From Salinibacterium sp. ZJ70 (lineage in GTDB: Bacteria; Actinomycetota; Actinomycetes; Actinomycetales; Microbacteriaceae): 64,000 nucleotides of DNA. Of this stretch, positions 1 to 64,000 are shown piece after piece. The position numbers were made by a program, and so were the translations under genes. Numbering within the stretch: the first letter of the stretch is position 1; the number at the start of each line of letters is the position of its first letter. The DNA is taken from assembly GCF_011751865.2 (NCBI RefSeq), contig NZ_CP061770.1, positions 744,001 to 808,000 of the forward strand, read 5' to 3'. Below the pieces are notes generated by a model that worked only from the letters and a program-made list of their open reading frames with translations, searched no databases and was not told where the DNA came from.

Positions 1-395
1 CGGTCGACCTGCCGGACGTGGTTGAGGTCCCGGTCGGACTGGTTGCAGACGGCACGATCGCGATGGTGCTTCTCGCCTTCGGGATCTCGCTTCGCGGACG
101 GCGGGTGCTCGGCGCCGGAAGCGACCGGGTGACCGCGCTCGTCGCCACTGCGCTCAAGTCGGTGGTCATGCCGCTCGCTGCCTGGCTGGTGGCTGGCCCC
201 ATTCTCGGGCTCGACCCCGCGATCGTGTACGCCACCGTGGTGGTCGCGGCGCTCCCGACAGGTCAGGTCGTCTACACCTACGCGTCGAAGTTCCGCCAGG
301 GTGTCGGGGTGGCCCGTGACGTCGTGCTGCTCACCACCGTCCTGGCTGTGCCCGTTCTGTTCATTGTGACGTGGCTTCTGCACCCGATCTCATGA
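1..395 (+). CDS. AEC-family (auxin efflux carrier-like) permease, C-terminal part only
   Basis: The reading frame is open at the left edge, so only about the last 130 residues are present and the true start lies outside the window. The visible part has four hydrophobic stretches. The ending, with small-residue-rich helices around ALPTGQVVYTYASKF followed by a final VLFIVTWLL helix, is typical of the last transmembrane bundle of AEC transporters, which export small organic anions or amino acid derivatives. Its stop overlaps the start of the next gene (ATGA), so the two are probably translationally coupled. The substrate cannot be inferred. Confidence 0.75.
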   Translation, partial: VDLPDVVEVPVGLVADGTIAMVLLAFGISLRGRRVLGAGSDRVTALVATALKSVVMPLAAWLVAGPILGLDPAIVYATVVVAALPTGQVVYTYASKFRQGVGVARDVVLLTTVLAVPVLFIVTWLLHPIS

Positions 396-1561
396 CCGGT
401 CGGATCGTCTCGCGGGGTGCCGGACCGTTTCGGCCGACCGTCGTCGCATTCGCGGCGGCGGGCATGGTGGCTTTCGCCGAGCTGTACGGCGTGCAGGCTC
501 TGCTCCCCGCGATCGCGCGGGAGTTCGACATCTCTGCCGGGTCCGCCGCTCTCGCGCAGTCGGCGGGAGCGCTGGGCGTCGCCGTCGCCGTTCTGCCCTG
601 GTCGTTCGCCGCGCGCCGCGTCGGCCGGGGCACCCTCATCCGGATCGCCGTGATCTCGACGATCATGCTGAGCCCGGTGGTGGTGTTCGCGGGCAGTCTC
701 GAGGTGCTGCTCGTTGTGCGCTTTCTGCAGGGCGCGGTCCTCGCGGGAATCCCCGCCTTGGCCGTGCCGCACCTGGGGGACCTGCTGGCACGCGCGCCTG
801 CAGTCATCGCGGCGGGCTGGTACATCAGCGGAACGGCGATCGGAGGGCTCACCGGTCGTCTGGTTGCGGGCGTCGTCGGCGCAGTCGCCGACTGGCGCAC
901 GGCGCTCATCGCAGTGAGCCTGGTGGTGGCGGCCGCAGCCATCCTGTTCCTGGCGGCGGCGCCGCGCGTCGCAGGAAGACCCGCGATCGCCAGCGGGTTG
1001 CGATCCGGGCTCGATCGACGCGGCATCGGGGCCCTCTGCGGCTTGGCGCTGGTGCAGATGGGCGCCTTCGTGGCGCTGTACAACTTCCTCGGGTTCCGAC
1101 TCATCGCCCCGCCGCTCTCGTTTCCCGAGATGATGGTGACTGGGATCTTCGTGCTGTACGTGGTGGGGTCGATCGCTGCGGCCAGGTCGGGTCGAGCCGC
1201 TGCCCGCTGGGGGAAGGCCAGAGTGATGGGCTGCGCGTTGGTCGTGCAATCGGCGGGTGCCGCGCTCACGGCGGCCGACGGGGCGTCAGCCATCGTCGTC
1301 GGCACTGCGATCGTGACGGCCAGCTTCTTCACCGTGCACGCGCTCGCGGCGGGGTGGGTCGCCGAGCTCGCGAACGGCAGCGCCGTGCCGACGGGGTTGT
1401 ACACCATTGCGTATTACGCGGGTGCCGCGGTGCTCGGCTGGTGCTTCGGTCTGGTGCTGGATGTGGGCGGATGGAGTGCGCTGGCGGCGACGATCGTGGC
1501 GGCATCCGCAGCATCCCTGCTGCTCGTTCGGGTGGCCAGCACTGGAGTCCGGGGTCGGTGA
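392..1561 (+). CDS. MFS permease (YnfM/arabinose-efflux-like)
   Basis: A 389-residue protein with about twelve hydrophobic segments and the MFS fold: an Arg-rich cytoplasmic loop (FAARRVGRGTLIR) between helices 2 and 3, and VVRFLQGAVLAG in helix 4, as in the YnfM-type drug/sugar exporters. The ATG at 392 overlaps the stop of the upstream AEC gene by four bases, so I prefer it to the upstream GTG at 371. Coupling to a second permease suggests a small efflux operon. The substrate is unknown. Confidence 0.82.
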   Translation: MTGRIVSRGAGPFRPTVVAFAAAGMVAFAELYGVQALLPAIAREFDISAGSAALAQSAGALGVAVAVLPWSFAARRVGRGTLIRIAVISTIMLSPVVVFAGSLEVLLVVRFLQGAVLAGIPALAVPHLGDLLARAPAVIAAGWYISGTAIGGLTGRLVAGVVGAVADWRTALIAVSLVVAAAAILFLAAAPRVAGRPAIASGLRSGLDRRGIGALCGLALVQMGAFVALYNFLGFRLIAPPLSFPEMMVTGIFVLYVVGSIAAARSGRAAARWGKARVMGCALVVQSAGAALTAADGASAIVVGTAIVTASFFTVHALAAGWVAELANGSAVPTGLYTIAYYAGAAVLGWCFGLVLDVGGWSALAATIVAASAASLLLVRVASTGVRGR

Positions 1562-1601
1562 GGCGAGCGGGTGAGACCGGGCGTCTGTCGGGTGCGACGC
1601 G

Positions 1602-1607
1602 TAAGCT
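1602..1607 (+). promoter_or_regulatory. Putative -10 (TAAGCT) of leaderless mfd
   Basis: TAAGCT ends seven bases before the GTG at 1615 and no Shine-Dalgarno sequence precedes that GTG. This is the spacing of actinobacterial leaderless promoters. Confidence 0.45.
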
Positions 1608-1614
1608 TCCTTCA

Positions 1615-4600
1615 GTGGGACTCGCCTCGTTGACATCCGTACTCGCGCGCGCCCAGTCGTACGCGGACGCTCTCGCGCAGGCGGGCTCTGACGGCGACTT
1701 CTCCGCCGCCGAGGGTCTGCGCGTTCCGCTGCTCGCGGGGCTCCTCGAGCGCCGCTCGTCGAGCACAGGAACCGGCCAGGCTCTGCTGGCGATCGCGGCC
1801 ACGAGCCGCGAGTCGCAGGCGGTCGCGGACGCCTTCCGCGCCTGGTCGCCGACGGCCCGCGTTCTCGTGCTCCCCGCGTGGGAGACCCTTCCGCACGAGC
1901 GGCTGAGTCCGTCCGCCGAGACGGTCGGCCAGCGGCTGCGTGCCCTGCGTGAGCTGCGTCTCTGGCAGGACGGCCCCCGCACCGAGCCTCTCGTGCTCGT
2001 GGCGTCGGTGCGCGCGGCGCTGCAGCCGCTCGCCCCCGGTCTCGACCGGCTCGAGCCGATCACCCTCACCCCCGGCGGTCGCGGCTACGAACTCGCGACT
2101 CTCGCCCTCCAGCTCGCCGAACGCGCCTACGCACGCGTCGACCTCGTCACCCGCCGCGGTGAGTTCGCGGTGCGCGGCGGCATCCTCGACGTCTTCCCGC
2201 CGGATGCCGACCACCCCGTCCGCGCCGACTTCTTCGGCGACGAGCTCGAGCAGCTGCGCGCCTTCTCGGTGGCCGACCAGCGCTCCATCCCCGGCGATCT
2301 GCCCGCCGTCGAGCTGCCGGCGGCGCGTGAGCTGCTCATCACGGAGGCCGTGCGTGCTCGCGCCGCGGAGCTCGTCGACGAGTACCCGGCCCTCGCGCCC
2401 ATGCTCGCGAAAGTCGCCGAGGGCATCCCGGTGGAGGGCATGGAGTCCCTCACGCCCGCGCTCGTGGGCCGTCTGGTTCCGCTCACCGACTACCTGCCCG
2501 AGGACGCCGCGGTCGCGGTGCTCTCACCTGAGCGCGTGTCGACGCGCGCGGTGAGCCTCGCCGAGACGAACCGCGAGTTCCTCGAGGCCGCGTGGTCGGC
2601 GGCGACGGCGGGCGGCGAAGCGCCCATCGACCTGCAGGCCAGCCTCGACACGGGCGACTTCCTCACCGTCTCGGCGCTGCGTGCCGTGGCGCGCCCCCGC
2701 ACCTGGTGGACCGTGAGCCCGTTCGACGCGGGCGACGACGACGTGGTGCGCATCGAAGGTCGCGCGGTTCCGAGCTTCGCCGGTCAGGTCGACGGCGCTG
2801 CCACGCACGTCGCGTCGCTGCTGAAGCAGCAGTGGTCGGTCACGATCGCCGCGGGTGGCGCCGGTCTCGTCGAGCGCGCTGCGCAGGTGCTCGCCGAGCA
2901 CGAGGTCGCCGCGCGCATCGTGGATTCCGCCCCCGCGGATCCGGATCCGGGCGTCGCGTACCTTGTCACGGCATCCGTCGAGGCGGGTTTCGAACTCGAT
3001 GAGGCGCAGTTCGCGCTGCTCAGCGAGTCCGAGTTCTACGGGCGCTCCGCGGGCATCGACTCGCGTCAGCCGAAGCGCCTCGCGAGCAGGCGACGCAACG
3101 TCGTCGATCCGCTGCAGCTCAAGGCCGGCGACCACGTCGTGCATGAGACGCACGGCATCGGCCGCTTCCTCGAACTGGTGACCCGCGAGGTCGCCGGCGG
3201 CGGGCGCGTGGCGCGCGGACCCCTCGGCACCAAGCACGAGAAGGTCACCCGCGAGTACCTCGTCATCGAGTACGCGCCCAGCAAGCGCGGCCAGCCGGGC
3301 GACCGCCTCTACGTGCCGACGGATCAGCTCGACCAGCTCACCCGCTATGTGGGCGGCGAGAGCCCCGCTCTCAGCAAGATGGGCGGATCCGACTGGTCGG
3401 CGGCGAAGGGCAAGGCCCGCAAGGCGGTGCGCGACATCGCCGTCGAGCTCGTGAAGCTCTACAGCGCGCGCATGGCGAGCCAGGGGCACGCCTTCGGGCC
3501 CGACACCCCCTGGCAGCGCGAGCTCGAGGAGGCGTTCGCCTTCAACGAGACGCCCGACCAGCTGCAGACGATCGATGAGGTCAAGGCCGACATGGAGCGG
3601 CCCATCCCCATGGACCGCCTCATCTCGGGCGACGTCGGCTACGGCAAGACCGAGATCGCCGTGCGCGCCGCATTCAAGGCCGTCCAGGACGGCAAGCAGG
3701 TGGCCGTGCTCGTGCCGACGACGCTGCTCGTCAAGCAGCACTTCGAGACGTTCCAGGAGCGCTTCGCCGGGTTCCCCGTGCACCTGAGGGCCCTCAGCCG
3801 CTTCCAGACCGAGAAGGAGTCGAAGTCGACGATCGAGGGGCTCGAGCGCGGTGAGGTCGACGTCGTCATCGGCACGCACCGCATCCTCTCCGAGAGCATC
3901 CGCTTCAAGGATCTCGGGCTCGTCGTCATCGACGAGGAGCAGCGCTTCGGTGTCGAGCACAAGGACGCGCTCAAGAAGCTCAAGACCAACGTCGACATCC
4001 TCGCGATGAGCGCGACCCCCATCCCGCGCACGCTCGAGATGGCGGTCACCGGCATCCGCGAGATGTCGACCCTCGCGACCCCGCCCGAGCAGCGGCACCC
4101 CATCCTCACGTTCGTCGGCCCGCGATCCGATAAGCAGATCACCGCGGCGATCCGCCGTGAGCTGCTGCGCGAAGGCCAGGTGTTCTTCGTGCACAACCGG
4201 GTCTCGTCGATCAACCGCGTCGCGGCGGAGCTCTCGGAGCTCGTGCCGGAGGCCCGCATCGCGGTCGCGCACGGCAAGCTCAGCGAGTCGAGCCTCGAGA
4301 AGGTCATCGTCGACTTCTGGGAGCGCAAGTTCGACGTGCTCGTGACGACGACCATCATCGAGACCGGCATCGACATCGCGAATGCGAACACGCTCATCAT
4401 CGACCAGGCCGACAAGTACGGCCTGAGCCAGCTGCACCAGATCCGCGGACGCGTGGGTCGCGGTCGCGAGCGCGCGTACGCCTACTTCCTGTACGACGGC
4501 GATCGCCCGCTCACCGAGACCGCCCAGGATCGTCTCGAGACGATCGCCGCCAACAACGAACTCGGCGGCGGCATGCAGATCGCCCTCAAGGACCTCGAGA

Positions 4601-5208
4601 TCCGCGGTGCGGGCAACCTGCTGGGCGGTGAGCAGTCGGGTCACATCGCGGGCGTCGGCTTCGACCTGTACCTGCGGATGATCGGCGAGGCCGTGAGCGC
4701 GTTCCGTGGTGACGAGACGGAGGGGCCGAACGAGCTGCGGCTCGAGCTGCCGATCGATGCGCGCATCCCCGAGGAGTACATCGAGTCGGAGCGTCTGCGT
4801 CTCGAGGCGTACCAGAAGCTCTCGACGGCCGCGGGCCCGCTCTCACCCGACGACGCCCTCGACCGGGTGGTCGAGGAGCTCACCGACCGCTACGGCGAGC
4901 TGCCGGAGGCCGTGGCGCGTCTCGTGACGGTGTCGCGCCTGCGTCGCCGCGCCCAGAAGGCGGGCCTCGGCGAGGTCGTCGCGATGGGCAGCCGCCTGCG
5001 GATCGCCCCGCTCGACCTGCCCGACTCGATCCAGGTGCGCCTGCAGCGCATGTACCCGGGCTCCAAGTACTTCGCAGCGCAGAGCGTCGTGAATGTGCCG
5101 ATGCCAGAAGGGCTCTCGGATGCGGAGCTGGTGACGTGGGTCGAGCAGCTGCTCAGCGCGATCCTCCCCGCCCCGAAGCCCGCACCGGAGGAGACCCCCG
5201 CCGGGTGA
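1615..5208 (+). CDS. mfd: Transcription-repair coupling factor Mfd
   Basis: A 1197-residue SF2 translocase that removes RNA polymerase stalled at DNA lesions and recruits UvrA. Order of parts: a UvrB-like N-terminal region (about 1-350), an RNA-polymerase-interacting CarD-like domain (KAGDHVVHETHGIGRF, about 503-520), the helicase with Walker A GDVGYGKTE near 672 and the DEEQ box near 773, motif VI (QIRGRVGRGRERAYAY), and a C-terminal TRCF domain. Length and all motifs are normal. The GTG at 1615 is chosen because a TAAGCT hexamer lies seven bases upstream, and because extending further upstream would run back through the MFS gene. It has the usual actinobacterial association with mazG and eno, but eight unrelated genes separate mfd from mazG here. 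Confidence 0.97.
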   Translation: MGLASLTSVLARAQSYADALAQAGSDGDFSAAEGLRVPLLAGLLERRSSSTGTGQALLAIAATSRESQAVADAFRAWSPTARVLVLPAWETLPHERLSPSAETVGQRLRALRELRLWQDGPRTEPLVLVASVRAALQPLAPGLDRLEPITLTPGGRGYELATLALQLAERAYARVDLVTRRGEFAVRGGILDVFPPDADHPVRADFFGDELEQLRAFSVADQRSIPGDLPAVELPAARELLITEAVRARAAELVDEYPALAPMLAKVAEGIPVEGMESLTPALVGRLVPLTDYLPEDAAVAVLSPERVSTRAVSLAETNREFLEAAWSAATAGGEAPIDLQASLDTGDFLTVSALRAVARPRTWWTVSPFDAGDDDVVRIEGRAVPSFAGQVDGAATHVASLLKQQWSVTIAAGGAGLVERAAQVLAEHEVAARIVDSAPADPDPGVAYLVTASVEAGFELDEAQFALLSESEFYGRSAGIDSRQPKRLASRRRNVVDPLQLKAGDHVVHETHGIGRFLELVTREVAGGGRVARGPLGTKHEKVTREYLVIEYAPSKRGQPGDRLYVPTDQLDQLTRYVGGESPALSKMGGSDWSAAKGKARKAVRDIAVELVKLYSARMASQGHAFGPDTPWQRELEEAFAFNETPDQLQTIDEVKADMERPIPMDRLISGDVGYGKTEIAVRAAFKAVQDGKQVAVLVPTTLLVKQHFETFQERFAGFPVHLRALSRFQTEKESKSTIEGLERGEVDVVIGTHRILSESIRFKDLGLVVIDEEQRFGVEHKDALKKLKTNVDILAMSATPIPRTLEMAVTGIREMSTLATPPEQRHPILTFVGPRSDKQITAAIRRELLREGQVFFVHNRVSSINRVAAELSELVPEARIAVAHGKLSESSLEKVIVDFWERKFDVLVTTTIIETGIDIANANTLIIDQADKYGLSQLHQIRGRVGRGRERAYAYFLYDGDRPLTETAQDRLETIAANNELGGGMQIALKDLEIRGAGNLLGGEQSGHIAGVGFDLYLRMIGEAVSAFRGDETEGPNELRLELPIDARIPEEYIESERLRLEAYQKLSTAAGPLSPDDALDRVVEELTDRYGELPEAVARLVTVSRLRRRAQKAGLGEVVAMGSRLRIAPLDLPDSIQVRLQRMYPGSKYFAAQSVVNVPMPEGLSDAELVTWVEQLLSAILPAPKPAPEETPAG

Positions 5209-5289
5209 GCGCGGCCCGCGCACCTTTTGCGCAGTGGTGACCCTGCCGTAACACGCCGGAGACACGCGACCTCTTGACTGTGTCGTGAC

Positions 5290-5305
5290 GGTGCACACGT
5301 GCACC
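5290..5305. promoter_or_regulatory. Inverted repeat GGTGCAC-AC-GTGCACC, possible operator
   Basis: Perfect 7-bp arms separated by two bases, 30 bp upstream of the next start codon and just after a TTGACT hexamer at 5274-5279 that could be a -35 box. It may be an operator. No regulator is encoded next to it. Confidence 0.4.
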
Positions 5306-5334
5306 CGAGCAGATCCAGGCGAAGGGGGAGCCAC

Positions 5335-6225
5335 ATGATCCGCGACATCATCGGCGAGTGGGACGTCTCGATCGTCGAGAAAGGCACGGCGCAGTCGGTG
5401 GGGCGGCTGTCGTTCCGGCTCGCAGAGGGGGTCTTGCGGGTCGTCGCCACCGACCCGGATGCGGCCGGCCCGGCCGCGCGCGTGGACGTGGACGGCAGCA
5501 CGCTCCGCTTCGAGCTGCTGGCGGCGGGTTCTTCGCGCGGGGTCACTCGGCACGTCTACGAGGTCAGCCTTCTGAGCCCGTCGACCTTCGGCGGCTCACG
5601 TCGCCGCGGCATGATGGCGCGCGTCCCCGTCACGGGGCAGCGGGTGAATGCGATGCCTGGGGGAGCCTTCGGCAGCAGCCTCGCTGAGGCGAAGGCGCGC
5701 GCCGCGGAAGCGGCTGAGCGCGCCACCCAGGCAGCCGCGGAGGCGGCCGCCGCACTGGCCGAGGTCGAAGCAGCCTCCGCACTCGAAGCTGCCCGGCGCG
5801 CCGCCGAGAAGGCGGCCTCGGCGCGAGCTGCCGCACTCGGCTCCGAGACTCCCGCCGTGCTGCCGACGCCGCCATCCGGCCGGAGGGCCGTGCCGCCGGA
5901 GGTGCTCGCGATCCTGCCCGCACCCACGCAGCCGGCCGCGTTCGGCTCTCGGGTGAGCAGTGATGCGACAGTCGTCGCGCTCACCACCGCGTCGTCGGTT
6001 CGCCGAGTGCGCGCCACGCACCTGCTCTCGTGCGGCGAGACCTCGCTGCTGGCCGTCGAAGTGCACCCCGGTGTCTTCGTATGGGGGGAGTCCTTCCCGG
6101 CGACCGCGCAGCGGCTGCGCGAAGTCGGATGGACGGTCGTCCCCGTGCAGTCGGACCAGCTGATCGCCATCGGCGAGACGCAGCTGGCGCAGGCCTCGAC
6201 GGTGGCGAGGGCCGTGGCTGGGTGA
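5335..6225 (+). CDS. Unknown protein with Ala-rich helical spacer
   Basis: I do not recognise this 296-residue protein. Three parts are visible: an N-terminal beta-rich domain (1-105, starting MIRDIIGEWDVSIVEKGTAQ, somewhat lipocalin-like in its alternating pattern), an Ala/Glu-rich region (about 115-165, with repeats such as AAEAAERATQAAAEA) that should form a long helix or coiled coil, and a compact C-terminal domain (about 215-290) rich in beta pattern. There is no signal peptide or membrane segment. The ATG at 5335 is preceded by GAAGGGGGAG. It stands alone downstream of mfd with its own putative operator. Confidence 0.7.
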   Translation: MIRDIIGEWDVSIVEKGTAQSVGRLSFRLAEGVLRVVATDPDAAGPAARVDVDGSTLRFELLAAGSSRGVTRHVYEVSLLSPSTFGGSRRRGMMARVPVTGQRVNAMPGGAFGSSLAEAKARAAEAAERATQAAAEAAAALAEVEAASALEAARRAAEKAASARAAALGSETPAVLPTPPSGRRAVPPEVLAILPAPTQPAAFGSRVSSDATVVALTTASSVRRVRATHLLSCGETSLLAVEVHPGVFVWGESFPATAQRLREVGWTVVPVQSDQLIAIGETQLAQASTVARAVAG

Positions 6226-6362
6226 GCTGAACCGGTTCGCGTCCCGCTCGCGCATCCGCTCGTTCCGCCTGCGCCGACCCTGCCGTCCGGCCCTGTCTGC
6301 TCCGACGGCGCGCAGGTACCGTCGCGAGAGGCGGCTCCGGCGCCGCCGTGACGGAGGACACC

Positions 6363-7334
6363 ATGTGCACTGGCGTGAGCTACACGACTCAAGACCACTA
6401 CTTCGGCCGCAACCTCGATCTCGAGTTCTCGTACCACGAGACGGTCACCGTGACCCCGCGGAACTTCCCGTTCGAGTTCCGCAAGGCGCCCCCTCTGAAC
6501 ACGCATCACGCGATCATCGGGATGGCGACCGTCTCAGACGGCTACCCGCTCTACTACGAGGCGACCAACGAGAAGGGCCTCAGCATGGCGGGGCTCAACT
6601 TCCCCGAGAACGCCGACTACAAGCCGGAGGATCCGAGCAAGACCAACATCACCCCGTTCGAGTTCATTCCGTGGATTCTGGGGCAGTTCGAGACGATCGA
6701 CGAGGTCAAGGCCGAGCTCGCGAAGATGAGTCTCGTCGACATCTCCTTCAGCGAGGAGTTCCCGCTGTCGCCGCTGCACTGGCTCATCTCCGACAAGTCG
6801 GCCTCGATCACGGTGGAGAGCGTCAAGGAGGGGCTGAAGGTGTACGACAACCCCGTCGGCGTGCTCACCAACAACCCCACGTTCGACATCCAGTACTTCA
6901 ACCTCAACAACTTCGCGCACCTGTCGACCAAGCAGCCCGAGAACCATTTCTCGGATGAGATCGAACTCGACCTGTACAGCCGCGGCATGGGCGGCATCGG
7001 CCTGCCCGGTGACCTCTCATCGTCGTCGCGCTTCGTCAAGGCGGTGTTCACCCGGATGAACTCGGTCGCCGGCACCTCGGAGTCCGAGTCGATCAGCCAG
7101 TTCTTCCAGATTCTGGGATCCGTCGCGCAGCAGCGAGGGCTCGCCGATGTGGGGGACGGCTACGAGATCACGATCTACTCGTCGTGCTGCAACACCGACA
7201 AGGGCATCTACTACTACACGACCTACGAGAACAGCCAGGTGACGGGGGTCGACATGCACAAGGAGGATCTCGACGGCCACACGCTCGTGGACTACCCGCT
7301 CGTGAAGGGGCAGCAGATCAACATGCTCAACTGA
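6363..7334 (+). CDS. Bile salt hydrolase-like linear amide C-N hydrolase (Ntn family)
   Basis: A 323-residue protein of the choloylglycine hydrolase/penicillin V acylase family, enzymes that cleave linear amide bonds such as those of glycine- or taurine-conjugated bile acids. The start MCTGVSY exposes the nucleophile Cys2 once Met1 is removed. Arg16 and Asp19 (GRNLD), Asn170/Asn171 (VLTNNP) and Arg223 (SSSSRFV) match the catalytic positions of true bile salt hydrolases. The stretches SSCCNTDKGIYYY and NSQVTGVDMHKEDLDG closely resemble Lactobacillus/Listeria enzymes as I remember them. Strong Shine-Dalgarno (GGAGG, 6353-6357). A TACCGT hexamer at 6317 may be the -10. The protein is low in Ala and rich in Asn/Tyr/Ser compared with its neighbours. 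The real substrate could be another N-acyl amide, such as an acyl-homoserine lactone. Confidence 0.88.
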   Translation: MCTGVSYTTQDHYFGRNLDLEFSYHETVTVTPRNFPFEFRKAPPLNTHHAIIGMATVSDGYPLYYEATNEKGLSMAGLNFPENADYKPEDPSKTNITPFEFIPWILGQFETIDEVKAELAKMSLVDISFSEEFPLSPLHWLISDKSASITVESVKEGLKVYDNPVGVLTNNPTFDIQYFNLNNFAHLSTKQPENHFSDEIELDLYSRGMGGIGLPGDLSSSSRFVKAVFTRMNSVAGTSESESISQFFQILGSVAQQRGLADVGDGYEITIYSSCCNTDKGIYYYTTYENSQVTGVDMHKEDLDGHTLVDYPLVKGQQINMLN

Positions 7335-7348
7335 GGGTGCGGGCGGCG

Positions 7349-7660
7349 TCAGGGCGCCGTGTCACCCGCGTCATCGATCAGGCGCCATTCGGCCACGAAG
7401 TCCGCCACCGTCTTGGTGGCGAGATCGGCGCGAGCCTGGGCGAGGAGCGCCTCGGGGGATCCGGTGTCGGCATGGGTGCGCAGGATCTCCGCTCCGCTGT
7501 CGATGCGTCGCACCACCAGATCCACGTCGGGTGCGGAGGGGAGGCTGCCGAGTGCCGCTTCCAGGGCTGCGCCGAGCCAGCGAGCGACCTTCCGCGGAAC
7601 ACCCACCCGCGTCGCCTCGAGGTCGACAGTGAGGTGCTGGTGCGCGAGTTCGACATCCAC
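7349..7660 (-). CDS. Small conserved-looking hypothetical protein
   Basis: A 103-residue acidic soluble protein starting VDVELAHQHLTV. It has an amphipathic N-terminal half and no motif I can name. The GTG at 7660 is chosen because GATACT (complement of 7667-7672) ends exactly six bases upstream and the GGAGGG stretch touches the GTG, too close to act as a ribosome binding site, so a leaderless mRNA is likely. It is divergent from the beta-helix gene at 7698 and converges with the amide hydrolase at 7334. Confidence 0.6.
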   Translation of the reverse strand: MDVELAHQHLTVDLEATRVGVPRKVARWLGAALEAALGSLPSAPDVDLVVRRIDSGAEILRTHADTGSPEALLAQARADLATKTVADFVAEWRLIDDAGDTAP

Positions 7661-7666
7661 CCCTCC

Positions 7667-7691
7667 AGTATCGGGTGAGCGGGAGTAGCGT
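7667..7691. promoter_or_regulatory. Divergent pair of leaderless -10 boxes
   Basis: On the minus strand GATACT (7667-7672) lies six bases before the GTG at 7660. On the plus strand TAGCGT (7686-7691) lies six bases before the ATG at 7698. The two promoters are back to back in about 40 bp. Confidence 0.5.
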
Positions 7692-7697
7692 GACCGC

Positions 7698-8309
7698 ATG
7701 CTGTTCGAACATCTCGGCCACAGCCCTCGCATCGATCCCACCGCCGTGATCGCCCCGACGGCCGTCGTCTCGGGTGACGTGACGATCGGACCCGGATGCC
7801 AGGTCCTGCACGGCGCGGTCATCACGGCGGAGGGCGGCCCGGTCGCGATCGGGGAATCGAGCATCGTCATGGAGAACGCTCTCCTGCGCGCGAGCTCCTC
7901 CGATCCGCTGCACATCGGCAGCCACGTGCTCGTCGGGCCGATGGCGTCGATCTCGGGGGCGACGATCGGCGACGAGGTGTTCCTGGCGACCGGCTCCCGG
8001 GTGTTCAACGGCGCGCGGATCGGCGCACGCAGCGAGGTGCGCATCAACGCCGTCGTGCATCTGCGCACCGTGCTGCCAGCGGGCTCGGTGGTGCCGATCG
8101 CGTGGGTCGCGGTGGGCAACCCGGTGAGCATCCTCAGTCCCCATCGGCACGATGAGATCTGGGAGATCCAGCAGGATCTCGACTTTCCGGGCTACGTCTT
8201 CGGTCTCGACCGCTCGACACCCGACCTCATGGTGCAGCTCACCGAACGCTACGCGCGCCACCTCGCGCGCCACGCCGACGACCGCCCGGTCGACCCGAGC
8301 GTGGGCTGA
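7698..8309 (+). CDS. Left-handed beta-helix protein, gamma-carbonic-anhydrase-like but lacking zinc ligands
   Basis: A 203-residue protein with hexapeptide repeats ([LIV]-G-x4) over residues 15-135: VSGDVTIGPG, VAIGESS, LHIGSHVLVG, ATIGDEV, ARIGARS. The layout matches the YrdA/CaiE branch of gamma-carbonic anhydrases. Where that family carries its three zinc-binding His residues (after the IxIGxxTNIQD and IGxxVTIGH motifs) this protein reads SSIVMENALLR and SHVLVGPMAS, so the ligands appear absent and carbonic anhydrase activity is unlikely. A helical C-terminal tail (about 150-203) follows. It is probably a trimer. The role is unknown; a scaffold or acyltransferase-like function is possible. 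Confidence 0.8.
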   Translation: MLFEHLGHSPRIDPTAVIAPTAVVSGDVTIGPGCQVLHGAVITAEGGPVAIGESSIVMENALLRASSSDPLHIGSHVLVGPMASISGATIGDEVFLATGSRVFNGARIGARSEVRINAVVHLRTVLPAGSVVPIAWVAVGNPVSILSPHRHDEIWEIQQDLDFPGYVFGLDRSTPDLMVQLTERYARHLARHADDRPVDPSVG

Positions 8310-8339
8310 GCACCCCTCCTGGGGTATGCCCGCTGAGGC

Positions 8340-9098
8340 TCAGAGCTCCTTCGACCACACCTTGCCGACGATGAGCGGCAGCACCACGAGCGAGCGCAGG
8401 TCGATGACGGCGTGCACGATGATCGGCACCAGGATCGAGCCCGACACGAGATACAGGTAGGTGAGCACGACGCCGAGAAGCGTCGCGAAGATCACGCCCA
8501 CCACCTTCTGGTACAGGTGCAGCATCCCGAAGAGCACGGCGGCGAGGCCGAACGCGAGCGGGGCATTCGGCCAGATGCCGAACAGCAGTGCGGGGATGGC
8601 CAGACGGAACAGCGTCTCCTCGAAGACGCCCGCCGAGAGCCCGAGCCCCGCGCCGTATCGCAGCTCGCCGCGGGTGCGGGGGATCAACGCGCCCACGTCA
8701 CCGAGCTTCGGGATGTCGTCGGGGTTGGCATTGCGCACGAGGATGAACGGCACGAACACCCCGATGATGCCGCCGACGATCGCCCCGATCGTGATGCCGC
8801 GTCCGATCGAGGACTCGACGAAGAACTCGCGCGATGCGGCGATCGGCGCCCACGACTGTGCCTCGGCGAGCGCCACGGGGACGATGTCCCACGTGGCGAT
8901 GAGAAGCGCCGCAGAGAGGCCGCCCATCACGAGAACCGACTCCAGCATCCACTTGCGCATGATCTTCTGGCGGGATGACGTGAGCCGCATCCGCTTGAAC
9001 TGCGCGTATTCGCGTCGTTCTCGGGTGACGGCGCGCCACACGAGCATCGTCACGACGACGAGCAGCAGCGCGAGCAACTGTGGATCCATGGCTGTCAT
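8340..9098 (-). CDS. CPBP-family intramembrane metalloprotease
   Basis: A 252-residue membrane protein with about seven hydrophobic segments. It carries the three CPBP (Abi) motifs: E160-E161-x3-R165 (FEETLFR), FGMLH with His194, and HAVID with His229/Asp233, which should form the intramembrane active site. Family members process prenylated proteins or provide self-immunity to bacteriocins. Nothing nearby indicates the target. An alternative start, ATG at 9089, has a CAAGAT hexamer seven bases upstream and may be the real one. It is divergent from the MFS gene at 9150. Confidence 0.85.
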   Translation of the reverse strand: MTAMDPQLLALLLVVVTMLVWRAVTRERREYAQFKRMRLTSSRQKIMRKWMLESVLVMGGLSAALLIATWDIVPVALAEAQSWAPIAASREFFVESSIGRGITIGAIVGGIIGVFVPFILVRNANPDDIPKLGDVGALIPRTRGELRYGAGLGLSAGVFEETLFRLAIPALLFGIWPNAPLAFGLAAVLFGMLHLYQKVVGVIFATLLGVVLTYLYLVSGSILVPIIVHAVIDLRSLVVLPLIVGKVWSKEL

Positions 9099-9136
9099 CT
9101 TGCCGTCTCAGCAAGCGGAAGCGGCCTTCGGCCCGC

Positions 9137-9142
9137 TTGAAT
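9137..9142 (+). promoter_or_regulatory. Putative -10 (TTGAAT) of leaderless MFS gene
   Basis: TTGAAT ends seven bases before the ATG at 9150 and overlaps an in-frame ATG at 9141, which argues for 9150 as the true start. Confidence 0.4.
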
Positions 9143-9149
9143 GGTGGCG

Positions 9150-10592
9150 ATGACCGCCTCTGCTGTGGGTCTGCGTTCGGAACGCGGGCCCGTTCTCCTC
9201 GCCATCATGGTGTCGACGGGCGTCGTCGCGATCGATGCGACGATCCTCGCGACGGCTGTGCCCGCGATCGTGGCCGACGTCGGCGGGTTCGCGCAGTTTC
9301 CGTGGCTGTTCTCGATCTACCTGCTCACGCAGTCGGTGACGGTGCCGGTGTACGCGAAGCTCGCCGACACGCTCGGGCGCAAGCGCATCGTGCTCTTCGG
9401 GATCACCGTGTTCCTCGTCGCCTCGATCCTGTGCGGTGTGGCTTGGGACATGCCGAGCCTCATCGCGTTCCGCGCCCTGCAGGGCATCGGCGCGGGGGCG
9501 ATGCTGCCCGTCACGACGACGATCATCGGCGACATCTACACGGTGGAGGAGCGCGCCCGCGTGCAGGGGTACGTGGCGAGCGTGTGGGGCATCGCCGCGG
9601 TCGCAGGGCCCACCCTCGGCGGCATCTTCGCCGAGCTCGACGCGTGGCGGGGCATCTTCTGGGTGAACATCCCGCTGTGCATCCTCGCGTTCTGGCTGCT
9701 GGCTCGCGGCTACCACGAGTCGCGGGAGCCCAGGCGGCACCGGATCGACGTCGCGGGGGCCGTGCTGCTCACGGTCGCGCTCTCGCTGCTGCTGCTGGCG
9801 GTGCTCGAAGGCGGGCACGCGTGGGCCTGGCTCTCGCTGCCGACGGCGCTTCTCACGGGGGCAGGCGTCGTGCTGCTCATCGTGTTCGTCCTCGTCGAAC
9901 GGCGAGCCGCCGAACCCGTGCTCCCGATGTGGATCTTCACGAGACCCCTGCTGCGCTCGACGAACCTCGTGGGACTCGCCGTGGGGGCGGCGCTCGCCGG
10001 GCTCACCGCGTATGTGCCCACCTACCTCGTCGTCGGGCTCGATGTGAGCCCGCTCGTCGCCGGCCTCGCGCTCGCGACGCTCACGATCGGATGGCCGATC
10101 GCGGCGGCGCTCTCGGGGCGCCTCTACCTGCGCATCGGCTTCCGTGCGACGGCGATCATCGGGTCCGTCGTCGTGCTTGTGGGCGTGGCCTCTCTGTCGC
10201 TCCTGAGTCACTCGCCCTCGATCCCGCTCGTCGCCGCCACCTCGTTCGTCATCGGGCTCGGCTTCGGCTTCGCTTCGGTGCCCGCGATCGTCGCGGCCCA
10301 GTCGAGCGTCGGCTGGGATGAGCGCGGCGTCGTGACGGGGGCGGGCATGTTCGCGCGCTCGATCGGGCAGGCTCTCGGCGCTGCGGTGCTCGGTGCCGTC
10401 GCGAACGGCGTGATCGCGGGACGCGGGGGAGACGAGACCGACCCGGCGACGATCATCGCGGCATCCACCGCTGTGTTCGTGGGGGCGACGGTGGTCGCGG
10501 TCGTGCTCGTCGTCGCGGCGATCGCGATGCCCCGCGAGTGCATCGCGCCCGGTTCCGAGTCGCCCGACGCCGCGTCCGGCTCCTCCGTTTAG
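9150..10592 (+). CDS. DHA2-type MFS multidrug efflux pump (EmrB/QacA-like)
   Basis: A 480-residue permease with about fourteen predicted transmembrane segments, the 14-helix DHA2 layout. Motifs: VVAIDATILATAVPAI in helix 1 (motif D1-like), KLADTLGRKRIVL in loop 2-3 (motif A) and RALQGIGAGAMLPV in helix 4 (motif B, with the Arg linked to proton coupling). It should export drugs or other hydrophobic compounds by proton antiport. Start 9150 is preferred over 9141 on -10 spacing. The 3' end overlaps the convergent nuclease gene by four bases. Confidence 0.88.
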   Translation: MTASAVGLRSERGPVLLAIMVSTGVVAIDATILATAVPAIVADVGGFAQFPWLFSIYLLTQSVTVPVYAKLADTLGRKRIVLFGITVFLVASILCGVAWDMPSLIAFRALQGIGAGAMLPVTTTIIGDIYTVEERARVQGYVASVWGIAAVAGPTLGGIFAELDAWRGIFWVNIPLCILAFWLLARGYHESREPRRHRIDVAGAVLLTVALSLLLLAVLEGGHAWAWLSLPTALLTGAGVVLLIVFVLVERRAAEPVLPMWIFTRPLLRSTNLVGLAVGAALAGLTAYVPTYLVVGLDVSPLVAGLALATLTIGWPIAAALSGRLYLRIGFRATAIIGSVVVLVGVASLSLLSHSPSIPLVAATSFVIGLGFGFASVPAIVAAQSSVGWDERGVVTGAGMFARSIGQALGAAVLGAVANGVIAGRGGDETDPATIIAASTAVFVGATVVAVVLVVAAIAMPRECIAPGSESPDAASGSSV

Positions 10593-11239
10593 CGGACGCA
10601 GGCACCCCACATGCCGACGCGTGCCGTCTGGGCCTCGTCTTCAGCGGCTTCGACCTCGTCGGCCCACAGGTAGTTGGGCTTCAGCACCACGGCCTCCGCG
10701 TAGCCCTCGCGGATGAGATCGAGATTCACGAGGCGGCCGTCCTCGGTGAACAGGAACAGCAGCGAGCGGTCGTACTGGTCGAGCGGGCGCACATCGGCGA
10801 CGGTGCGTACGGTCGTGCCCTCGGGCAGCATGCGCCTGAGCGCTGACCGGGCCTCGTCGCCGTAGCACTCGGCGCCGTCGCCCACCTCAGGCGTGTCGAC
10901 CCCGAGCAGGCGCACCTTGCGGCCGTCCTCGAGGAACAGGGTGTCGCCATCGTGCACGTATCGCACGACCGCGGTGCCGGCATCCGCGGGGAGCGCGGGG
11001 GTCGCGACGCCCTCATCCCATGGGTCCGGCTGTTCGGCAGGCGGCGCCGGACTCGGCGCGGGGGAGTCATCGCCACCCTGCCCGCCACTCTGCCCGCCAC
11101 TCTGCTCGGTGCCCTGCGAGGTGCCCTGCGAGGTGAGCTCGTCGAGCCCCGGCAGACGGCCGCCGTTCAGGTCGGCGAGCGCCCACAGGCCGACGCCCAC
11201 GAGCGCGACGATGACCAGGATCCCCCATACGCGACGCAC
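10589..11239 (-). CDS. Thermonuclease family (SNase-like) protein, membrane-anchored or secreted
   Basis: A 216-residue protein: an N-terminal signal/anchor helix (VWGILVIVALVGVGLWALA), a low-complexity Gly/Gln/Ser/Pro linker (about 25-70), then an OB-fold nuclease domain. Catalytic residues are recognisable in VRLLGVDTPEVG (Arg, Asp, Glu of staphylococcal nuclease) and in PLDQYDRS (second Arg). It should cleave DNA/RNA outside the membrane in a Ca2+-dependent way. The GTG at 11239 is chosen because CAGACT lies six bases upstream; starting at 11266 would overlap the mazG start codon. The linker is encoded by short tandem repeats. Confidence 0.83.
   Translation of the reverse strand: MRRVWGILVIVALVGVGLWALADLNGGRLPGLDELTSQGTSQGTEQSGGQSGGQGGDDSPAPSPAPPAEQPDPWDEGVATPALPADAGTAVVRYVHDGDTLFLEDGRKVRLLGVDTPEVGDGAECYGDEARSALRRMLPEGTTVRTVADVRPLDQYDRSLLFLFTEDGRLVNLDLIREGYAEAVVLKPNYLWADEVEAAEDEAQTARVGMWGACVR
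11078..11132. repeat. Two 12-bp tandem duplications in the nuclease linker
   Basis: CTGCCCGCCACT occurs twice in a row (11078-11101), followed closely by GTGCCCTGCGAG twice in a row (11109-11132). Both are in frame and encode SGGQ and TSQG repeats in the linker, so linker length may vary between strains. Confidence 0.75.
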
Positions 11240-11245
11240 GGAACG

Positions 11246-11258
11246 AGTCTGGCAGGCT
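11246..11258. promoter_or_regulatory. Abutting divergent -10 boxes for nuclease and mazG
   Basis: The complement of 11246-11251 reads CAGACT, six bases before the GTG at 11239. CAGGCT at 11253-11258 is six bases before the ATG at 11265. Only one base separates the two hexamers, so RNA polymerase could hardly occupy both at once. Confidence 0.4.
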
Positions 11259-11264
11259 GAGAAC

Positions 11265-11933
11265 ATGACCGACGACCTCGAGACCCCTGTCGTGCCGACG
11301 GCCCCCCTCCCGCGCGTCGAGGAGCTCGTCGCGGTGCTCGGCTACCTGCGGGCGCCCGGGCGCTGCGCCTGGGATCGGGAGCAGACGCACCGCTCGCTCG
11401 TGCAGTACCTCGTCGAGGAGACCTACGAGCTCGTCGATGCGATCGAGGCGGGGGATGACGCGGAGCTCATCGAGGAGCTCGGGGACGTGCTCTACCAGGT
11501 GATCTTCCACTCCGACATCGCTGCGGAGGAGGGGCGCTTCACGCTCGAGGATGTCGCGGCGCACATGACGGCGAAGATGGTCGGCCGCCATCCGCACGTG
11601 TTCGGGGACGTCGTCGCCGAGACCGCGGAGGCCGTCACGGCGAACTGGGATCAGATCAAGAAGACCGAGAAGCCGGGGCGCGCGAGCGTGCTCGACGGGA
11701 TCCCGCAGGCGATGCCGTCTCTCGCTCTCGCCGCGAAGCTCCTCGGCCGCGCCGAGAAGGTCGGCCTCGAGCCGGTCGCGGCGCCAGCGGTTCCGGATGC
11801 GGAGGCGGAGCTCGGCGACGAGCTGCTCGCGACCGTCGTGGCGGCGCGCGCGAAGGGGCTCGACGCGGAACGCGCTCTGCGCGATGCACTCCGGCGACTG
11901 CAGGACGACATCCGCGCTGCCGAGGCGGAGTGA
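11265..11933 (+). CDS. mazG: Nucleoside triphosphate pyrophosphohydrolase MazG
   Basis: A 222-residue all-alpha NTP pyrophosphatase that hydrolyses (d)NTPs, including damaged or non-canonical ones, to NMP and PPi. The metal-binding signature EETYELVDAI followed by EELGDVLYQVIF gives the EExxE...ExxD pattern, and GRHPHVFGD and NWDQIKKTEK are the usual family signatures. The second MazG repeat of E. coli is largely reduced to the C-terminal helix region, as is common in actinobacteria. It belongs to the mfd-mazG-eno neighbourhood. Confidence 0.93.
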   Translation: MTDDLETPVVPTAPLPRVEELVAVLGYLRAPGRCAWDREQTHRSLVQYLVEETYELVDAIEAGDDAELIEELGDVLYQVIFHSDIAAEEGRFTLEDVAAHMTAKMVGRHPHVFGDVVAETAEAVTANWDQIKKTEKPGRASVLDGIPQAMPSLALAAKLLGRAEKVGLEPVAAPAVPDAEAELGDELLATVVAARAKGLDAERALRDALRRLQDDIRAAEAE

Positions 11934-11946
11934 CGACGGACCGCGT

Positions 11947-12498
11947 CTAGGACGTGGCGCCGCGGGCGCGGTAGGCCCGCACGGCCATCCGGTTGCCGCA
12001 GCGCGTCGAACAGAAGCGCTTCGACCCGTTCTTCGAGAGGTCGACGAGCAGTCCGCCGCAGTCGTCGGCTTCGCAGTCGCGCAGGCGGTCGAGGCGGTCG
12101 GCGCGGATGACGTCGATGAGCGTCATGGCGGCTTCGACGATGATGCGCTCGGCGAGCGGCGCGTCGGTGTCGGTCGCGTGCACGTGCCAGCCGAGGCCGT
12201 CGTGGTTGACGAGCTGCGGGGTCGCGCGCGCGTCGATCAGGATCTGGTTGATCCAGGCGACGACGTCGAGCTCGTCGGCGCCCCAGATGGCCCGCAGATC
12301 GGTGCGCACGTGCTTCACGGCGTCGAGTTCGGCGGGCGTGCAGGTGCGCGTCAGGTTGAAGGTCCACTCATGCAGGAACCGGTCGAGATGCTGCGTCGTG
12401 GCGAGTTCGTCCGAGCCGGATTCGGACGACTCCGGAACGGTGTTGGCGAGCGACTGAAGGAAGCTGAGATTGAGTTCGGTGTCATGGGTGAAAAGCAT
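11947..12498 (-). CDS. CGNR zinc-finger protein (ABATE domain)
   Basis: A 183-residue protein with an N-terminal ABATE/DUF1470 helical domain (about 1-130) and a C-terminal CGNR zinc finger: Cys at CEADDCGG and Cys at RFCSTRCGNRMAVRAYR, which forms the metal site and a basic DNA-binding tail. Such proteins are presumed transcriptional regulators in actinobacteria. The ATG at 12498 is preceded on the minus strand by AGGAGG and a further AGGAG. It is divergent from the EamA permease (76 bp between starts), so it may regulate that transporter and itself. Confidence 0.87.
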   Translation of the reverse strand: MLFTHDTELNLSFLQSLANTVPESSESGSDELATTQHLDRFLHEWTFNLTRTCTPAELDAVKHVRTDLRAIWGADELDVVAWINQILIDARATPQLVNHDGLGWHVHATDTDAPLAERIIVEAAMTLIDVIRADRLDRLRDCEADDCGGLLVDLSKNGSKRFCSTRCGNRMAVRAYRARGATS

Positions 12499-12574
12499 TT
12501 GACTCCTGACCTCCTCGCTCGATAACGTCACGACCGAACTTCGTTTAGCCCATGACCATACCGTAGGAGTCCCC

Positions 12575-13603
12575 ATGATCGCTCGCGTCGCGAACGCCCC
12601 CCGAGGCGTGCTCGGCGTGGTCCTCGGCCTCGTGGCCGCCCTCGGCTTCGGCGCCGGCGGGGCGATCATCAAACCGCTCTTCGAAGCCGGATGGTCGCCC
12701 GGAGCCGCGGTGCTGGCGCGCCTCATCCTGGCGACGATCCTGCTCACCATCCCCGCGCTCGCCATGGCGCGGTTCGACCTGCGCCCCCTGCTGCGGTCCT
12801 GGAAGCTCGTGCTCGCCTACGGAGCTCTCGCGGTCGCGGGTGTGCAGCTCGCCTTCTACGCCTCGCTCGAGCGCATCCCGGTGAGCACCGCCCTGCTGAT
12901 CGAGTACCTCGCGCCCGTGGCGCTCCTGCTCGCGGCATGGGCGCGCACCCGCCGCACGCCCCACCGCATCGTGCTCATCGGGGCGGTCATCGCGCTCGTG
13001 GGTCTCGTCCTCGTGATCGGGCCGACGGGAGTGGGCCCCGACGGGCTCGACCCATTCGGGGTGATCCTCGCCGGTATCGCGATGGTCGGAGTGGCGTTCT
13101 ACTACGTCGTCGGCGCGCGGCTGCCGCAGGACGTCCCCCCGGTCACCGTCATCTGGGCCGGGTTCATCGTCGGCGCGACGCTCCTCGCACTTGCGGGGGC
13201 GATCGGCGTGCTTCCGATGGAGATGACCACCGATGACGTCGCCTTCTTCGGCACGATGGCTCCGTGGTGGGCACCGCTCCTGACCGTGGCGTTCGTCGCG
13301 ACCGCCCTCGCGTACATCGCGGGAATCGCCTCGATCGCGTTCCTCGGCACCCGGCTCGCGTCGTTCCTCGGCCTGTTCGAGGTCGTCTTCGCCGGCATCG
13401 TCGGATGGATCCTGCTGGGCGAGGCGATCGCCCCGATCGGACTCGTGGGGGCCGGTCTGATCCTCGTCGGCATCGTCCTCGTACGGCTGGAGCCGAGCGC
13501 CGCGGATGCGCAGACGCTCCCCGAGCCGATGCCCGTCACCGGGTCGATCGAGGTCATCGACCGGCCCGGCGGCTCAGGCGATCCGGTTTCCCGCAGCGAG
13601 TGA
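12575..13603 (+). CDS. EamA-family (drug/metabolite) permease
   Basis: A 342-residue protein with ten predicted transmembrane helices in two homologous EamA halves (about 10-145 and 160-310). FGAGGAIIKPLF begins the first repeat and SFLGLFEVVFAGIVGWILLGE the second. Family members export amino acids, purines or other metabolites. Shine-Dalgarno TAGGAG precedes the ATG. The hydrophilic tail overlaps the convergent ABC permease gene by 30 bp. The divergent CGNR regulator is the obvious candidate controller. Confidence 0.87.
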   Translation: MIARVANAPRGVLGVVLGLVAALGFGAGGAIIKPLFEAGWSPGAAVLARLILATILLTIPALAMARFDLRPLLRSWKLVLAYGALAVAGVQLAFYASLERIPVSTALLIEYLAPVALLLAAWARTRRTPHRIVLIGAVIALVGLVLVIGPTGVGPDGLDPFGVILAGIAMVGVAFYYVVGARLPQDVPPVTVIWAGFIVGATLLALAGAIGVLPMEMTTDDVAFFGTMAPWWAPLLTVAFVATALAYIAGIASIAFLGTRLASFLGLFEVVFAGIVGWILLGEAIAPIGLVGAGLILVGIVLVRLEPSAADAQTLPEPMPVTGSIEVIDRPGGSGDPVSRSE

Positions 13604-14650
13604 GCGGGTGGGCGCGTGGGTGCGTGCGATCGCACCCACGATGAGCCCGCCCGCGAGCAGCAGGTGAAGGCCCAGGCCCACGGCCCAGCTCGGCACCGTC
13701 GACTCGATCACTTCGCGAGGCGTGGGGTCCTGAGGGGTCTCCCACGACGCCGGGTCGCATTCCGAGTAGAACGTCGTCACCTCGGGCTCGATCTGCGCCA
13801 TCCGGCTTCCCAGCTTGATGAAGCCGAAGGCGTCCTCCGGGGTGCCCCACGCGTCGTACGTCGTCGGGACCGCGTCGGCGAGCAGCACATACGGGTTCGC
13901 TGCGAGCACCCACCACACGTTCTGGAACTGCGGAACGCCGTACGAGTAGGTGTTGATCACCGTGCACTCGGCATCGATCGGCATGCCCGTCTGCGGGTCG
14001 AACTCGATGTCGGGGTTGCTCTCCCAGTCGATGTTCTCGTTGACGACCGTCACGCTCTTCTGCGACGCCCAGCCACCCAGGCCGAAGGCGATGAGCGTGC
14101 CGATCGACAGGAGCGCCACCACGAGATAGGTCACCACCACCGAGAACAGCGGACGGCGGATGAGACCCGACAGGCCCACCCCGATGGCCGCCACGACGCC
14201 CAGCTCGAGCGCGAGCACAAGCACCGACACGATCGCGACGACCGGCTGCGCGCCGCCCAGCACGAGCGCGAACAGCAGGAACGGAAGCGCCGCGACGAGG
14301 AACGCGAGCGCTGTGATCCAGGCGGCGAACAGCTTGCCGAGCACGAGCTGGGTCGTCGTGACGAGCGTCACCTGGGTGGTCGCGAGCGTGCCGTTCTCGC
14401 GGTCGCCGTTGACGGCATTGCCCGAGAGGGCGGGTGTCACCAGGCTGCCGAGCAGCAGCACGAAGTACACGATCGCCGAATACAGCACGGCGCCCGGTGC
14501 CTCCGTGTTGGCGGTCGAGATCCAGGTGAAGAGCGTCACGACGAGCACCACGACCACGAAGACGCCGAGCAGCACGTACCAGGCCGTGCCGCGCACACGC
14601 TGCTGCAGCTCGATCGAGGTGATCGTCCACATCCGCGAGAGCCAGTTCAT
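13574..14650 (-). CDS. ABC-2 type transporter permease
   Basis: A 358-residue integral membrane protein with about six transmembrane segments. The loop SGNAVNGDRENGTLATTQVT carries the RExGTL signature of ABC-2 permeases that fuel export or gliding-type systems. A large outer-face region (about 215-310) lies before the last helix. The ATG overlaps the stop of the ATPase gene (ATGA), giving tight coupling. Substrate unknown; the pair resembles NatAB/YhaP-type exporters. Confidence 0.87.
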   Translation of the reverse strand: MNWLSRMWTITSIELQQRVRGTAWYVLLGVFVVVVLVVTLFTWISTANTEAPGAVLYSAIVYFVLLLGSLVTPALSGNAVNGDRENGTLATTQVTLVTTTQLVLGKLFAAWITALAFLVAALPFLLFALVLGGAQPVVAIVSVLVLALELGVVAAIGVGLSGLIRRPLFSVVVTYLVVALLSIGTLIAFGLGGWASQKSVTVVNENIDWESNPDIEFDPQTGMPIDAECTVINTYSYGVPQFQNVWWVLAANPYVLLADAVPTTYDAWGTPEDAFGFIKLGSRMAQIEPEVTTFYSECDPASWETPQDPTPREVIESTVPSWAVGLGLHLLLAGGLIVGAIARTHAPTRSLAAGNRIA

Positions 14651-15654
14651 CGGGTCTCTCCGATCTCAGGTGCCGCGTCCCCGGATGCGGGTTCGCGATC
14701 CTCGCGACTCTCGGGGTTCGTGAGGTCGAGGAAGGTGTGCTCGAGGTCTCCCACCGCGGGCGCGAACGACGACACCGGCACACCTGCCTTCACGAGCGTG
14801 GCGAGCAGCTCGGCTGCCCGGTCGTCGCCCGCGAGCGGCACGATGAGGCCCTGCGGGTCGACCGTGACGCGCGACGCGGGCACCCCCGCCACGATGAGAG
14901 CGTCGGCGAGCATCGCAGGTTCGAGCGAGCGGATGCGCCACGCGCGCTCCGTGCGCTGGGCCGCCTCGATGCGGTCGGCGCTCACCGAGACGCCGCGCTC
15001 GAGGAAGACGGCCCGATCCGCGAGCTCATCGAGCTCCGCGAGCACGTGGCTCGAGACGATGATGGTGCGCCCCTCGGAGGCGAGCTCACGCAGCAGCACC
15101 CGCAGGGCGATGCGCGCCCCCGGGTCGAGACCCGACGCCGGCTCGTCGAGCAGCAGCACCTGCGGGTCGTGCACGAGCGCCCGCGCGAGGCTCAGGCGCT
15201 GCTTCTGACCGCGCGACAGCACGCGCGTGGGCCGATCCGCGAGCTCCGCGAGATCCACGAGGCGCACGAGCTCGGCGGCGCGCGCCGCAGCCTCCGGGCT
15301 CGACATGCCATACAGGCGCCCCGTCAGCTCGAGGCTGCGGCGCACCGACAGCGCCGGCCACGAGCCGAGCACATCGGGCATCCAGCCGAGCATCGCGCGC
15401 ACCTGGTCGCTCTCGGTCACCGGGTCGGCACCGTTGATGCGGATCTGGCCGCGGTCAGGGGCGAGCAGCGTCGCGAGCATGAGGAGGAGCGTCGTCTTGC
15501 CCGAGCCGTTCGGGCCGACGAGGCCCGTCACCTGGCCGGGGAGTGCATCGAAGCTCACCGAGCGAACCGCATGGACGTCTCCGAAGGAGCGGGCCACATC
15601 CGTGACGGTGACCCCCGTGTGGCGGGCGGCGGAGCTGGGCTCAGAAGCGCTCAT
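14647..15654 (-). CDS. ABC transporter ATP-binding protein
   Basis: A 335-residue ATPase, partner of the permease encoded just downstream. Walker A GPNGSGKTT, signature LSRGQKQRLSLARAL, Walker B VLLLDEP and the switch His in SSHV are all intact. A C-terminal extension (about 215-325) is typical of ABC-2 ATPases. The ATG at 15654 has TATCGT six bases upstream and no Shine-Dalgarno, so the operon is probably expressed from a leaderless mRNA. It is divergent from hisS. Confidence 0.93.
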   Translation of the reverse strand: MSASEPSSAARHTGVTVTDVARSFGDVHAVRSVSFDALPGQVTGLVGPNGSGKTTLLLMLATLLAPDRGQIRINGADPVTESDQVRAMLGWMPDVLGSWPALSVRRSLELTGRLYGMSSPEAAARAAELVRLVDLAELADRPTRVLSRGQKQRLSLARALVHDPQVLLLDEPASGLDPGARIALRVLLRELASEGRTIIVSSHVLAELDELADRAVFLERGVSVSADRIEAAQRTERAWRIRSLEPAMLADALIVAGVPASRVTVDPQGLIVPLAGDDRAAELLATLVKAGVPVSSFAPAVGDLEHTFLDLTNPESREDREPASGDAAPEIGETR

Positions 15655-15660
15655 ATCCCG

Positions 15661-15740
15661 ACGATAGGGCGCGCTCGGTGACGTGGCGTCCACCTGGCGG
15701 ATGATCGTCGTCCGTCGCTCGACCGGGACGGTGCGAGAAT
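15661..15740. promoter_or_regulatory. Divergent leaderless promoters for the ABC operon and hisS
   Basis: The complement of 15661-15666 reads TATCGT, six bases from the ATG at 15654. GAGAAT at 15735-15740 is six bases before the GTG of hisS at 15747. Confidence 0.45.
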
Positions 15741-15746
15741 CGTCGG

Positions 15747-17039
15747 GTGGCAACGCAGGTGAACCCCCCGCGCGGGATGCGCGACTTCCTTCCCGCCGAC
15801 AAGGCGCGCCGTGAGCGCATCCTCGCCGAGATCCGGCGCGTGTACCGCGCCCATGGCTTCGACGAGATCGAGACGCCCGTCGTGGAGGACTCGGAGCGCC
15901 TGCACTCGGGCCTCGGCGGCGACAACGAGAAGCTCGCCTTCGGCGTGCTGAAGCGCGGACTCGAGGTGGCCGATCTGCACGCCGCCGAGAGCGTGCTCGA
16001 CGTCGTCGACCTCGGCCTCCGCTTCGACCTCACGGTGCCGCTCGCGCGCTTCTACGCGACCCACCGCGCCGAGCTGCCCGCGGTGTTCCGTGCGATCCAG
16101 GTGGCGCCCGTGTGGCGTGCCGAGCGCCCCCAGAAGGGGCGTTTCCGCCAGTTCGTGCAGTGCGACATCGACATCATCGGCGAGCCCGGCATCCAGGCTG
16201 AGGCCGAGCTGCTGACCGCATCGCTCGCGACGGTCGACGCCCTCGGGCTCGAGGACGCGTCGATCCGCATCAACGATCGCCGCCTGCTCATCGGCATGCT
16301 CACCGGCTTCGGGTTCCCCGCCGAGGAGCACGAGCAGGTGCTCATCACGATCGACAAGCTCGACAAGATCGGCCCCGAGGGCGTCACCGCAGAGCTCGCT
16401 GAGCGCAGCTCTGCGCCGGCAGCCGTCGAGGCGTTCCGCGCGTTCCTGCTGCGCCCGCAGACACGCGAGTTCCAGCCGTTCGGCGAGCGCGCCATCCGCA
16501 AGGCTCTCCCCGAGGGGGCGGATGACGAGGTCGTCGGCGGACTCGTGGCGATCGGCGAAGCGGTCGCCGCTGCACGCGGCCAGGAGAACCCGCCCCTCGT
16601 CTTCGACCCGTTCCTCGTGCGCGGCATGGGCTACTACACGGGCCCGATCTTCGAGCTCGCGCACCCGAGCGTTCCGTACTCGCTCGGTGGCGGCGGTCGC
16701 TACGACGGCATGATCGGACGCTTCCTCGGCAGCGATGTGCCCGCCGCGGGCTTCTCGTTCGGCTTCGAGCGCCTCGTCGACCTCGTGGATCTGCCTGGCG
16801 GCACCGGGGGAGCGGCCGTCGCGCTTGTGCACGACGCGGATGCGCCGCTCGCGCCGCTCCTCGCCCTGCAGGCCGAGTTCGTGTCGCGCGGCGACCGCGC
16901 CCGTCTCGTGCGTCGTGCGAAGAACACGAAGCTGCAGCTCGAAGGCCTCGCCGAGCAGGGATTCACGAGCTTCGCCTTCGTCGGCCGCGATGTCGCTCTC
17001 GCCGACGTCGACGCGCTCGACCTGCGTCCGCTCGACTGA
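15747..17039 (+). CDS. hisS: Histidine--tRNA ligase
   Basis: A 430-residue class II aminoacyl-tRNA synthetase that charges tRNA-His. N-terminal PPRGMRDFLPAD, motif 2 VWRAERPQKGRFRQF, the histidine loop VRGMGYYTGPIFE and motif 3 SLGGGGRYDGMIGRF with AGFSFGFERL are all present. The C-terminal anticodon-binding domain covers about 330-430. The sequence is of the shorter, more divergent actinobacterial form. Start GTG supported by GAGAAT six bases upstream. Confidence 0.95.
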   Translation: MATQVNPPRGMRDFLPADKARRERILAEIRRVYRAHGFDEIETPVVEDSERLHSGLGGDNEKLAFGVLKRGLEVADLHAAESVLDVVDLGLRFDLTVPLARFYATHRAELPAVFRAIQVAPVWRAERPQKGRFRQFVQCDIDIIGEPGIQAEAELLTASLATVDALGLEDASIRINDRRLLIGMLTGFGFPAEEHEQVLITIDKLDKIGPEGVTAELAERSSAPAAVEAFRAFLLRPQTREFQPFGERAIRKALPEGADDEVVGGLVAIGEAVAAARGQENPPLVFDPFLVRGMGYYTGPIFELAHPSVPYSLGGGGRYDGMIGRFLGSDVPAAGFSFGFERLVDLVDLPGGTGGAAVALVHDADAPLAPLLALQAEFVSRGDRARLVRRAKNTKLQLEGLAEQGFTSFAFVGRDVALADVDALDLRPLD

Positions 17040-17103
17040 CCCCCAGCCCTGCCCCGCCGCCCCCAGCCGCCCCATCACGGAGCCCGGGCCCACCCTGAAT
17101 CCC

Positions 17104-18506
<1,403 letters not shown>

Positions 18507-18518
18507 GCACGACCGATC

Positions 18519-18554
18519 GGATGGGGCGGGGCGCTGCGGCGCTCCGCCCCATCC
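18519..18554 (+). terminator. Hairpin after eno
   Basis: GGATGGGGCGG (18519-18529) pairs perfectly with CCGCCCCATCC (18544-18554), 11 bp with a 14-base loop, 12 bp after the eno stop. Confidence 0.65.
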
Positions 18555-18567
18555 TCGTTCGTGCGGA

Positions 18568-18573
18568 TAGCCT
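18568..18573 (+). promoter_or_regulatory. Putative -10 (TAGCCT) of leaderless ftsB-like gene
   Basis: TAGCCT ends six bases before the GTG at 18580. The GGAGGG in between is too close to the GTG to serve as a ribosome binding site. Confidence 0.5.
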
Positions 18574-18579
18574 GGAGGG

Positions 18580-19098
18580 GTGAGCCGCAAGCCCCGCACC
18601 GAACGCGTGCCCGTCGCCATGGCGGAGCCGACTGCGGGCATGCAGTGGCTGCGCGACTTCCGTCTGTCGGGGTTCGCGCTCACCATCCTGCTGCTCGTGG
18701 TGGCGGCGCTCGTGATGCTCGCCCCGCAGCTCAAGACCCTCGTCGAGCAGCGCCAGCAGATCGCCCAGCTCGAGCGCGAGGTCGCCGCGGCGTCCGAGCG
18801 TCTCGAGCAGATCGACTCCGAGGTGGCGCGCTGGTCCGATCCGGCCTACATCGAGGCGCAGGCGCGCGATCGCCTGTTCTACGTCTACCCGGGCGACACG
18901 AGCTACCTCGTGCTCGGCGGCGACACGTCGCCCATCGTCCCCGGCGATGACCTCCCGGTGACCGACAGCGTCCAGACCGAATCCGTCGACTGGATCGACG
19001 CCTTCCTGTCGTCCGTGTACACGGCAGGGCTCACCACCTCTCCCGCCCCCGACGACGCCCCCGTCGTCGACAGTCCCGCCCAGGAGGGCTCCGGATGA
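18580..19098 (+). CDS. FtsB/DivIC-like septum formation initiator
   Basis: A 172-residue bitopic divisome protein. A short cytoplasmic part is followed by one transmembrane helix (about 31-49, ALTILLLVVAALVML), a coiled coil (about 52-80, VEQRQQIAQLEREVAAASER) and the ARDRLFYVYPGD motif typical of the FtsB/DivIC family, which links FtsL and FtsQ at the septum. The Ser/Pro/Asp-rich tail is longer than in E. coli. It overlaps DUF501 by four bases. Leaderless start at GTG 18580; an internal ATG at 18619 would still leave the helix intact. Confidence 0.9.
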   Translation: MSRKPRTERVPVAMAEPTAGMQWLRDFRLSGFALTILLLVVAALVMLAPQLKTLVEQRQQIAQLEREVAAASERLEQIDSEVARWSDPAYIEAQARDRLFYVYPGDTSYLVLGGDTSPIVPGDDLPVTDSVQTESVDWIDAFLSSVYTAGLTTSPAPDDAPVVDSPAQEGSG

Positions 19099-19616
19099 CC
19101 CGTCCGCCGTTCGACACCCCCACCGACGCGGAGATCGCCGTCGTCTCCCAGCAGCTCGGCCGCCCCGCGCGCGGCGTGATCGGAATCGCAGCCCGCTGCG
19201 TGTGCGGCAACCCCACCGTGGTGGCGACGAGCCCTCGTCTGCCCGACGGCACGCCGTTCCCGACTCTCTACTACCTGTCGCACCCCGGCGCGACGGCCGC
19301 GATGTCGACACTCGAGGCCACGGGCGTCATGCCCGAGCTCGCGGCGATGCTCGAGGATCCGGATGTCGCCGCCGCGTACCAGGCGGCGCACGAGTCCTAC
19401 CTCGCCGACCGCGACAGTGTGGAGGTCGTCGAGGAGATCGCGGGCTTCTCGGCGGGCGGCATGCCCGAGCGCGTGAAGTGCCTGCATGCGCTCGCCGGCC
19501 ACGCCCTCGCGGCGGGCCCCGGCGTCAACCCGATCGGCGACGCCGCGCTCGCCCGCTCCAGCTGGTCGCCCGACCGGTGCACCTGCGCCGAGCCGGGCGC
19601 CGCGCTCGCCGGCTGA
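19095..19616 (+). CDS. DUF501 family protein
   Basis: A 173-residue cytosolic protein of the actinobacterial DUF501 family, whose function is not established. Conserved features: QLGRPARGVIGIAARC near the start with a Cys-x-Cys (RCVCGNP), TPFPTLYYLSHP, and the C-terminal MPERVKCLHALAGHALA, followed by a final CTC. The Cys/His set suggests metal binding. ATGA overlap with the FtsB-like gene implies translational coupling. In most actinobacteria the exopolyphosphatase gene ppx follows; here a subtilase follows instead. Confidence 0.9.
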   Translation: MTRPPFDTPTDAEIAVVSQQLGRPARGVIGIAARCVCGNPTVVATSPRLPDGTPFPTLYYLSHPGATAAMSTLEATGVMPELAAMLEDPDVAAAYQAAHESYLADRDSVEVVEEIAGFSAGGMPERVKCLHALAGHALAAGPGVNPIGDAALARSSWSPDRCTCAEPGAALAG

Positions 19617-19620
19617 CCCG

Positions 19621-20862
19621 ATGCGCCGCGTCCGCTTCGCCATGGCCGCGGCGCTCGCGTGCGCCCTCCTCGCGTCGCTGCCGGCAGGCGCGCAGCCTGT
19701 TGCGGCGGCGCCGACGGACGCCATCCGGGACGCCCAGTACTGGCTGGATGACTACGGCATCCGCAAGGCGTGGACGCTCACGCGCGGAGCCGGGGTGACG
19801 ATCGCCGTCATCGACACGGGCGTCGGCGACCCGCCCGAGCTGCGCGATGCCGTCGTGGGCGGCACTGACGTCTCGGGTGTCGGCGGCAGCGGCGGCCGCA
19901 CACCCATCGGCGCCAGCAGCGGCCACGGCACACTCGTCGCCTCGCTCGCCGCAGGGCGCGGCACCGGCGCCACCTCGGGCGTCATCGGCAGTGCGCCCGA
20001 GGCGTCGATCCTCGCGATCTCGATGAGCTTCACGCGGGGCGATTCGGATGCGCAGATCGCGGATGCGGTGCGCTGGGCTGTCGACAACGGCGCCGACGTG
20101 ATCAACATGTCGCTCACCCGCAACACCGTCGACTGGCCGAGAAGCTGGGATGAGGCGTTCCTCTACGCCGCCGAGAACGATGTCATCGTCGTCGCGGCGG
20201 CAGGCAACCGCGGCTCGGGCACCGAAGCCGTCGGGGCGCCCGCGACGATGCCGGGCGTGCTCACGGTCGCCGGTCTCGACCGGCAGGGTGCATCCAGTCA
20301 CGACGCGTCGGCGCAGGGCGTCACGATCGGCGTCTCGGCTCCCAGCGAGGACCTCGTGGGCGTCATGCCGGGCGGCAGCTACGTCAGCTGGAACGGCACG
20401 AGTGGTGCGACTCCCATCGTGGCCGGGGTGGTGGCGCTCGTGAAGGCCGCTCATCCGCAGCTGGATGCCGCGAACATCATCCACCGCATCACAGCCACCG
20501 CGAAGGACGCGGGCGAGCCGGGGGCCGACGTCACCTACGGGTACGGGGTGCTCGACGCCTTCGCCGCCGTCACCGCCGAGGTGCCGCGCGTCGACGCGAA
20601 CCCCATGGGCGACCTCGGGGAGTGGATCCGAGTGAACCGCCCCCAGGAGGTCGCGGTGGTCGGTGGGGAGCCCGTGGCTGCACCCGTCGAATTCGACGAG
20701 CCGACGGACGCCTTCGACCCGATCGGCGTGCTCGTGCCGTCGCCGCTGCAGCTGTCGCAGGTGGGCGCACCGCTCATCGGATTCCTGCTCGTCGCGTTCG
20801 TCCTGGGCGGGTTCGGAGTCGGTGCCGCGTTCGCGGTCAGACGGGCACCACGAACCCGGTAG
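19621..20862 (+). CDS. Membrane-anchored S8 serine protease (mycosin-like subtilase)
   Basis: A 413-residue protein: signal peptide (about 1-29, AALACALLASLPAGAQ), subtilase catalytic domain with Asp65 (VIDTGV), His102 (GHGTLVAS), Asn195 (oxyanion) and Ser261 (NGTSGATP), and a C-terminal transmembrane helix (about 378-402, LIGFLLVAFVLGGFGVGAAF) followed by a basic stop-transfer. This architecture matches MycP mycosins of type VII secretion, but no ESX/T7SS genes lie in the window, so a general surface protease is equally possible. The ATG is four bases after the DUF501 stop, so it probably belongs to the same operon. Confidence 0.9.
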   Translation: MRRVRFAMAAALACALLASLPAGAQPVAAAPTDAIRDAQYWLDDYGIRKAWTLTRGAGVTIAVIDTGVGDPPELRDAVVGGTDVSGVGGSGGRTPIGASSGHGTLVASLAAGRGTGATSGVIGSAPEASILAISMSFTRGDSDAQIADAVRWAVDNGADVINMSLTRNTVDWPRSWDEAFLYAAENDVIVVAAAGNRGSGTEAVGAPATMPGVLTVAGLDRQGASSHDASAQGVTIGVSAPSEDLVGVMPGGSYVSWNGTSGATPIVAGVVALVKAAHPQLDAANIIHRITATAKDAGEPGADVTYGYGVLDAFAAVTAEVPRVDANPMGDLGEWIRVNRPQEVAVVGGEPVAAPVEFDEPTDAFDPIGVLVPSPLQLSQVGAPLIGFLLVAFVLGGFGVGAAFAVRRAPRTR

Positions 20863-20904
20863 ACTGGCCCCGTCTGTTTATTCCTAGCTAGGAGAGCCCT
20901 CAAG

Positions 20905-22230
20905 GTGCCCAAGATCCTGATCGTCGGCGGCGGTTACGCCGGTTTCTACACCGCCAAGAAGCTCGAGAAGCACCTGCGTCGGGGTGAGGCAGAGGTCACC
21001 ATGGTCGACCCGCTTCCCTACATGACGTACCAGCCCTTCCTCCCCGAGGTCGCCGCTGGTTCGATCGAGGGTCGCCACGCGATCGTCTCCCACCGTCGCC
21101 ACCTCAAGAAGACCAAGGTCGTCACGGCCAAGGTGACGAAGGTCGACCACGAGTCGAAGACCGCCGAGATCACCCCGGCGGTCGGCGAGCCGTGGACGGT
21201 CGAGTATGACCACATCGTCATGACCGCAGGCGCCGTCTCGCGTACGTTCCCCATCCCCGGTGTCGCCGATGAGGCCATCGGTCTCAAGACGATCGAGGAG
21301 GCCATCTCGATCCGCGACCGCCTCACCGACAACTTCGCGAAGGCCTCGAACCTGCCCAAGGGCAGCCCCGAGCGCGAGCGTCTGCTCACCGTCGTCGTCG
21401 TCGGCGGCGGCTTCGCCGGCATCGAGGTGTTCGCCGAGCTCCGCAGCTTCGCGAGCTCGCTCGTCGGCCAGTACGACACGATCGACTTCGACGAGACGCA
21501 CTTCCACCTCATCGAGGCGATGGGCCGCATCATGCCCGAGGTCTCGCTCGAGACGAGCAAGTGGGTTCTGAAGAGCCTCGACGAGCGCGGCGCGACCGTG
21601 CACCTCGACACGCAGCTGCAGAGCGCGGTCGGCGGCAAGATCGAGCTCTCGACCGGTCAGAGCTTCGAGTCGGACCTCATCATCTGGACCGCCGGCGTCA
21701 TGGCGAACCCGATGGTGCGCAGCACCGACTTCTCGATCGAGGAGCGCGGACGCCTCCGCGGCCGTGCCGACCTGCACATCGCCGACGAGAACGGCGACGC
21801 CGTTCCCGGTGCGTGGACCGCGGGCGACAACTCGGCCACCCCCGACCTCTCGGGCGGCGGCGTCGGCGGCATGTGCGTGCCGAACGCGCAGCACGCCGTG
21901 CGCCAGGGCAAGCTCCTCGCGAAGAACATCGTCGCCGAGCTCCGTGGCGAGCAGCCGCGCGAGTACAACCACACCAACATGGGTGCGGTCGCCGGTCTCG
22001 GTCTCTACAACGGTGTCTTCCAGTACCGCAAGCTCGCGATCAAGGGCTTCATCGCCTGGCTCATGCACCGTGGCTACCACGGTCTGGCGATGCCGATGTG
22101 GGAGCGCAAGTTCCGCGTCTTCGGCAACTGGATCATGAACTTCCTCGCTCGCCGCGACCTCGTGGGCATTCCCGCCCGCGACGTGCCGCGTGAGGCGTTC
22201 GAGACGTTCGCGTCGCGCCCGAAGGCGTAA
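20905..22230 (+). CDS. ndh: Type II NADH:quinone oxidoreductase
   Basis: A 441-residue flavoprotein that passes electrons from NADH to menaquinone without pumping protons. Two Rossmann motifs: FAD-binding VGGGYAGFYTAKKL (about 7-20) and NADH-binding VVVGGGFAGIEV (about 164-175). AWTAGDNSATPDL is the second FAD contact. A C-terminal amphipathic region (KLAIKGFIAWLMHRG) should attach it to the membrane. GTG start with AGGAG upstream. TAGACT at 20860 is a possible -10. A strong hairpin follows the gene. Confidence 0.95.
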   Translation: MPKILIVGGGYAGFYTAKKLEKHLRRGEAEVTMVDPLPYMTYQPFLPEVAAGSIEGRHAIVSHRRHLKKTKVVTAKVTKVDHESKTAEITPAVGEPWTVEYDHIVMTAGAVSRTFPIPGVADEAIGLKTIEEAISIRDRLTDNFAKASNLPKGSPERERLLTVVVVGGGFAGIEVFAELRSFASSLVGQYDTIDFDETHFHLIEAMGRIMPEVSLETSKWVLKSLDERGATVHLDTQLQSAVGGKIELSTGQSFESDLIIWTAGVMANPMVRSTDFSIEERGRLRGRADLHIADENGDAVPGAWTAGDNSATPDLSGGGVGGMCVPNAQHAVRQGKLLAKNIVAELRGEQPREYNHTNMGAVAGLGLYNGVFQYRKLAIKGFIAWLMHRGYHGLAMPMWERKFRVFGNWIMNFLARRDLVGIPARDVPREAFETFASRPKA

Positions 22231-22245
22231 CCCAGCACGTCCTGC

Positions 22246-22286
22246 GAAGGGGCGGGCGGTCACTCATGGTGGCCGCCCGCCCCTTC
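22246..22286 (+). terminator. Hairpin after ndh
   Basis: A 14-bp perfect stem, 22246-22259 with 22273-22286 (GAAGGGGCGGGCGG against its complement), 13-base loop, 15 bp after the ndh stop. Confidence 0.7.
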
Positions 22287-22400
22287 CGCATATCCGGGCG
22301 CGGGTGCGGACATGTAGACCAGTCGGGTGATCCCCGGAGCGGGGCGTGGTGGGATCGCGACCGGTTGGCGACGGTTGAACCGCCCGATGCACTCAGCCTC

Positions 22401-22461
22401 CGAGAATCGTGCCTGATTGTCGTTATTCGGGCCCCGAAACGACGATCTCGCACGATTCTCG
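22401..22461. repeat. Intergenic 61-bp interrupted palindrome
   Basis: Outer arms CGAGAATCGTGC (22401-22412) and GCACGATTCTCG (22450-22461) pair perfectly. Inner GTCGTT/AACGAC (22419-22424, 22438-22443) and the TCGGG/CCCGA centre extend the fold, with unpaired CTGATT and GATCTC between. It lies in the 299-bp gap between ndh and the hydrolase, after the ndh terminator; I see no gene in that gap. Confidence 0.65.
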
Positions 22462-22529
22462 GGTGGTTGACGGGGTGACGACGCGGGGGGATCCTGGCAG
22501 AAGCTCGTCATCGGATCGAGGAGGCCCGC

Positions 22530-23423
22530 ATGTCGGGGACGTTCGTCTTCATCCACGGCACGGGGCGGCCGGATTCGTCGGGTGATCGCCTGCGCATCCG
22601 CGCCGCGCTCGACGCGCAGCCGTGGTTCGCCGACTGGGATCTCGTGTGCCCACCGTGGGGTGAGCGCGTCGCGGGCACCTGGGGGAACCCGCTGGATGCT
22701 CTGCCGCCGGAGCAGCGCACGGCGATCGAACCGGATGGCGCGGATGCGGCGTCATTCGATGCCGTCGTCCAGGCGCTCGGAGCGGAGCTCGCCGCCGAAC
22801 TGGCCGCTCCGACGCGCGAGACCACGGCGGGCGGCGTGCGTGCGGAAGCGGCGATTCCGGATTTCGTGCTCGCGGCCGTGACGAGCGCGATCGCCGCGCA
22901 TCGGGCGCGCGTGACGGTCGCCGTGGGCGACTTCGTCCGCAATGTGTTCGTGTACTTCCACCGGCGCGACGACATCCGCGACTGGATCGTCGAGGAGGTC
23001 GCCCGCGTTCGCGCGCAGACGGATGGCCCTCTCGTGGTTGCGGGCCACAGCATCGGGGGAGTGATCGCCGTCGATGCCCTCACGCACCGGCCGCAGCCCC
23101 GGACGCTGCTCGTCACGGCAGGCAGCCAGATGCCGCTCTTCGCAACTCTGCGGCTCTCGGATCCGATCGGCAGCGGCGGCATCCGCCCGTTCGCGCCGTG
23201 GCTCAACGTCTACAACCCGCGCGATCCGGTCGCGTTCTATGCCAGCACGGTGTTCCCGCCCGAGCCGGTCTTCCCGCCCGGAACCGGCCCATCCGTCACG
23301 TCGCCGACGGATGTCGAGCTCACGCACCCGAAGCACCTGCCGGAGGTGCACACCGCGTACTTCGAGGAGCCCGCTCTCTATGAGCGCATCCGCGCCCGCC
23401 TCGAGGCGCTCGGCTTCGCCTGA
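22530..23423 (+). CDS. Alpha/beta-hydrolase-like protein of unknown substrate
   Basis: A 297-residue protein. The start VFIHGTGRPDSSG is the oxyanion-hole HG motif of alpha/beta hydrolases. GHSIGG near 175-180 is the nucleophile elbow with the Ser. A late Asp (YNPRDPVAFY) and His (HLPEVHTAYF) could complete the triad. Between the strands lies an unusual Ala-rich helical insert (about 70-150). No signal peptide. Shine-Dalgarno GGAGG before the ATG. It is monocistronic, with the tRNA gene downstream on the other strand. Confidence 0.75.
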   Translation: MSGTFVFIHGTGRPDSSGDRLRIRAALDAQPWFADWDLVCPPWGERVAGTWGNPLDALPPEQRTAIEPDGADAASFDAVVQALGAELAAELAAPTRETTAGGVRAEAAIPDFVLAAVTSAIAAHRARVTVAVGDFVRNVFVYFHRRDDIRDWIVEEVARVRAQTDGPLVVAGHSIGGVIAVDALTHRPQPRTLLVTAGSQMPLFATLRLSDPIGSGGIRPFAPWLNVYNPRDPVAFYASTVFPPEPVFPPGTGPSVTSPTDVELTHPKHLPEVHTAYFEEPALYERIRARLEALGFA

Positions 23424-23444
23424 CCCCTCACCGGAAGGCGGCGG

Positions 23445-23517
23445 TGCCCTCGCTGGGACTCGAACCCAGACTGAAGCGATTTTAAGTCGCCTGCCTCTGC
23501 CATTGGGCTACGAGGGC
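23445..23517 (-). tRNA. tRNA with UAA anticodon (tRNA-Leu by anticodon), short variable loop
   Basis: Read on the minus strand, the cloverleaf is clear: acceptor GCCCTCG/CGAGGGC, D arm with GG in the loop, anticodon stem GGCGA/TCGCT with loop CTTAAAA (anticodon TAA), T arm CTGGG-TTCGAGT-CCCAG and discriminator A. The variable region is only five bases (TCAGT). Ordinary bacterial tRNA-Leu is class II with a long variable arm, so this is a class I molecule with a leucine anticodon. The genome does not encode a full CCA end (CCG follows). Confidence 0.9.
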
Positions 23518-23613
23518 GTGCCCCCATTCTGCCGGTCGGAGGTCGGCAACCTGGCGCACGCCGATACGTCCGTTTGCGCCTCGCGTGGGGGGCTAGCGCG
23601 CGGAACAGGCGTC

Positions 23614-23629
23614 TGGGACACTTGTCCCA
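23614..23629. promoter_or_regulatory. Inverted repeat TGGGACA-CT-TGTCCCA, likely TetR operator
   Basis: Perfect 7-bp arms with a 2-bp spacer, 30 bp upstream of the tetR-like start codon. Size and position fit an autoregulatory operator for the regulator and the three genes behind it. Confidence 0.6.
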
Positions 23630-23658
23630 CTCTGGGGGCTCATCGGGGAGGAGGCGAC

Positions 23659-24267
23659 GTGACGCGCATGCCCGCCACCGAACGTCGTGCCGCCCTCGCG
23701 CGTGCCGCCCTCGCCGTCGTCGACCGAGACGGCGTGCACGCAGCCACCACCCGGGCGATCGTCGCCGAAGCGGGGATGCCGCTGTCGAGCTTCCACTACG
23801 CCGTTCCCTCGCGGGATGACCTGCTGCGCGACGTCGTCGAGCTCGTCGTCGCCGACGAGTCGGATGCCGCGCTCGCCGGGCTCCTCGCCGGTGCCGCGGA
23901 GATCACCGACGTCCACGACGCGATCCGCCGCACGCTCGGCGCCTACCTCGGCCACGTGCGCATGGCTCCCGGCCGTGAGCAGGCGATGTTCGAGCTCACG
24001 CAGTACGCCCTGCGCACCCCCGAACTCGCCGACCTGCCGCTCAACCAGTACGACCGCTACTACGCAACCGCCGCCGCCGTGCTCAGCGCCGCCGAGGAGC
24101 ACCTCGGCATCCGCTGGACCGTCCCCATCGAGCATCTTGCCCGACTCATCGTCACGATCACCGACGGCGTCACCCTCGGGTGGCTCGTCGACCGTGACGA
24201 CGCCACCGCCGACCACACCATCGACCTCGCAACGCGAGCCATCGCACAGTTCGCCGAGAACGCCTGA
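23659..24267 (+). CDS. TetR/AcrR-family transcriptional regulator
   Basis: A 202-residue repressor. The N-terminal helix-turn-helix (about 12-50) reads HAATTRAIVAEAGMPLSSFHYAVPSR, with the FHY(A)VPSRDDLL segment diagnostic of TetR proteins. The C-terminal ligand domain (about 60-200) is all-helical. GTG at 23659 follows GGGAGGAGG; ATG at 23668 is possible. It heads a four-gene run (TetR, MFS, PLP enzyme, flavin oxidase) with gaps of 20 and 16 bp and a final 4-bp overlap, so it probably controls all four. Confidence 0.9.
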   Translation: MTRMPATERRAALARAALAVVDRDGVHAATTRAIVAEAGMPLSSFHYAVPSRDDLLRDVVELVVADESDAALAGLLAGAAEITDVHDAIRRTLGAYLGHVRMAPGREQAMFELTQYALRTPELADLPLNQYDRYYATAAAVLSAAEEHLGIRWTVPIEHLARLIVTITDGVTLGWLVDRDDATADHTIDLATRAIAQFAENA

Positions 24268-24287
24268 CCCCGCTGGAGAGAACGACT

Positions 24288-25565
24288 ATGACCACCACCA
24301 CCACCCCTGCGCCCTCCGCGGCGTTCGCCGAACCGCAGCGCGCCGTCACCGGCGGCTGGATCGCCGCCTTCGCCGCCGCGTGGCTCGGCATCTGGATGGC
24401 GCAGCTCGCGCCCCTGCAGGTGATGCTTCCCGTTCAGGTCGACGGGCTCATGGGCATCGACGGCGACTGGCGCGCCTCGGTGCTCGCACTCGGCACGATC
24501 TCGGGCATCGCGGCAGCGTGCTCGGTGATCGCGTTCCCGCTCACCGGGTTCCTCTCCGACCGCACGACCTCCAAGCTCGGCCGCCGCCGACCGTGGGCGA
24601 TCGGCGGAGCGCTCGTGTTCGCCGCCGGACTCGTGGCACTCGGCTTCGCCGACTCGATCGTGCTCGTCGGCGTGTTCTGGTCCATCGCCATCACGGGATA
24701 CTGCACGCTCGTCTCCGCGCTCACCGCCCTCATCTCGGACTCGGTGCCGGTGCGTCAGCGTGGGTTCGTCTCCGGCTGGATGTCGGCACCGCAGGCGATC
24801 GGCATCATCCTCGGCACCATCCTCGTCACCGAGGTGTTCCTCACGGCGATGTTCGGCTACCTCGCGATGGCGATCGGCCTCGTCGTGCTCATGGCACCCA
24901 TCCTGATCGTCGCCAAGGAGATCCCGATCACGAAGGCGGAGCGCCCCGAGGCGACCGTCTCGGCGTTCTTCCGCGGTCTCTGGATCTCGCCCAAGAAGCA
25001 CCCCGACTTCGCCTGGACCCTCACGAGCCGCGTGCTCGTCAACCTCGGCAACGCGCTCGGCACCGGCCTGCTGCTGTACTTCCTCGCGTTCGGTCTGGGC
25101 TTGGGCATCGAGAAGGCCGAGGAGTCGTTCCTGCCGCTCGTGGTCGTCTACCTCGTCGCGGTCGTCTCGTCTGCTCTCGTCGCCGGATGGATCTCGGACC
25201 GCCTCGCGCGCCGCAAGATCTTCGTCGTGTGGGGCGCACTGCTGCAGGCGGTCGCCGCGCTCGTGCTGGTGTTCATCACGAGCTACGAGGCTGTCTTCAT
25301 CGGCGGTGCGCTGCTCGGCCTCGGCTATGGAGCGTTCCTCGCCGTCGACCAGGCGCTCGCCACGCAGGTGCTGCCCGACCCGGCCGACCGCGGCAAGGAC
25401 CTCGGCATCATGAACATCGCCCAGCAGGTGCCGCAGGCGCTGGCGCTGCTGCTCGGCGCGCTCGTCGTCGCCGCGCTCGGCGGCTTCAGCGGCCTGTTCA
25501 TCCTGTCGGCGCTCGCGACAGTGCTCGGCGCGCTCGTCGTCTCGCTCGTCCGCGACGTCCGCTGA
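24288..25565 (+). CDS. MFS transporter of the TetR-led operon
   Basis: A 425-residue twelve-helix permease. Loop 2-3 FLSDRTTSKLGRRRPW and loop 8-9 WISDRLARRKIFVVWG carry the duplicated motif A, in the form seen in the sugar/glycoside-cation symporter-like branch of MFS. The Thr/Pro/Ala-rich N-terminus is cytoplasmic. The operon position suggests it imports the compound processed by the next two enzymes or exports their product. The substrate cannot be named. Confidence 0.87.
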   Translation: MTTTTTPAPSAAFAEPQRAVTGGWIAAFAAAWLGIWMAQLAPLQVMLPVQVDGLMGIDGDWRASVLALGTISGIAAACSVIAFPLTGFLSDRTTSKLGRRRPWAIGGALVFAAGLVALGFADSIVLVGVFWSIAITGYCTLVSALTALISDSVPVRQRGFVSGWMSAPQAIGIILGTILVTEVFLTAMFGYLAMAIGLVVLMAPILIVAKEIPITKAERPEATVSAFFRGLWISPKKHPDFAWTLTSRVLVNLGNALGTGLLLYFLAFGLGLGIEKAEESFLPLVVVYLVAVVSSALVAGWISDRLARRKIFVVWGALLQAVAALVLVFITSYEAVFIGGALLGLGYGAFLAVDQALATQVLPDPADRGKDLGIMNIAQQVPQALALLLGALVVAALGGFSGLFILSALATVLGALVVSLVRDVR

Positions 25566-25581
25566 GGATCGCGCACCGCTC

Positions 25582-26796
25582 ATGACGCTCGTTCTCACCC
25601 CGCAGCAGGCGCAGCCGTGGCGCACCCCCGAGACATGGTGGCCGGCGCTCACCGCGGCGACCGCCGAGCTCGATCCGCCGTACGGCGTCATCTCGCTCGA
25701 GGCGCTCGCCGCGAATGCGCACGACATGCTCGCGCGCGCCCAGGGCACGCCCATCCGGGTGGCGAGCAAGTCGGTGCGCGTGCGCGAGGTGCTGGATGCG
25801 GTGCTCGCCCTTCCGGGGTACCGCGGCATCCTCGCCTACACACTCCCTGAGGCGCTGTGGCTCGCTGAGACGCACGACGATGTCGTGGTGGGCTACCCGA
25901 CAGCGGATCGGGGCGCGATCGCGACGCTCGCCGCGGATGAGCGCCTCGCGTCGCGCGTGACGATCATGGTCGACTCGGTCGAGCAGCTGGACTTCGTCGA
26001 CGGCGTGGTGGCGCCGTCGGCACGAGCCGACATCCGCGTGTGCCTCGAGCTCGATGCCTCGTACCGGAACCTGCTGCTCGGGCACGTGGGGGTGCGTCGC
26101 TCGCCCGTGCGCGAGGCGTCGGATGCGGCGGCGCTCGCCGCGGAGGTCGCGAAGCGCCCCGGATTCCGGCTCGTCGGGGTGATGGCGTACGAGGCGCAGA
26201 TCGCGGGTGTCGGCAATCGCGGCAAGGCGCTCATCCGCATGATGCAGAAGGCGTCGGCCGCCGAGCTGCGCGAACGGCGCGGAGCGGTCGTCGCGGTCGT
26301 GCGCGGGATCGCCGAGCTCGAGTTCGTGAACGGCGGCGGAACGGGATCGCTCGAGTCGACGCACGACGACCCCTCCGTCACCGAGATCGCCGCGGGTTCC
26401 GGGCTCTTCGGCCCACTGCTGTTCGACGGCTACGAGCACTTCCGGCCCGCGCCTGCGGCATCGTTCGCGCTGAACGTGGTGCGCCGTCCCACGCCCGACA
26501 TCGCGACGGTGCTCGGCGGCGGATGGATCGCATCCGGCCCTGCGGGCGCCGATCGCCTGCCGCGCCCGGTCTGGCCTGAGGGCCTCTCCTACCTGCCCCG
26601 CGAGGCGGCGGGCGAAGTGCAGACACCGGTGCGCGGCGAGGCCGCGCGCGACCTCCGTGTGGGGGACCGCGTCTGGTTCCGGCACGTGAAGGCGGGGGAG
26701 CTCTCGGAGCATCTCGACGCATTCCAGGTGGTGCAGGATGGCCGCATCCTCACCACGATCCCGACCTACCGCGGCGAGGGGAAGGTGTTCCTGTGA
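25582..26796 (+). CDS. PLP enzyme of the D-threonine aldolase/D-serine deaminase (DSD1) type
   Basis: A 404-residue fold-type III PLP protein. The N-terminal alanine-racemase-like barrel has the PLP lysine at Lys63 in RVASKSVR. The C-terminal beta domain has the metal pair His377-x-Asp379 (SEHLDAF), as in D-threonine aldolase and eukaryotic-type D-serine dehydratase. It should act on a D-beta-hydroxy amino acid or related substrate. It overlaps the flavin oxidase gene by four bases (GTGA). Annotated homologues are often called amino acid deaminase/aldolase; the true substrate is open. Confidence 0.87.
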   Translation: MTLVLTPQQAQPWRTPETWWPALTAATAELDPPYGVISLEALAANAHDMLARAQGTPIRVASKSVRVREVLDAVLALPGYRGILAYTLPEALWLAETHDDVVVGYPTADRGAIATLAADERLASRVTIMVDSVEQLDFVDGVVAPSARADIRVCLELDASYRNLLLGHVGVRRSPVREASDAAALAAEVAKRPGFRLVGVMAYEAQIAGVGNRGKALIRMMQKASAAELRERRGAVVAVVRGIAELEFVNGGGTGSLESTHDDPSVTEIAAGSGLFGPLLFDGYEHFRPAPAASFALNVVRRPTPDIATVLGGGWIASGPAGADRLPRPVWPEGLSYLPREAAGEVQTPVRGEAARDLRVGDRVWFRHVKAGELSEHLDAFQVVQDGRILTTIPTYRGEGKVFL

Positions 26797-28139
26797 CGGC
26801 GACGAAGCCCGAGCAGTCGACCGATGTGCGCCTGCGCACGAGCCGTCTCTGGCGCAACTGGGGTCGCAGCGAGACCGCGCGCCCGGCGTTCCGGGCATCG
26901 CCCGCGAGCATCGCCGAGGTGCAGGCGGTCGTGCGTGCCGCGCGCGAGCGCGGGCTGCCCGTCAAGACCGTGGGCGCCGGTCACAGCTTCACCGCGATCG
27001 CCGCGACCGACGGCATCCTCGTCGACCTCGACGGCCTCCAGGGCATCGTGTCAGCGGATGCCGAGTCCGGCCGCGTGACGCTGCGCGCCGGCACGCGCCT
27101 GCACCAGCTGCCCGCATTGCTCGCCCCGTACGGCCTCGCCCTGCAGAACATGGGCGACATCGACCGCCAGTCGATCGCGGGCGCGACCTCCACGGGCACG
27201 CACGGCACAGGCCTCGCCTTCGGTGGGCTCGCGACCACGATCGCGGCGGCGACGCTCGTCGTGGGCGACGGATCCGTGCTGCGTGTCTCCGAGACGGAGA
27301 ACGCCGAGCTGCTGCCCGCTGTGCGTCTCGGCATCGGCGCCCTCGGCACCCTCGTCGAGCTGACGATCCAGTGCGTGCCGGCGTACCTGCTGCACGCTGT
27401 CGAGCATCCGGAGCCGTTCGAGGTCATCGACGAGTTCCGCGCCCGATCAGAGGCAGCCGACCACTTCGAGCTGTACTGGTGGCCGCACACCGACCGGGTG
27501 ATGACGAAGACCAACACGCGCCTGCCGCTCGAGGCGGGGCGCAAGCCCGTGGGCGTGGTGTCGAACTGGGTCGAGGAGGAGCTGCTCGGCAACGCCGCGC
27601 TCGCCGCGATCTGCAACGTCGGCACGGCGCTGCCGAAGGCGATCCCCGGTATCAACCGCTTCGCGACGAGCGTCTACGGCGACCGCGAGTACACGGACCT
27701 CTCGTACGAGGTGTTCACGGCTCCGCGCCGGGTGCGCTTCCGCGAGATGGAGTACGCGATGCCGCTCGATGAGATCCCTGCTGCACTTCACGAGCTGCGC
27801 GCCATGATCGACGCCTCCGGATGGTCGATCGGCTTCCCCGTCGAGGTGCGTGCCGCCGCGGCCGATGAGAACTGGCTCTCGACCGCGCACGGACGCGAAT
27901 CCGGATACATCGCCGTGCACCGCTTCGTGAAGGACGATCCCGGCGCCTATTTCCGCGCGGCGGAGGAGATCTTCCTCGCGCACGGCGGGCGCCCGCACTG
28001 GGGCAAGATGCATCACCTCGCCGCCGCCGAGTTCGCCGAGCGCTACCCGCGCTTCGGCGACTTCCTGGGCGTGCGCGATCGGCTCGACCCTGACCGGGTC
28101 TTCCAGAACCCGTACCTCGAGCGCGTCCTCGGACGCTAG
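26793..28139 (+). CDS. FAD-linked D-arabinono-1,4-lactone oxidase-like enzyme
   Basis: A 448-residue VAO-family oxidase. The PP-loop VKTVGAGHSFTAIAATDG binds FAD (the His is the usual covalent site). STGTHGTGLAFGG follows, and the C-terminal ALO domain ends with RPHWGKMHHL and RLDPDRVFQNPYLERVLG. Relatives oxidise aldonolactones or alditols such as xylitol using O2. Encoded in the TetR-led operon with a permease and a PLP enzyme, which suggests catabolism of a sugar-derived or D-amino-acid-containing compound. A terminator hairpin follows. Confidence 0.88.
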   Translation: MTATKPEQSTDVRLRTSRLWRNWGRSETARPAFRASPASIAEVQAVVRAARERGLPVKTVGAGHSFTAIAATDGILVDLDGLQGIVSADAESGRVTLRAGTRLHQLPALLAPYGLALQNMGDIDRQSIAGATSTGTHGTGLAFGGLATTIAAATLVVGDGSVLRVSETENAELLPAVRLGIGALGTLVELTIQCVPAYLLHAVEHPEPFEVIDEFRARSEAADHFELYWWPHTDRVMTKTNTRLPLEAGRKPVGVVSNWVEEELLGNAALAAICNVGTALPKAIPGINRFATSVYGDREYTDLSYEVFTAPRRVRFREMEYAMPLDEIPAALHELRAMIDASGWSIGFPVEVRAAAADENWLSTAHGRESGYIAVHRFVKDDPGAYFRAAEEIFLAHGGRPHWGKMHHLAAAEFAERYPRFGDFLGVRDRLDPDRVFQNPYLERVLGR

Positions 28140-28155
28140 CGGAGCAGGTGCGGCA

Positions 28156-28189
28156 GCGGGCCGCGCAGTCGGGGGGCTGTGCGGCCCGC
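28156..28189 (+). terminator. Hairpin after the flavin oxidase gene
   Basis: GCGGGCCGC (28156-28164) pairs with GCGGCCCGC (28181-28189) and is extended inward by GCAG/CTGT with one wobble, 16 bp after the stop. Confidence 0.6.
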
Positions 28190-28315
28190 GTCTTCCTCGG
28201 GTGCGGGAGGCGGGTGCGCGCTCGGATGCGGCGCGATGCTGGGTGCAGGATGACACCTCGTTGCGAGGTCGCCGGGCATCCGCCCGCGCATGACTCCTGA
28301 AGAACATTCAGGCTC

Positions 28316-28321
28316 TACAGT
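28316..28321 (+). promoter_or_regulatory. Putative -10 (TACAGT) of leaderless lemA-like gene
   Basis: TACAGT ends seven bases before the ATG at 28329, with no Shine-Dalgarno between. Confidence 0.45.
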
Positions 28322-28328
28322 GGTCGGT

Positions 28329-28895
28329 ATGGAACCCCTCATCATCATCGGCATCGTCGTTCTTCTGGTCGTCATCATCGGCGGCTACCTCTGGGCCACA
28401 TACAACGGCCTCGTGAAGCTCAACGTGCGTGTGGATGAGGCGTGGAGCGACATCACCGTCCAGCTCAAGCGCCGTGCCGACCTTCTCCCGAACCTCATCG
28501 AGACGGTCAAGGGCTACGCGGCGCACGAGCAGGGAGTCTTCAACCAGGTCACGGAGGCCCGCGCGAAGACGATCAGCGCGTCGACGCCCGCTGAGGCGTC
28601 GGCGGCCGAGGGCGAATTCCAGCAGGCCCTCAAGTCGATCTTCGCCGTCGCCGAGGCGTACCCGGAGCTGCAGGCCAGCCGCAACTTCCTGCACCTTCAG
28701 GGCGAGATCGTCGACACCGAAGACAAGCTGCAGTCGGCTCGCCGCTTCTACAACGGCGGCGTGCGCGAGCTCAACACGAAGATCAAGATGTTCCCGAACA
28801 CGCTCTTCGTGCGCGGCCTCGGATTCTCCGAGCGCGACTTCTTCGAGGTCGCCGAGCCGTCGGCGATCGCCGAGCCCCCGCGCGTGCAGTTCTGA
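28329..28895 (+). CDS. LemA family protein
   Basis: A 188-residue membrane protein with one N-terminal transmembrane helix (about 3-24, PLIIIGIVVLLVVIIGGYLW) and a long helical domain. KLNVRVDEAWSDITVQLKRR and DLLPNLIETVKGYAAHE are the LemA signatures. The exact function is unknown; the family is often encoded next to HtpX, as here. The ATG at 28329 is selected because the hydrophobic anchor starts right after it and a -10 lies seven bases upstream. Confidence 0.92.
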   Translation: MEPLIIIGIVVLLVVIIGGYLWATYNGLVKLNVRVDEAWSDITVQLKRRADLLPNLIETVKGYAAHEQGVFNQVTEARAKTISASTPAEASAAEGEFQQALKSIFAVAEAYPELQASRNFLHLQGEIVDTEDKLQSARRFYNGGVRELNTKIKMFPNTLFVRGLGFSERDFFEVAEPSAIAEPPRVQF

Positions 28896-28954
28896 TCCTC
28901 AGCCCCGCTGTCACGTCCTCCCGCCCCGAACCCACCACGTCGAGGTAGACACCC

Positions 28955-29839
28955 ATGTACTCCGCCATTGCGAAGAACAAGCTCAACACCGTTCTGATCA
29001 TCCTGGCGTTCCTGGTGATCCTGGGCGCACTCGGTGCGCTCGCCGCCTGGCTCACGGGCGAGTGGTGGATCGCCGCCGTCGTTCTGGGTGGCGCCGCGAT
29101 CTACGCACTCATCCAGTACTTCGCGGCCACCAGGGAGACGCTCGCCATCAGCGGCGCCATCGAGATCAGCAAGGCCGACGAGCCGCGGCTGTACCGCATC
29201 GTCGAGAACCTCGCGATCAGCGAGGGCCTGCCCACCCCCAAGGTGTACGTCATCCCGGATCCGGCGCCCAACGCGTTCGCGATGGGTCGCGACCCCGAGC
29301 ACGCGGTCGTCGCCGCGACGACGGGCCTGCTCGAGATCATGGACGACCAGGAGCTGCAGGGTGTCATGGCGCACGAACTCGGCCACATCAAGAACTACGA
29401 CATCCGCGTCTCGCTCATCGTGTTCGGTCTCGTGGTGGCGATCGGCGTGATCGCGGATCTCGCGTTCCGGGTGTTCGTGTTCGGCGGTCTGCGCCGCTCC
29501 AACAACCTGCCCGCGCTCATCGTGACGGTTGTGATCGGTCTCGTGGTGGCGATCGTCGCGCCGCTGCTGGCGTCGATCGTGCGGGCGGCGGTCTCGCGTC
29601 AGCGCGAGTACCTCGCGGATGCGACGGGCGCTCTCACGACGCGTCACCCCGAGGGTCTGGCGCGCGCGCTCGAGAAGCTCGACATGTATGGCCGCCCGGT
29701 GGCGCGCACCAACACGTCGATGTCGCACCTGTGGATGGTCGACCCCAACGAGCCGGGGTTCGTGCAGCGCCTGTTCGCGACGCACCCGCCCATCCAGAGC
29801 CGCATCGCGCGGCTGCGCGAGAACGCCGAGCGTTTCTGA
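28955..29839 (+). CDS. htpX: Membrane zinc metalloprotease HtpX
   Basis: A 294-residue M48 protease that degrades misfolded membrane proteins. The zinc site H140-E141-L-G-H144 lies in VMAHELGHIKN, with the third ligand Glu in SRQREYLADATGA. Four hydrophobic segments: two near the N-terminus (about 13-53) and two after the active site. A C-terminal PPIQSRIARLR is typical. It follows the LemA gene by 59 bp, the common lemA-htpX pair. A bidirectional terminator follows. Confidence 0.95.
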   Translation: MYSAIAKNKLNTVLIILAFLVILGALGALAAWLTGEWWIAAVVLGGAAIYALIQYFAATRETLAISGAIEISKADEPRLYRIVENLAISEGLPTPKVYVIPDPAPNAFAMGRDPEHAVVAATTGLLEIMDDQELQGVMAHELGHIKNYDIRVSLIVFGLVVAIGVIADLAFRVFVFGGLRRSNNLPALIVTVVIGLVVAIVAPLLASIVRAAVSRQREYLADATGALTTRHPEGLARALEKLDMYGRPVARTNTSMSHLWMVDPNEPGFVQRLFATHPPIQSRIARLRENAERF

Positions 29840-29872
29840 TCCGCGGCTCGCGCCCATCGCGCGCCCATACGC

Positions 29873-29908
29873 AGAGCGCCGCCCGTCCCGGAGGACGAGC
29901 GGCGCTCT
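29873..29908. terminator. Bidirectional terminator between htpX and the FMN reductase
   Basis: AGAGCGCCGC (29873-29882) pairs with GCGGCGCTCT (29899-29908), and inner CGTCC/GGACG pairs around a CGGA loop. The two genes converge on this hairpin. Confidence 0.75.
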
Positions 29909-29923
29909 TCGTGTGCGGGCTGC

Positions 29924-30490
29924 TTACGCGGCGGCGCGACCGGCTTCGACGCGCGTGATGAGCGTGTCGAACGCGGTGAGGTACGACACCAGGAAAGCGG
30001 CGGTCGACTCGTTGGTGACTTCTCCCTCGTCGGTGAAGAGGCCGGGCGTCGACTGCACGTAGCCCTCGGGCTGGCCGAGCGTGATGGCGTTGTAGTGGCT
30101 GAGAATCGCCTTGAGGTGCTGCTGTGCGGCAGCCGTGGCGATGCCGCCGCCGGAGGTGCCGATGACCGCGGTGGGCTTCTCGTCGAACGATGCCTGGCCC
30201 CACGGGCGGGCGGCCCAGTCGAGGGCGTTCTTGAGCACGCCGGGGATGGAGCGGCTGTATTCGGGGGTCACGATGATGACGCCGTCGACCTTCGCGATCG
30301 CGTCCTTGAAGTCGCGCGCGACCTGCGGGTAGTCCGCATCGTGGTCGGGGGAGTAGAAGGGCAGGTCGGCGATCGGGATCTCGACGAGCTCGACGCCCGC
30401 GGGGGCGAGGCGCTCGAGCGCCTTGGCCAGGCGGCGGTTGATCGAGGTGCTCGAGATGGATCCGACGATGTAGCCGATGGTGTGCGTCAC
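29924..30490 (-). CDS. NADPH-dependent FMN reductase family protein
   Basis: A 188-residue flavodoxin-like reductase. GSISSTSINRRLAKAL binds the FMN phosphate, TPEYSRSIPGVLKNALDW is the family signature, and GTSGGGIATAAAQQHL follows. It transfers hydride from NAD(P)H to FMN, quinones, azo dyes or chromate. The GTG at 30490 follows AAAGGG on the minus strand. About 90 bp without a gene separates it from the AlkX-like gene; that gap should hold its promoter. Confidence 0.9.
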   Translation of the reverse strand: MTHTIGYIVGSISSTSINRRLAKALERLAPAGVELVEIPIADLPFYSPDHDADYPQVARDFKDAIAKVDGVIIVTPEYSRSIPGVLKNALDWAARPWGQASFDEKPTAVIGTSGGGIATAAAQQHLKAILSHYNAITLGQPEGYVQSTPGLFTDEGEVTNESTAAFLVSYLTAFDTLITRVEAGRAAA

Positions 30491-30581
30491 AGTGACCCTT
30501 TCAATTGGAGGACGTAACACCTTATGTGAACGCATACACCTGGGCGGATTATTCCCGGGTGCGGAGAAAGACCTGTGAGCG

Positions 30582-31799
30582 TCAGCGCGCGTCGACCAGA
30601 GCGGTGCCGAGCTCCGCGGCGATCGCGGCGGCCAGATCCCCGCGATCAGCGACCTCGACCTCGCCGAGGCCCTGCCACGCGGCGAGCTCCCGCAGTGTGG
30701 GGACGATGCGCTCGGCGAGCTGGCCGCTCGCCGCAGCCTGCTCCTCGCGCCACGCAGACTGCACACGCAGCACGCCGCGCTGCCGATCGTTCTTCAGATC
30801 GATGCGCCCCACGAGCGCGTCATCCACGAGGATCGGCAGGCTGTAGTAGCCGAACTGCCGCTTCGCGGCGGGCGTGTAGATCTCGATCCGGTAGTGGAAC
30901 CCGAACATCCTGAGGGCCCGGTCGCGCTCCCACACGACCGGGTCGAACGGAGACAGCAGGGCCGTCGCCTCGATGCGACGAGGGACGCGCGCGTCGCGGT
31001 GCAGGTACGCGCGTCTGCCCCATCCGGGCACCGTCACCTCGCGCACGACGCCCTCGTCGACGAGGCTCTGGAGGGCGGGCTTGGCATCCGCGGTCTTCAG
31101 ACGGAAGTAGTCGGCGAGGTCCGACAGCGTGCCGATGCCGTGCGCGCGGGCAGAGCGCTCCATGAGGATGCGCATCGCCTCCTCCGTCGAGACCTCGCGC
31201 CCGAGCACATGGGCGGGCATCACCTGCTCGGGGAGAGCGTAGGTGCGCTCGAACCGAGTGCGCCCGGCCGAGACCAGGTCGCCCGTCGCGAACAGCACCT
31301 CGAGACCCCTCTTGACCTCATCCCACTCCCACCACGACCCGCGCCGCGGGGTCTGCGCATCGCGCTCGATCTCGGAGGCGCGCATCGGCCCCTTCGCGGC
31401 GATCTCGAGGCGCAGCCAGTTGAGCGTCTTCTCCTCGACGTTCACCCACAGCCGGCCCTCGGCGCGCCGCTGGCGGTAGCGCTCCATACGGAAGCGGAAG
31501 AGCGGCCAATCCTCGGTCGGGATGAGCGCCGCCTCATGCGCCCAGTACTCCCGATACGGGCCGCGCGTCGAGAAGGTGAGCCCATCGAGCGCCGCCTTGT
31601 CGTATGCGCCGAGGCGCGCGAACACCGGCAGGTAGTGGCTGCGCTCGAGCACGTTGACCGAATCGAGCTGGACCAGGCCGAGGCGCGAGAGCAGCAGGTT
31701 GAGCTGACGAGTGCCCACCGAGGTGGGTCGCGCGCGTCCGAAACCCTGCGCCGCGAGCGCGATCCGGCGAGCTGCTGCGGGGGAGACGGAATCGGCCAC
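30582..31799 (-). CDS. Winged-helix DNA glycosylase-like protein (AlkX/YcaQ, HTH_42)
   Basis: A 405-residue member of the HTH_42 superfamily, whose characterised members unhook interstrand crosslinks or excise bulky alkylated bases. The catalytic motif position reads Q44-L45-D46 in GLVQLDSVNVL, the Q-x-D form associated with the YcaQ/AlkX branch rather than the Q-x-Q of Streptomyces AlkZ. Typical signatures PYREYWAHEAALIP, SPFDPVVWERDRALRMFGFHYRIEIY and RQFGYYSLPIL are present. GTG start supported by TACTCT six bases upstream. It is divergent from the AI-2E family gene. Confidence 0.88.
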   Translation of the reverse strand: MADSVSPAAARRIALAAQGFGRARPTSVGTRQLNLLLSRLGLVQLDSVNVLERSHYLPVFARLGAYDKAALDGLTFSTRGPYREYWAHEAALIPTEDWPLFRFRMERYRQRRAEGRLWVNVEEKTLNWLRLEIAAKGPMRASEIERDAQTPRRGSWWEWDEVKRGLEVLFATGDLVSAGRTRFERTYALPEQVMPAHVLGREVSTEEAMRILMERSARAHGIGTLSDLADYFRLKTADAKPALQSLVDEGVVREVTVPGWGRRAYLHRDARVPRRIEATALLSPFDPVVWERDRALRMFGFHYRIEIYTPAAKRQFGYYSLPILVDDALVGRIDLKNDRQRGVLRVQSAWREEQAAASGQLAERIVPTLRELAAWQGLGEVEVADRGDLAAAIAAELGTALVDAR

Positions 31800-31805
31800 G
31801 GGCCG

Positions 31806-31864
31806 AGAGTACGCCCGGCATCCGACATCGCACCCTTCGCTCCCGCATATGCCGTGCCTAGAAT
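31806..31864. promoter_or_regulatory. Divergent leaderless promoters
   Basis: The complement of 31806-31811 reads TACTCT, six bases from the GTG at 31799. TAGAAT at 31859-31864 is six bases before the ATG at 31871. Confidence 0.5.
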
Positions 31865-31870
31865 CAGGGA

Positions 31871-33064
31871 ATGGCCTTCGGATTCCGCAGCGAACGAGCT
31901 CGTGACGACGAAGTGCGCCGTCAGGTCGATGCGCGCGTCGCCGATGCGGTTCCCGCGGGCATGCGGATCGCCGGCGCGTGGTCGTGGCGCCTCCTCGTCA
32001 TCGCCGGTGTGATCGCAGTCGTGCTGTTCCTCATCGTGCAGCTGCGCCTCATCGTCGTCCCGATCCTCGTCGCGATGCTGCTCGCCGCACTGCTTGTGCC
32101 GTTCTCGAACTGGCTGCAGTCGCACCGCTGGCCGAGGTGGGCGGCGATCGGGGTCTCCGAGGTGGGGCTCCTCGCGATCGTCGGCGCGCTCATCTGGCTC
32201 ATCGTGCGCACCGTCGTCGCCGGTTACCCCGCGCTCGTCAAACAGACTCTCGTGCGCTGGGAGGATTTCAAGGACTTCCTGCTCCAGTCGCCCCTGCACC
32301 TCTCCGAGGCCGACATCAACCGCTGGGCGGCCGACCTCGTCGAGGAGATCCAGCGCGACTCCGGTGTGCTCGTCTCGGGAGCGCTCTCCGTAGGGTCGGG
32401 CGTCGGGCACTTCATCGCCGGATTCCTGCTCGCCCTCTTCGCGACGCTCTTCATCCTCATCGACGGCCGAGGCATCTGGAACTGGATCGTGCGGATCTTC
32501 CCGCGGAAGGCCCGCCCGGCCATCGTCGGCGGCGGCGAAGCCGGATGGATCACGCTCTCGAGCTTCGTGCGCGTGCAGGTTCTCGTCGCGTTCATCGACG
32601 CCGTCGGCATCGGCCTCGGCGCATTCATCCTGGGCTTGTTCTACGACGGCTTCCCGCTCGTCGTGCCGATCGCCATCCTCGTCTTCCTCGGTGCGTTCGT
32701 GCCGGTCGTCGGCGCCGTGCTGTCGGGGGCGCTCGCCGTCTTCATCGCGCTCGTGTTCATGGGCCCGTGGCCGGCGTTCATCATGCTTCTCATCGTCATC
32801 GGCGTGCAGCAGCTCGAAGGTCACGTGCTGCAGCCGCTGCTCGTCGGCAACGTCGTCAAGGTGCACCCCCTCGCGGTCGTGCTCGCCGTCGCAGCAGGTG
32901 GGTTCCTCGCCGGCATCACGGGCGCACTCTTCGCGGTGCCCGTCGTCGCGACCGCCAACTCGATGATCGGCTACATGGCCCGAGGCGACTGGCGCACCAA
33001 CCCGCACCCGAGCGTCGCAGACGTCGTTCCCCCTACGAGAGGCAACCAGATCAGTGACCGGTGA
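31871..33064 (+). CDS. AI-2E family transporter
   Basis: A 397-residue membrane protein of the TqsA/YhhQ-like AI-2E (UPF0118) family with seven to eight transmembrane helices. Conserved elements are VVPILVAMLLAALLVPFSNWL near the N-terminus, FVPVVGAVLSGALAV, and QQLEGHVLQPLLVGNVVKVHPL near the C-terminus. Members export signalling molecules or act as ion antiporters; the name does not prove AI-2 transport. The 3' end overlaps ilvA by 11 bp. Confidence 0.9.
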   Translation: MAFGFRSERARDDEVRRQVDARVADAVPAGMRIAGAWSWRLLVIAGVIAVVLFLIVQLRLIVVPILVAMLLAALLVPFSNWLQSHRWPRWAAIGVSEVGLLAIVGALIWLIVRTVVAGYPALVKQTLVRWEDFKDFLLQSPLHLSEADINRWAADLVEEIQRDSGVLVSGALSVGSGVGHFIAGFLLALFATLFILIDGRGIWNWIVRIFPRKARPAIVGGGEAGWITLSSFVRVQVLVAFIDAVGIGLGAFILGLFYDGFPLVVPIAILVFLGAFVPVVGAVLSGALAVFIALVFMGPWPAFIMLLIVIGVQQLEGHVLQPLLVGNVVKVHPLAVVLAVAAGGFLAGITGALFAVPVVATANSMIGYMARGDWRTNPHPSVADVVPPTRGNQISDR

Positions 33065-34286
33065 ACTGCCCGGACCATCGCTCGCTCAGATCCGGGACGC
33101 GCACGCGCGCTCGTCCGAGGTCGCCGTCGTCACCCCGATGGAGCGCTCCCGCTTCCTCTCCGGTGTGCTCGGGCAGACGGTGCACCTCAAGGCCGAGAGC
33201 CTGCAGCGCACCGGCTCGTACAAGATCCGCGGCGCCTACAACCGCATCTCGCAGCTGACCCCCGAGGAGCGCGCCCGCGGCGTCGTCGCGGCATCCGCCG
33301 GCAATCACGCGCAAGGCGTGGCCCTCGCCGCGCGTGAGCTCGGCATCCCGGCGACGATCTTCATGCCCATCGGCGTGGCTCTCCCCAAGCTCCAGGCCAC
33401 GCGCAACTACGGCGCGGACGTCGTGCTGCACGGTCACGTCGTCGACGAGACCCTGCACGCGGCCGCGGAGTTCGCCGAGCGCACGGGCGCTGTGCTCATC
33501 CCGCCGTTCGACCACCCGGACGTCGTCGCCGGCCAGGGCGGCATCGCTCTCGAGATCCTCGAGCAGGTTCCGGATGTCGCGAACGTCATCGTGCCGATCG
33601 GCGGCGGCGGCCTCATCGCGGGCATCGCCTCCGCGTTCCGCCAGCTCGAGCCCGAGATCGGTCGCCGCGTGCGCGTCATCGGCGTGCAGGCGGAGAACGC
33701 CGCGCCCTACCCGCTGTCGCTCACTGCGGGTGAGATCGTCACGATCACGACCTCCCCGACGATCGCCGACGGCATCGCCGTGGGCAAGCCCGGTGCCCTC
33801 AACTTCGCGATCATCAAAGAGGCGGTCGACCACGTCGTGACCGTCTCCGACGACGAGACCGCGAGCGCGATCGTCGTGCTGCTCGAGCGTGCGAAGCTCG
33901 TCGTCGAGCCTGCGGGGGCGGTCGGCGTCGCCGCAGCGCTCACCGGCCGGATCTCCGTCGACGGCCCCACCGTCATCGTGCTGTCGGGCGCCAACATCGA
34001 TCCCATGGTCATGGAGCGCATCATCAGCCGGGGCCTTTCGGCGTCGCAGCGCTACCTCCGCATCACGATCCCTCTGCCCGACCGCCCGGGCCAGCTTGCG
34101 CGCATCGCAGGCCTCATCGCCGAGGCGAACGCCAACGTCGTCGAGGTGCTCCACACGCGTCACGGCGGCGATCTGGACATCAGCCAGGTCGCGATCGACA
34201 TCCACATGGAGACGCGCGGAGTCGAGCACGCCGAGCAGGTGCTGGGGCGCCTGCGCGAGGCAGGCTACGCCCCCCGCGTCGTCTGA
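33054..34286 (+). CDS. ilvA: Threonine ammonia-lyase with ACT domain
   Basis: A 410-residue PLP enzyme that deaminates L-threonine to 2-oxobutanoate, the first step to isoleucine. PLP lysine in RTGSYKIRGAYNR, the AASAGNHAQGVA loop, and VPIGGGGLIAGIA for phosphate binding. A single ACT-like regulatory domain lies at about 330-410 (ITIPLPDRPGQLARIAG). The one-domain regulatory region is like TdcB-type or actinobacterial IlvA forms. GTG start lies inside the end of the AI-2E family gene, so translation may be coupled. Confidence 0.93.
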   Translation: MTGELPGPSLAQIRDAHARSSEVAVVTPMERSRFLSGVLGQTVHLKAESLQRTGSYKIRGAYNRISQLTPEERARGVVAASAGNHAQGVALAARELGIPATIFMPIGVALPKLQATRNYGADVVLHGHVVDETLHAAAEFAERTGAVLIPPFDHPDVVAGQGGIALEILEQVPDVANVIVPIGGGGLIAGIASAFRQLEPEIGRRVRVIGVQAENAAPYPLSLTAGEIVTITTSPTIADGIAVGKPGALNFAIIKEAVDHVVTVSDDETASAIVVLLERAKLVVEPAGAVGVAAALTGRISVDGPTVIVLSGANIDPMVMERIISRGLSASQRYLRITIPLPDRPGQLARIAGLIAEANANVVEVLHTRHGGDLDISQVAIDIHMETRGVEHAEQVLGRLREAGYAPRVV

Positions 34287-34300
34287 GCACTCCGCTCATG

Positions 34301-34339
34301 CAGAAGCACCCCGGTGGCCGAGCCTCCGGGGTGCTTCTG
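34301..34339. terminator. Bidirectional terminator between ilvA and greA
   Basis: A perfect 14-bp stem CAGAAGCACCCCGG (34301-34314) with 34326-34339, 11-base loop, between two converging genes. Confidence 0.8.
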
Positions 34340-34347
34340 TGCGGTGA

Positions 34348-34833
34348 TCAGCCCGCGTAGACCTCGACGGCGACGATCTTCACCGAGATGTCGCGTCCGT
34401 TGGGTGCCGTGTAGGTGACCTCATCGCCGGCCTTCGCGCCGATGATGGCCTGGCCGATGGGGCTCGACTCGGGGTAGACGTCGAGATCCTCGGCATCCAC
34501 CGCGATCTCGCGGTTGCCGAGCAGGAACGTCGACTCTTCCCCCGCGATGACAGCGGTCACGACCGTGCCGGGCGCGACGGTGCCGTCGTTGGCGGGCGCC
34601 TCTCCGACGACCGCGCTGCGCAGCATCTGCGTCAGCTGGCGGATGCGGGCCTCGATCTTGCCCTGCTCGTCCTTGGCGGCGTGGTAGCCGCCGTTCTCCT
34701 TCAGGTCGCCCTCCTCGCGCGCAGCCTCGATCTTCTTCGCGATCTCGACGCGCGCCGGACCCTCGAGCTCGGCGAGCTCGGCCGTCAGACGGTCGTAGGC
34801 CTCCTGGGTGAGCCAGGTCGTAGTGGCGGACAT
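34348..34833 (-). CDS. greA: Transcription elongation factor GreA
   Basis: A 161-residue factor that binds the RNA polymerase secondary channel and stimulates cleavage of backtracked RNA. The N-terminal coiled coil (about 10-75) contains EEGDLKENGGYHAAKDEQGK with the acidic tip Asp/Glu, and the C-terminal FKBP-like domain has SPIGQAIIGAKAGDEV. ATG at 34833 follows AGGAG with good spacing. A hairpin in the short leader sits between it and the DUF4307 gene. Confidence 0.96.
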   Translation of the reverse strand: MSATTTWLTQEAYDRLTAELAELEGPARVEIAKKIEAAREEGDLKENGGYHAAKDEQGKIEARIRQLTQMLRSAVVGEAPANDGTVAPGTVVTAVIAGEESTFLLGNREIAVDAEDLDVYPESSPIGQAIIGAKAGDEVTYTAPNGRDISVKIVAVEVYAG

Positions 34834-34853
34834 ACTGCTCCTCACAAACAATC

Positions 34854-34876
34854 GAGACCGGCACACGGCCGGTCTC
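34854..34876 (-). terminator. Hairpin between DUF4307 and greA
   Basis: 9-bp perfect stem GAGACCGGC (34854-34862) with GCCGGTCTC (34868-34876), 5-base loop. On the minus strand it is followed by GATTGTTTG. It lies 26 bp after the DUF4307 stop and 21 bp before the greA start, so it could terminate one gene or attenuate the other. Confidence 0.55.
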
Positions 34877-34901
34877 TCTCAGGTGTTGCGTTCGCGACAG
34901 C

Positions 34902-35300
34902 CTAGGTCAGCCAGCACCGGTAGAGCAACCCGCCGTCGGGCTTCTCCGTCGTGCGCAGAACGGCGGAGACGTTGCGGATCGCTTGGTCGGAGGGCTCCAC
35001 CTCGACGACCTTCCATCCGACGACGGCCTTCTTCTCGCTGATGGCCTTGATCGCGCACGAGACCTCGGATCCGACGGGCGCCGTGAGCTGCCAGTCCACC
35101 TCGATCGTGTCGTCGGTGAGCACCCGGAAGCCGGAGTCACGCGCCTGCAGCGATGCGCCCGGGCTGAGGAGTCCGGCCCAGGCGACCCACGCGATCAGGA
35201 CGATCGCGACGCCGATGGCGGCACCCCACGCGAGCATGCGGGCGCGAGAGCGGCGCGCGGGCGTGCGTCCGTACCTCGCGTCGAGGTTGGTCGATGTCAT
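34902..35300 (-). CDS. DUF4307 domain membrane protein
   Basis: A 132-residue protein with a short basic cytoplasmic N-terminus, one transmembrane helix (about 23-47, LAWGAAIGVAIVLIAWVAWAGL) and an outer beta-rich domain ending in RCWLT. This fits DUF4307, an actinobacterial family of unknown function found between greA and mca. Here the mca gene (mycothiol S-conjugate amidase) that is usually next door is absent. Confidence 0.88.
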   Translation of the reverse strand: MTSTNLDARYGRTPARRSRARMLAWGAAIGVAIVLIAWVAWAGLLSPGASLQARDSGFRVLTDDTIEVDWQLTAPVGSEVSCAIKAISEKKAVVGWKVVEVEPSDQAIRNVSAVLRTTEKPDGGLLYRCWLT

Positions 35301-35362
35301 GCGCGCTCCCGTGGCCGATTAGTCTTACTACCAGGCTAAACCGTTCCCTGGAGGGTCCTGAC

Positions 35363-35647
35363 GTGCTGAACTTCGTCCTCATCGAGACGCCCACGCCGAC
35401 CCCCGCGGGGGTCGATCCCAACCTGGTGACACCGGGCGTCATCGGCTTCGTCGCGACCCTCGTGCTCGTCGTCGCCACCATCGTGCTGCTGCTCGACATG
35501 AACCGCCGCACTCGTCGCGTGCGCTACCGCGCCGAGATCGCCGAGCGTCTCGACGCCGAGGAATCGGGTGACGCTGCTGCGGGCGACGCGCGCGCGAGCG
35601 ACGACGAGGCAGGCGAGGGCCCCGCGGGCGACGAGCCCGTCAAGTAG
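35363..35647 (+). CDS. Small single-pass membrane protein
   Basis: A 94-residue protein: short N-terminus (NFVLIETPTPTPAGVDP), one transmembrane helix (about 21-44, GVIGFVATLVLVVATIVLLLDM), an Arg-rich stop-transfer (NRRTRRVRYR) and an acidic Asp/Glu/Ala tail. GTG at 35363 has GGAGGG seven bases upstream. It occupies the position of the small membrane protein after mca in related genomes (Rv1083-like by position). Function unknown. Confidence 0.82.
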   Translation: MLNFVLIETPTPTPAGVDPNLVTPGVIGFVATLVLVVATIVLLLDMNRRTRRVRYRAEIAERLDAEESGDAAAGDARASDDEAGEGPAGDEPVK

Positions 35648-35677
35648 GTCTCTGCGCCGCCATCCGGTTGCCGTCGC

Positions 35678-36463
35678 TCAGGCGTAGAGCGGGTGGAGCG
35701 TGATGAGCAGCGCCGCTGTCCAGTGGCAGAAGAACGCGATGACGGTGCACGCGTGGAACAGCTCGTGGAATCCGAAGACCCCGGGGATCGGGTTCGGGCG
35801 CTTGAGGGCGTAGAACACCGCGCCGACCGTGTAGAAGAGCCCGCCCACGACGACGAGGATCATCATCGCGAGGTTCGCCTCGGCGAGATCGCCGATGTAC
35901 ATCATCGCCGCCCAGCCGAGCGCCAGATACAGCGGCACGTAGAGCCAGCGGGGGGCCTTCAGCCAGAAGATGCGGAAGCCGATGCCGAGGAGGGCACCGC
36001 CCCACACGAGCGACAGCAGCAGCACGGCCTTGTCGTGCGGCAGAGCGCACACGGCGAGGGGCGTGTAGGTGCCCGCGATGAGCAGGAAGATGTTGGCGTG
36101 GTCGAGGCGGCGGAACACAGCCTTGACCCGGGGCGACCAGTTGATCCGGTGGTAGAGCGCCGAGATGCCGAACAGCAGCATCGACGTCGCCATGAAAACC
36201 GCCGACGCCCACTTGGCGGGCGCGCCCTGCGCGAAGGTGATGAGCACGAGGCCCGCCACGACCGTGATCGGGAAGGTCACCGCGTGCAGCCAGCCGCGCC
36301 AGGTGGGCTTGACCTCGGCCGAACCCTGGTCATCGTCGGACTCCAGAAGCGGGATGTTCGGAAGCGAGGCCGCCGGCTCCGACTCCGCCTCGCGCTCCTC
36401 ATCCGAGAGCGCGGCATTCACGCGGTCGTCGGGAAGGTCGGACGACTTCGGTGCGAGAGTCAT
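35678..36463 (-). CDS. Hemolysin III / PAQR family membrane protein (TrhA)
   Basis: A 261-residue seven-helix protein of the PAQR superfamily. An acidic cytoplasmic N-terminus (about 55 residues) precedes the first helix. The zinc-site motifs are GISALYHRINW (Ser/His), LDHANIFLLIAGTYTP (Asp/His) and FHELFHACTVIAFFCHW (His residues). PAQR proteins are thought to be amide hydrolases in membranes; TrhA affects fatty acid homeostasis in E. coli. The start is supported by TACGAT six bases upstream. It is divergent from uppS. Confidence 0.93.
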   Translation of the reverse strand: MTLAPKSSDLPDDRVNAALSDEEREAESEPAASLPNIPLLESDDDQGSAEVKPTWRGWLHAVTFPITVVAGLVLITFAQGAPAKWASAVFMATSMLLFGISALYHRINWSPRVKAVFRRLDHANIFLLIAGTYTPLAVCALPHDKAVLLLSLVWGGALLGIGFRIFWLKAPRWLYVPLYLALGWAAMMYIGDLAEANLAMMILVVVGGLFYTVGAVFYALKRPNPIPGVFGFHELFHACTVIAFFCHWTAALLITLHPLYA

Positions 36464-36469
36464 GACGAG

Positions 36470-36540
36470 ATCGTAGACGGAGGCTCATCACCGATCCTGA
36501 ATGCGAGCTGTTATCGACCAGAATGTCGATCCGCTACCGT
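36470..36540. promoter_or_regulatory. Divergent leaderless promoters for trhA-like gene and uppS
   Basis: The complement of 36470-36475 reads TACGAT, six bases from the ATG at 36463. TACCGT at 36535-36540 is six bases before the GTG at 36547. Confidence 0.5.
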
Positions 36541-36546
36541 TGCCTG

Positions 36547-37332
36547 GTGACTGAGAGCAAGGATCTCGGCGGCTCCGGGCCCCTCTATGGCCTGTACCAG
36601 GCGCGACTGCGACGCCAGCTGCAGGGGGCGCCTCTTCCGCAGCACGTCGCGATGATCATCGACGGCAACCGCCGCTGGGCCCGCGACCGTGCGCTCGAGA
36701 CCGCGGCGCACGGCCACCGGGCCGGTGCGCAGAAGATGCGCGAGTTCCTCGGATGGTGCGACGAGCTCGGAATCCGCGTCGTCACCATCTACCTGCTCTC
36801 CGCCGACAACCTCTCGGGCCGCTCGAACGAGGAGCTCGACCAGCTGTTCGAGATCATCGGCGACCTCGCCGACGACCTCTCGCGCGCGGCCGACTGGCGC
36901 ATCCAGCACGTCGGCACGACCGAAGGACTGCCCCAGTCCCTCGTCGACACGCTGAAGGCTGCCGAGAACCGCACGGCAGGCAACCGCGGCCTGCACGTCA
37001 ACCTCGCCGTCGGCTACGGCGGTCGCCGGGAGATCGCGGATGCGATGCGCAGCATCGTGCGCACGCACGGCGCGACAGGGGGCAGCTTCGAGGAACTCGC
37101 CGAGCTGCTCACCCCCGAGCTCATCGGGCAGCACCTCTACACGCAGGGCCAGCCCGACCCCGACCTCATCATCCGCACGTCCGGTGAGCAGAGGCTCTCG
37201 GACTTCATGCTGTGGCAGGCAGCGCACAGCGAGTTCTACTTCGTCGAGGCTCTCGGCCCGGATCTGCGCGAGGTGGACTTCCTGCGCGCGCTGCGCGACT
37301 ACGCCACGCGCCATCGACGATTCGGACAGTAG
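36547..37332 (+). CDS. uppS: Polyprenyl diphosphate synthase (UppS family)
   Basis: A 261-residue cis-prenyltransferase that extends isoprenyl diphosphates with Z double bonds for cell-wall lipid carriers. The diphosphate-binding site is IIDGNRRWARDRA (usual bacterial form DGNGRWA), then GAQKMREFLGWCDELGI, YLLSADNL, and the C-terminal DLIIRTSGEQRLSDFMLWQ. The DGNRRW and WC...YLLS pattern is closer to the Rv1086-type short-chain enzyme than to decaprenyl synthases, as I remember them. Start GTG 36547 chosen from the -10 six bases upstream; ATG 36523 would overlap that promoter. Confidence 0.93.
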   Translation: MTESKDLGGSGPLYGLYQARLRRQLQGAPLPQHVAMIIDGNRRWARDRALETAAHGHRAGAQKMREFLGWCDELGIRVVTIYLLSADNLSGRSNEELDQLFEIIGDLADDLSRAADWRIQHVGTTEGLPQSLVDTLKAAENRTAGNRGLHVNLAVGYGGRREIADAMRSIVRTHGATGGSFEELAELLTPELIGQHLYTQGQPDPDLIIRTSGEQRLSDFMLWQAAHSEFYFVEALGPDLREVDFLRALRDYATRHRRFGQ

Positions 37333-37369
37333 CGTCCGGGCCCCCGCTCCCACCCCCGAAGGAGATCCC

Positions 37370-38497
37370 GTGCCCCTCAGCATCGATGACTACGCATCCA
37401 GGTTCCACGAGGAGCCCGGATACCTCGACTTCGCCTCCGTGGGCCCCCTCGGCGACACGGTCGTCGCCGAGCAGAACGCACTCACGACGCTGCTCGAGAG
37501 CGCGCGCCACGGGTCGCTCAGCGTGCTCCGCGAGCAGGAGGCGCGCCTGCAGACGGCCGTCGCGGCGCTCACCGGGTTCCGCGACGACCAGGTGGTGTTC
37601 CAGCCCAACACGAGCCTCGGCCTCATGCACACGCTCTTCGGGCTCACGGGCGGCGTCGCGCTCTCGGCGGCGGAGTTCCCGTCGCTCCCGTTCGCAGCGG
37701 TGCGGGCGCAGCAGGCCCTCGGGGTCGTCTCTCCCATCTGGATCGAGACCGACCACGGGCGCGTGACCCCGGGCGACCTGCGCGACGCGCTCGATCCCTC
37801 GGTCGTCGCCGTCGCCGTGAGTCTCGTCGACTTCCGCACCGGCTACCGCGCCGACCTCGACGGCATCCGCCAGGTGATCGGCGATCGGCTGCTCATCGTC
37901 GATGCCACGCAGGGGTTCGGCGTCGTGGACGCCCCATATGAGGCGGCGGATGTCATCGCCGCGGGTGGGCAGAAGTGGCCGCGTGCCGGATGGGGGACGG
38001 GCTTCCTCGCGCTCTCCGACCGCGCACTCGAGCACCTCACGCCCGTGTGGTCCGGCTACACCGCGATCGACGGCGACGAGCTGCCGCTCGATGAGGTCGT
38101 CGACCCGGGCGCGGGTGCGCGGGCGTACTCGGTGACCAACGGCGACCCCGTCGCGGCGGCGCGACTCGCCGCGTCCCTCGAAGAGATCGCCGACGTCGGT
38201 GTCGCTGAGATCGCCACGCGGATCGCGCGCCGCACCGCCGAGATCATCGACGTCGTCGACGAGTTCGCGATCCCCATCGTCTCCCCGCGCGCGGATGGCG
38301 AGCGCGCAGGCATCGTGGTGGTCGAGCCCGATGAGGATCGCCTCACGGCGCTGCTCGCCGCCCTCCACAACCACGGTGTCAGCGCGACGAGTCGAGCGGG
38401 CACCGTGCGGCTCTCTGCGCACGCGTCCACCGGCTCCGACACCATCGCACTCCTGCGCTCGGCGCTCGTCTCCTACGCACAGGCCATCCCTCGCTGA
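37370..38497 (+). CDS. Class V aminotransferase-like PLP enzyme
   Basis: A 375-residue fold-type I PLP protein. The PLP lysine is Lys202 in AGGQKWPRAGWGTG, with the pyridine-ring Asp in LIVDATQGFGV. The sequence resembles the isopenicillin N epimerase/selenocysteine lyase-like branch, which does desulfuration, epimerisation or transamination. No adjacent sulfur-carrier gene suggests a substrate. GTG with GAAGGAG upstream, 37 bp after uppS, so it is probably co-transcribed. Confidence 0.88.
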   Translation: MPLSIDDYASRFHEEPGYLDFASVGPLGDTVVAEQNALTTLLESARHGSLSVLREQEARLQTAVAALTGFRDDQVVFQPNTSLGLMHTLFGLTGGVALSAAEFPSLPFAAVRAQQALGVVSPIWIETDHGRVTPGDLRDALDPSVVAVAVSLVDFRTGYRADLDGIRQVIGDRLLIVDATQGFGVVDAPYEAADVIAAGGQKWPRAGWGTGFLALSDRALEHLTPVWSGYTAIDGDELPLDEVVDPGAGARAYSVTNGDPVAAARLAASLEEIADVGVAEIATRIARRTAEIIDVVDEFAIPIVSPRADGERAGIVVVEPDEDRLTALLAALHNHGVSATSRAGTVRLSAHASTGSDTIALLRSALVSYAQAIPR

Positions 38498-38573
38498 GGG
38501 TTTGTCAGCGCATCCGCGACGCGCCGCGTGTCGGTGCGACGGACGGCGCGGCACGGGCATAGCGTCTGGGCAT

Positions 38574-38588
38574 CAGACACCGTGTCTG
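38574..38588. promoter_or_regulatory. Inverted repeat CAGACAC-C-GTGTCTG upstream of phoH
   Basis: Perfect 7-bp arms with one central base, just downstream of TAGCGT (38560-38565), which could be a -10 for the phoH transcript. It may be an operator or a short 5' hairpin; the leader to the start codon would be about 110 bases. Confidence 0.35.
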
Positions 38589-38680
38589 AACGGAGCGGCC
38601 ACATACGTTCGCACCGTTGAGCCCCCTGGCCGATCCGCGACAGGATCCGGGTGAATCAGATACCCGGGGATGGAGTGGGA

Positions 38681-40036
38681 GTGCCTGCGCTCGAGAAGCC
38701 CCAGCGAAACACCACCGCCACCAGCGCCGGGAAGGCGAAGAGCACCGAGCGCACCTATGTGCTCGACACCTCGGTGCTCCTGAGCGATCCCCGTGCGATC
38801 TTCCGGTTCGCGGAGCACGCCGTGGTTCTGCCGGTCGTCGTCGTCACCGAACTCGAGGCGAAACGCCACGATCCGGAGATCGGCTACTTCGCGCGGGCGG
38901 CACTGCGCCTCCTCGACGAGCTGCGCATCGAACACGAACGCCTCGACTTCCCGATCGCCGTGGGTGACACGGGCGGCTCGCTGCGCGTCGAGCTCAACCA
39001 CTCCAACATGGGCGTCCTGCCGTCGGGCCTGCAGCTGAACGACAACGACTCCCGCATCCTCGCGGTCGCGCTCAACCTCTCGAACGAGGGTGTGGATGTC
39101 GTCGTCGTGTCGAAGGATCTCCCGTTGCGCGTCAAGGCGGCGTCGATCGGCCTCGCCGCCGAGGAGTACCGCGCGGAGCTCGCCGTCGACTCCGGATACA
39201 CCGGCGTCGCCGAGATCGAGGTCTCGAGCGAGCAGATGTCCGACCTGTACGAGAAGGACACACTCACCACGCGTCTCGTCGCCGATCTGCCGATCAACAC
39301 GAGCCTCGTCGTCCACTCCGACCGGGGATCCGCTCTCGGCCGCGTCACCGAACGCGGCATGCTGCGCGTCGTGCGCGGCGACCGCGACGTCTTCGGGCTC
39401 CACGGGCGCAGCGCCGAGCAGCGGCTCGCGATCGACCTGCTGCTCGACCCGGAGGTCGGGATCGTGTCGCTCGGAGGGCGCGCGGGCACCGGCAAGTCGG
39501 CGCTCGCGCTGTGTGCGGGACTCGACGCCGTGCTCGAACGCCAGCAGCACCGCAAGATCATGGTGTTCCGCCCCCTCTACGCCGTCGGCGGTCAGGAGCT
39601 CGGCTACCTGCCCGGCGACAAGGAGGAGAAGATGAACCCCTGGGGCCAGGCGGTGTTCGACACGCTCGGCGCCGTCGTCTCCGAGAATGTCATCGAGGAG
39701 GTCCTCGCTCGCGGCATCCTCGAGGTGCTGCCGCTCACCCACATCCGGGGTCGCTCACTGCATGACGCGTTCGTGATCGTCGACGAGGCGCAATCGCTCG
39801 AACGCAACGTGCTGCTCACGGTGCTGTCGCGCATCGGGCAGAACTCGCGGGTCGTGCTCACCCACGACGTGGCCCAGCGCGACAACCTCCGCGTCGGGCG
39901 CCACGACGGCATCGCCTCCGTCATCGAGACGCTCAAGGGGCACCCGCTGTTCGGGCACATCACGCTCATGCGCAGCGAGCGCTCGGCGATCTCGGCGCTC
40001 GTCACCGAGCTGCTCGAGACGAACGAACTCGCCTGA
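38681..40036 (+). CDS. PhoH2-type protein: PIN ribonuclease fused to PhoH ATPase
   Basis: A 451-residue protein with an N-terminal PIN domain (about 25-150, [13 protein letters not shown] with catalytic Asp, [34 protein letters not shown]) and a C-terminal PhoH helicase/ATPase (about 245-445, Walker [13 protein letters not shown], Walker B VIVDEAQS). PhoH2 proteins unwind and cut RNA. GTG at 38681 follows GGAGTGGGA; GTG at 38651 is an alternative. It occupies the Rv1095-like position in the conserved block. Confidence 0.93.
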
Positions 40037-40075
40037 CATCCGCGGGCACGCATCCACGGGGCACGCCCTCGCCGC

Positions 40076-40081
40076 TAGGGT
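40076..40081 (+). promoter_or_regulatory. Putative -10 (TAGGGT), leaderless
   Basis: TAGGGT ends six bases before the GTG at 40088. Confidence 0.45.
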
Positions 40082-40087
40082 GAGGGC

Positions 40088-40312
40088 GTGCCTCCTTGGA
40101 TCCTGCTGCCGCTCGTGCTCGGTCTGCTGATGACCCTGTGGGGCGTCATCATGCCGCGGATGCAGTGGCGCTGGCTCGGCTATTGGGGGGCGGCGCCCGA
40201 AGACGACCCGAATCCGGAGTCGTTCTACCGGAACCTCCGCTGGATCAACTTCGCCGGGCTCATCGCCCTCTCGCTCTGCCTCGTCTTCTTCCTCGCGACG
40301 ACCGTCTGGTAG
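40088..40312 (+). CDS. Small two-helix membrane protein
   Basis: A 74-residue protein with two transmembrane helices (about 4-22, WILLPLVLGLLMTLWGVIM, and 53-71, FAGLIALSLCLVFFLATTV) and a polar loop RWLGYWGAAPEDDPNPESFY between them. I see no catalytic motif. Similar small proteins (some as DUF6199) are common in actinobacteria. Its own leaderless promoter and codon pattern support a real gene. Confidence 0.7.
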   Translation: MPPWILLPLVLGLLMTLWGVIMPRMQWRWLGYWGAAPEDDPNPESFYRNLRWINFAGLIALSLCLVFFLATTVW

Positions 40313-40367
40313 TCCGCGGCCTCCCGCCGCCGTATCCGATCTCTCCCGTCCCTTCGGGCGGACGCAG

Positions 40368-40402
40368 AGCGCCCCCGCTCGGCGAACCGGAACGGGGGCG
40401 CT
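40368..40402. terminator. Bidirectional terminator before fumC
   Basis: AGCGCCCCCG (40368-40377) pairs with CGGGGGCGCT (40393-40402), between two converging genes. Confidence 0.7.
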
Positions 40403-40429
40403 GCAGAGGAACTGCGGGGGAGCTGCGGA

Positions 40430-41818
40430 TCAGCCCGGGTGCGTCATCGAGAGCACATCGAGCGCCGTGTCGAGCTGCTCGAGCGTGAGCTCGCCGCGCT
40501 CCACGAAGCCGAGCTCGAGCGTCGCCTCGCGCACCGTGATGCCCTGGGCGACCGCGTGCTTGGCGATCTTGGCGGCGTTCTCGTAGCCGATGAACTTGTT
40601 GAGCGGCGTGACGATCGACGGCGACATGCCGGCGAGAGCGGCGGCGCGCTCGAGGTTCGCTTCGAGACCGTCGATCGTCTTGTCGGCGAGCACGCGGGTC
40701 GAGTTCGCGAGCAGACGGATCGACTCGAGCAGCGCCGTGCCCATCACGGGGATCGCGACGTTGAGCTCGAACGAGCCGGTGGCGCCCGCCCAGGCGACGG
40801 TCGCGTCGTTGCCGATGACGCGCGCGCCGACCATGATGACGGCCTCGGGCACGACGGGGTTGACCTTGCCGGGCATGATCGAGGAGCCGGGCTGCAGGTC
40901 GGGGATGTGCAGCTCGCCGAGACCGGTGTTGGGGCCGGAGCCCATCCAGCGCAGGTCGTTGCAGATCTTGGTGAGCGAGACCGCGATGACACGCAGGGCG
41001 CCGGAGGCCTCGACGAGGCCGTCGCGGTTCGCCTGCGCCTCGAAGTGGTCGAGCGCCTCGGTGATCGGCAGGCCCGAGGAGGCCGCGAGCTCGGCGATGA
41101 CCTTCTGCGGGAAGCCGAGCGGGGTGTTGATGCCGGTGCCGACGGCGGTGCCGCCGAGCGGGACCTCCGCGACACGGGGGAGTGCCGCCTGCACGCGCTC
41201 GATGCCGAGGCGCACCTGGCGGGCGTAGCCGCCGAACTCCTGGCCGAGGGTGACGGGCGTCGCATCCATGAGGTGCGTGCGGCCCGGCTTGACGGCGTCC
41301 TTCCAGAGCGTCGCCTTCTTCTCGAGCGCGACGGCGAGGTGGTCGAGCGCGGGCACGAGGTCGTTGATGAGGGCACCCGTGACGGCGACGTGCACCGAGG
41401 TGGGGAACACGTCGTTCGAGGACTGCGAGGCGTTGACGTGGTCGTTGGGGTGAACGGGCGAGCCGAGCTTCTCGGTCGCGAGGGTGGCGAGCACCTCGTT
41501 CATGTTCATGTTCGAGCTCGTGCCGGAGCCCGTCTGGTAGGTGTCGACCGGGAAGTGGTCGTGGTGCTGGCCGTCGATGATCTCGTCGGCGGCCGCGACG
41601 ATCGCGTCGGCGACGGCCACGTCGAGCACGCCGAGTTCGGCGTTGGCGATCGCTGCGGAGCGCTTCACCCGGGCGAGGGCGACGATCTGCGCGGCCTCCA
41701 GCCCGGTGCCCGAGATGGGGAAGTTCTCGACGGCGCGCTGCGTCTGCGCGCGGTAGAGGGCGGATGCAGGAACCCGCACCTCTCCCATCGTGTCGTGCTC
41801 GATGCGGTACTCAGTCAC
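40430..41818 (-). CDS. fumC: Class II fumarate hydratase
   Basis: A 462-residue, iron-independent fumarase interconverting fumarate and malate in the TCA cycle. Signature [15 protein letters not shown] (catalytic Ser loop), [27 protein letters not shown], and [14 protein letters not shown] are all present. GTG at 41818 ([16 protein letters not shown]) matches the family's usual N-terminus and has AAGGG upstream; ATG at 41845 would add nine residues. In M. tuberculosis glpX follows fumC; here a carbonic anhydrase sits in that slot. Confidence 0.97.
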
Positions 41819-41863
41819 GGTGATGCTGCCCTTCTTCGGGTTCATGCGGGTGACGACGCGGGC

Positions 41864-42487
41864 TCAGGCCTCGTCGTCGATGGAGCCGATCACGATCGCC
41901 ACTGCGGCGTCGCCTTCGGCAAGACGGTAGTTCGCTCCCACCACTGCCAGCGTACCTTCGGCGACGGCGTCGGCGATGAGCTCGGATCGCTCCACGACGG
42001 CGGCGACGGTCGCTTTGAGGTGGCGGATGCCGACGGCTTCCGCGCTCTGGTCGGCGCCGGCGCGGACGGCCGGGCGGATGGCGGCGATGTGGCCCGCGAT
42101 GCGAGGGGGGAGCGCGGGAGTCTCGGGTGAGCTGAGCTCGATCGCGGCCTTCACCGCACCGCAGTTGTCGTGCGCGAGCACGACGATGAGCGGAACCCCG
42201 AGCACCGCGACGGCGTACTCGAGGGAGGCGATCGCCGAGTCGGAGATGACCTGGCCGGCGTTGCGGATGACGAACAGGTCGCCGAGGCCCTTGTCGAAGA
42301 TGATCTCGGCCGCGAGGCGGGAGTCGCTGCAGCCGAAGAGGACGGCGTGGGGATCCTGCGCGCCCGTGAGATCCTGGCGGCGCTCGGCGTCCTGGCGGGG
42401 GTGGAGCGGCTCACCTGCGACGAAGCGCTCGTTGCCGCGCTTCATCTCACGCCAGACCTGGGCAGGGGTGCGGATGATGTCGGTCAC
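41864..42487 (-). CDS. Beta-class carbonic anhydrase
   Basis: A 207-residue zinc enzyme converting CO2 and bicarbonate. Zinc ligands Cys53 (FGCSDSR), His106 and Cys109 (AHDNCGA), with the Asp55-Arg57 dyad, are intact. It supplies bicarbonate for carboxylases. The ATG overlaps the stop of the DUF4245 gene (ATGA), so it is likely part of the xseA-xseB-DUF4245-CA-fumC run on the minus strand. Confidence 0.94.
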   Translation of the reverse strand: MTDIIRTPAQVWREMKRGNERFVAGEPLHPRQDAERRQDLTGAQDPHAVLFGCSDSRLAAEIIFDKGLGDLFVIRNAGQVISDSAIASLEYAVAVLGVPLIVVLAHDNCGAVKAAIELSSPETPALPPRIAGHIAAIRPAVRAGADQSAEAVGIRHLKATVAAVVERSELIADAVAEGTLAVVGANYRLAEGDAAVAIVIGSIDDEA

Positions 42488-43137
42488 GGGAGCTCCTCGG
42501 CGGTGGCGGCGGCGACGGTCTCGAGGTCGGCATCGCGTGCCGTCCCGGAGACCACGATGGTGCGGTCGTCGAGCTCGGCGACGAGGGCGAAGGCGACATT
42601 GCCTGCGTCCTCGACGTCCCGGCGGTCATAGGTGGTCCAGGGGATGCCGCCGAGCTCGACGATGGGGCCGGCCTGTGCGTCGCGCACGGTGTTGGCGATC
42701 CAGGTCGCGTCGGTGTCGAAAGCCTGGGTGAGCTGCACGAATTCGCGGTTCGGGCTCACGAAGCCGATCTCCCAGGCGGTGACGCCGGCTGCGGTCTTCT
42801 TCGCGGAGCGGGCGAAGTTCGAGGTCCACTCGTCGCCGAGTTCGGGGATGACGAGCTTGTCGTCGAATCCGGACTGGGCGTTGTGCGTCGACGTCGCGTA
42901 GTCGACGGGCTCGCGGAAGACGCCCTGGTCGGGGCGTGCGACGACGAGCACCAGGAACAACACCACGCCGAGGGTTCCGAGCAGCGCCCCCACGAGGGCG
43001 AACCAGGTCTTGCCTTCACGGTGTGCGCGGCTCGTCGCCGCCTTGCGGGCGAAGGTCTCTTCGGGGGTCTCGGCGCGACCGAGCTCGGCGACGATCGGCC
43101 GTCCCTGCTCGTCGTGTCCGGGGTGACGCGGGCTCAC
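42484..43137 (-). CDS. DUF4245 membrane-anchored protein
   Basis: A 217-residue protein: basic cytoplasmic N-terminus (about 45 residues), one transmembrane helix (about 49-69, [20 protein letters not shown]) and an outer alpha/beta domain ([33 protein letters not shown]). DUF4245 is an actinobacterial family of unknown function, conserved next to xseB. GTG at 43137 overlaps the xseB stop by four bases. Confidence 0.9.
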
Positions 43138-43352
43138 GAGCCGGCAGCCGCGCGTGCGGCCTCGAGTCGTGCCTTGGCGCCCACGAGCCACTCTTCGCAG
43201 CGGCGGGCGAGCGCCTCTCCGCGCTCCCAGAGTGCGAGCGACTCCTCGAGGGTGGCGGCGCCCTGTTCGAGGCGCGTCACCACCTGCACGAGCTCGTCGC
43301 GGGCCTCCTCATAGCTGAGCGAGGCGACGTCGGCGGGGGTGGCGTCGGACAT
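43134..43352 (-). CDS. xseB: Exodeoxyribonuclease VII small subunit
   Basis: A 72-residue helical hairpin protein that binds XseA and forms exonuclease VII, which degrades single-stranded DNA from both ends. [19 protein letters not shown] and [14 protein letters not shown] are the family motifs. TAGTCT (complement of 43360-43365, overlapping the xseA stop codon) is seven bases before the ATG, so it may also have its own leaderless promoter. Confidence 0.95.
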
Positions 43353-43359
43353 GGCTTCC

Positions 43360-43365
43360 AGACTA
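43360..43365 (-). promoter_or_regulatory. Putative -10 (TAGTCT) for xseB inside the xseA stop
   Basis: On the minus strand TAGTCT ends seven bases before the xseB ATG at 43352, and its first three bases are the xseA stop codon TAG. Confidence 0.35.
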
Positions 43366-44562
43366 GTCGGCGGTGGCAGTCAGTTCACCCGATGCGACGC
43401 GGATGCGGAGGGCGTCGCCCGAGGCGACCTCGTCGGCGTCGCGCACGATCGCATCCGCGGCGCTCACGACGGCATAGCCCCGGTCGAGGGTGCGCTGGGG
43501 CGACAGCGCACGCAGTTCGACGGCGAGTCGGTGGATGGCGGTCTCCTCGCGTTCGACCCGCAGCTGCACGAGCTGCGTGCCGCGGTCGACGAGGCGGATG
43601 AGATCCTCGGTGCGCGTCTGCACGAGGGTCGAGGGGTCCGAGAGCGAGGGGCGCGATCGCAGCGTCGCGAGCCGCTCGATCTCGCCGTTGATGAGCGAGG
43701 CGAGGCGCGAGCTCATGCGGGCGCGTGCCTGCTGCATGAGCGCCATCTCCTCGGCGACGTCCGGGACCACGCGCTTGGCGGCATCCGTGGGGGTCGATGC
43801 GCGGAGGTCGGCGACGAGGTCGAGGAGGGGGCTGTCTGCTTCGTGCCCGATGGCCGAGACGAGCGGAGTGGTCGCCGCCGCGGCGGTGCGCACGAGCTGC
43901 TCGTCGCTGAACGGCAGCAGGTTCTGGAAGTCGCCGCCGCCGCGCGCGACGATGATGACGTCGACCTCGGGGTCGGCGTCGAGCGTGCGGATGGCTGCGG
44001 CGACCTCGGTCGCTGAGCGGTCGCCCTGCACCGCCGCGTGCACGACGCGGAACTCCACCTGCGGCCAGCGCAGCTGGGCATTGCGCAGCACGTCCTTCTC
44101 GGCATCAGAGTCCTTGCCGGTGACGAGCCCGATGCACTGCGGAAGGAAGGGCAGCGGCTTCTTGCGGTCGGCGTCGAAGAGACCTTCGGCGCGGAGTTTC
44201 TGCTTGAGGCGCTCGAGCTGGGCGAGCAGGTCGCCGATGCCGGCATGCCGGAGGTCGGACGCGACCATCGAGAGCGTTCCGCCGCGCATCCAGTAGTCGG
44301 GCTTGACGAGGGCCGCGACGCGGTCGCCCTGCTGGAACGTCTCGGTGAGGCGCGAGACGGTGGAGGACCACACGGTGAGCGAGACGGTGACGTCCTGGTC
44401 GAGGTCCTTGAGCTTGGCGTAGACGACGCCGCGCGACTGGTTCCACTGGGTCAGCTCGCCCTCGACCCAGACCGAGCCGAGGCGGTCGATCCAGCCCTTG
44501 AGCTTGGCGGCGAGCTCGGCGACGGGCCACGGGGTCTCGGCTGTCGGCTTCTCGTCGCTCAC
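43363..44562 (-). CDS. xseA: Exodeoxyribonuclease VII large subunit
   Basis: A 399-residue catalytic subunit of exonuclease VII. N-terminal OB fold (about 20-115, [25 protein letters not shown]), then the nuclease domain with [38 protein letters not shown] and [18 protein letters not shown], then a coiled coil. The GTG at 44562 has TACCCT six bases upstream; longer readings would run through ispH on the other strand. Divergent from ispH. Confidence 0.96.
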
Positions 44563-44568
44563 CCGACC

Positions 44569-44619
44569 AGGGTACGCACCTCGCGCGCCCGGCGGATGCG
44601 AAGGTCCCCACCGTAGACT
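44569..44619. promoter_or_regulatory. Divergent leaderless promoters for xseA and ispH
   Basis: The complement of 44569-44574 reads TACCCT, six bases from the GTG at 44562. TAGACT at 44614-44619 is six bases before the GTG at 44626. Confidence 0.5.
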
Positions 44620-44625
44620 CGGCAT

Positions 44626-45702
44626 GTGTCTGCCATCACCAACGGGAGCCCGCCCGTCGCCCTTGAGACGCCCCGCATGCCGCGGGTGCGCGGCCGCCTG
44701 CGCGACGAGCCGGTCGACGCGCCCAAGCGCGTGCTGCTCGCCGCTCCCCGCGGATACTGCGCGGGCGTGGACCGTGCCGTGATCGCGGTCGAGAAGGCGC
44801 TCGACAACTTCGGCGCTCCCGTCTACGTGCGCAAGCAGATCGTGCACAACGTGCACGTCGTGAGCGAGCTGGAGCGCCGCGGTGCGATCTTCGTCGACGA
44901 GGTCGACGAGGTGCCGCCGGGGTCGAACCTCGTGTTCTCGGCGCACGGCGTCTCGCCGATGGTCGTGCAGGCCGCCGCCGATCGCGACCTCATGGCGATC
45001 GACGCCACCTGTCCGCTCGTCACGAAGGTTCACCGCGAGGCGACGCGCTTCGCGAAGCAAGATCTGCAGATCCTGCTCATCGGTCACGCCGGGCACGAAG
45101 AGGTCGAAGGAACCATGGGTCACGCGCCCGAGCAGACCATCCTGGTCAACTCGCCCGACGATGTCGACGGCATCGTGGTCGACGACCCCGACAACCTCGT
45201 GTGGATCTCGCAGACGACCCTCTCGGTCGACGAGACGATGGAGACCGTCCGTCGTCTGCGCGAGCGCTTCCCGAACCTTCAGGATCCGCCCTCGGACGAC
45301 ATCTGCTACGCCACCCAGAACCGTCAGGTGGCGATCAAGAAGGTCGCTCCGCAGGCTGACCTGGTGATCGTCGTCGGCTCGGCGAACTCGTCGAACTCGG
45401 TGCGCCTCGTCGAGGTCGCGCTCGAGTACGGCGCGAAGGCCGCGTACCGCATCGACTACTCGCACGAGATCCAGCAGTCGTGGCTCGACGGGGTGGCGAC
45501 GATCGGCATCTCGAGCGGCGCATCCGTGCCCGAGGTTCTCGTGCAGGAGGTTCTCGAGGATCTCGCCGACGCCGGATACGCCGATGTCGCCGAGGTGCGC
45601 ACCGCCGAGGAGGACCTCATGTTCTCGCTCCCCAAGGAGCTGCGCCGCGACGCGCAGGGCAACGCCGACTCCCGTGCTCTCGGAGGTCGCGCGCGCAGCT
45701 GA
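44626..45702 (+). CDS. ispH: 4-hydroxy-3-methylbut-2-enyl diphosphate reductase
   Basis: A 358-residue iron-sulfur enzyme, last step of the MEP isoprenoid pathway, making IPP and DMAPP from HMBPP. The three cluster cysteines are Cys45 (RGYCAGV), Cys129 (DATCPLV) and Cys227 (DICYAT). Substrate residues are seen in [22 protein letters not shown] and [11 protein letters not shown]. The 35-residue N-terminal extension is common in actinobacteria. GTG start from -10 spacing. Confidence 0.97.
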
Positions 45703-45784
45703 TCTCCGCAACGAGCTCGACTGCGACGCGGGGGAGTCTCGTTCCGCGTCCCGCCGAACACCCCCTGAACGGCACGGGAATGCG

Positions 45785-45821
45785 GAACGCGCCGCCCCTC
45801 AGGTGAGGAGACGGCGCGTTC
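45785..45821. terminator. Bidirectional terminator between ispH and fba
   Basis: GAACGCGCCG (45785-45794) pairs with CGGCGCGTTC (45812-45821), between convergent genes. Confidence 0.7.
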
Positions 45822-45836
45822 GCGATGCCCGAGGGA

Positions 45837-46868
<1,032 letters not shown>

Positions 46869-46962
46869 GGGGGTCCTCCTGGCGGCGGTTGTGGTGAGCT
46901 GACGACGCGCGAGCGCCAACACGGAGTCTATTCCCGGCGCATGCGCGCGGGGTGAGAAGGGC

Positions 46963-48483
46963 TCAGTCGACCCAGTCGAAGGTGCGCTCGACGGCCTTGT
47001 GCCACCGGGCGAGGCCCGCGGCGCGGGTGGCTTCGTCCGTGGTCGGCTTCCAGCGCGCGCCTTCGCTCCAGAGGGAGCGGAGCTCGTCGACGTCCTTCCA
47101 GAGCCCGACCGCGAGGCCGGCCGCGTAGGCGGCGCCGAGGGCTGTGGTCTCGACGACCTCGGGGCGCACGACGTCGATGCCGAGGGCATCCGCCTGCAGC
47201 TGCATGAGCAGCTCGTTGCCGACCATGCCGCCGTCGACGCGCAGCTCGGTGATGTCGGTGCCGAGTTCGGCGTTGGCCGCCTCGAGCACGTCGAGCGTCT
47301 GGTAGGCGACGGATTCGAGGGATGCGCGGGCGATGTGCGCTTTCGTCGCGAAGCGCGTGAGTCCGACGATCGCACCGCGCGCATCCGGGCGCCAGTAGGG
47401 CGCGAACAGGCCGGCGAACGCGGGTACGACGTAGACGTCGCCGTTGTCGTCGACCGAGCGCGCGAGCTCCTCGACCTCGGGGGCCGAGGAGATGATGCCG
47501 AGGTTGTCGCGCAGCCACTGGATGAGCGAGCCGCTCACGGCCACCGATCCTTCGAGGGCGTAGCGGGGTGCGTCGTCGCCGAGCTGATAGGCGACGGTCG
47601 TGATGAGTCCGTGCTCGCTCGCGACCTTCGCGGTGCCGGTGTTGACGATGAGGAAGTTGCCGGTGCCGTAGGTGTTCTTCGACTCGCCCGCGCCGAACGC
47701 GGCCTGGCCGAAGGTCGCGGCCTGCTGGTCGCCGAGGATGCCGGCGATGGGCACTTCGCGCAGCAGGCTGTCGCCGTGCGCGGTGCCGTACACCTCGGCG
47801 GAGGAGCGGATCTGGGGGAGCATGGCGCGCGGCACGTCGAACGCGGCGAGCAGCTCGTCGTCCCAGTCGAGCGTGTCGAGATCCATGAGGAGGGTGCGGC
47901 TCGCGTTGGTGACGTCCGTCGCGTGCACGCCGCCGTCGGTGCCGCCGGTGAGGTTCCACAGCACCCACGTGTCGGGGGTGCCGAAGAGCAGCTCGCCGCG
48001 CTCGGCGCGCTCGCGGGCGCCGTCGACGCTGTCGAGGATCCACGCGATCTTGGTGGCGGAGAAGTAGGTGGCGAGCGGCAGGCCCGTCTTCGCGGCGAAG
48101 CGGCGCACGCCGCCGTCGGCAGCGAGGGCGTCGACGCGATCCTGCGTGCGGGTGTCCTGCCAGACGATCGCGTTGTGGATCGCCTTTCCGGTGGCCTTGT
48201 CCCACACGATGACGGTCTCGCGCTGGTTGGTGATGCCGATCGCGGCCACGTCGTGGCGGGTGATGCCGGCGTCGGCGAGCGCCTCGCCGATGACGTGGCG
48301 GGTGTTGTGCCAGATCTCCTGGGGGTCGTGCTCGACCCACCCCGGCTGGGGGAAGATCTGGCGGTGCTCGCGCTGCCCCGAGCTGACGATGCGCCCTCCG
48401 TCGTCGAAGACGATCGCCCGGGTGCTCGTCGTGCCCTGGTCGATGGAGACGATGTGACGGGGTGCGGATGCGGCGGCTGCCAT
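46963..48483 (-). CDS. glpK: Glycerol kinase
   Basis: A 506-residue FGGY kinase phosphorylating glycerol to sn-glycerol 3-phosphate. [14 protein letters not shown] (phosphate 1), [14 protein letters not shown] and WQDTRT (glycerol Arg/Glu), [13 protein letters not shown] and [12 protein letters not shown] (ATP site), and the FGGY signature [17 protein letters not shown] are all present. GAAGGAG before the ATG. It lies 74 bp after the SorC-type regulator on the same strand, with glpD divergent. No glpF facilitator gene is visible. Confidence 0.98.
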
Positions 48484-48557
48484 GCGGGACTCCTTCGGTG
48501 TGGTTCGAGGCTAGAGCGACGCGCGTCGACGAGCCAGACGGTGAACGGACGTGCAGC

Positions 48558-49535
48558 TCATGCGGTGCCGTGGACGAGGCGGCGCGCGAGGCCTTCGTCG
48601 ATCACGAGATCGGTGACGATGCCCGCGGCGAGGGCGCCGCGCAGCGTCTCGAGCTTCTGCGCGCCCGACACGATGCAGATGCGCCGCGCGGCCCGGCGGA
48701 TGCGGTCGAGCCCGGGGCCCGAGCTGCGTGCGTTGAGCGCGACGTCGGCCCAGGAGCCGTCGGCGCGGTAGAAGACGGTCGCGACGTCGCCGACGACTTC
48801 GTCTCCGGCGAGGCTCGCGTAGTCGCTGCGCTCGAGGTAGCCGCCGATGTGCACCCGGCTGGGCACCGCTGCGAGCGAGGAGCCGAGACCGAAGATGGCG
48901 ACGTCGAGGCGGTCCTGCAGGTCGAGCACGCGGCGCATGGAGCGCTCGCGCCAGAGGGCTTCGCGGGTGCTGGGGTCGTCGAACAGCGCGGGCACAGGGA
49001 ACTGCTGGGTGCGGGCGTGGAATGCGGTGCCGAAGCGCCCGAGGATGTCGCTCGCGTACTCGATGCCGGTCGTCTCGGTGTTGCCTGCGCCGTTGAGCTG
49101 CACGATGACGGTGTTGTGGGTCTCCTTCTGGGGGAGGTGCCGGCTGATGGCGCTCACGGTCGACCCCCAGGCGATGCCGACGACGAGGTTGGCGTCGATG
49201 TAGCGCGGCAGGAGGCGGGCGGCGGTGAGCGCGACGCGCTCGAGTCGCTCGACGTCGCTGAGTCGGTCGGGGGCGGGCACGACGTGCGCGTTCACACGGT
49301 GGCGGGTGCGCAGCTCCATCTCGAGACGGGCACCGGATTCGAGGGGCGAGCGCACCTGGATGTCGACGATTCCGAGCTCTCGCGCGAGGCTCAGCAGGCG
49401 CGAGACGGAGGAGCGCGAGGTGCCGAGCTCGGCGGCGATGACCTCCATCGTCTGGTCCTGCATGTAGTAGAGCTGGGCCGCTCGGAGTGCGAGGAGCTCC
49501 TTCGGGTCGATCACGGGATCAGGCCGCGGTGTCAT
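48558..49535 (-). CDS. SorC/DeoR-type sugar-binding transcriptional regulator
   Basis: A 325-residue SorC-family regulator. N-terminal helix-turn-helix (about 15-55, TMEVIAAELGTSRSSVSRLLSLARE), then an effector domain (about 60-325) of the phosphosugar-binding type seen in CggR/DeoR (VVGIAWGSTVSAISRHLP, YLERSDYASLAGDEVVGDV). Effectors are usually phosphorylated sugars. The ATG at 49535 has the strong GAAAGGAGGAG upstream. It reads away from glpD and toward glpK, so it probably controls glycerol use. That is an unusual partner, since GlpR of the DeoR family normally does this. Confidence 0.9.
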   Translation of the reverse strand: MTPRPDPVIDPKELLALRAAQLYYMQDQTMEVIAAELGTSRSSVSRLLSLARELGIVDIQVRSPLESGARLEMELRTRHRVNAHVVPAPDRLSDVERLERVALTAARLLPRYIDANLVVGIAWGSTVSAISRHLPQKETHNTVIVQLNGAGNTETTGIEYASDILGRFGTAFHARTQQFPVPALFDDPSTREALWRERSMRRVLDLQDRLDVAIFGLGSSLAAVPSRVHIGGYLERSDYASLAGDEVVGDVATVFYRADGSWADVALNARSSGPGLDRIRRAARRICIVSGAQKLETLRGALAAGIVTDLVIDEGLARRLVHGTA

Positions 49536-49548
49536 GAGCTCCTCCTTT

Positions 49549-49564
49549 CTGCACATTTGTGCAG
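49549..49564. promoter_or_regulatory. Operator-like repeat CTGCACA-TT-TGTGCAG between sorC-like gene and glpD
   Basis: Perfect 7-bp arms with a 2-bp spacer in the 70-bp divergent gap. A second imperfect site, TTGCAATGCTGTGCGAA, follows at 49570. Good candidates for regulator binding. Confidence 0.6.
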
Positions 49565-49593
49565 CCGCTTTGCAATGCTGTGCGAACTCTTCC

Positions 49594-49599
49594 CACGAT
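49594..49599 (+). promoter_or_regulatory. Weak -10 (CACGAT) of glpD
   Basis: CACGAT ends six bases before the ATG at 49606. The hexamer is weak, but the spacing equals that of the other leaderless starts. Confidence 0.3.
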
Positions 49600-49605
49600 A
49601 GACGC

Positions 49606-51321
49606 ATGACCTCGTCGCGCCCCGCAGCATCCGTCCGTCCTGTCGTCTCCGAACTCGCCGCGCGCGGCCGGGTTCAGGCGCTCGTCATCGGCGGCGGCAT
49701 CAACGGCATCGCGACGTTCCGCGACCTCGCCCTGCAGGGCGTCGACGTGGTGCTCGTCGAGCGCGCCGACTTCGCATCCGGCGCGACGGCGGCCTCCAGC
49801 CACATGATCCACGGCGGCATCCGCTACCTCGAGAACGGCGAGTTCCGACTCGTCAAGGAGTCGGTCGAGGAGCGCAACGGGCTCCTGCGGATCGCGCCCC
49901 ACTTCGTGAAGCCGCTCGAGACCACGATTCCGATCTACTCCACGTTCGCGGGCATCCTGCAGGCGCCGCTGCGCTTCCTCACGCACAAGCAGGGCAAGCC
50001 CACCGAGCGCGGCGCGCTGCTCATCAAGGTCGGCCTCACGATCTACGACATCTTCTCCCGCGACGGTGGCGCGGTGCCCCGCCACCGCTTCCACGGCCGC
50101 AAGCGCTCGCTCGAAGCTCTCCCCGTGCTCGACCCGAAGATCCGCTACACCGCCACCTACTTCGACGCCTCGGTGCACGACCCCGAGCGCCTCGCGCTCG
50201 ACGTGCTCCTCGACGGCTGCGCCGCCGAGCCGCGTGCGACGGCCGCCAACTACGTCGAGGCGATCGGCCTCGACGGCGACACCGTGACCCTCCGCGACAC
50301 CGTGACGGGCGAGACGTTCACCCTCGCGGCCGACGTCGTCGTCAACGCCTCCGGCCCCTGGTCCGACCTCACCAACGAGGCCCTCGGTCGCCCCTCGCAG
50401 TTCATGGGCGGCACCAAGGGCTCCCACATCGTGCTCGACAACGAGGAGCTCCTCGAGGCCACGAAGGGCCGCGAGATCTTCTTCGAGCACAAGGACGGCC
50501 GCATCGTGCTCATCTACCCGATCAAGGGGCGCGTGCTCGTCGGAACGACCGACATCGACGCCGACCCCTCGCAGCCGGCGCTGTGCACCGAGGAGGAGGT
50601 CGACTACTTCTTCGATCTCATTCACCACGTGTTCCCCACGATCACCGTCGACCGCGCGCAGATCGTGTTCCGCTACTCCGGCATCCGCCCGCTGCCGCGC
50701 CACGAGGACACCGCTCCCGGCTTCGTCTCGCGCGACTACCGTGTCGAGATCGCCAAGCGCGAGGGTGCGGCGCCCGTCGTGACCCTCGTCGGCGGCAAGT
50801 GGACGACGTTCCGCGCGCTCGGCGAATCGCTCGCGAACACCGTGCTCGGACTCCTCGGCGCTGAGCGCCGCGTCTCGACCTCGAAGCTCGTGATCGGCGG
50901 CGGCGTCGACTTCCCGGCGACCGCAGCGGCCGCCGCGGCATGGGTGCGCACCAACCTCGCCGAGGTGTCAGCCGGACGCCACGCCCAGCTCCTCGAGCGC
51001 TACGGCACGCGTGCCCGCGCCGTCGCCGCGTTCCTCAGCGCGGGCGAGGACCGCGAGATCCTCGGAGGTCGTGTCTCGACGCGTGAGCTCGCGTGGATGG
51101 TCGAGCACGAGCAGGCCGTGCACCTCAGTGATGTGCTCCTGCGTCGCACCGATCTCGCGTTCACGGGGGCGCTCAGCGACGAACTCCTCGTCGAGATCGC
51201 CGACGCGCTCGCCGAGGCCGCCGGATGGGATGCCGACACCCTCGCCGCCGAGCTCGCCGCCACCCGCGCGGAGCTCGCCGCGCGGTTCGGAGTGGAGCTC
51301 GCCCCCGCCCTGGCGGACTGA
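49606..51321 (+). CDS. glpD: Glycerol-3-phosphate dehydrogenase (aerobic, FAD)
   Basis: A 571-residue flavoprotein oxidising glycerol 3-phosphate to DHAP and passing electrons to quinone at the membrane. FAD motif VIGGGINGIATFRDLALQG, SHMIHGGIRYLENGEFRLV, FDASVHDPERLALDVL, VNASGPWSD, and the G3P-binding VGTTDIDADP and RYSGIRPLP are present. A C-terminal DAO-C domain covers about 410-545. ATG chosen over upstream starts because the leader contains the operator. Divergent from the SorC-type regulator. Confidence 0.96.
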   Translation: MTSSRPAASVRPVVSELAARGRVQALVIGGGINGIATFRDLALQGVDVVLVERADFASGATAASSHMIHGGIRYLENGEFRLVKESVEERNGLLRIAPHFVKPLETTIPIYSTFAGILQAPLRFLTHKQGKPTERGALLIKVGLTIYDIFSRDGGAVPRHRFHGRKRSLEALPVLDPKIRYTATYFDASVHDPERLALDVLLDGCAAEPRATAANYVEAIGLDGDTVTLRDTVTGETFTLAADVVVNASGPWSDLTNEALGRPSQFMGGTKGSHIVLDNEELLEATKGREIFFEHKDGRIVLIYPIKGRVLVGTTDIDADPSQPALCTEEEVDYFFDLIHHVFPTITVDRAQIVFRYSGIRPLPRHEDTAPGFVSRDYRVEIAKREGAAPVVTLVGGKWTTFRALGESLANTVLGLLGAERRVSTSKLVIGGGVDFPATAAAAAAWVRTNLAEVSAGRHAQLLERYGTRARAVAAFLSAGEDREILGGRVSTRELAWMVEHEQAVHLSDVLLRRTDLAFTGALSDELLVEIADALAEAAGWDADTLAAELAATRAELAARFGVELAPALAD

Positions 51322-51333
51322 CCCGCGCGCACG

Positions 51334-51381
51334 TAGATTGAGGTCGGATCCGACATCTCCCGAGGGCGCGGATCCGACCTC
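51334..51381 (+). promoter_or_regulatory. Promoter with double palindrome for the ABC exporter operon
   Basis: TAGATT (51334-51339) is a likely -10. The arms 51340-51352 and 51369-51381 are perfect 13-bp reverse complements, and GTCGGATCCGAC (51343-51354) is itself a perfect 12-bp palindrome at the expected transcription start. This fits repressor binding or a 5' hairpin. Confidence 0.55.
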
Positions 51382-51401
51382 TCTCACGTGAAAGAAGCTC
51401 C

Positions 51402-53135
51402 GTGCTCGGCAAACTGCTCGTGCGCTACCTGCGCCCGTACGCACCGCTGCTCGTCGGCGTCGTCGTCTTCCAGCTGATCCAGTCGATCGCTGCGCTCTAC
51501 CTCCCTGCGATCAACGCCGACATCATCGACGACGGCGTCGCGGCGGGGGACACGGCGCTCATCGTGCGGCTCGGTGCGCTCATGCTCGGCATCACACTCG
51601 TGCAGATCGCCGCCGCGATCGCCGCCGTGTACTTCGGGGCGAAGGCTTCGATGGCGCTCGGTCGGGACCTGCGCGCCTCCGTGTTCCACCGCGTCGGCGA
51701 GTTCTCGGAGCGCGAGGTGGCGCGGTTCGGCGCACCGAGCCTCATCACCCGCTCCACGAACGACGTGCAGCAGGTGCAGATGCTCGTTCTCATGACGTGC
51801 ACGATGCTCGTGGCGGCGCCCATCCAATCCATCGGCGGGGTCATCATGGCGCTGCGCGAGGACGTGGCGCTCTCGGGCATCCTCGCCGTCGCGGTTCCCG
51901 TGCTGCTCGTGAGCGTGGGGCTCATCATCGCGCGCATGGTGCCGCTCTTCCGCGTGATGCAGACGCGCATCGACACCGTCAACCGCGTGCTGCGCGAGCA
52001 GCTCACCGGCATCCGCGTGATCCGCGCCTTCGTGCGGGAGTCGGCGGAGCGTGCGCGCTTCGGGCGGGCCAACGACGAGCTCACCGACACCGCGCTGCGC
52101 GCCGGTCGGCTGTTCGCGCTCATGTTCCCCGTCGTGATGCTCGTGATGAACGTCTCGAGCATCGCCGTCATCTGGTTCGGGGCGTTCCGGATCGAAGCGG
52201 GTGCGATGCAGGTCGGATCGCTCATCGCGTTCCTCAGCTACCTCATGCAGATCCTCATCGCCGTGATGATGGCGACCTTCATGACGGTGCTGCTGCCGCG
52301 CGCCGCCGTCTCGGCCGATCGCATCGGCGAGGTGCTGGAGACCGAGCCCTCCGTCGTCGCGCCCGAGATCCCCATCACCGACTTCGCGAGCGCCGGACGC
52401 GTCGAACTGCGCGGTGCGACCTTCGCCTACCCGGGGGCGGACGCCCCGGTGCTCCGCGATGTGAGCATCACCGCCGAGCCGGGTACGACGACGGCGATCA
52501 TCGGCTCCACAGGGTCCGGCAAGACGACGCTCGTGAACCTCATCCCGCGGCTCTTCGATGTGACGGGCGGTGCCGTGCTCGTCGACGGAGTGGATGTGCG
52601 CCACCTCGATCCCGAGCTGCTGTGGAGCCTCATCGGGCTCGTGCCGCAGAAGCCGTACCTCTTCTCGGGCACGATCGCCTCGAACTTGCGCTACGGCAAC
52701 CCCGACGCCACCGACGAGGAGCTCTGGGAGGCGCTCGAGATCGCCCAGGCGCGGGACTTCGTCGAGCGGATGCCCGAGCAGCTCGAAGCGCCCGTCTCGC
52801 AGGGCGGCACCAACGTCTCCGGCGGCCAGCGCCAGCGGATCGCGATCGCGCGCGCCATCGTGAAGCGGCCCGAGATCTACATCTTCGACGACTCGTTCTC
52901 GGCGCTCGACACGGCGACGGATGCGCGGCTGCGCCAGGCGCTCTCCTCGCGCCTGGCTGGCGCGACCTTCATCGTCGTCGCGCAGCGCGTCTCGACGATC
53001 ATCGACGCCGACCAGATCGTCGTGCTCGATGACGGCACGGTCATCGCCCGCGGCACGCACGACGAGCTGCTCGAGACCTCGACCGAGTACCGCGAGATCG
53101 TCGACAGCCAGCTGAGCGCGGAGGAGGCGGCATGA
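51402..53135 (+). CDS. Heterodimeric ABC exporter, subunit with degenerate Walker B
   Basis: A 577-residue half-transporter: six-helix membrane domain (about 1-315) and nucleotide-binding domain (about 335-577). Walker A GSTGSGKTT near 368 and signature VSGGQRQR near 471 are standard, but Walker B ends IYIFDDSFS near 491: the catalytic Glu is Asp. In heterodimeric exporters such as TM287/288 exactly this subunit forms the non-hydrolysing site. Overlaps the partner gene by four bases. Substrates are probably drugs or lipids. GTG with GAAAGAAG upstream. Confidence 0.93.
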   Translation: MLGKLLVRYLRPYAPLLVGVVVFQLIQSIAALYLPAINADIIDDGVAAGDTALIVRLGALMLGITLVQIAAAIAAVYFGAKASMALGRDLRASVFHRVGEFSEREVARFGAPSLITRSTNDVQQVQMLVLMTCTMLVAAPIQSIGGVIMALREDVALSGILAVAVPVLLVSVGLIIARMVPLFRVMQTRIDTVNRVLREQLTGIRVIRAFVRESAERARFGRANDELTDTALRAGRLFALMFPVVMLVMNVSSIAVIWFGAFRIEAGAMQVGSLIAFLSYLMQILIAVMMATFMTVLLPRAAVSADRIGEVLETEPSVVAPEIPITDFASAGRVELRGATFAYPGADAPVLRDVSITAEPGTTTAIIGSTGSGKTTLVNLIPRLFDVTGGAVLVDGVDVRHLDPELLWSLIGLVPQKPYLFSGTIASNLRYGNPDATDEELWEALEIAQARDFVERMPEQLEAPVSQGGTNVSGGQRQRIAIARAIVKRPEIYIFDDSFSALDTATDARLRQALSSRLAGATFIVVAQRVSTIIDADQIVVLDDGTVIARGTHDELLETSTEYREIVDSQLSAEEAA

Positions 53136-55117
53136 GCGCCGGACGTCCGGCACCCGCCGTCGGGCCCGGTCGCGGGCCGGGGGGCGGACACGGCGGCTTC
53201 GGCGGAGGAATGCCCGTCGAGAAGTCGATGAACTTCGGCTCGAGTGCGAAGCGCCTCTTCGGGCAGCTGCGCCGGGAGCGCCTGCGCGTGATCTTCGTGG
53301 TCCTGCTCGGGGTCGTGAGCGTCGCGCTCACGGTTGCGGGGCCCAAGCTCCTCGGCGAAGCCACCAACATCGTCTTCGAAGGCGCGATCTCGGCGCAGAT
53401 GCCGGAGGGCGCCACGAAGGAGCAGGTGATCGCGAGCCTCGAGGCCCGCGGCGACACCCAGCTCGTCGAGATGATCCGCAACATGGACGTGCACCCCGGG
53501 GAGGGCATCGACTTCTCGGCTCTCGCGCTCGTGCTCGGCACCGTGCTGCTGCTGTACGTGGCCGCATCCGTGTTCTCATGGGGCCAGTCGTACGTGCTCA
53601 ACGGCATCACGCAGCGCACCGTGCGGCGCCTGCGCGAGCAGGTCGAGGACAAGCTGCACCGACTGCCGCTCAGCTACTTCGACCGGATGCCGCGCGGCGA
53701 GCTCCTGAGTCGCGTCACCAACGACATCGACAACGTGTCGCAGAGCCTCCAGCAGACTCTCTCGCAGCTGCTCACATCGCTGCTGACGGTGCTCGGCATC
53801 GGCATCATGATGTTCGTCATCTCGCCCGTCCTGGCGCTCGTGGCTCTCATCTCCATCCCCATCACGCTCGTCATCACGGTGTTCGTCGCAAAGCGCTCGC
53901 AGAAGCTGTTCGTGGCCCAGTGGGCGCACACCGGCGAGCTCAACGCGCAGATCGAGGAGGGCTACACGGGGCACTCGCTCGTCAAGGTCTTCGGTCGCCG
54001 CCCTGAGTCGCAGGCGCGCTTCGACGACAAGAACGAGGAGCTCTTCCGCGCGAGCTTCGGCGCCCAGTTCGTGAGCGGCATCATCATGCCCTCGACGATG
54101 TTCGTCGGGAACCTCGTCTACGTGGCGATCGCGGTCGTCGGCGGGCTCTTCGTCGCGAACGGGAGCCTCCGTCTCGGCGATGTTCAGGCGTTCATCCAGT
54201 ACTCGCGTCAGTTCACCCAGCCGCTCTCGCAGCTCGGATCGATGGTCAACCTGCTGCAGTCGGGCGTCGCGTCCGCAGAGCGCGTGTTCGAGCTGCTCGA
54301 CGCCGAGGAGGAGCAACCCGACCCGCAGCCCGCGGAGACCCCCGCGAACGCCACAGGACGCATCGCCTTCGAGGACGTCACGTTCAGCTACGACCCCGAC
54401 AAGCCGCTCATCGAGCACCTGTCGTTCGTCGCAGAGCCGGGGCAGACGGTCGCGATCGTCGGCCCGACGGGGGCAGGCAAGACGACCCTCGTGAACCTCG
54501 TCATGCGCTTCTACGACCCCAGCTCGGGTCGCATCACCCTCGATGGCGTCGACACCCGCGACATGACGCGCGACGACCTCCGCCGCCGCACCGGCATGGT
54601 GCTGCAGGACACCTGGCTCTTCAGCGGCACCATCCGCGAGAACATCGCCTACGGGCGCCCCGAGGCGAGCGAAGAGGAGATCATGGCGGCCGCGCAGGGC
54701 GCCTACGTCGACCGCTTCGTGCACTCGCTGCCCGACGGCTACGACACCATGCTCGACGACGAGGGCGGCAATGTCTCGGTGGGCGAGAAGCAGCTCATCA
54801 CGATCGCGCGTGCGTTCCTCGCGAAGCCGAGTGTGCTCATCCTCGACGAGGCGACGAGCTCGGTCGACACCCGCACCGAGGTGCTCGTGCAGCGTGCGAT
54901 GCGCGCTCTTCGGCAGGACCGCACGAGCTTCGTGATCGCCCACCGCCTCTCCACCATCCGCGACGCGGACGTGATCCTCGTGATGGAGAACGGTGCGATC
55001 GTCGAGCAGGGCACGCACGAGGAGCTGCTGGCAGCCGGCGGCGCGTACGCGCGGCTCTACGAAGCCCAGTTCGCGGCGCCGATCGAGACCGACGAGACGG
55101 ACGAGTCCGCCGCCTGA
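53132..55117 (+). CDS. Heterodimeric ABC exporter, catalytic subunit with altered signature
   Basis: A 661-residue half-transporter with a Gly/Pro-rich N-terminal extension (about 1-30), a membrane domain (about 45-390) with an extra insert (about 85-125, GATKEQVIASLEARGDTQLV) in the first outer loop, and a nucleotide-binding domain. Walker A GPTGAGKTT near 443 and Walker B LILDEATSS near 568 with the catalytic Glu are intact, but the signature reads VSVGEKQL instead of LSGGQ. This complements the degenerate partner encoded upstream (ATGA overlap). Confidence 0.94.
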   Translation: MSAGRPAPAVGPGRGPGGGHGGFGGGMPVEKSMNFGSSAKRLFGQLRRERLRVIFVVLLGVVSVALTVAGPKLLGEATNIVFEGAISAQMPEGATKEQVIASLEARGDTQLVEMIRNMDVHPGEGIDFSALALVLGTVLLLYVAASVFSWGQSYVLNGITQRTVRRLREQVEDKLHRLPLSYFDRMPRGELLSRVTNDIDNVSQSLQQTLSQLLTSLLTVLGIGIMMFVISPVLALVALISIPITLVITVFVAKRSQKLFVAQWAHTGELNAQIEEGYTGHSLVKVFGRRPESQARFDDKNEELFRASFGAQFVSGIIMPSTMFVGNLVYVAIAVVGGLFVANGSLRLGDVQAFIQYSRQFTQPLSQLGSMVNLLQSGVASAERVFELLDAEEEQPDPQPAETPANATGRIAFEDVTFSYDPDKPLIEHLSFVAEPGQTVAIVGPTGAGKTTLVNLVMRFYDPSSGRITLDGVDTRDMTRDDLRRRTGMVLQDTWLFSGTIRENIAYGRPEASEEEIMAAAQGAYVDRFVHSLPDGYDTMLDDEGGNVSVGEKQLITIARAFLAKPSVLILDEATSSVDTRTEVLVQRAMRALRQDRTSFVIAHRLSTIRDADVILVMENGAIVEQGTHEELLAAGGAYARLYEAQFAAPIETDETDESAA

Positions 55118-55169
55118 TCGGCGCCCGAGGGGCGTCCGGTCGGCGATCGGACGAACCCTCGCGTTCTGC

Positions 55170-55188
55170 TACCGTGAGAGCGCTCCCA
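55170..55188 (+). promoter_or_regulatory. GH9 promoter with CelR/CebR-like box
   Basis: TGAGAGCGCTCCCA (55175-55188) differs at one position from TGGGAGCGCTCCCA, the box bound by the cellulose regulator CelR of Thermobifida. TACCGT at 55170-55175 is a likely -10, so the box covers the transcription start, as expected for a repressor. Confidence 0.7.
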
Positions 55189-55212
55189 CATCGACGTGGA
55201 CCGAGGAGACCC

Positions 55213-57690
55213 GTGCGCCACCACCACACCCGCACCCGCCCTGCCACCCGCGCCGGCCGCCACGGCGCCCGCACAGCGGGCGGCATCGCCGCCGCATTGC
55301 TCGCTGTGGGCGTCATCGGCGCCCCCGCCTTCGCCGCACCCGCCGTCGACGACCTCGGGCCCGAGCTCATCGCCAACGGCACATTCGACGCCGGCCACGA
55401 ACCGTGGTGGACCACCCCCGACACCGTCGCCGACAGCTCGAGCGGCGCCCTCTGCGTCGACGTCCCCGGTGGCACGACCACCGCGTGGTCGACGATCGTC
55501 GGCCTCGACGACATCCCGCTCGTGAAGGGCGAGAGCTACCGCTACAGTGCGCGGATGAGCGGCACCGCCCCGGTGACGATCCGTGTGCTCGCACAGCAGG
55601 ATCAGGCTCCGTGGACGGCAACCTACGAGACCAACCCCACGACCGCCTCCGACATGACCCTCCACCAGGGCGGCTTCACCTCGACCCTCGACTGGCCGAC
55701 CGGGCAGCTCGTCTTCCAGATCGGCGGATCCGAGACCGACTGGACGTTCTGCCTCGACGACGTCTCCTTCCGAACCGGGCCGCCGCCCGAGCCCTACGTC
55801 GCTGAGACGCACTCCTCGATCCGAGTCAACCAATACGGCTACCTGCCCTCCGGCCCCAAGCGGGCCACGATCCTCGTCGACTCAGCCGAGGCCGCAGGCG
55901 TCGACTGGGTTCTGCGTGACGCCGAAGGCGGGGAGGTCGCGCGCGGCACAGCTGAGCCGCTCGGCGACGACCGCACCGTCGCGTCTGCCGTGCAGCGCGT
56001 CGTGTTCGACGACGTGCGCGCCACCGGCGACGGCTTCACCCTCGAAGCGGGGGGCGAGACGAGCTACCCGTTCTCGATCCGCGACGGCCTGTACGCCTCC
56101 CTCGCCACCGACGCGCTCGGCTACTTCTACCTCGCCCGCAGCGGCATCGAGATCGAAGCCGAGCACGCGGGCGAGCAGTATGCGCGCCCCGCCGGCCACC
56201 TGGGCGTCGACCCCAACCAGGGCGACCTCGCGGTCGGCTGCCAGCAGCCGCGCGAGTACTACCAGAACTGGACGTGCGACAGCGTCTTCGACGTGAGCGG
56301 CGGCTGGTACGACGCGGGCGACCACGGCAAGTACGTCGTCAACGGCGGCATCGCGGTGCACCAGGTGCTCGATATCTGGGAGCGGGCACTCATCACCGGC
56401 TCGACCGAGCCGCTCGCCGACGGCATGCTCTCGATCCCGGAGGCCGGCAACGGCATCCCCGACATCCTCGACGAGGCCCAGTGGCAGCTCGACTGGATGC
56501 TGCGCATGCAGGTGCCGGACGGCGAGCAGTACGCGGGCATGGTGTTCCACAAGGTGCAGAACGACGCCTGGTCGGGGCTCCCGACGATGCCATGGCTCGA
56601 CGACAAGCCGCGGCAGGTGCACCGCCCCTCGACGGCCGCGACGCTCAACTTCGCCGCCGTCACCGCCAAGGGATCGCGCCTGTTCGCCGAGTTCGACCCC
56701 GACTACGCGGCCCGGCTGCTCGACGCCTCACGCCTCGCGTGGGGGGCGGCTCTCGCCACCCCCGACCTCTACGCATCGCCCGCAGACGGCAACGACGGCG
56801 GCGGGCCCTACGACGACCTGACGGTCGACGACGAGTTCTACTGGGCCGCCGTGGAGCTCTTCCTGACGACCGGGGAGAGCGAGTTCGCCGACTTCGTCGC
56901 CGCGAGCCCTGTCGCCGAGATCTCGATCGATGCCGAGGGCGGATTCGACTGGCGCGAGACCGCCGCGCTCGGACGCATGGACCTCGCACTCGTCGAGTCG
57001 GAGCATCCGGGCCGCGAGGCGGCGCGTGCCTCGATCGTCGACGCCGCCGACAGCTATCTGGCTGCCGCAGAGAACGCCTTCGAGCACCCGTACCGGCCCC
57101 GCGACGGGGAATACGACTGGGGTTCCAACGCGATCATCCTCAACAACCAGGTGATCCTCGCGACCGCATCCGACATCACGGGGGAGTCGCGCTACCGTGA
57201 CGCCGTCGTGACGGCGATGGACTATCTGCTCGGCCGAAACGGCGTCGACACGTCGTTCATCACCGGGTACGGCACCGCGTACGCGCAGAACCAGCACCAC
57301 CGCTGGATGGCGCCGTCGCTGAACGCGTCGCTCCCGCCCATCTCGCCCGGAACCATCGCCGGCGGGCCGAACAGCGCGATCCAGGACCCCGTCGCGCAGC
57401 AGGCATGGCCGGACGGCTGCACGGCACAGCTCTGCTACCTGGATGACATCCAGTCGTGGTCCACCAACGAGATGACGATCAACTGGAACTCGGCGCTCAG
57501 CTGGGTGACCACATGGATCGCGCTCCGCGCGGATCCGGGAACCCCCGGTGGTGTGGTGACCGCGCAGAGCGACGGGCTGCCCCTCGGCCTCGTGATCCCC
57601 GCCGGACTTGCGCTCGCGGCCGGCACAGCGGGCGGTGCGCTGGTCCTCATCCGACGACGACGCGGACCTGCACCCACGCGAACGAACTGA
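55213..57690 (+). CDS. GH9 endoglucanase with CBM4/9-like and Ig-like domains, membrane-anchored
   Basis: An 825-residue secreted cellulase. Signal peptide (about 1-42, cut near AFA-AP); carbohydrate-binding module of the CBM4/9 type (about 46-190, LIANGTFDAGHEPWW, FCLDDVSF); CelD-type Ig-like domain (about 195-290, IRVNQYGYLPSGPKRATI); GH9 catalytic (alpha/alpha)6 barrel (about 300-780) with Asp367/Asp370 (YDAGDHGKY), His-His-Arg near 695 and the acid Glu753 (STNEMTINWNSAL). A C-terminal transmembrane helix (about 795-817) and RRRR tail keep it on the surface instead of an LPXTG signal. GTG start with GAGGAG upstream. It cuts beta-1,4-glucans. Confidence 0.95.
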   Translation: MRHHHTRTRPATRAGRHGARTAGGIAAALLAVGVIGAPAFAAPAVDDLGPELIANGTFDAGHEPWWTTPDTVADSSSGALCVDVPGGTTTAWSTIVGLDDIPLVKGESYRYSARMSGTAPVTIRVLAQQDQAPWTATYETNPTTASDMTLHQGGFTSTLDWPTGQLVFQIGGSETDWTFCLDDVSFRTGPPPEPYVAETHSSIRVNQYGYLPSGPKRATILVDSAEAAGVDWVLRDAEGGEVARGTAEPLGDDRTVASAVQRVVFDDVRATGDGFTLEAGGETSYPFSIRDGLYASLATDALGYFYLARSGIEIEAEHAGEQYARPAGHLGVDPNQGDLAVGCQQPREYYQNWTCDSVFDVSGGWYDAGDHGKYVVNGGIAVHQVLDIWERALITGSTEPLADGMLSIPEAGNGIPDILDEAQWQLDWMLRMQVPDGEQYAGMVFHKVQNDAWSGLPTMPWLDDKPRQVHRPSTAATLNFAAVTAKGSRLFAEFDPDYAARLLDASRLAWGAALATPDLYASPADGNDGGGPYDDLTVDDEFYWAAVELFLTTGESEFADFVAASPVAEISIDAEGGFDWRETAALGRMDLALVESEHPGREAARASIVDAADSYLAAAENAFEHPYRPRDGEYDWGSNAIILNNQVILATASDITGESRYRDAVVTAMDYLLGRNGVDTSFITGYGTAYAQNQHHRWMAPSLNASLPPISPGTIAGGPNSAIQDPVAQQAWPDGCTAQLCYLDDIQSWSTNEMTINWNSALSWVTTWIALRADPGTPGGVVTAQSDGLPLGLVIPAGLALAAGTAGGALVLIRRRRGPAPTRTN

Positions 57691-57702
57691 TTCTCGAAAC
57701 CT

Positions 57703-57731
57703 GCGTCACGATCCGGCGCGGGAGCGCTCTC
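57703..57731 (+). promoter_or_regulatory. Bipartite ECF-promoter-like motif, copy 1
   Basis: GCGTCACGATCCG (57703-57715), 11 bases, then CTCTC (57727-57731). An identical layout is found at 59787-59815. It lies between the cellulase stop and the sigma gene start, about 140 bp before the latter; TAGCCT at 57834 may be an additional vegetative -10. Confidence 0.5.
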
Positions 57732-57873
57732 ATCATCGTGGGCACCAGCGCGCAGATCGAGGGCCGGGCGGCCAGGGCCGCCTCGGGACACCTCGATGCG
57801 CGCCTCCACGTTGGGACGACGAACATCACTGACGTAGCCTTGCCGGACTCCGATGATCGGGGGGGAGTCAGGG

Positions 57874-59730
57874 ATGACGAGAGTGGAAAACGACGTCGAG
57901 TGGGGCGACCACGAGCTGATCACGCGCAGCAAGGCTGGCGATCGTGACGCCTTCGGGGAGCTCTGGCGTCGGCATTCGGACGCTGCGCGGCGGGTTGCGG
58001 CGCTCTATGCACCGCACGTCGCCGATGACATCACCGTCGATGCGTTCGCCGCGATCTTCCAGCAGTTCCAGAAGCAGGGTGGCCCCGACCACGCGTTCCG
58101 TGCGTACCTCTACACCGTGGTGCGCAACCTCGCCGCCAAGGAGCAACGCTCGGCGTCCCGCCTCACCGACCAGCCTCTCGACGAGCAGATGGCCAGTCCG
58201 ATGACCGTCGAAGAGGAGACGCTGGCTCAGCTGGAGAACGGCGCGACGGCGTCGGCCTTCCGAGCGCTTCCTGAGCGCTGGCAGTCCGTGCTCTGGTACG
58301 TCGACGTCGAAGGCCTGAAACCGGCGCAGGCCGCGCCCCTGCTGGGCATCGAGCCGAACGCCGTGTCCGCTCTTGCTCTGCGCGCGCGCGAGGCGCTGAA
58401 GCAGAACTGGATCCAGGCGCAGCTCGCGGGCGGGGCGGCCGGCCCCGATTGCGCCGTTGTCGACGACAACCTCGGCAAGTTCACCCGACGCAAGGTCTCG
58501 GCCCGCACGCAGGCGAAGATCGACGCCCACGCCTCAGGGTGCATGCGGTGCCGTGCGGTGATCGCGGAGGGCGCTGACCTCGATCGGCATCTCGCGGCGA
58601 TCCTCTTCCCGATCGTCACGGGTGTCAGCGCCGCAGCCCTGCTGCGGGACGCGGTCGCACCGGCGACGGCCGCCGCGGCGCCGGTGCCGGCCGCGATCTT
58701 CGGCGAGCCGTCGCGCGTCGTCGACGCTGCCGTGCTCGCCGGGCCCCCTGCAGGGCCGGAGACGCTGGGTGCCGGTCCGGGAGCGCGGAACCCCGGATCT
58801 CAGCGGTCCTCCCTCACGGGCTCCTCGGCTGGCTCGGGCTCCGGCTTCGGCGCCACCGCGCTGGTGGGCCTTGCCGCTGCGGTGGTCGTGGTCGGATCAG
58901 GCGCGGGTGTCGCGGTGGTGTCGCACCTCGCGTCGCCGCCCGCTGCCGAGCAGGAACAGCCGACGACCCCTGACGACGGCGACCAAGCGCCTCCGACGCC
59001 CGTGGACCAGGAGACGGATGCGGGGGCACCCGTCGGCGAGGTCGAGGAACTCCCTGCCGCCCCGGGGGCCGACTCGCGTGATCGCACGGACTCGCGTGCA
59101 CCTGTCACGGTGCCGCCCGCGGTCGTCGCCCCCACGCCTGCCCCGGTGTCGCCGCGCCCGGATGCTCCGGTCTTCGGGGCGGTCGCGTCGATCGCCGCGG
59201 GCTCGCTCCCGACGTCCATGACCGGCACGGGCGAGCCCGGTGCGACGATCTCGGTGCGGCGAGGCAGTGAGATCATCGCCCAGGTCGTGGTGGCGGATGA
59301 TGGCACGTGGACGGTGCCGTTCACGAATGTGGAGTTCGCGGCGGGATCCACGGCGCTGCAGATCACCCAGTCGACCGAACGTGACTCCGTCGTCTACGAG
59401 TCAGCCCCCACAGCGGTGACGGTCGAGGCCGCGGTGCCCACGTTGGCACTCGGATCCTGGTATCTCGACGGGGTCGATCTCAGGGCGCCGATCACCGTCG
59501 ACCTGGCATCCGATGTCGAGGTGCTGATCTACCTGCAGTCAGGTGGAGGCGAGGTCACTGCTGCCGGCCAGATGCAGGTCGGTGGACTCAATGCCGCCAC
59601 GTACCGCTTCGAGGGCGGTGCGCCTGTGGGGACCGTCGCGCGTCTGGGGGTCGCAGTGTTCGACCCGGTGACGGGCGCCCGCGGTCCGATCGGATGGACC
59701 GAGAGCGTCGTTCCCGACCCCGGGATCTGA
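57874..59730 (+). CDS. Membrane-tethered ECF sigma factor fused to anti-sigma-like zinc domain and Ig-like ectodomain
   Basis: A 618-residue fusion. Sigma region 2 (about 12-92: DRDAFGELWRRHSDAARR, AFRAYLYTVVRNLAAKEQR) and region 4 (about 125-180: LPERWQSVLWYVDVEGLKP, LLGIEPNAVSALALRARE) are those of an ECF sigma factor. Next comes a zinc-binding zf-HC2-like segment, Cys193, His219, Cys223, Cys226, as in anti-sigma factors; a weakly hydrophobic stretch (241-258); a strong transmembrane helix (about 325-350); a Pro/Thr linker; and an Ig-like outer domain (about 430-618, GEPGATISVRRGSEIIAQVV with DDGTWTVPF). It should sense something outside and release or activate the sigma part. ATG 57874 follows GGGGGGAGTCAGGG; ATG 57853 is an alternative. 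Confidence 0.85.
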   Translation: MTRVENDVEWGDHELITRSKAGDRDAFGELWRRHSDAARRVAALYAPHVADDITVDAFAAIFQQFQKQGGPDHAFRAYLYTVVRNLAAKEQRSASRLTDQPLDEQMASPMTVEEETLAQLENGATASAFRALPERWQSVLWYVDVEGLKPAQAAPLLGIEPNAVSALALRAREALKQNWIQAQLAGGAAGPDCAVVDDNLGKFTRRKVSARTQAKIDAHASGCMRCRAVIAEGADLDRHLAAILFPIVTGVSAAALLRDAVAPATAAAAPVPAAIFGEPSRVVDAAVLAGPPAGPETLGAGPGARNPGSQRSSLTGSSAGSGSGFGATALVGLAAAVVVVGSGAGVAVVSHLASPPAAEQEQPTTPDDGDQAPPTPVDQETDAGAPVGEVEELPAAPGADSRDRTDSRAPVTVPPAVVAPTPAPVSPRPDAPVFGAVASIAAGSLPTSMTGTGEPGATISVRRGSEIIAQVVVADDGTWTVPFTNVEFAAGSTALQITQSTERDSVVYESAPTAVTVEAAVPTLALGSWYLDGVDLRAPITVDLASDVEVLIYLQSGGGEVTAAGQMQVGGLNAATYRFEGGAPVGTVARLGVAVFDPVTGARGPIGWTESVVPDPGI

Positions 59731-59786
59731 TCGCTGAGGGCGTGGATCGCTCCGTCGAGAGAGGCCGGAAAGTTTTTCGGAGTTTC

Positions 59787-59815
59787 GCGTCACGATCCGC
59801 CGGAAGCGAGCTCTC
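59787..59815 (+). promoter_or_regulatory. Bipartite ECF-promoter-like motif, copy 2
   Basis: GCGTCACGATCCG (59787-59799), 11 bases, then CTCTC (59811-59815), identical in both parts and in spacing to the copy before the sigma gene. It lies about 57 bp after the sigma gene stop and 41 bp before a small open frame. Confidence 0.5.
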
Positions 59816-59856
59816 TTCTCTCGACAACGTTCCGCCGACGCCGAAGAGAGCCACTG

Positions 59857-60063
59857 ATGTCCCGAGTCAGTTCTGCGACCCCCCTGCCTGCAGGCTCCCT
59901 CGCGATCACTATTCCCGCGGGCGTTGTCTTCCGTGTGCGGCTGCTCGCGACGGAAGTCGGTGAGTCCCGTCGTCTCTGCCCCCAGGGCGGCGCGGGCACA
60001 CCCGGTCCGGCGCAGCCGCGTTACGCCAGAGGTGAGGTCAGGCACCTGTACCCGCAGGGCTGA
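59857..60063 (+). CDS. Possible small gene downstream of the ECF-like motif
   Basis: A 68-residue frame starting MSRVSSATPLPAGSLAITIP, with a hydrophobic middle and a Gly/Pro/Arg-rich end. It has no known motif and only a weak GAAGAGAG ahead of the ATG. It is listed because it is the only open frame after the motif at 59787-59815, in a 456-bp gap (59731-60186) otherwise holding only hairpins. The transcript may equally be a non-coding RNA. Confidence 0.25.
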   Translation: MSRVSSATPLPAGSLAITIPAGVVFRVRLLATEVGESRRLCPQGGAGTPGPAQPRYARGEVRHLYPQG

Positions 60064-60070
60064 TCGCCTC

Positions 60071-60101
60071 GATGTGGCCGCCGCACCCGGGCGGCCACAT
60101 C
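60071..60101. terminator. Hairpin 1 in the sigma-rmuC gap
   Basis: 12-bp perfect stem GATGTGGCCGCC (60071-60082) with 60090-60101, 7-base loop. Confidence 0.65.
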
Positions 60102-60103
60102 CG

Positions 60104-60138
60104 CGGAGGGGTCGCGACGGCATCTCGCGACCCCTCCG
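60104..60138. terminator. Hairpin 2, before the rmuC end
   Basis: 14-bp perfect stem CGGAGGGGTCGCGA (60104-60117) with 60125-60138, 7-base loop, two bases after hairpin 1. Together they separate two converging transcripts. Confidence 0.7.
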
Positions 60139-60186
60139 TGCACCGTGCTGCTCTCGACAGCGCCGTCGCGCGCGCTGGCGGAAACG

Positions 60187-61410
60187 TCAGCCGATGCTGC
60201 GTGATGTGGCGGCGTCGGCTTCGAGCGATTCGATGAGCTCGGAGGCCGCGAGCTGGCGCACATCCGCGTCGAGTTCGCCCACGGGTGCGAGCACCTTCGT
60301 CTCGTCGAGCTGACTGAGGCGTCGAGCCGACGGAAGCACCTGCCGCTCGAGCGAGCCGACGAATCCGTTGTAGTCGCGCACGCTGCGCTCGAGCGACCGG
60401 CCGAGCTTGTCGACGTGGGTGGCGAGCGTGGTGATGCGCCCGTACAGCTCGCGCGACACATCGAAGAGCGTGCGCGCCTCCTGCGTGACGATCTCATGCC
60501 GCCAGCTCACCGCGACGGCTTTGAGCACCGAGAAGAGGGTCACGGGGGAGGCGAGCGCCACATGACGGTCGAAGGCGAACTGCATGATCGACGGGTCGGC
60601 CTCGAGCGCCGCCGAGAGCAGCGACTCGCTCGGGATGAACGCGACGACCATCTCCGGGCTCGATTCGAGGCCGTCCCAGTAGCGCCGCGCCCCGAGTGCG
60701 GTGACGTGGTCTCGGACGGCCTTCACATGCTGGGCGAGCAGGCTCGCGCGACGGGCGCGCTCGGCGTCGTCGGCCGTCTCGGGGATCGCCGACGCCTCGA
60801 GGTAGGCCGAGAACGGCACCTTCGAGTCGACGGCGATGCTCTTGCCGCCCGGCAGGCGCACGATCATGTCGGGGCGCGCGGTGCGCCCATCGACCGAGAT
60901 GGTCGACTGCAGGTCGAAGTTCACGTGCTCGAGCATCCCCGCCGCTTCGACGACGGCGCGCAGCTGGGTCTCGCCCCACACGCCGCGCGTCGCGTTGTTG
61001 CGGAGGGCCCCGGCGAGGCCCTCAGCCGTCTGGCGCAGGCGCTCCTCGGAGGCCGTGACATGGCGGAGCTGCTCGGCGATCTCACCGTGCTGGCGGCTGC
61101 GCTGCCCTTCGAGCTCGGCCACCTTGGCGCGCATCTGCTCGAGGGATTCGCTCACCGGGGCGAGCGCCTGCAGCACGCGGTTCTCATCCGTGAGCGCCGC
61201 TGACCGCTGGCGGGCCTCGGCCTCGGTGCGCTGCAGCAGCTCGGCGTACATGCCGCGGGCCGAATCGAGCTGCTCGCGCATGCCCTCGACGCGGGCGTCA
61301 GCCACCGCCGTCGCGGAGGTCGTGCGGGCACGCCAGACGGCGGCCGTCACGATCGTCGCGATCGCGGCGCCGAGCACGAGGCCGATCAGCAGGGGAAGCA
61401 GTGCGTCCAT
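60187..61410 (-). CDS. rmuC: DNA recombination protein RmuC
   Basis: A 407-residue protein that limits inversions between short repeats. N-terminal transmembrane helix (about 4-24, LLPLLIGLVLGAAIATIVTAAV), long coiled coil (about 35-130, EGMREQLDSARGMYAELLQR), then the PD-(D/E)xK-like RmuC core: RGVWGETQLRAVVEAAGML, ARPDMIVRLPGGKSIAVDSK and FIPSESLLSAALE. ATG at 61410 chosen because the membrane helix follows at once and GAGACT lies six bases upstream. Divergent from the LysR gene. Confidence 0.94.
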   Translation of the reverse strand: MDALLPLLIGLVLGAAIATIVTAAVWRARTTSATAVADARVEGMREQLDSARGMYAELLQRTEAEARQRSAALTDENRVLQALAPVSESLEQMRAKVAELEGQRSRQHGEIAEQLRHVTASEERLRQTAEGLAGALRNNATRGVWGETQLRAVVEAAGMLEHVNFDLQSTISVDGRTARPDMIVRLPGGKSIAVDSKVPFSAYLEASAIPETADDAERARRASLLAQHVKAVRDHVTALGARRYWDGLESSPEMVVAFIPSESLLSAALEADPSIMQFAFDRHVALASPVTLFSVLKAVAVSWRHEIVTQEARTLFDVSRELYGRITTLATHVDKLGRSLERSVRDYNGFVGSLERQVLPSARRLSQLDETKVLAPVGELDADVRQLAASELIESLEADAATSRSIG

Positions 61411-61416
61411 GCCCGA

Positions 61417-61464
61417 AGTCTCGCACCGGCATCCGACAGCGACCCGCCGCCCGCGCCGTAGGGT
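61417..61464. promoter_or_regulatory. Divergent leaderless promoters for rmuC and lysR-like gene
   Basis: The complement of 61417-61422 reads GAGACT, six bases from the ATG at 61410. TAGGGT at 61459-61464 is seven bases before the ATG at 61472. Confidence 0.45.
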
Positions 61465-61471
61465 GAAGCCC

Positions 61472-62380
61472 ATGAGACCTGCCCCGAATGTGAGCGTCGA
61501 CGATCTGCGCTTCCTCGTCGCGGTGGCCCGCGCCGGCCGGCTCGTCTCCGCTGCCGCCGCGATGAAGGTCGATCACACGACGGTGCGCCGCCGCATCGAC
61601 CGCCTCGAGACCGCTCTCGGTGCGCGCCTCATCGATCGGGCGGCGGACGGGTGGACGCTCACCGCGGTCGGTCGCGAGGTCGTCGCCAAGGCATCCGGGC
61701 TCGACCAGGTCGTGGAGGACGTGCTCGCGGCTGCCGCTGGCGAGCAGGCCTCGCGCATCCGGGGTGCGGTGCGCGTGCTGGCACCCGACGGATTCGGGGC
61801 CCGGTTCGTGGCGCCCGCGCTCGCGCGCGTGCGCGCCGAGAACCCGGATCTGCAGATCGAGCTCGTGACGGCGACGCGTCCGCTCACCTCCCACGGCTCG
61901 GGCTTCGATGTCGCGGTGACGGTCGGCTCGGTGCCCAACACCCGCCTAGCGGCGGAGCTGCTCGCGCCCTATGCGCTGCGCCTCTACGCCTCTCCCGAGT
62001 ACCTCGCGCGGTATGACCCCATCAGCTCGCTCGACGATCTGCGGGCACACGGGCTCGTGTTCTACGTGGACGCCCTGCTCACGGTGCGCGAGCTCGAACT
62101 CGGTTCGCTCCTGCAGGGCATGCACGTGGGATTCGGGTGCACGAACGTGTTCGCCCAGCTCGATGCGGTGCGAGCGGGCGCGGGTGTCGGCCTGCTGCAC
62201 TCGTTCATGGCGCAGGGCGATCCGCAGCTCGTGCCGGTGCTGCCGGAGCAGGTGGATCTGCGTCTCGAGTACACGCTCGTCGTACGCCGGGAGTCGCCCG
62301 CGACGGAGGCCGTCGCGGAGGTGTGTCGGGCGCTCAGGCACGAGGCGCAGTCGCGCGCGTCGGAGCTCGTCGGGCGCTGA
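61472..62380 (+). CDS. LysR-family transcriptional regulator
   Basis: A 302-residue regulator. N-terminal winged helix-turn-helix (about 6-65, LRFLVAVARAGRLVSAAAAM, RRRIDRLETALGARLIDRAA) and a periplasmic-binding-protein-like effector domain (about 90-295). It lies directly upstream of mmsA in the same direction with a 111-bp gap that contains an inverted repeat, so control of mmsA is likely. The effector may be a branched-chain or inositol-derived metabolite (inference). Confidence 0.92.
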   Translation: MRPAPNVSVDDLRFLVAVARAGRLVSAAAAMKVDHTTVRRRIDRLETALGARLIDRAADGWTLTAVGREVVAKASGLDQVVEDVLAAAAGEQASRIRGAVRVLAPDGFGARFVAPALARVRAENPDLQIELVTATRPLTSHGSGFDVAVTVGSVPNTRLAAELLAPYALRLYASPEYLARYDPISSLDDLRAHGLVFYVDALLTVRELELGSLLQGMHVGFGCTNVFAQLDAVRAGAGVGLLHSFMAQGDPQLVPVLPEQVDLRLEYTLVVRRESPATEAVAEVCRALRHEAQSRASELVGR

Positions 62381-62398
62381 CGGACCCTCATCCCGCCG

Positions 62399-62414
62399 TG
62401 TGCATTTCTGCACA
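62399..62414. promoter_or_regulatory. Inverted repeat TGTGCA-TTTC-TGCACA upstream of mmsA
   Basis: Perfect 6-bp arms with a 4-bp spacer, shortly after the LysR stop. It contains TTTCTGCACAT, the same 11 bases found in the glpD operator at 49547-49557. Confidence 0.5.
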
Positions 62415-62491
62415 TCTGCTGGGCGATACTCGTGCTTGATTGCACGGCCCCGGCGGGGGAGAGTGAGAGCATCCGTCGAAAGGCAACAGAC

Positions 62492-63982
<1,491 letters not shown>

Positions 63983-64000
63983 TCGGTCACCGAACCGGAA

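Follow-up and report, generated by a model that had tools for sequence, protein, structure and literature searches.

A predicted two-block promoter shared by the gene for a presumably membrane-tethered ECF sigma factor and the unit that follows it

The sigma locus and its two motif copies

The locus lies in a 64-kb stretch of the Salinibacterium sp. ZJ70 genome, hereafter the window, to which coordinates refer unless a genome is named. On the forward strand, a gene at 57853..59730 encodes an ECF sigma factor that continues, in the same protein, into a probable zinc-finger anti-sigma domain, a hydrophobic stretch and an Ig-like domain in its outer part. Translation may in fact begin at the ATG at 57874, which is preceded by GGGGGGGAG, a better ribosome site. 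The protein matches the NCBIfam sigma70-ECF model TIGR02937 with 58.3 bits (cut-off 42.9), the sole model above its cut-off among those shown, and the Pfam domain Sigma70_r2 with 26.8 bits (cut-off 24); Sigma70_r4_2, at 24.5 bits, falls just below its cut-off of 25.7. As judged from its sequence, the protein is an ECF sigma factor with regions 2 and 4 only. The zinc-finger domain zf-HC2 scored 19.8 bits (E = 8e-4), below its cut-off of 22.2, and the protein contains HASGCMRC, an HxxxCxxC motif. The hydrophobic, presumed membrane segment was read by eye from the translation. In the outer part, Pfam found no carbohydrate-binding domain and instead placed Big_6 above its cut-off (31.4 bits). Directly upstream of the first motif copy, and thus before that promoter rather than behind it, lies a GH9 gene (55174-57690), whose cellulase-like product has a CBM_4_9 domain and, by eye, a C-terminal tail that is hydrophobic and basic. 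A convergent gene, putatively rmuC, follows the sigma gene and has its 3′ end at 60187.

An earlier note on this DNA had described the motif GCGTCACGATCCG-N11-CTCTC on both sides of the sigma gene, and both copies are exact, with 0 mismatches each, and lie outside long genes. Copy 1 (57703..57731, forward strand) reads GCGTCACGATCCGGCGCGGGAGCGCTCTC and sits upstream of the sigma gene, between the end of the GH9 gene (57690) and the start of the sigma open reading frame (57853); CGTCAC is its presumed −35 and TCTC its presumed −10 element. Copy 2 (59787..59815, same strand) reads GCGTCACGATCCGCCGGAAGCGAGCTCTC and begins 56 bp past the sigma stop (59730). The blocks of 13 and 5 bases described in that note are exact, but the core conserved in relatives is shorter than 13 bases. 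Likewise, the 11-base spacer does differ in sequence between the copies, yet its last base, G, is common to both, so that the second block is better written GCTCTC.

Allowing up to three mismatches, the window contains the two copies at 0 mismatches and one third place at 3; dinucleotide shuffles of the window gave a mean of 0.63 matches, and 5 of 100 shuffles reached 3 matches. The same scan of the 2.84-Mb genome returned 17 matches, namely the two copies at 0 mismatches and 15 places at exactly 3.

Recurrence of the motif at sigma genes of relatives

With the sigma part of the protein as query, 126 of the 149 genomes searched gave a match. From the list of matches, 40 regions were fetched, mainly by protein score, and these contain 42 fused sigma genes; 25 further sigma genes, whose loci had been selected through the motif, were excluded from the evidence counts. 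No close relative of this particular sigma gene was found in the search, the best same-genus match having 47% identity over part of the query. Such genes are greatly expanded in one relative (G011; for example, L099 and L100), where at least 19 matches were counted, 19 of the 43 first-look candidates having been scored. Searching the 149 relatives with a trimmed form of the original motif at two mismatches was abandoned, as it returned mostly noise, with matches in at least 133 of the 149 genomes, and the consensus drawn from the sigma loci took its place.

For counting, we used the strict pattern CGTCAY-N18-TCTC with an upstream limit of 330 bp, and took the expectation from the density of the pattern elsewhere in the same loci. 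The strict motif lies within this distance upstream of 13 of the 42 sigma genes (0.08 expected), and a second copy adjacent to the sigma gene, placed divergently on its upstream side or immediately after it, is present at 20 of 42 (0.16 expected). Both copies occur at 11 of these genes, at least one at 22 and none at 20. Closer homologues of the sigma carry at least one site in 20 of 29 cases, against 2 of 13 for homologues with a tblastn score below 150, from which it follows that distant paralogues must use other promoters. A looser matrix scan found weaker variants at some of the sigma genes that have no strict motif. Two loci of the same order (L089 and L090) have a divergent variant site in which GCGTCAT is kept and the −10 part is changed to CTCCC or GTCAC; these score 17.3 and 20.9, where the null reaches at most 12.9, and their −10 element has perhaps drifted together with the sigma.

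Alignment of 37 sites (35 from relatives and the two in the window) gave the consensus GCGTCAYR-N17-TCTCTY-N4-T(G/A), preceded by an A-rich flank, in which the spacing is invariable by construction of the search pattern. GAAACCT, just 5′ of copy 1, resembles this flank. A T follows TCTC in 32 of the 37 sites, and copy 1 reads TCTCAT. GATCCG, also shared by the two window copies, recurs in some relatives' sites and is not obligatory.

We then built a weight matrix from the 35 relatives' sites, leaving out those of the window, and applied it to all 65 places in the host genome that match SGTCAY-N18-TCTC. Copy 2 ranked first (28.0) and copy 1 second (22.1); the third candidate scored 11.2, the median was −3.0, and no other place in the 64-kb window scored above 8. 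Because the matrix ranks the two copies so far ahead, the regulon that the motif makes visible here would consist of the sigma gene and the unit that follows it. The earlier note had named frequent occurrence of the motif inside coding regions across the genome as a point against recognition by a sigma factor; by mismatch scan and matrix ranking alike the motif is rare, and that reading stands. It is further supported by the fixed spacing, the free spacer and the recurrence of the motif with the sigma gene. Autoregulation with one more target, also proposed there, is supported by a site before the sigma gene and one adjacent copy, both of which recur far above chance. Given the paired recurrence at sigma loci and the top two matrix ranks, the motif very probably constitutes the promoter that belongs to the neighbouring ECF sigma factor; that this sigma is the one that recognises it we infer from the co-occurrence of site and gene.

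Units behind the second copy

The second transcript expected in the window would start behind copy 2, run through 59816..60070 on the forward strand and probably be non-coding. It is followed by two strong, terminator-like hairpins on the same strand, one at 60071..60101 that lacks a T run and one at 60102..60140, ahead of position 60187, where the convergent gene has its 3′ end. The stretch 59822-60068 (247 nt) folds no better than its shuffles (z = −0.27), and a 324-nt fold that includes both terminal hairpins has a z of −4.83. A 68-codon open reading frame (59857-60063) was considered as the second target and rejected: it has no family match, and its in-frame codon score of −0.17 is non-coding-like when set against a minimum of −0.03 over 204-nt segments of six long genes, which also trained the score, so that the comparison favours those genes. 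Rfam returned only sub-threshold animal, viral or unrelated matches for window positions 57500-60400. The second unit is most likely, though on weak support, a short transcript of about 250-320 nt that ends at the tandem hairpins before the convergent gene and encodes no convincing protein. The earlier note had also suggested looking for sites before surface-protein or glycoside hydrolase genes; surface proteins are indeed found behind such sites in relatives, but the second unit of the host is not recognisably either.

Many relatives have a comparable arrangement, in which the second copy is followed by about 110-220 nt up to a convergent gene, often presumably sdhB-like, with no convincing open reading frame between. 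Among the units downstream of a sigma gene we chose 22 by hand (group A), leaving out the downstream copies at L075, L096, L098, L107 and L255. Within about 100 nt, many group A units have the potential to fold into three hairpins. In 14 of the 22 (L077, L078, L079, L081, L083, L086, L241, L242, L243, L246, L254, L264, L266 and L269), CCCAG stands 71-85 nt after TCTC. A loop search found 14 of 22 units with CCCAG in a loop whose stem has 10 or more pairs, compared with 41 of 2,206 other positions; in L254, this search picked an earlier CCCAG. The units without this loop are L084 and L236-L239, all of one genus, and L072, L087 and L260. By eye, L084 and L236-L239 have a similar layout, and their first hairpin keeps a CCCGAA loop while its stem changes. 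The CCCAG loop is not shared, again by eye, by second units that lie divergently from the sigma gene.

The third hairpin was examined for covariation in six units, in which 94.4% of the cells of a 15-bp stem pair and 10 of the 15 pairs show two-sided changes. None of 500 shuffles paired as well, and sliding the alignment by one column lowered pairing to 42-47%. The pair count comes from six in-register sequences, after a nine-row alignment with three rows one column off had been set aside, a choice that favours structure. On this covariation, a conserved structured candidate RNA is encoded behind the second promoter in group A relatives. The third hairpin stays beside the promoter even where the sdhB-like gene is distant (L246, L264) or where the next gene looks like one for a secreted protein (L266); it is therefore not just the terminator of the sdhB-like gene. 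A model of the third hairpin (R1) gave 11 matches at E ≤ 0.01 in 299 genomes; seven lie behind the sigma's second promoter (six training sequences and one held out) and four weaker ones elsewhere, and this search adds little support. Behind copy 2 of the window, R1 gave no match at E ≤ 10, and we therefore do not equate the host's second unit with the hairpin RNA of relatives.

By sequence, a hairpin RNA of about 100 nt with this conserved CCCAG loop and covarying stem is predicted in at least eight genera. By eye, the start region of the sigma gene reads GGGGGAUG in 7 of 8 group A leaders, and its GGGAU could pair with an AUCCC loop that is present in part of the RNAs. We tentatively suggest, as a possibility we would not rate as high as even, that a membrane sensor and sigma combined in one protein is accompanied by a small RNA dedicated to it: in eight or more genera of this actinobacterial family, the fused sigma would activate its own gene and, next to it, a three-hairpin RNA of about 100 nt whose C-rich loops persist through changes of the stems. 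This RNA would form a new family and might act back on the mRNA of the sigma. The complement of the loop was also sought in 22 likely target leaders; the four loose matches (L259, L268, L185, L258) share no common position, and we name no target on that account. Hairpins with C-rich loops are known from the 6C RNA of Actinobacteria. The RNA described here is alike in that respect, with UCCCAG or GCCCAG as its loop, whereas Rfam gave no credible match for eight relative loci (sub-threshold animal, viral or unrelated families only). In the envelope stress response, sigma-E, a membrane-linked sigma factor, turns on small RNAs such as RybB and MicA. The likeness to these lies in the pairing of a membrane-linked sigma with a small RNA, which is predicted in our case; the sigma belongs to another group and another phylum, and the RNA is encoded beside the sigma gene.

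What copy 2 does in the host could be read differently, because in two genomes of the same genus it stands before a large gene for a surface-protein-like product, at 79 nt (G008) and 73 nt (G005). At L096 the product has 2,001 amino acids, begins with a signal-like sequence and matches an isopeptide-fimbrial domain below threshold; at L098 the gene is in pieces by crude gene calls. Since no convincing coding sequence lies behind copy 2 in the window, the copy might be the relic of a lost surface-protein gene and drive nothing useful, with copy 1 still autoregulatory. A relic would be expected to decay, however, and copy 2 outscores copy 1 (28.0 versus 22.1); moreover, several genera keep short non-coding second units with well-conserved sites. 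We regard a relic as rather unlikely, though it is the most serious competitor to a working second promoter.

A predicted circuit, known systems and further targets

We consider it highly probable that the sigma factor uses the two copies flanking its gene as promoters, from which it would transcribe that gene and one adjacent unit. A bipartite motif by itself does not distinguish a promoter from an operator, and the pair could in principle bind a repressor or activator encoded elsewhere. This is improbable, as the motif is non-palindromic, has −35/−10-like spacing, points to the unit that follows it and accompanies the fused sigma gene from genus to genus. That the pair arose by chance or by a recent local duplication without function, which the mere two copies in the genome would fit, is scarcely credible, because blocks and spacing are kept while spacer and flanks differ, and the arrangement recurs with different sequence in other genomes (at 20 of 42 loci).

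In the circuit that we propose, the zinc-finger, membrane and outer regions fused to the sigma factor would keep it at the membrane, as its domains suggest. A signal, probably at the cell surface, would free the sigma part, presumably by proteolysis, as a review proposes for fused ECF groups. Free sigma would then recognise CGTCAY (−35) and TCTC (−10), 18 bp apart, and transcribe its own gene, a positive feedback. It would also transcribe one adjacent unit, here a predicted short RNA and in relatives either a surface-protein gene or a short RNA with hairpins. With sensor and sigma in one protein and a private two-site regulon, the system would make a compact switch.

Parts of this design resemble known systems. 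For ECF41, a bipartite promoter with −35 TGTCACA, −10 CGTC and a 16-bp spacer stands before the sigma gene and its neighbour, and no target other than this neighbour is reported to be detectable (PMC3426412). The sigma studied here shares with ECF41 a C-terminal extension and, as predicted, a circuit of self plus neighbour (PMC3426412). It differs in its promoter, −35 GCGTCAY, N18 and −10 TCTC, the ECF41 pattern TGTCACA-n16-CGTC being absent from our sites; in its extension, which consists of zinc-finger, membrane and Ig parts; and in its partner, a surface protein or short RNA rather than the decarboxylase, oxidoreductase or epimerase of ECF41 (PMC3426412). In its apparent fusion of an ECF sigma to a putative zinc finger, a presumed membrane segment and an outer domain, the protein resembles ECF52/ECF53 of Actinobacteria (PMC5826349, PMC8999054), and for ECF48, ECF52 and ECF53 a review proposes release by proteolysis (PMC5826349/PMC8999054). 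A promoter signature for ECF52 has been predicted by Pinto and Mascher (2016). SCO4117 (ECF52/ECF53) has a putative motif, CSGYN-17bp-SRHA, in 29 promoters and a proline-rich, carbohydrate-binding outer part (PMC5826349/PMC8999054); our motif is unlike it, the visible regulon here is two sites, and the outer part has an Ig-like domain. We would accordingly file the sigma neither as ECF41 nor as ECF52/ECF53, its putative promoter differing from the motifs printed for ECF41 and SCO4117. A partial literature search, which did not extend to predicted ECF group signatures in the subscription literature, did not find the motif in print. If the prediction holds, the motif would serve as the promoter code of a group of membrane-tethered sigma factors, and high-GC Gram-positives would possibly have a new RNA family whose expression a sigma switches on; the predicted targets of the motif are the sigma genes themselves, sortase-type surface proteins and SigK-type sigma genes.

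The latter two classes emerged from family-wide searches. GCGTCAYR-N17-TCTCTY occurs at 65 places in 35 of 100 family genomes (reversed control, 3), and GCGTCATA-N16-STCTCTY at 83 places in 48 of 398 genomes (reversed control, 0). We fetched a subset of these places, 37 regions around the first pattern and 40 around the second. By crude gene calls, 12 of 39 sites in the first set lie inside genes and are probably chance. Most remaining sites have no recurrent nameable target. A choice-of-anchor G surface-protein gene, divergent from a secE-like gene, bears the motif in seven loci, four identified by NCBIfam (NF033766; L182, L184, L186 and L190) and three by BLAST to L190 (L259, L263 and L268). 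LAYTG or LAVTG tails are present in L184, L186 and L190, and the L182 frame is cut short. The host has such a gene as well (G000:1726068-1727006), which was considered as a third target; no site lies before it. The recurrent targets, which are these genes and the SigK-type genes described next, point to a role at the cell surface. A gene for a plain ECF sigma of the SigK type stands behind the motif in seven loci from seven genomes, two assigned by NCBIfam (L181 and L185) and five by BLAST (L247, L258, L265, L267 and L270), and a sigma-to-sigma cascade through these genes is possible on this arrangement. The motif lies 22-57 nt from the SigK-type gene in six of the loci; in L247, the start-codon call overlaps the site.
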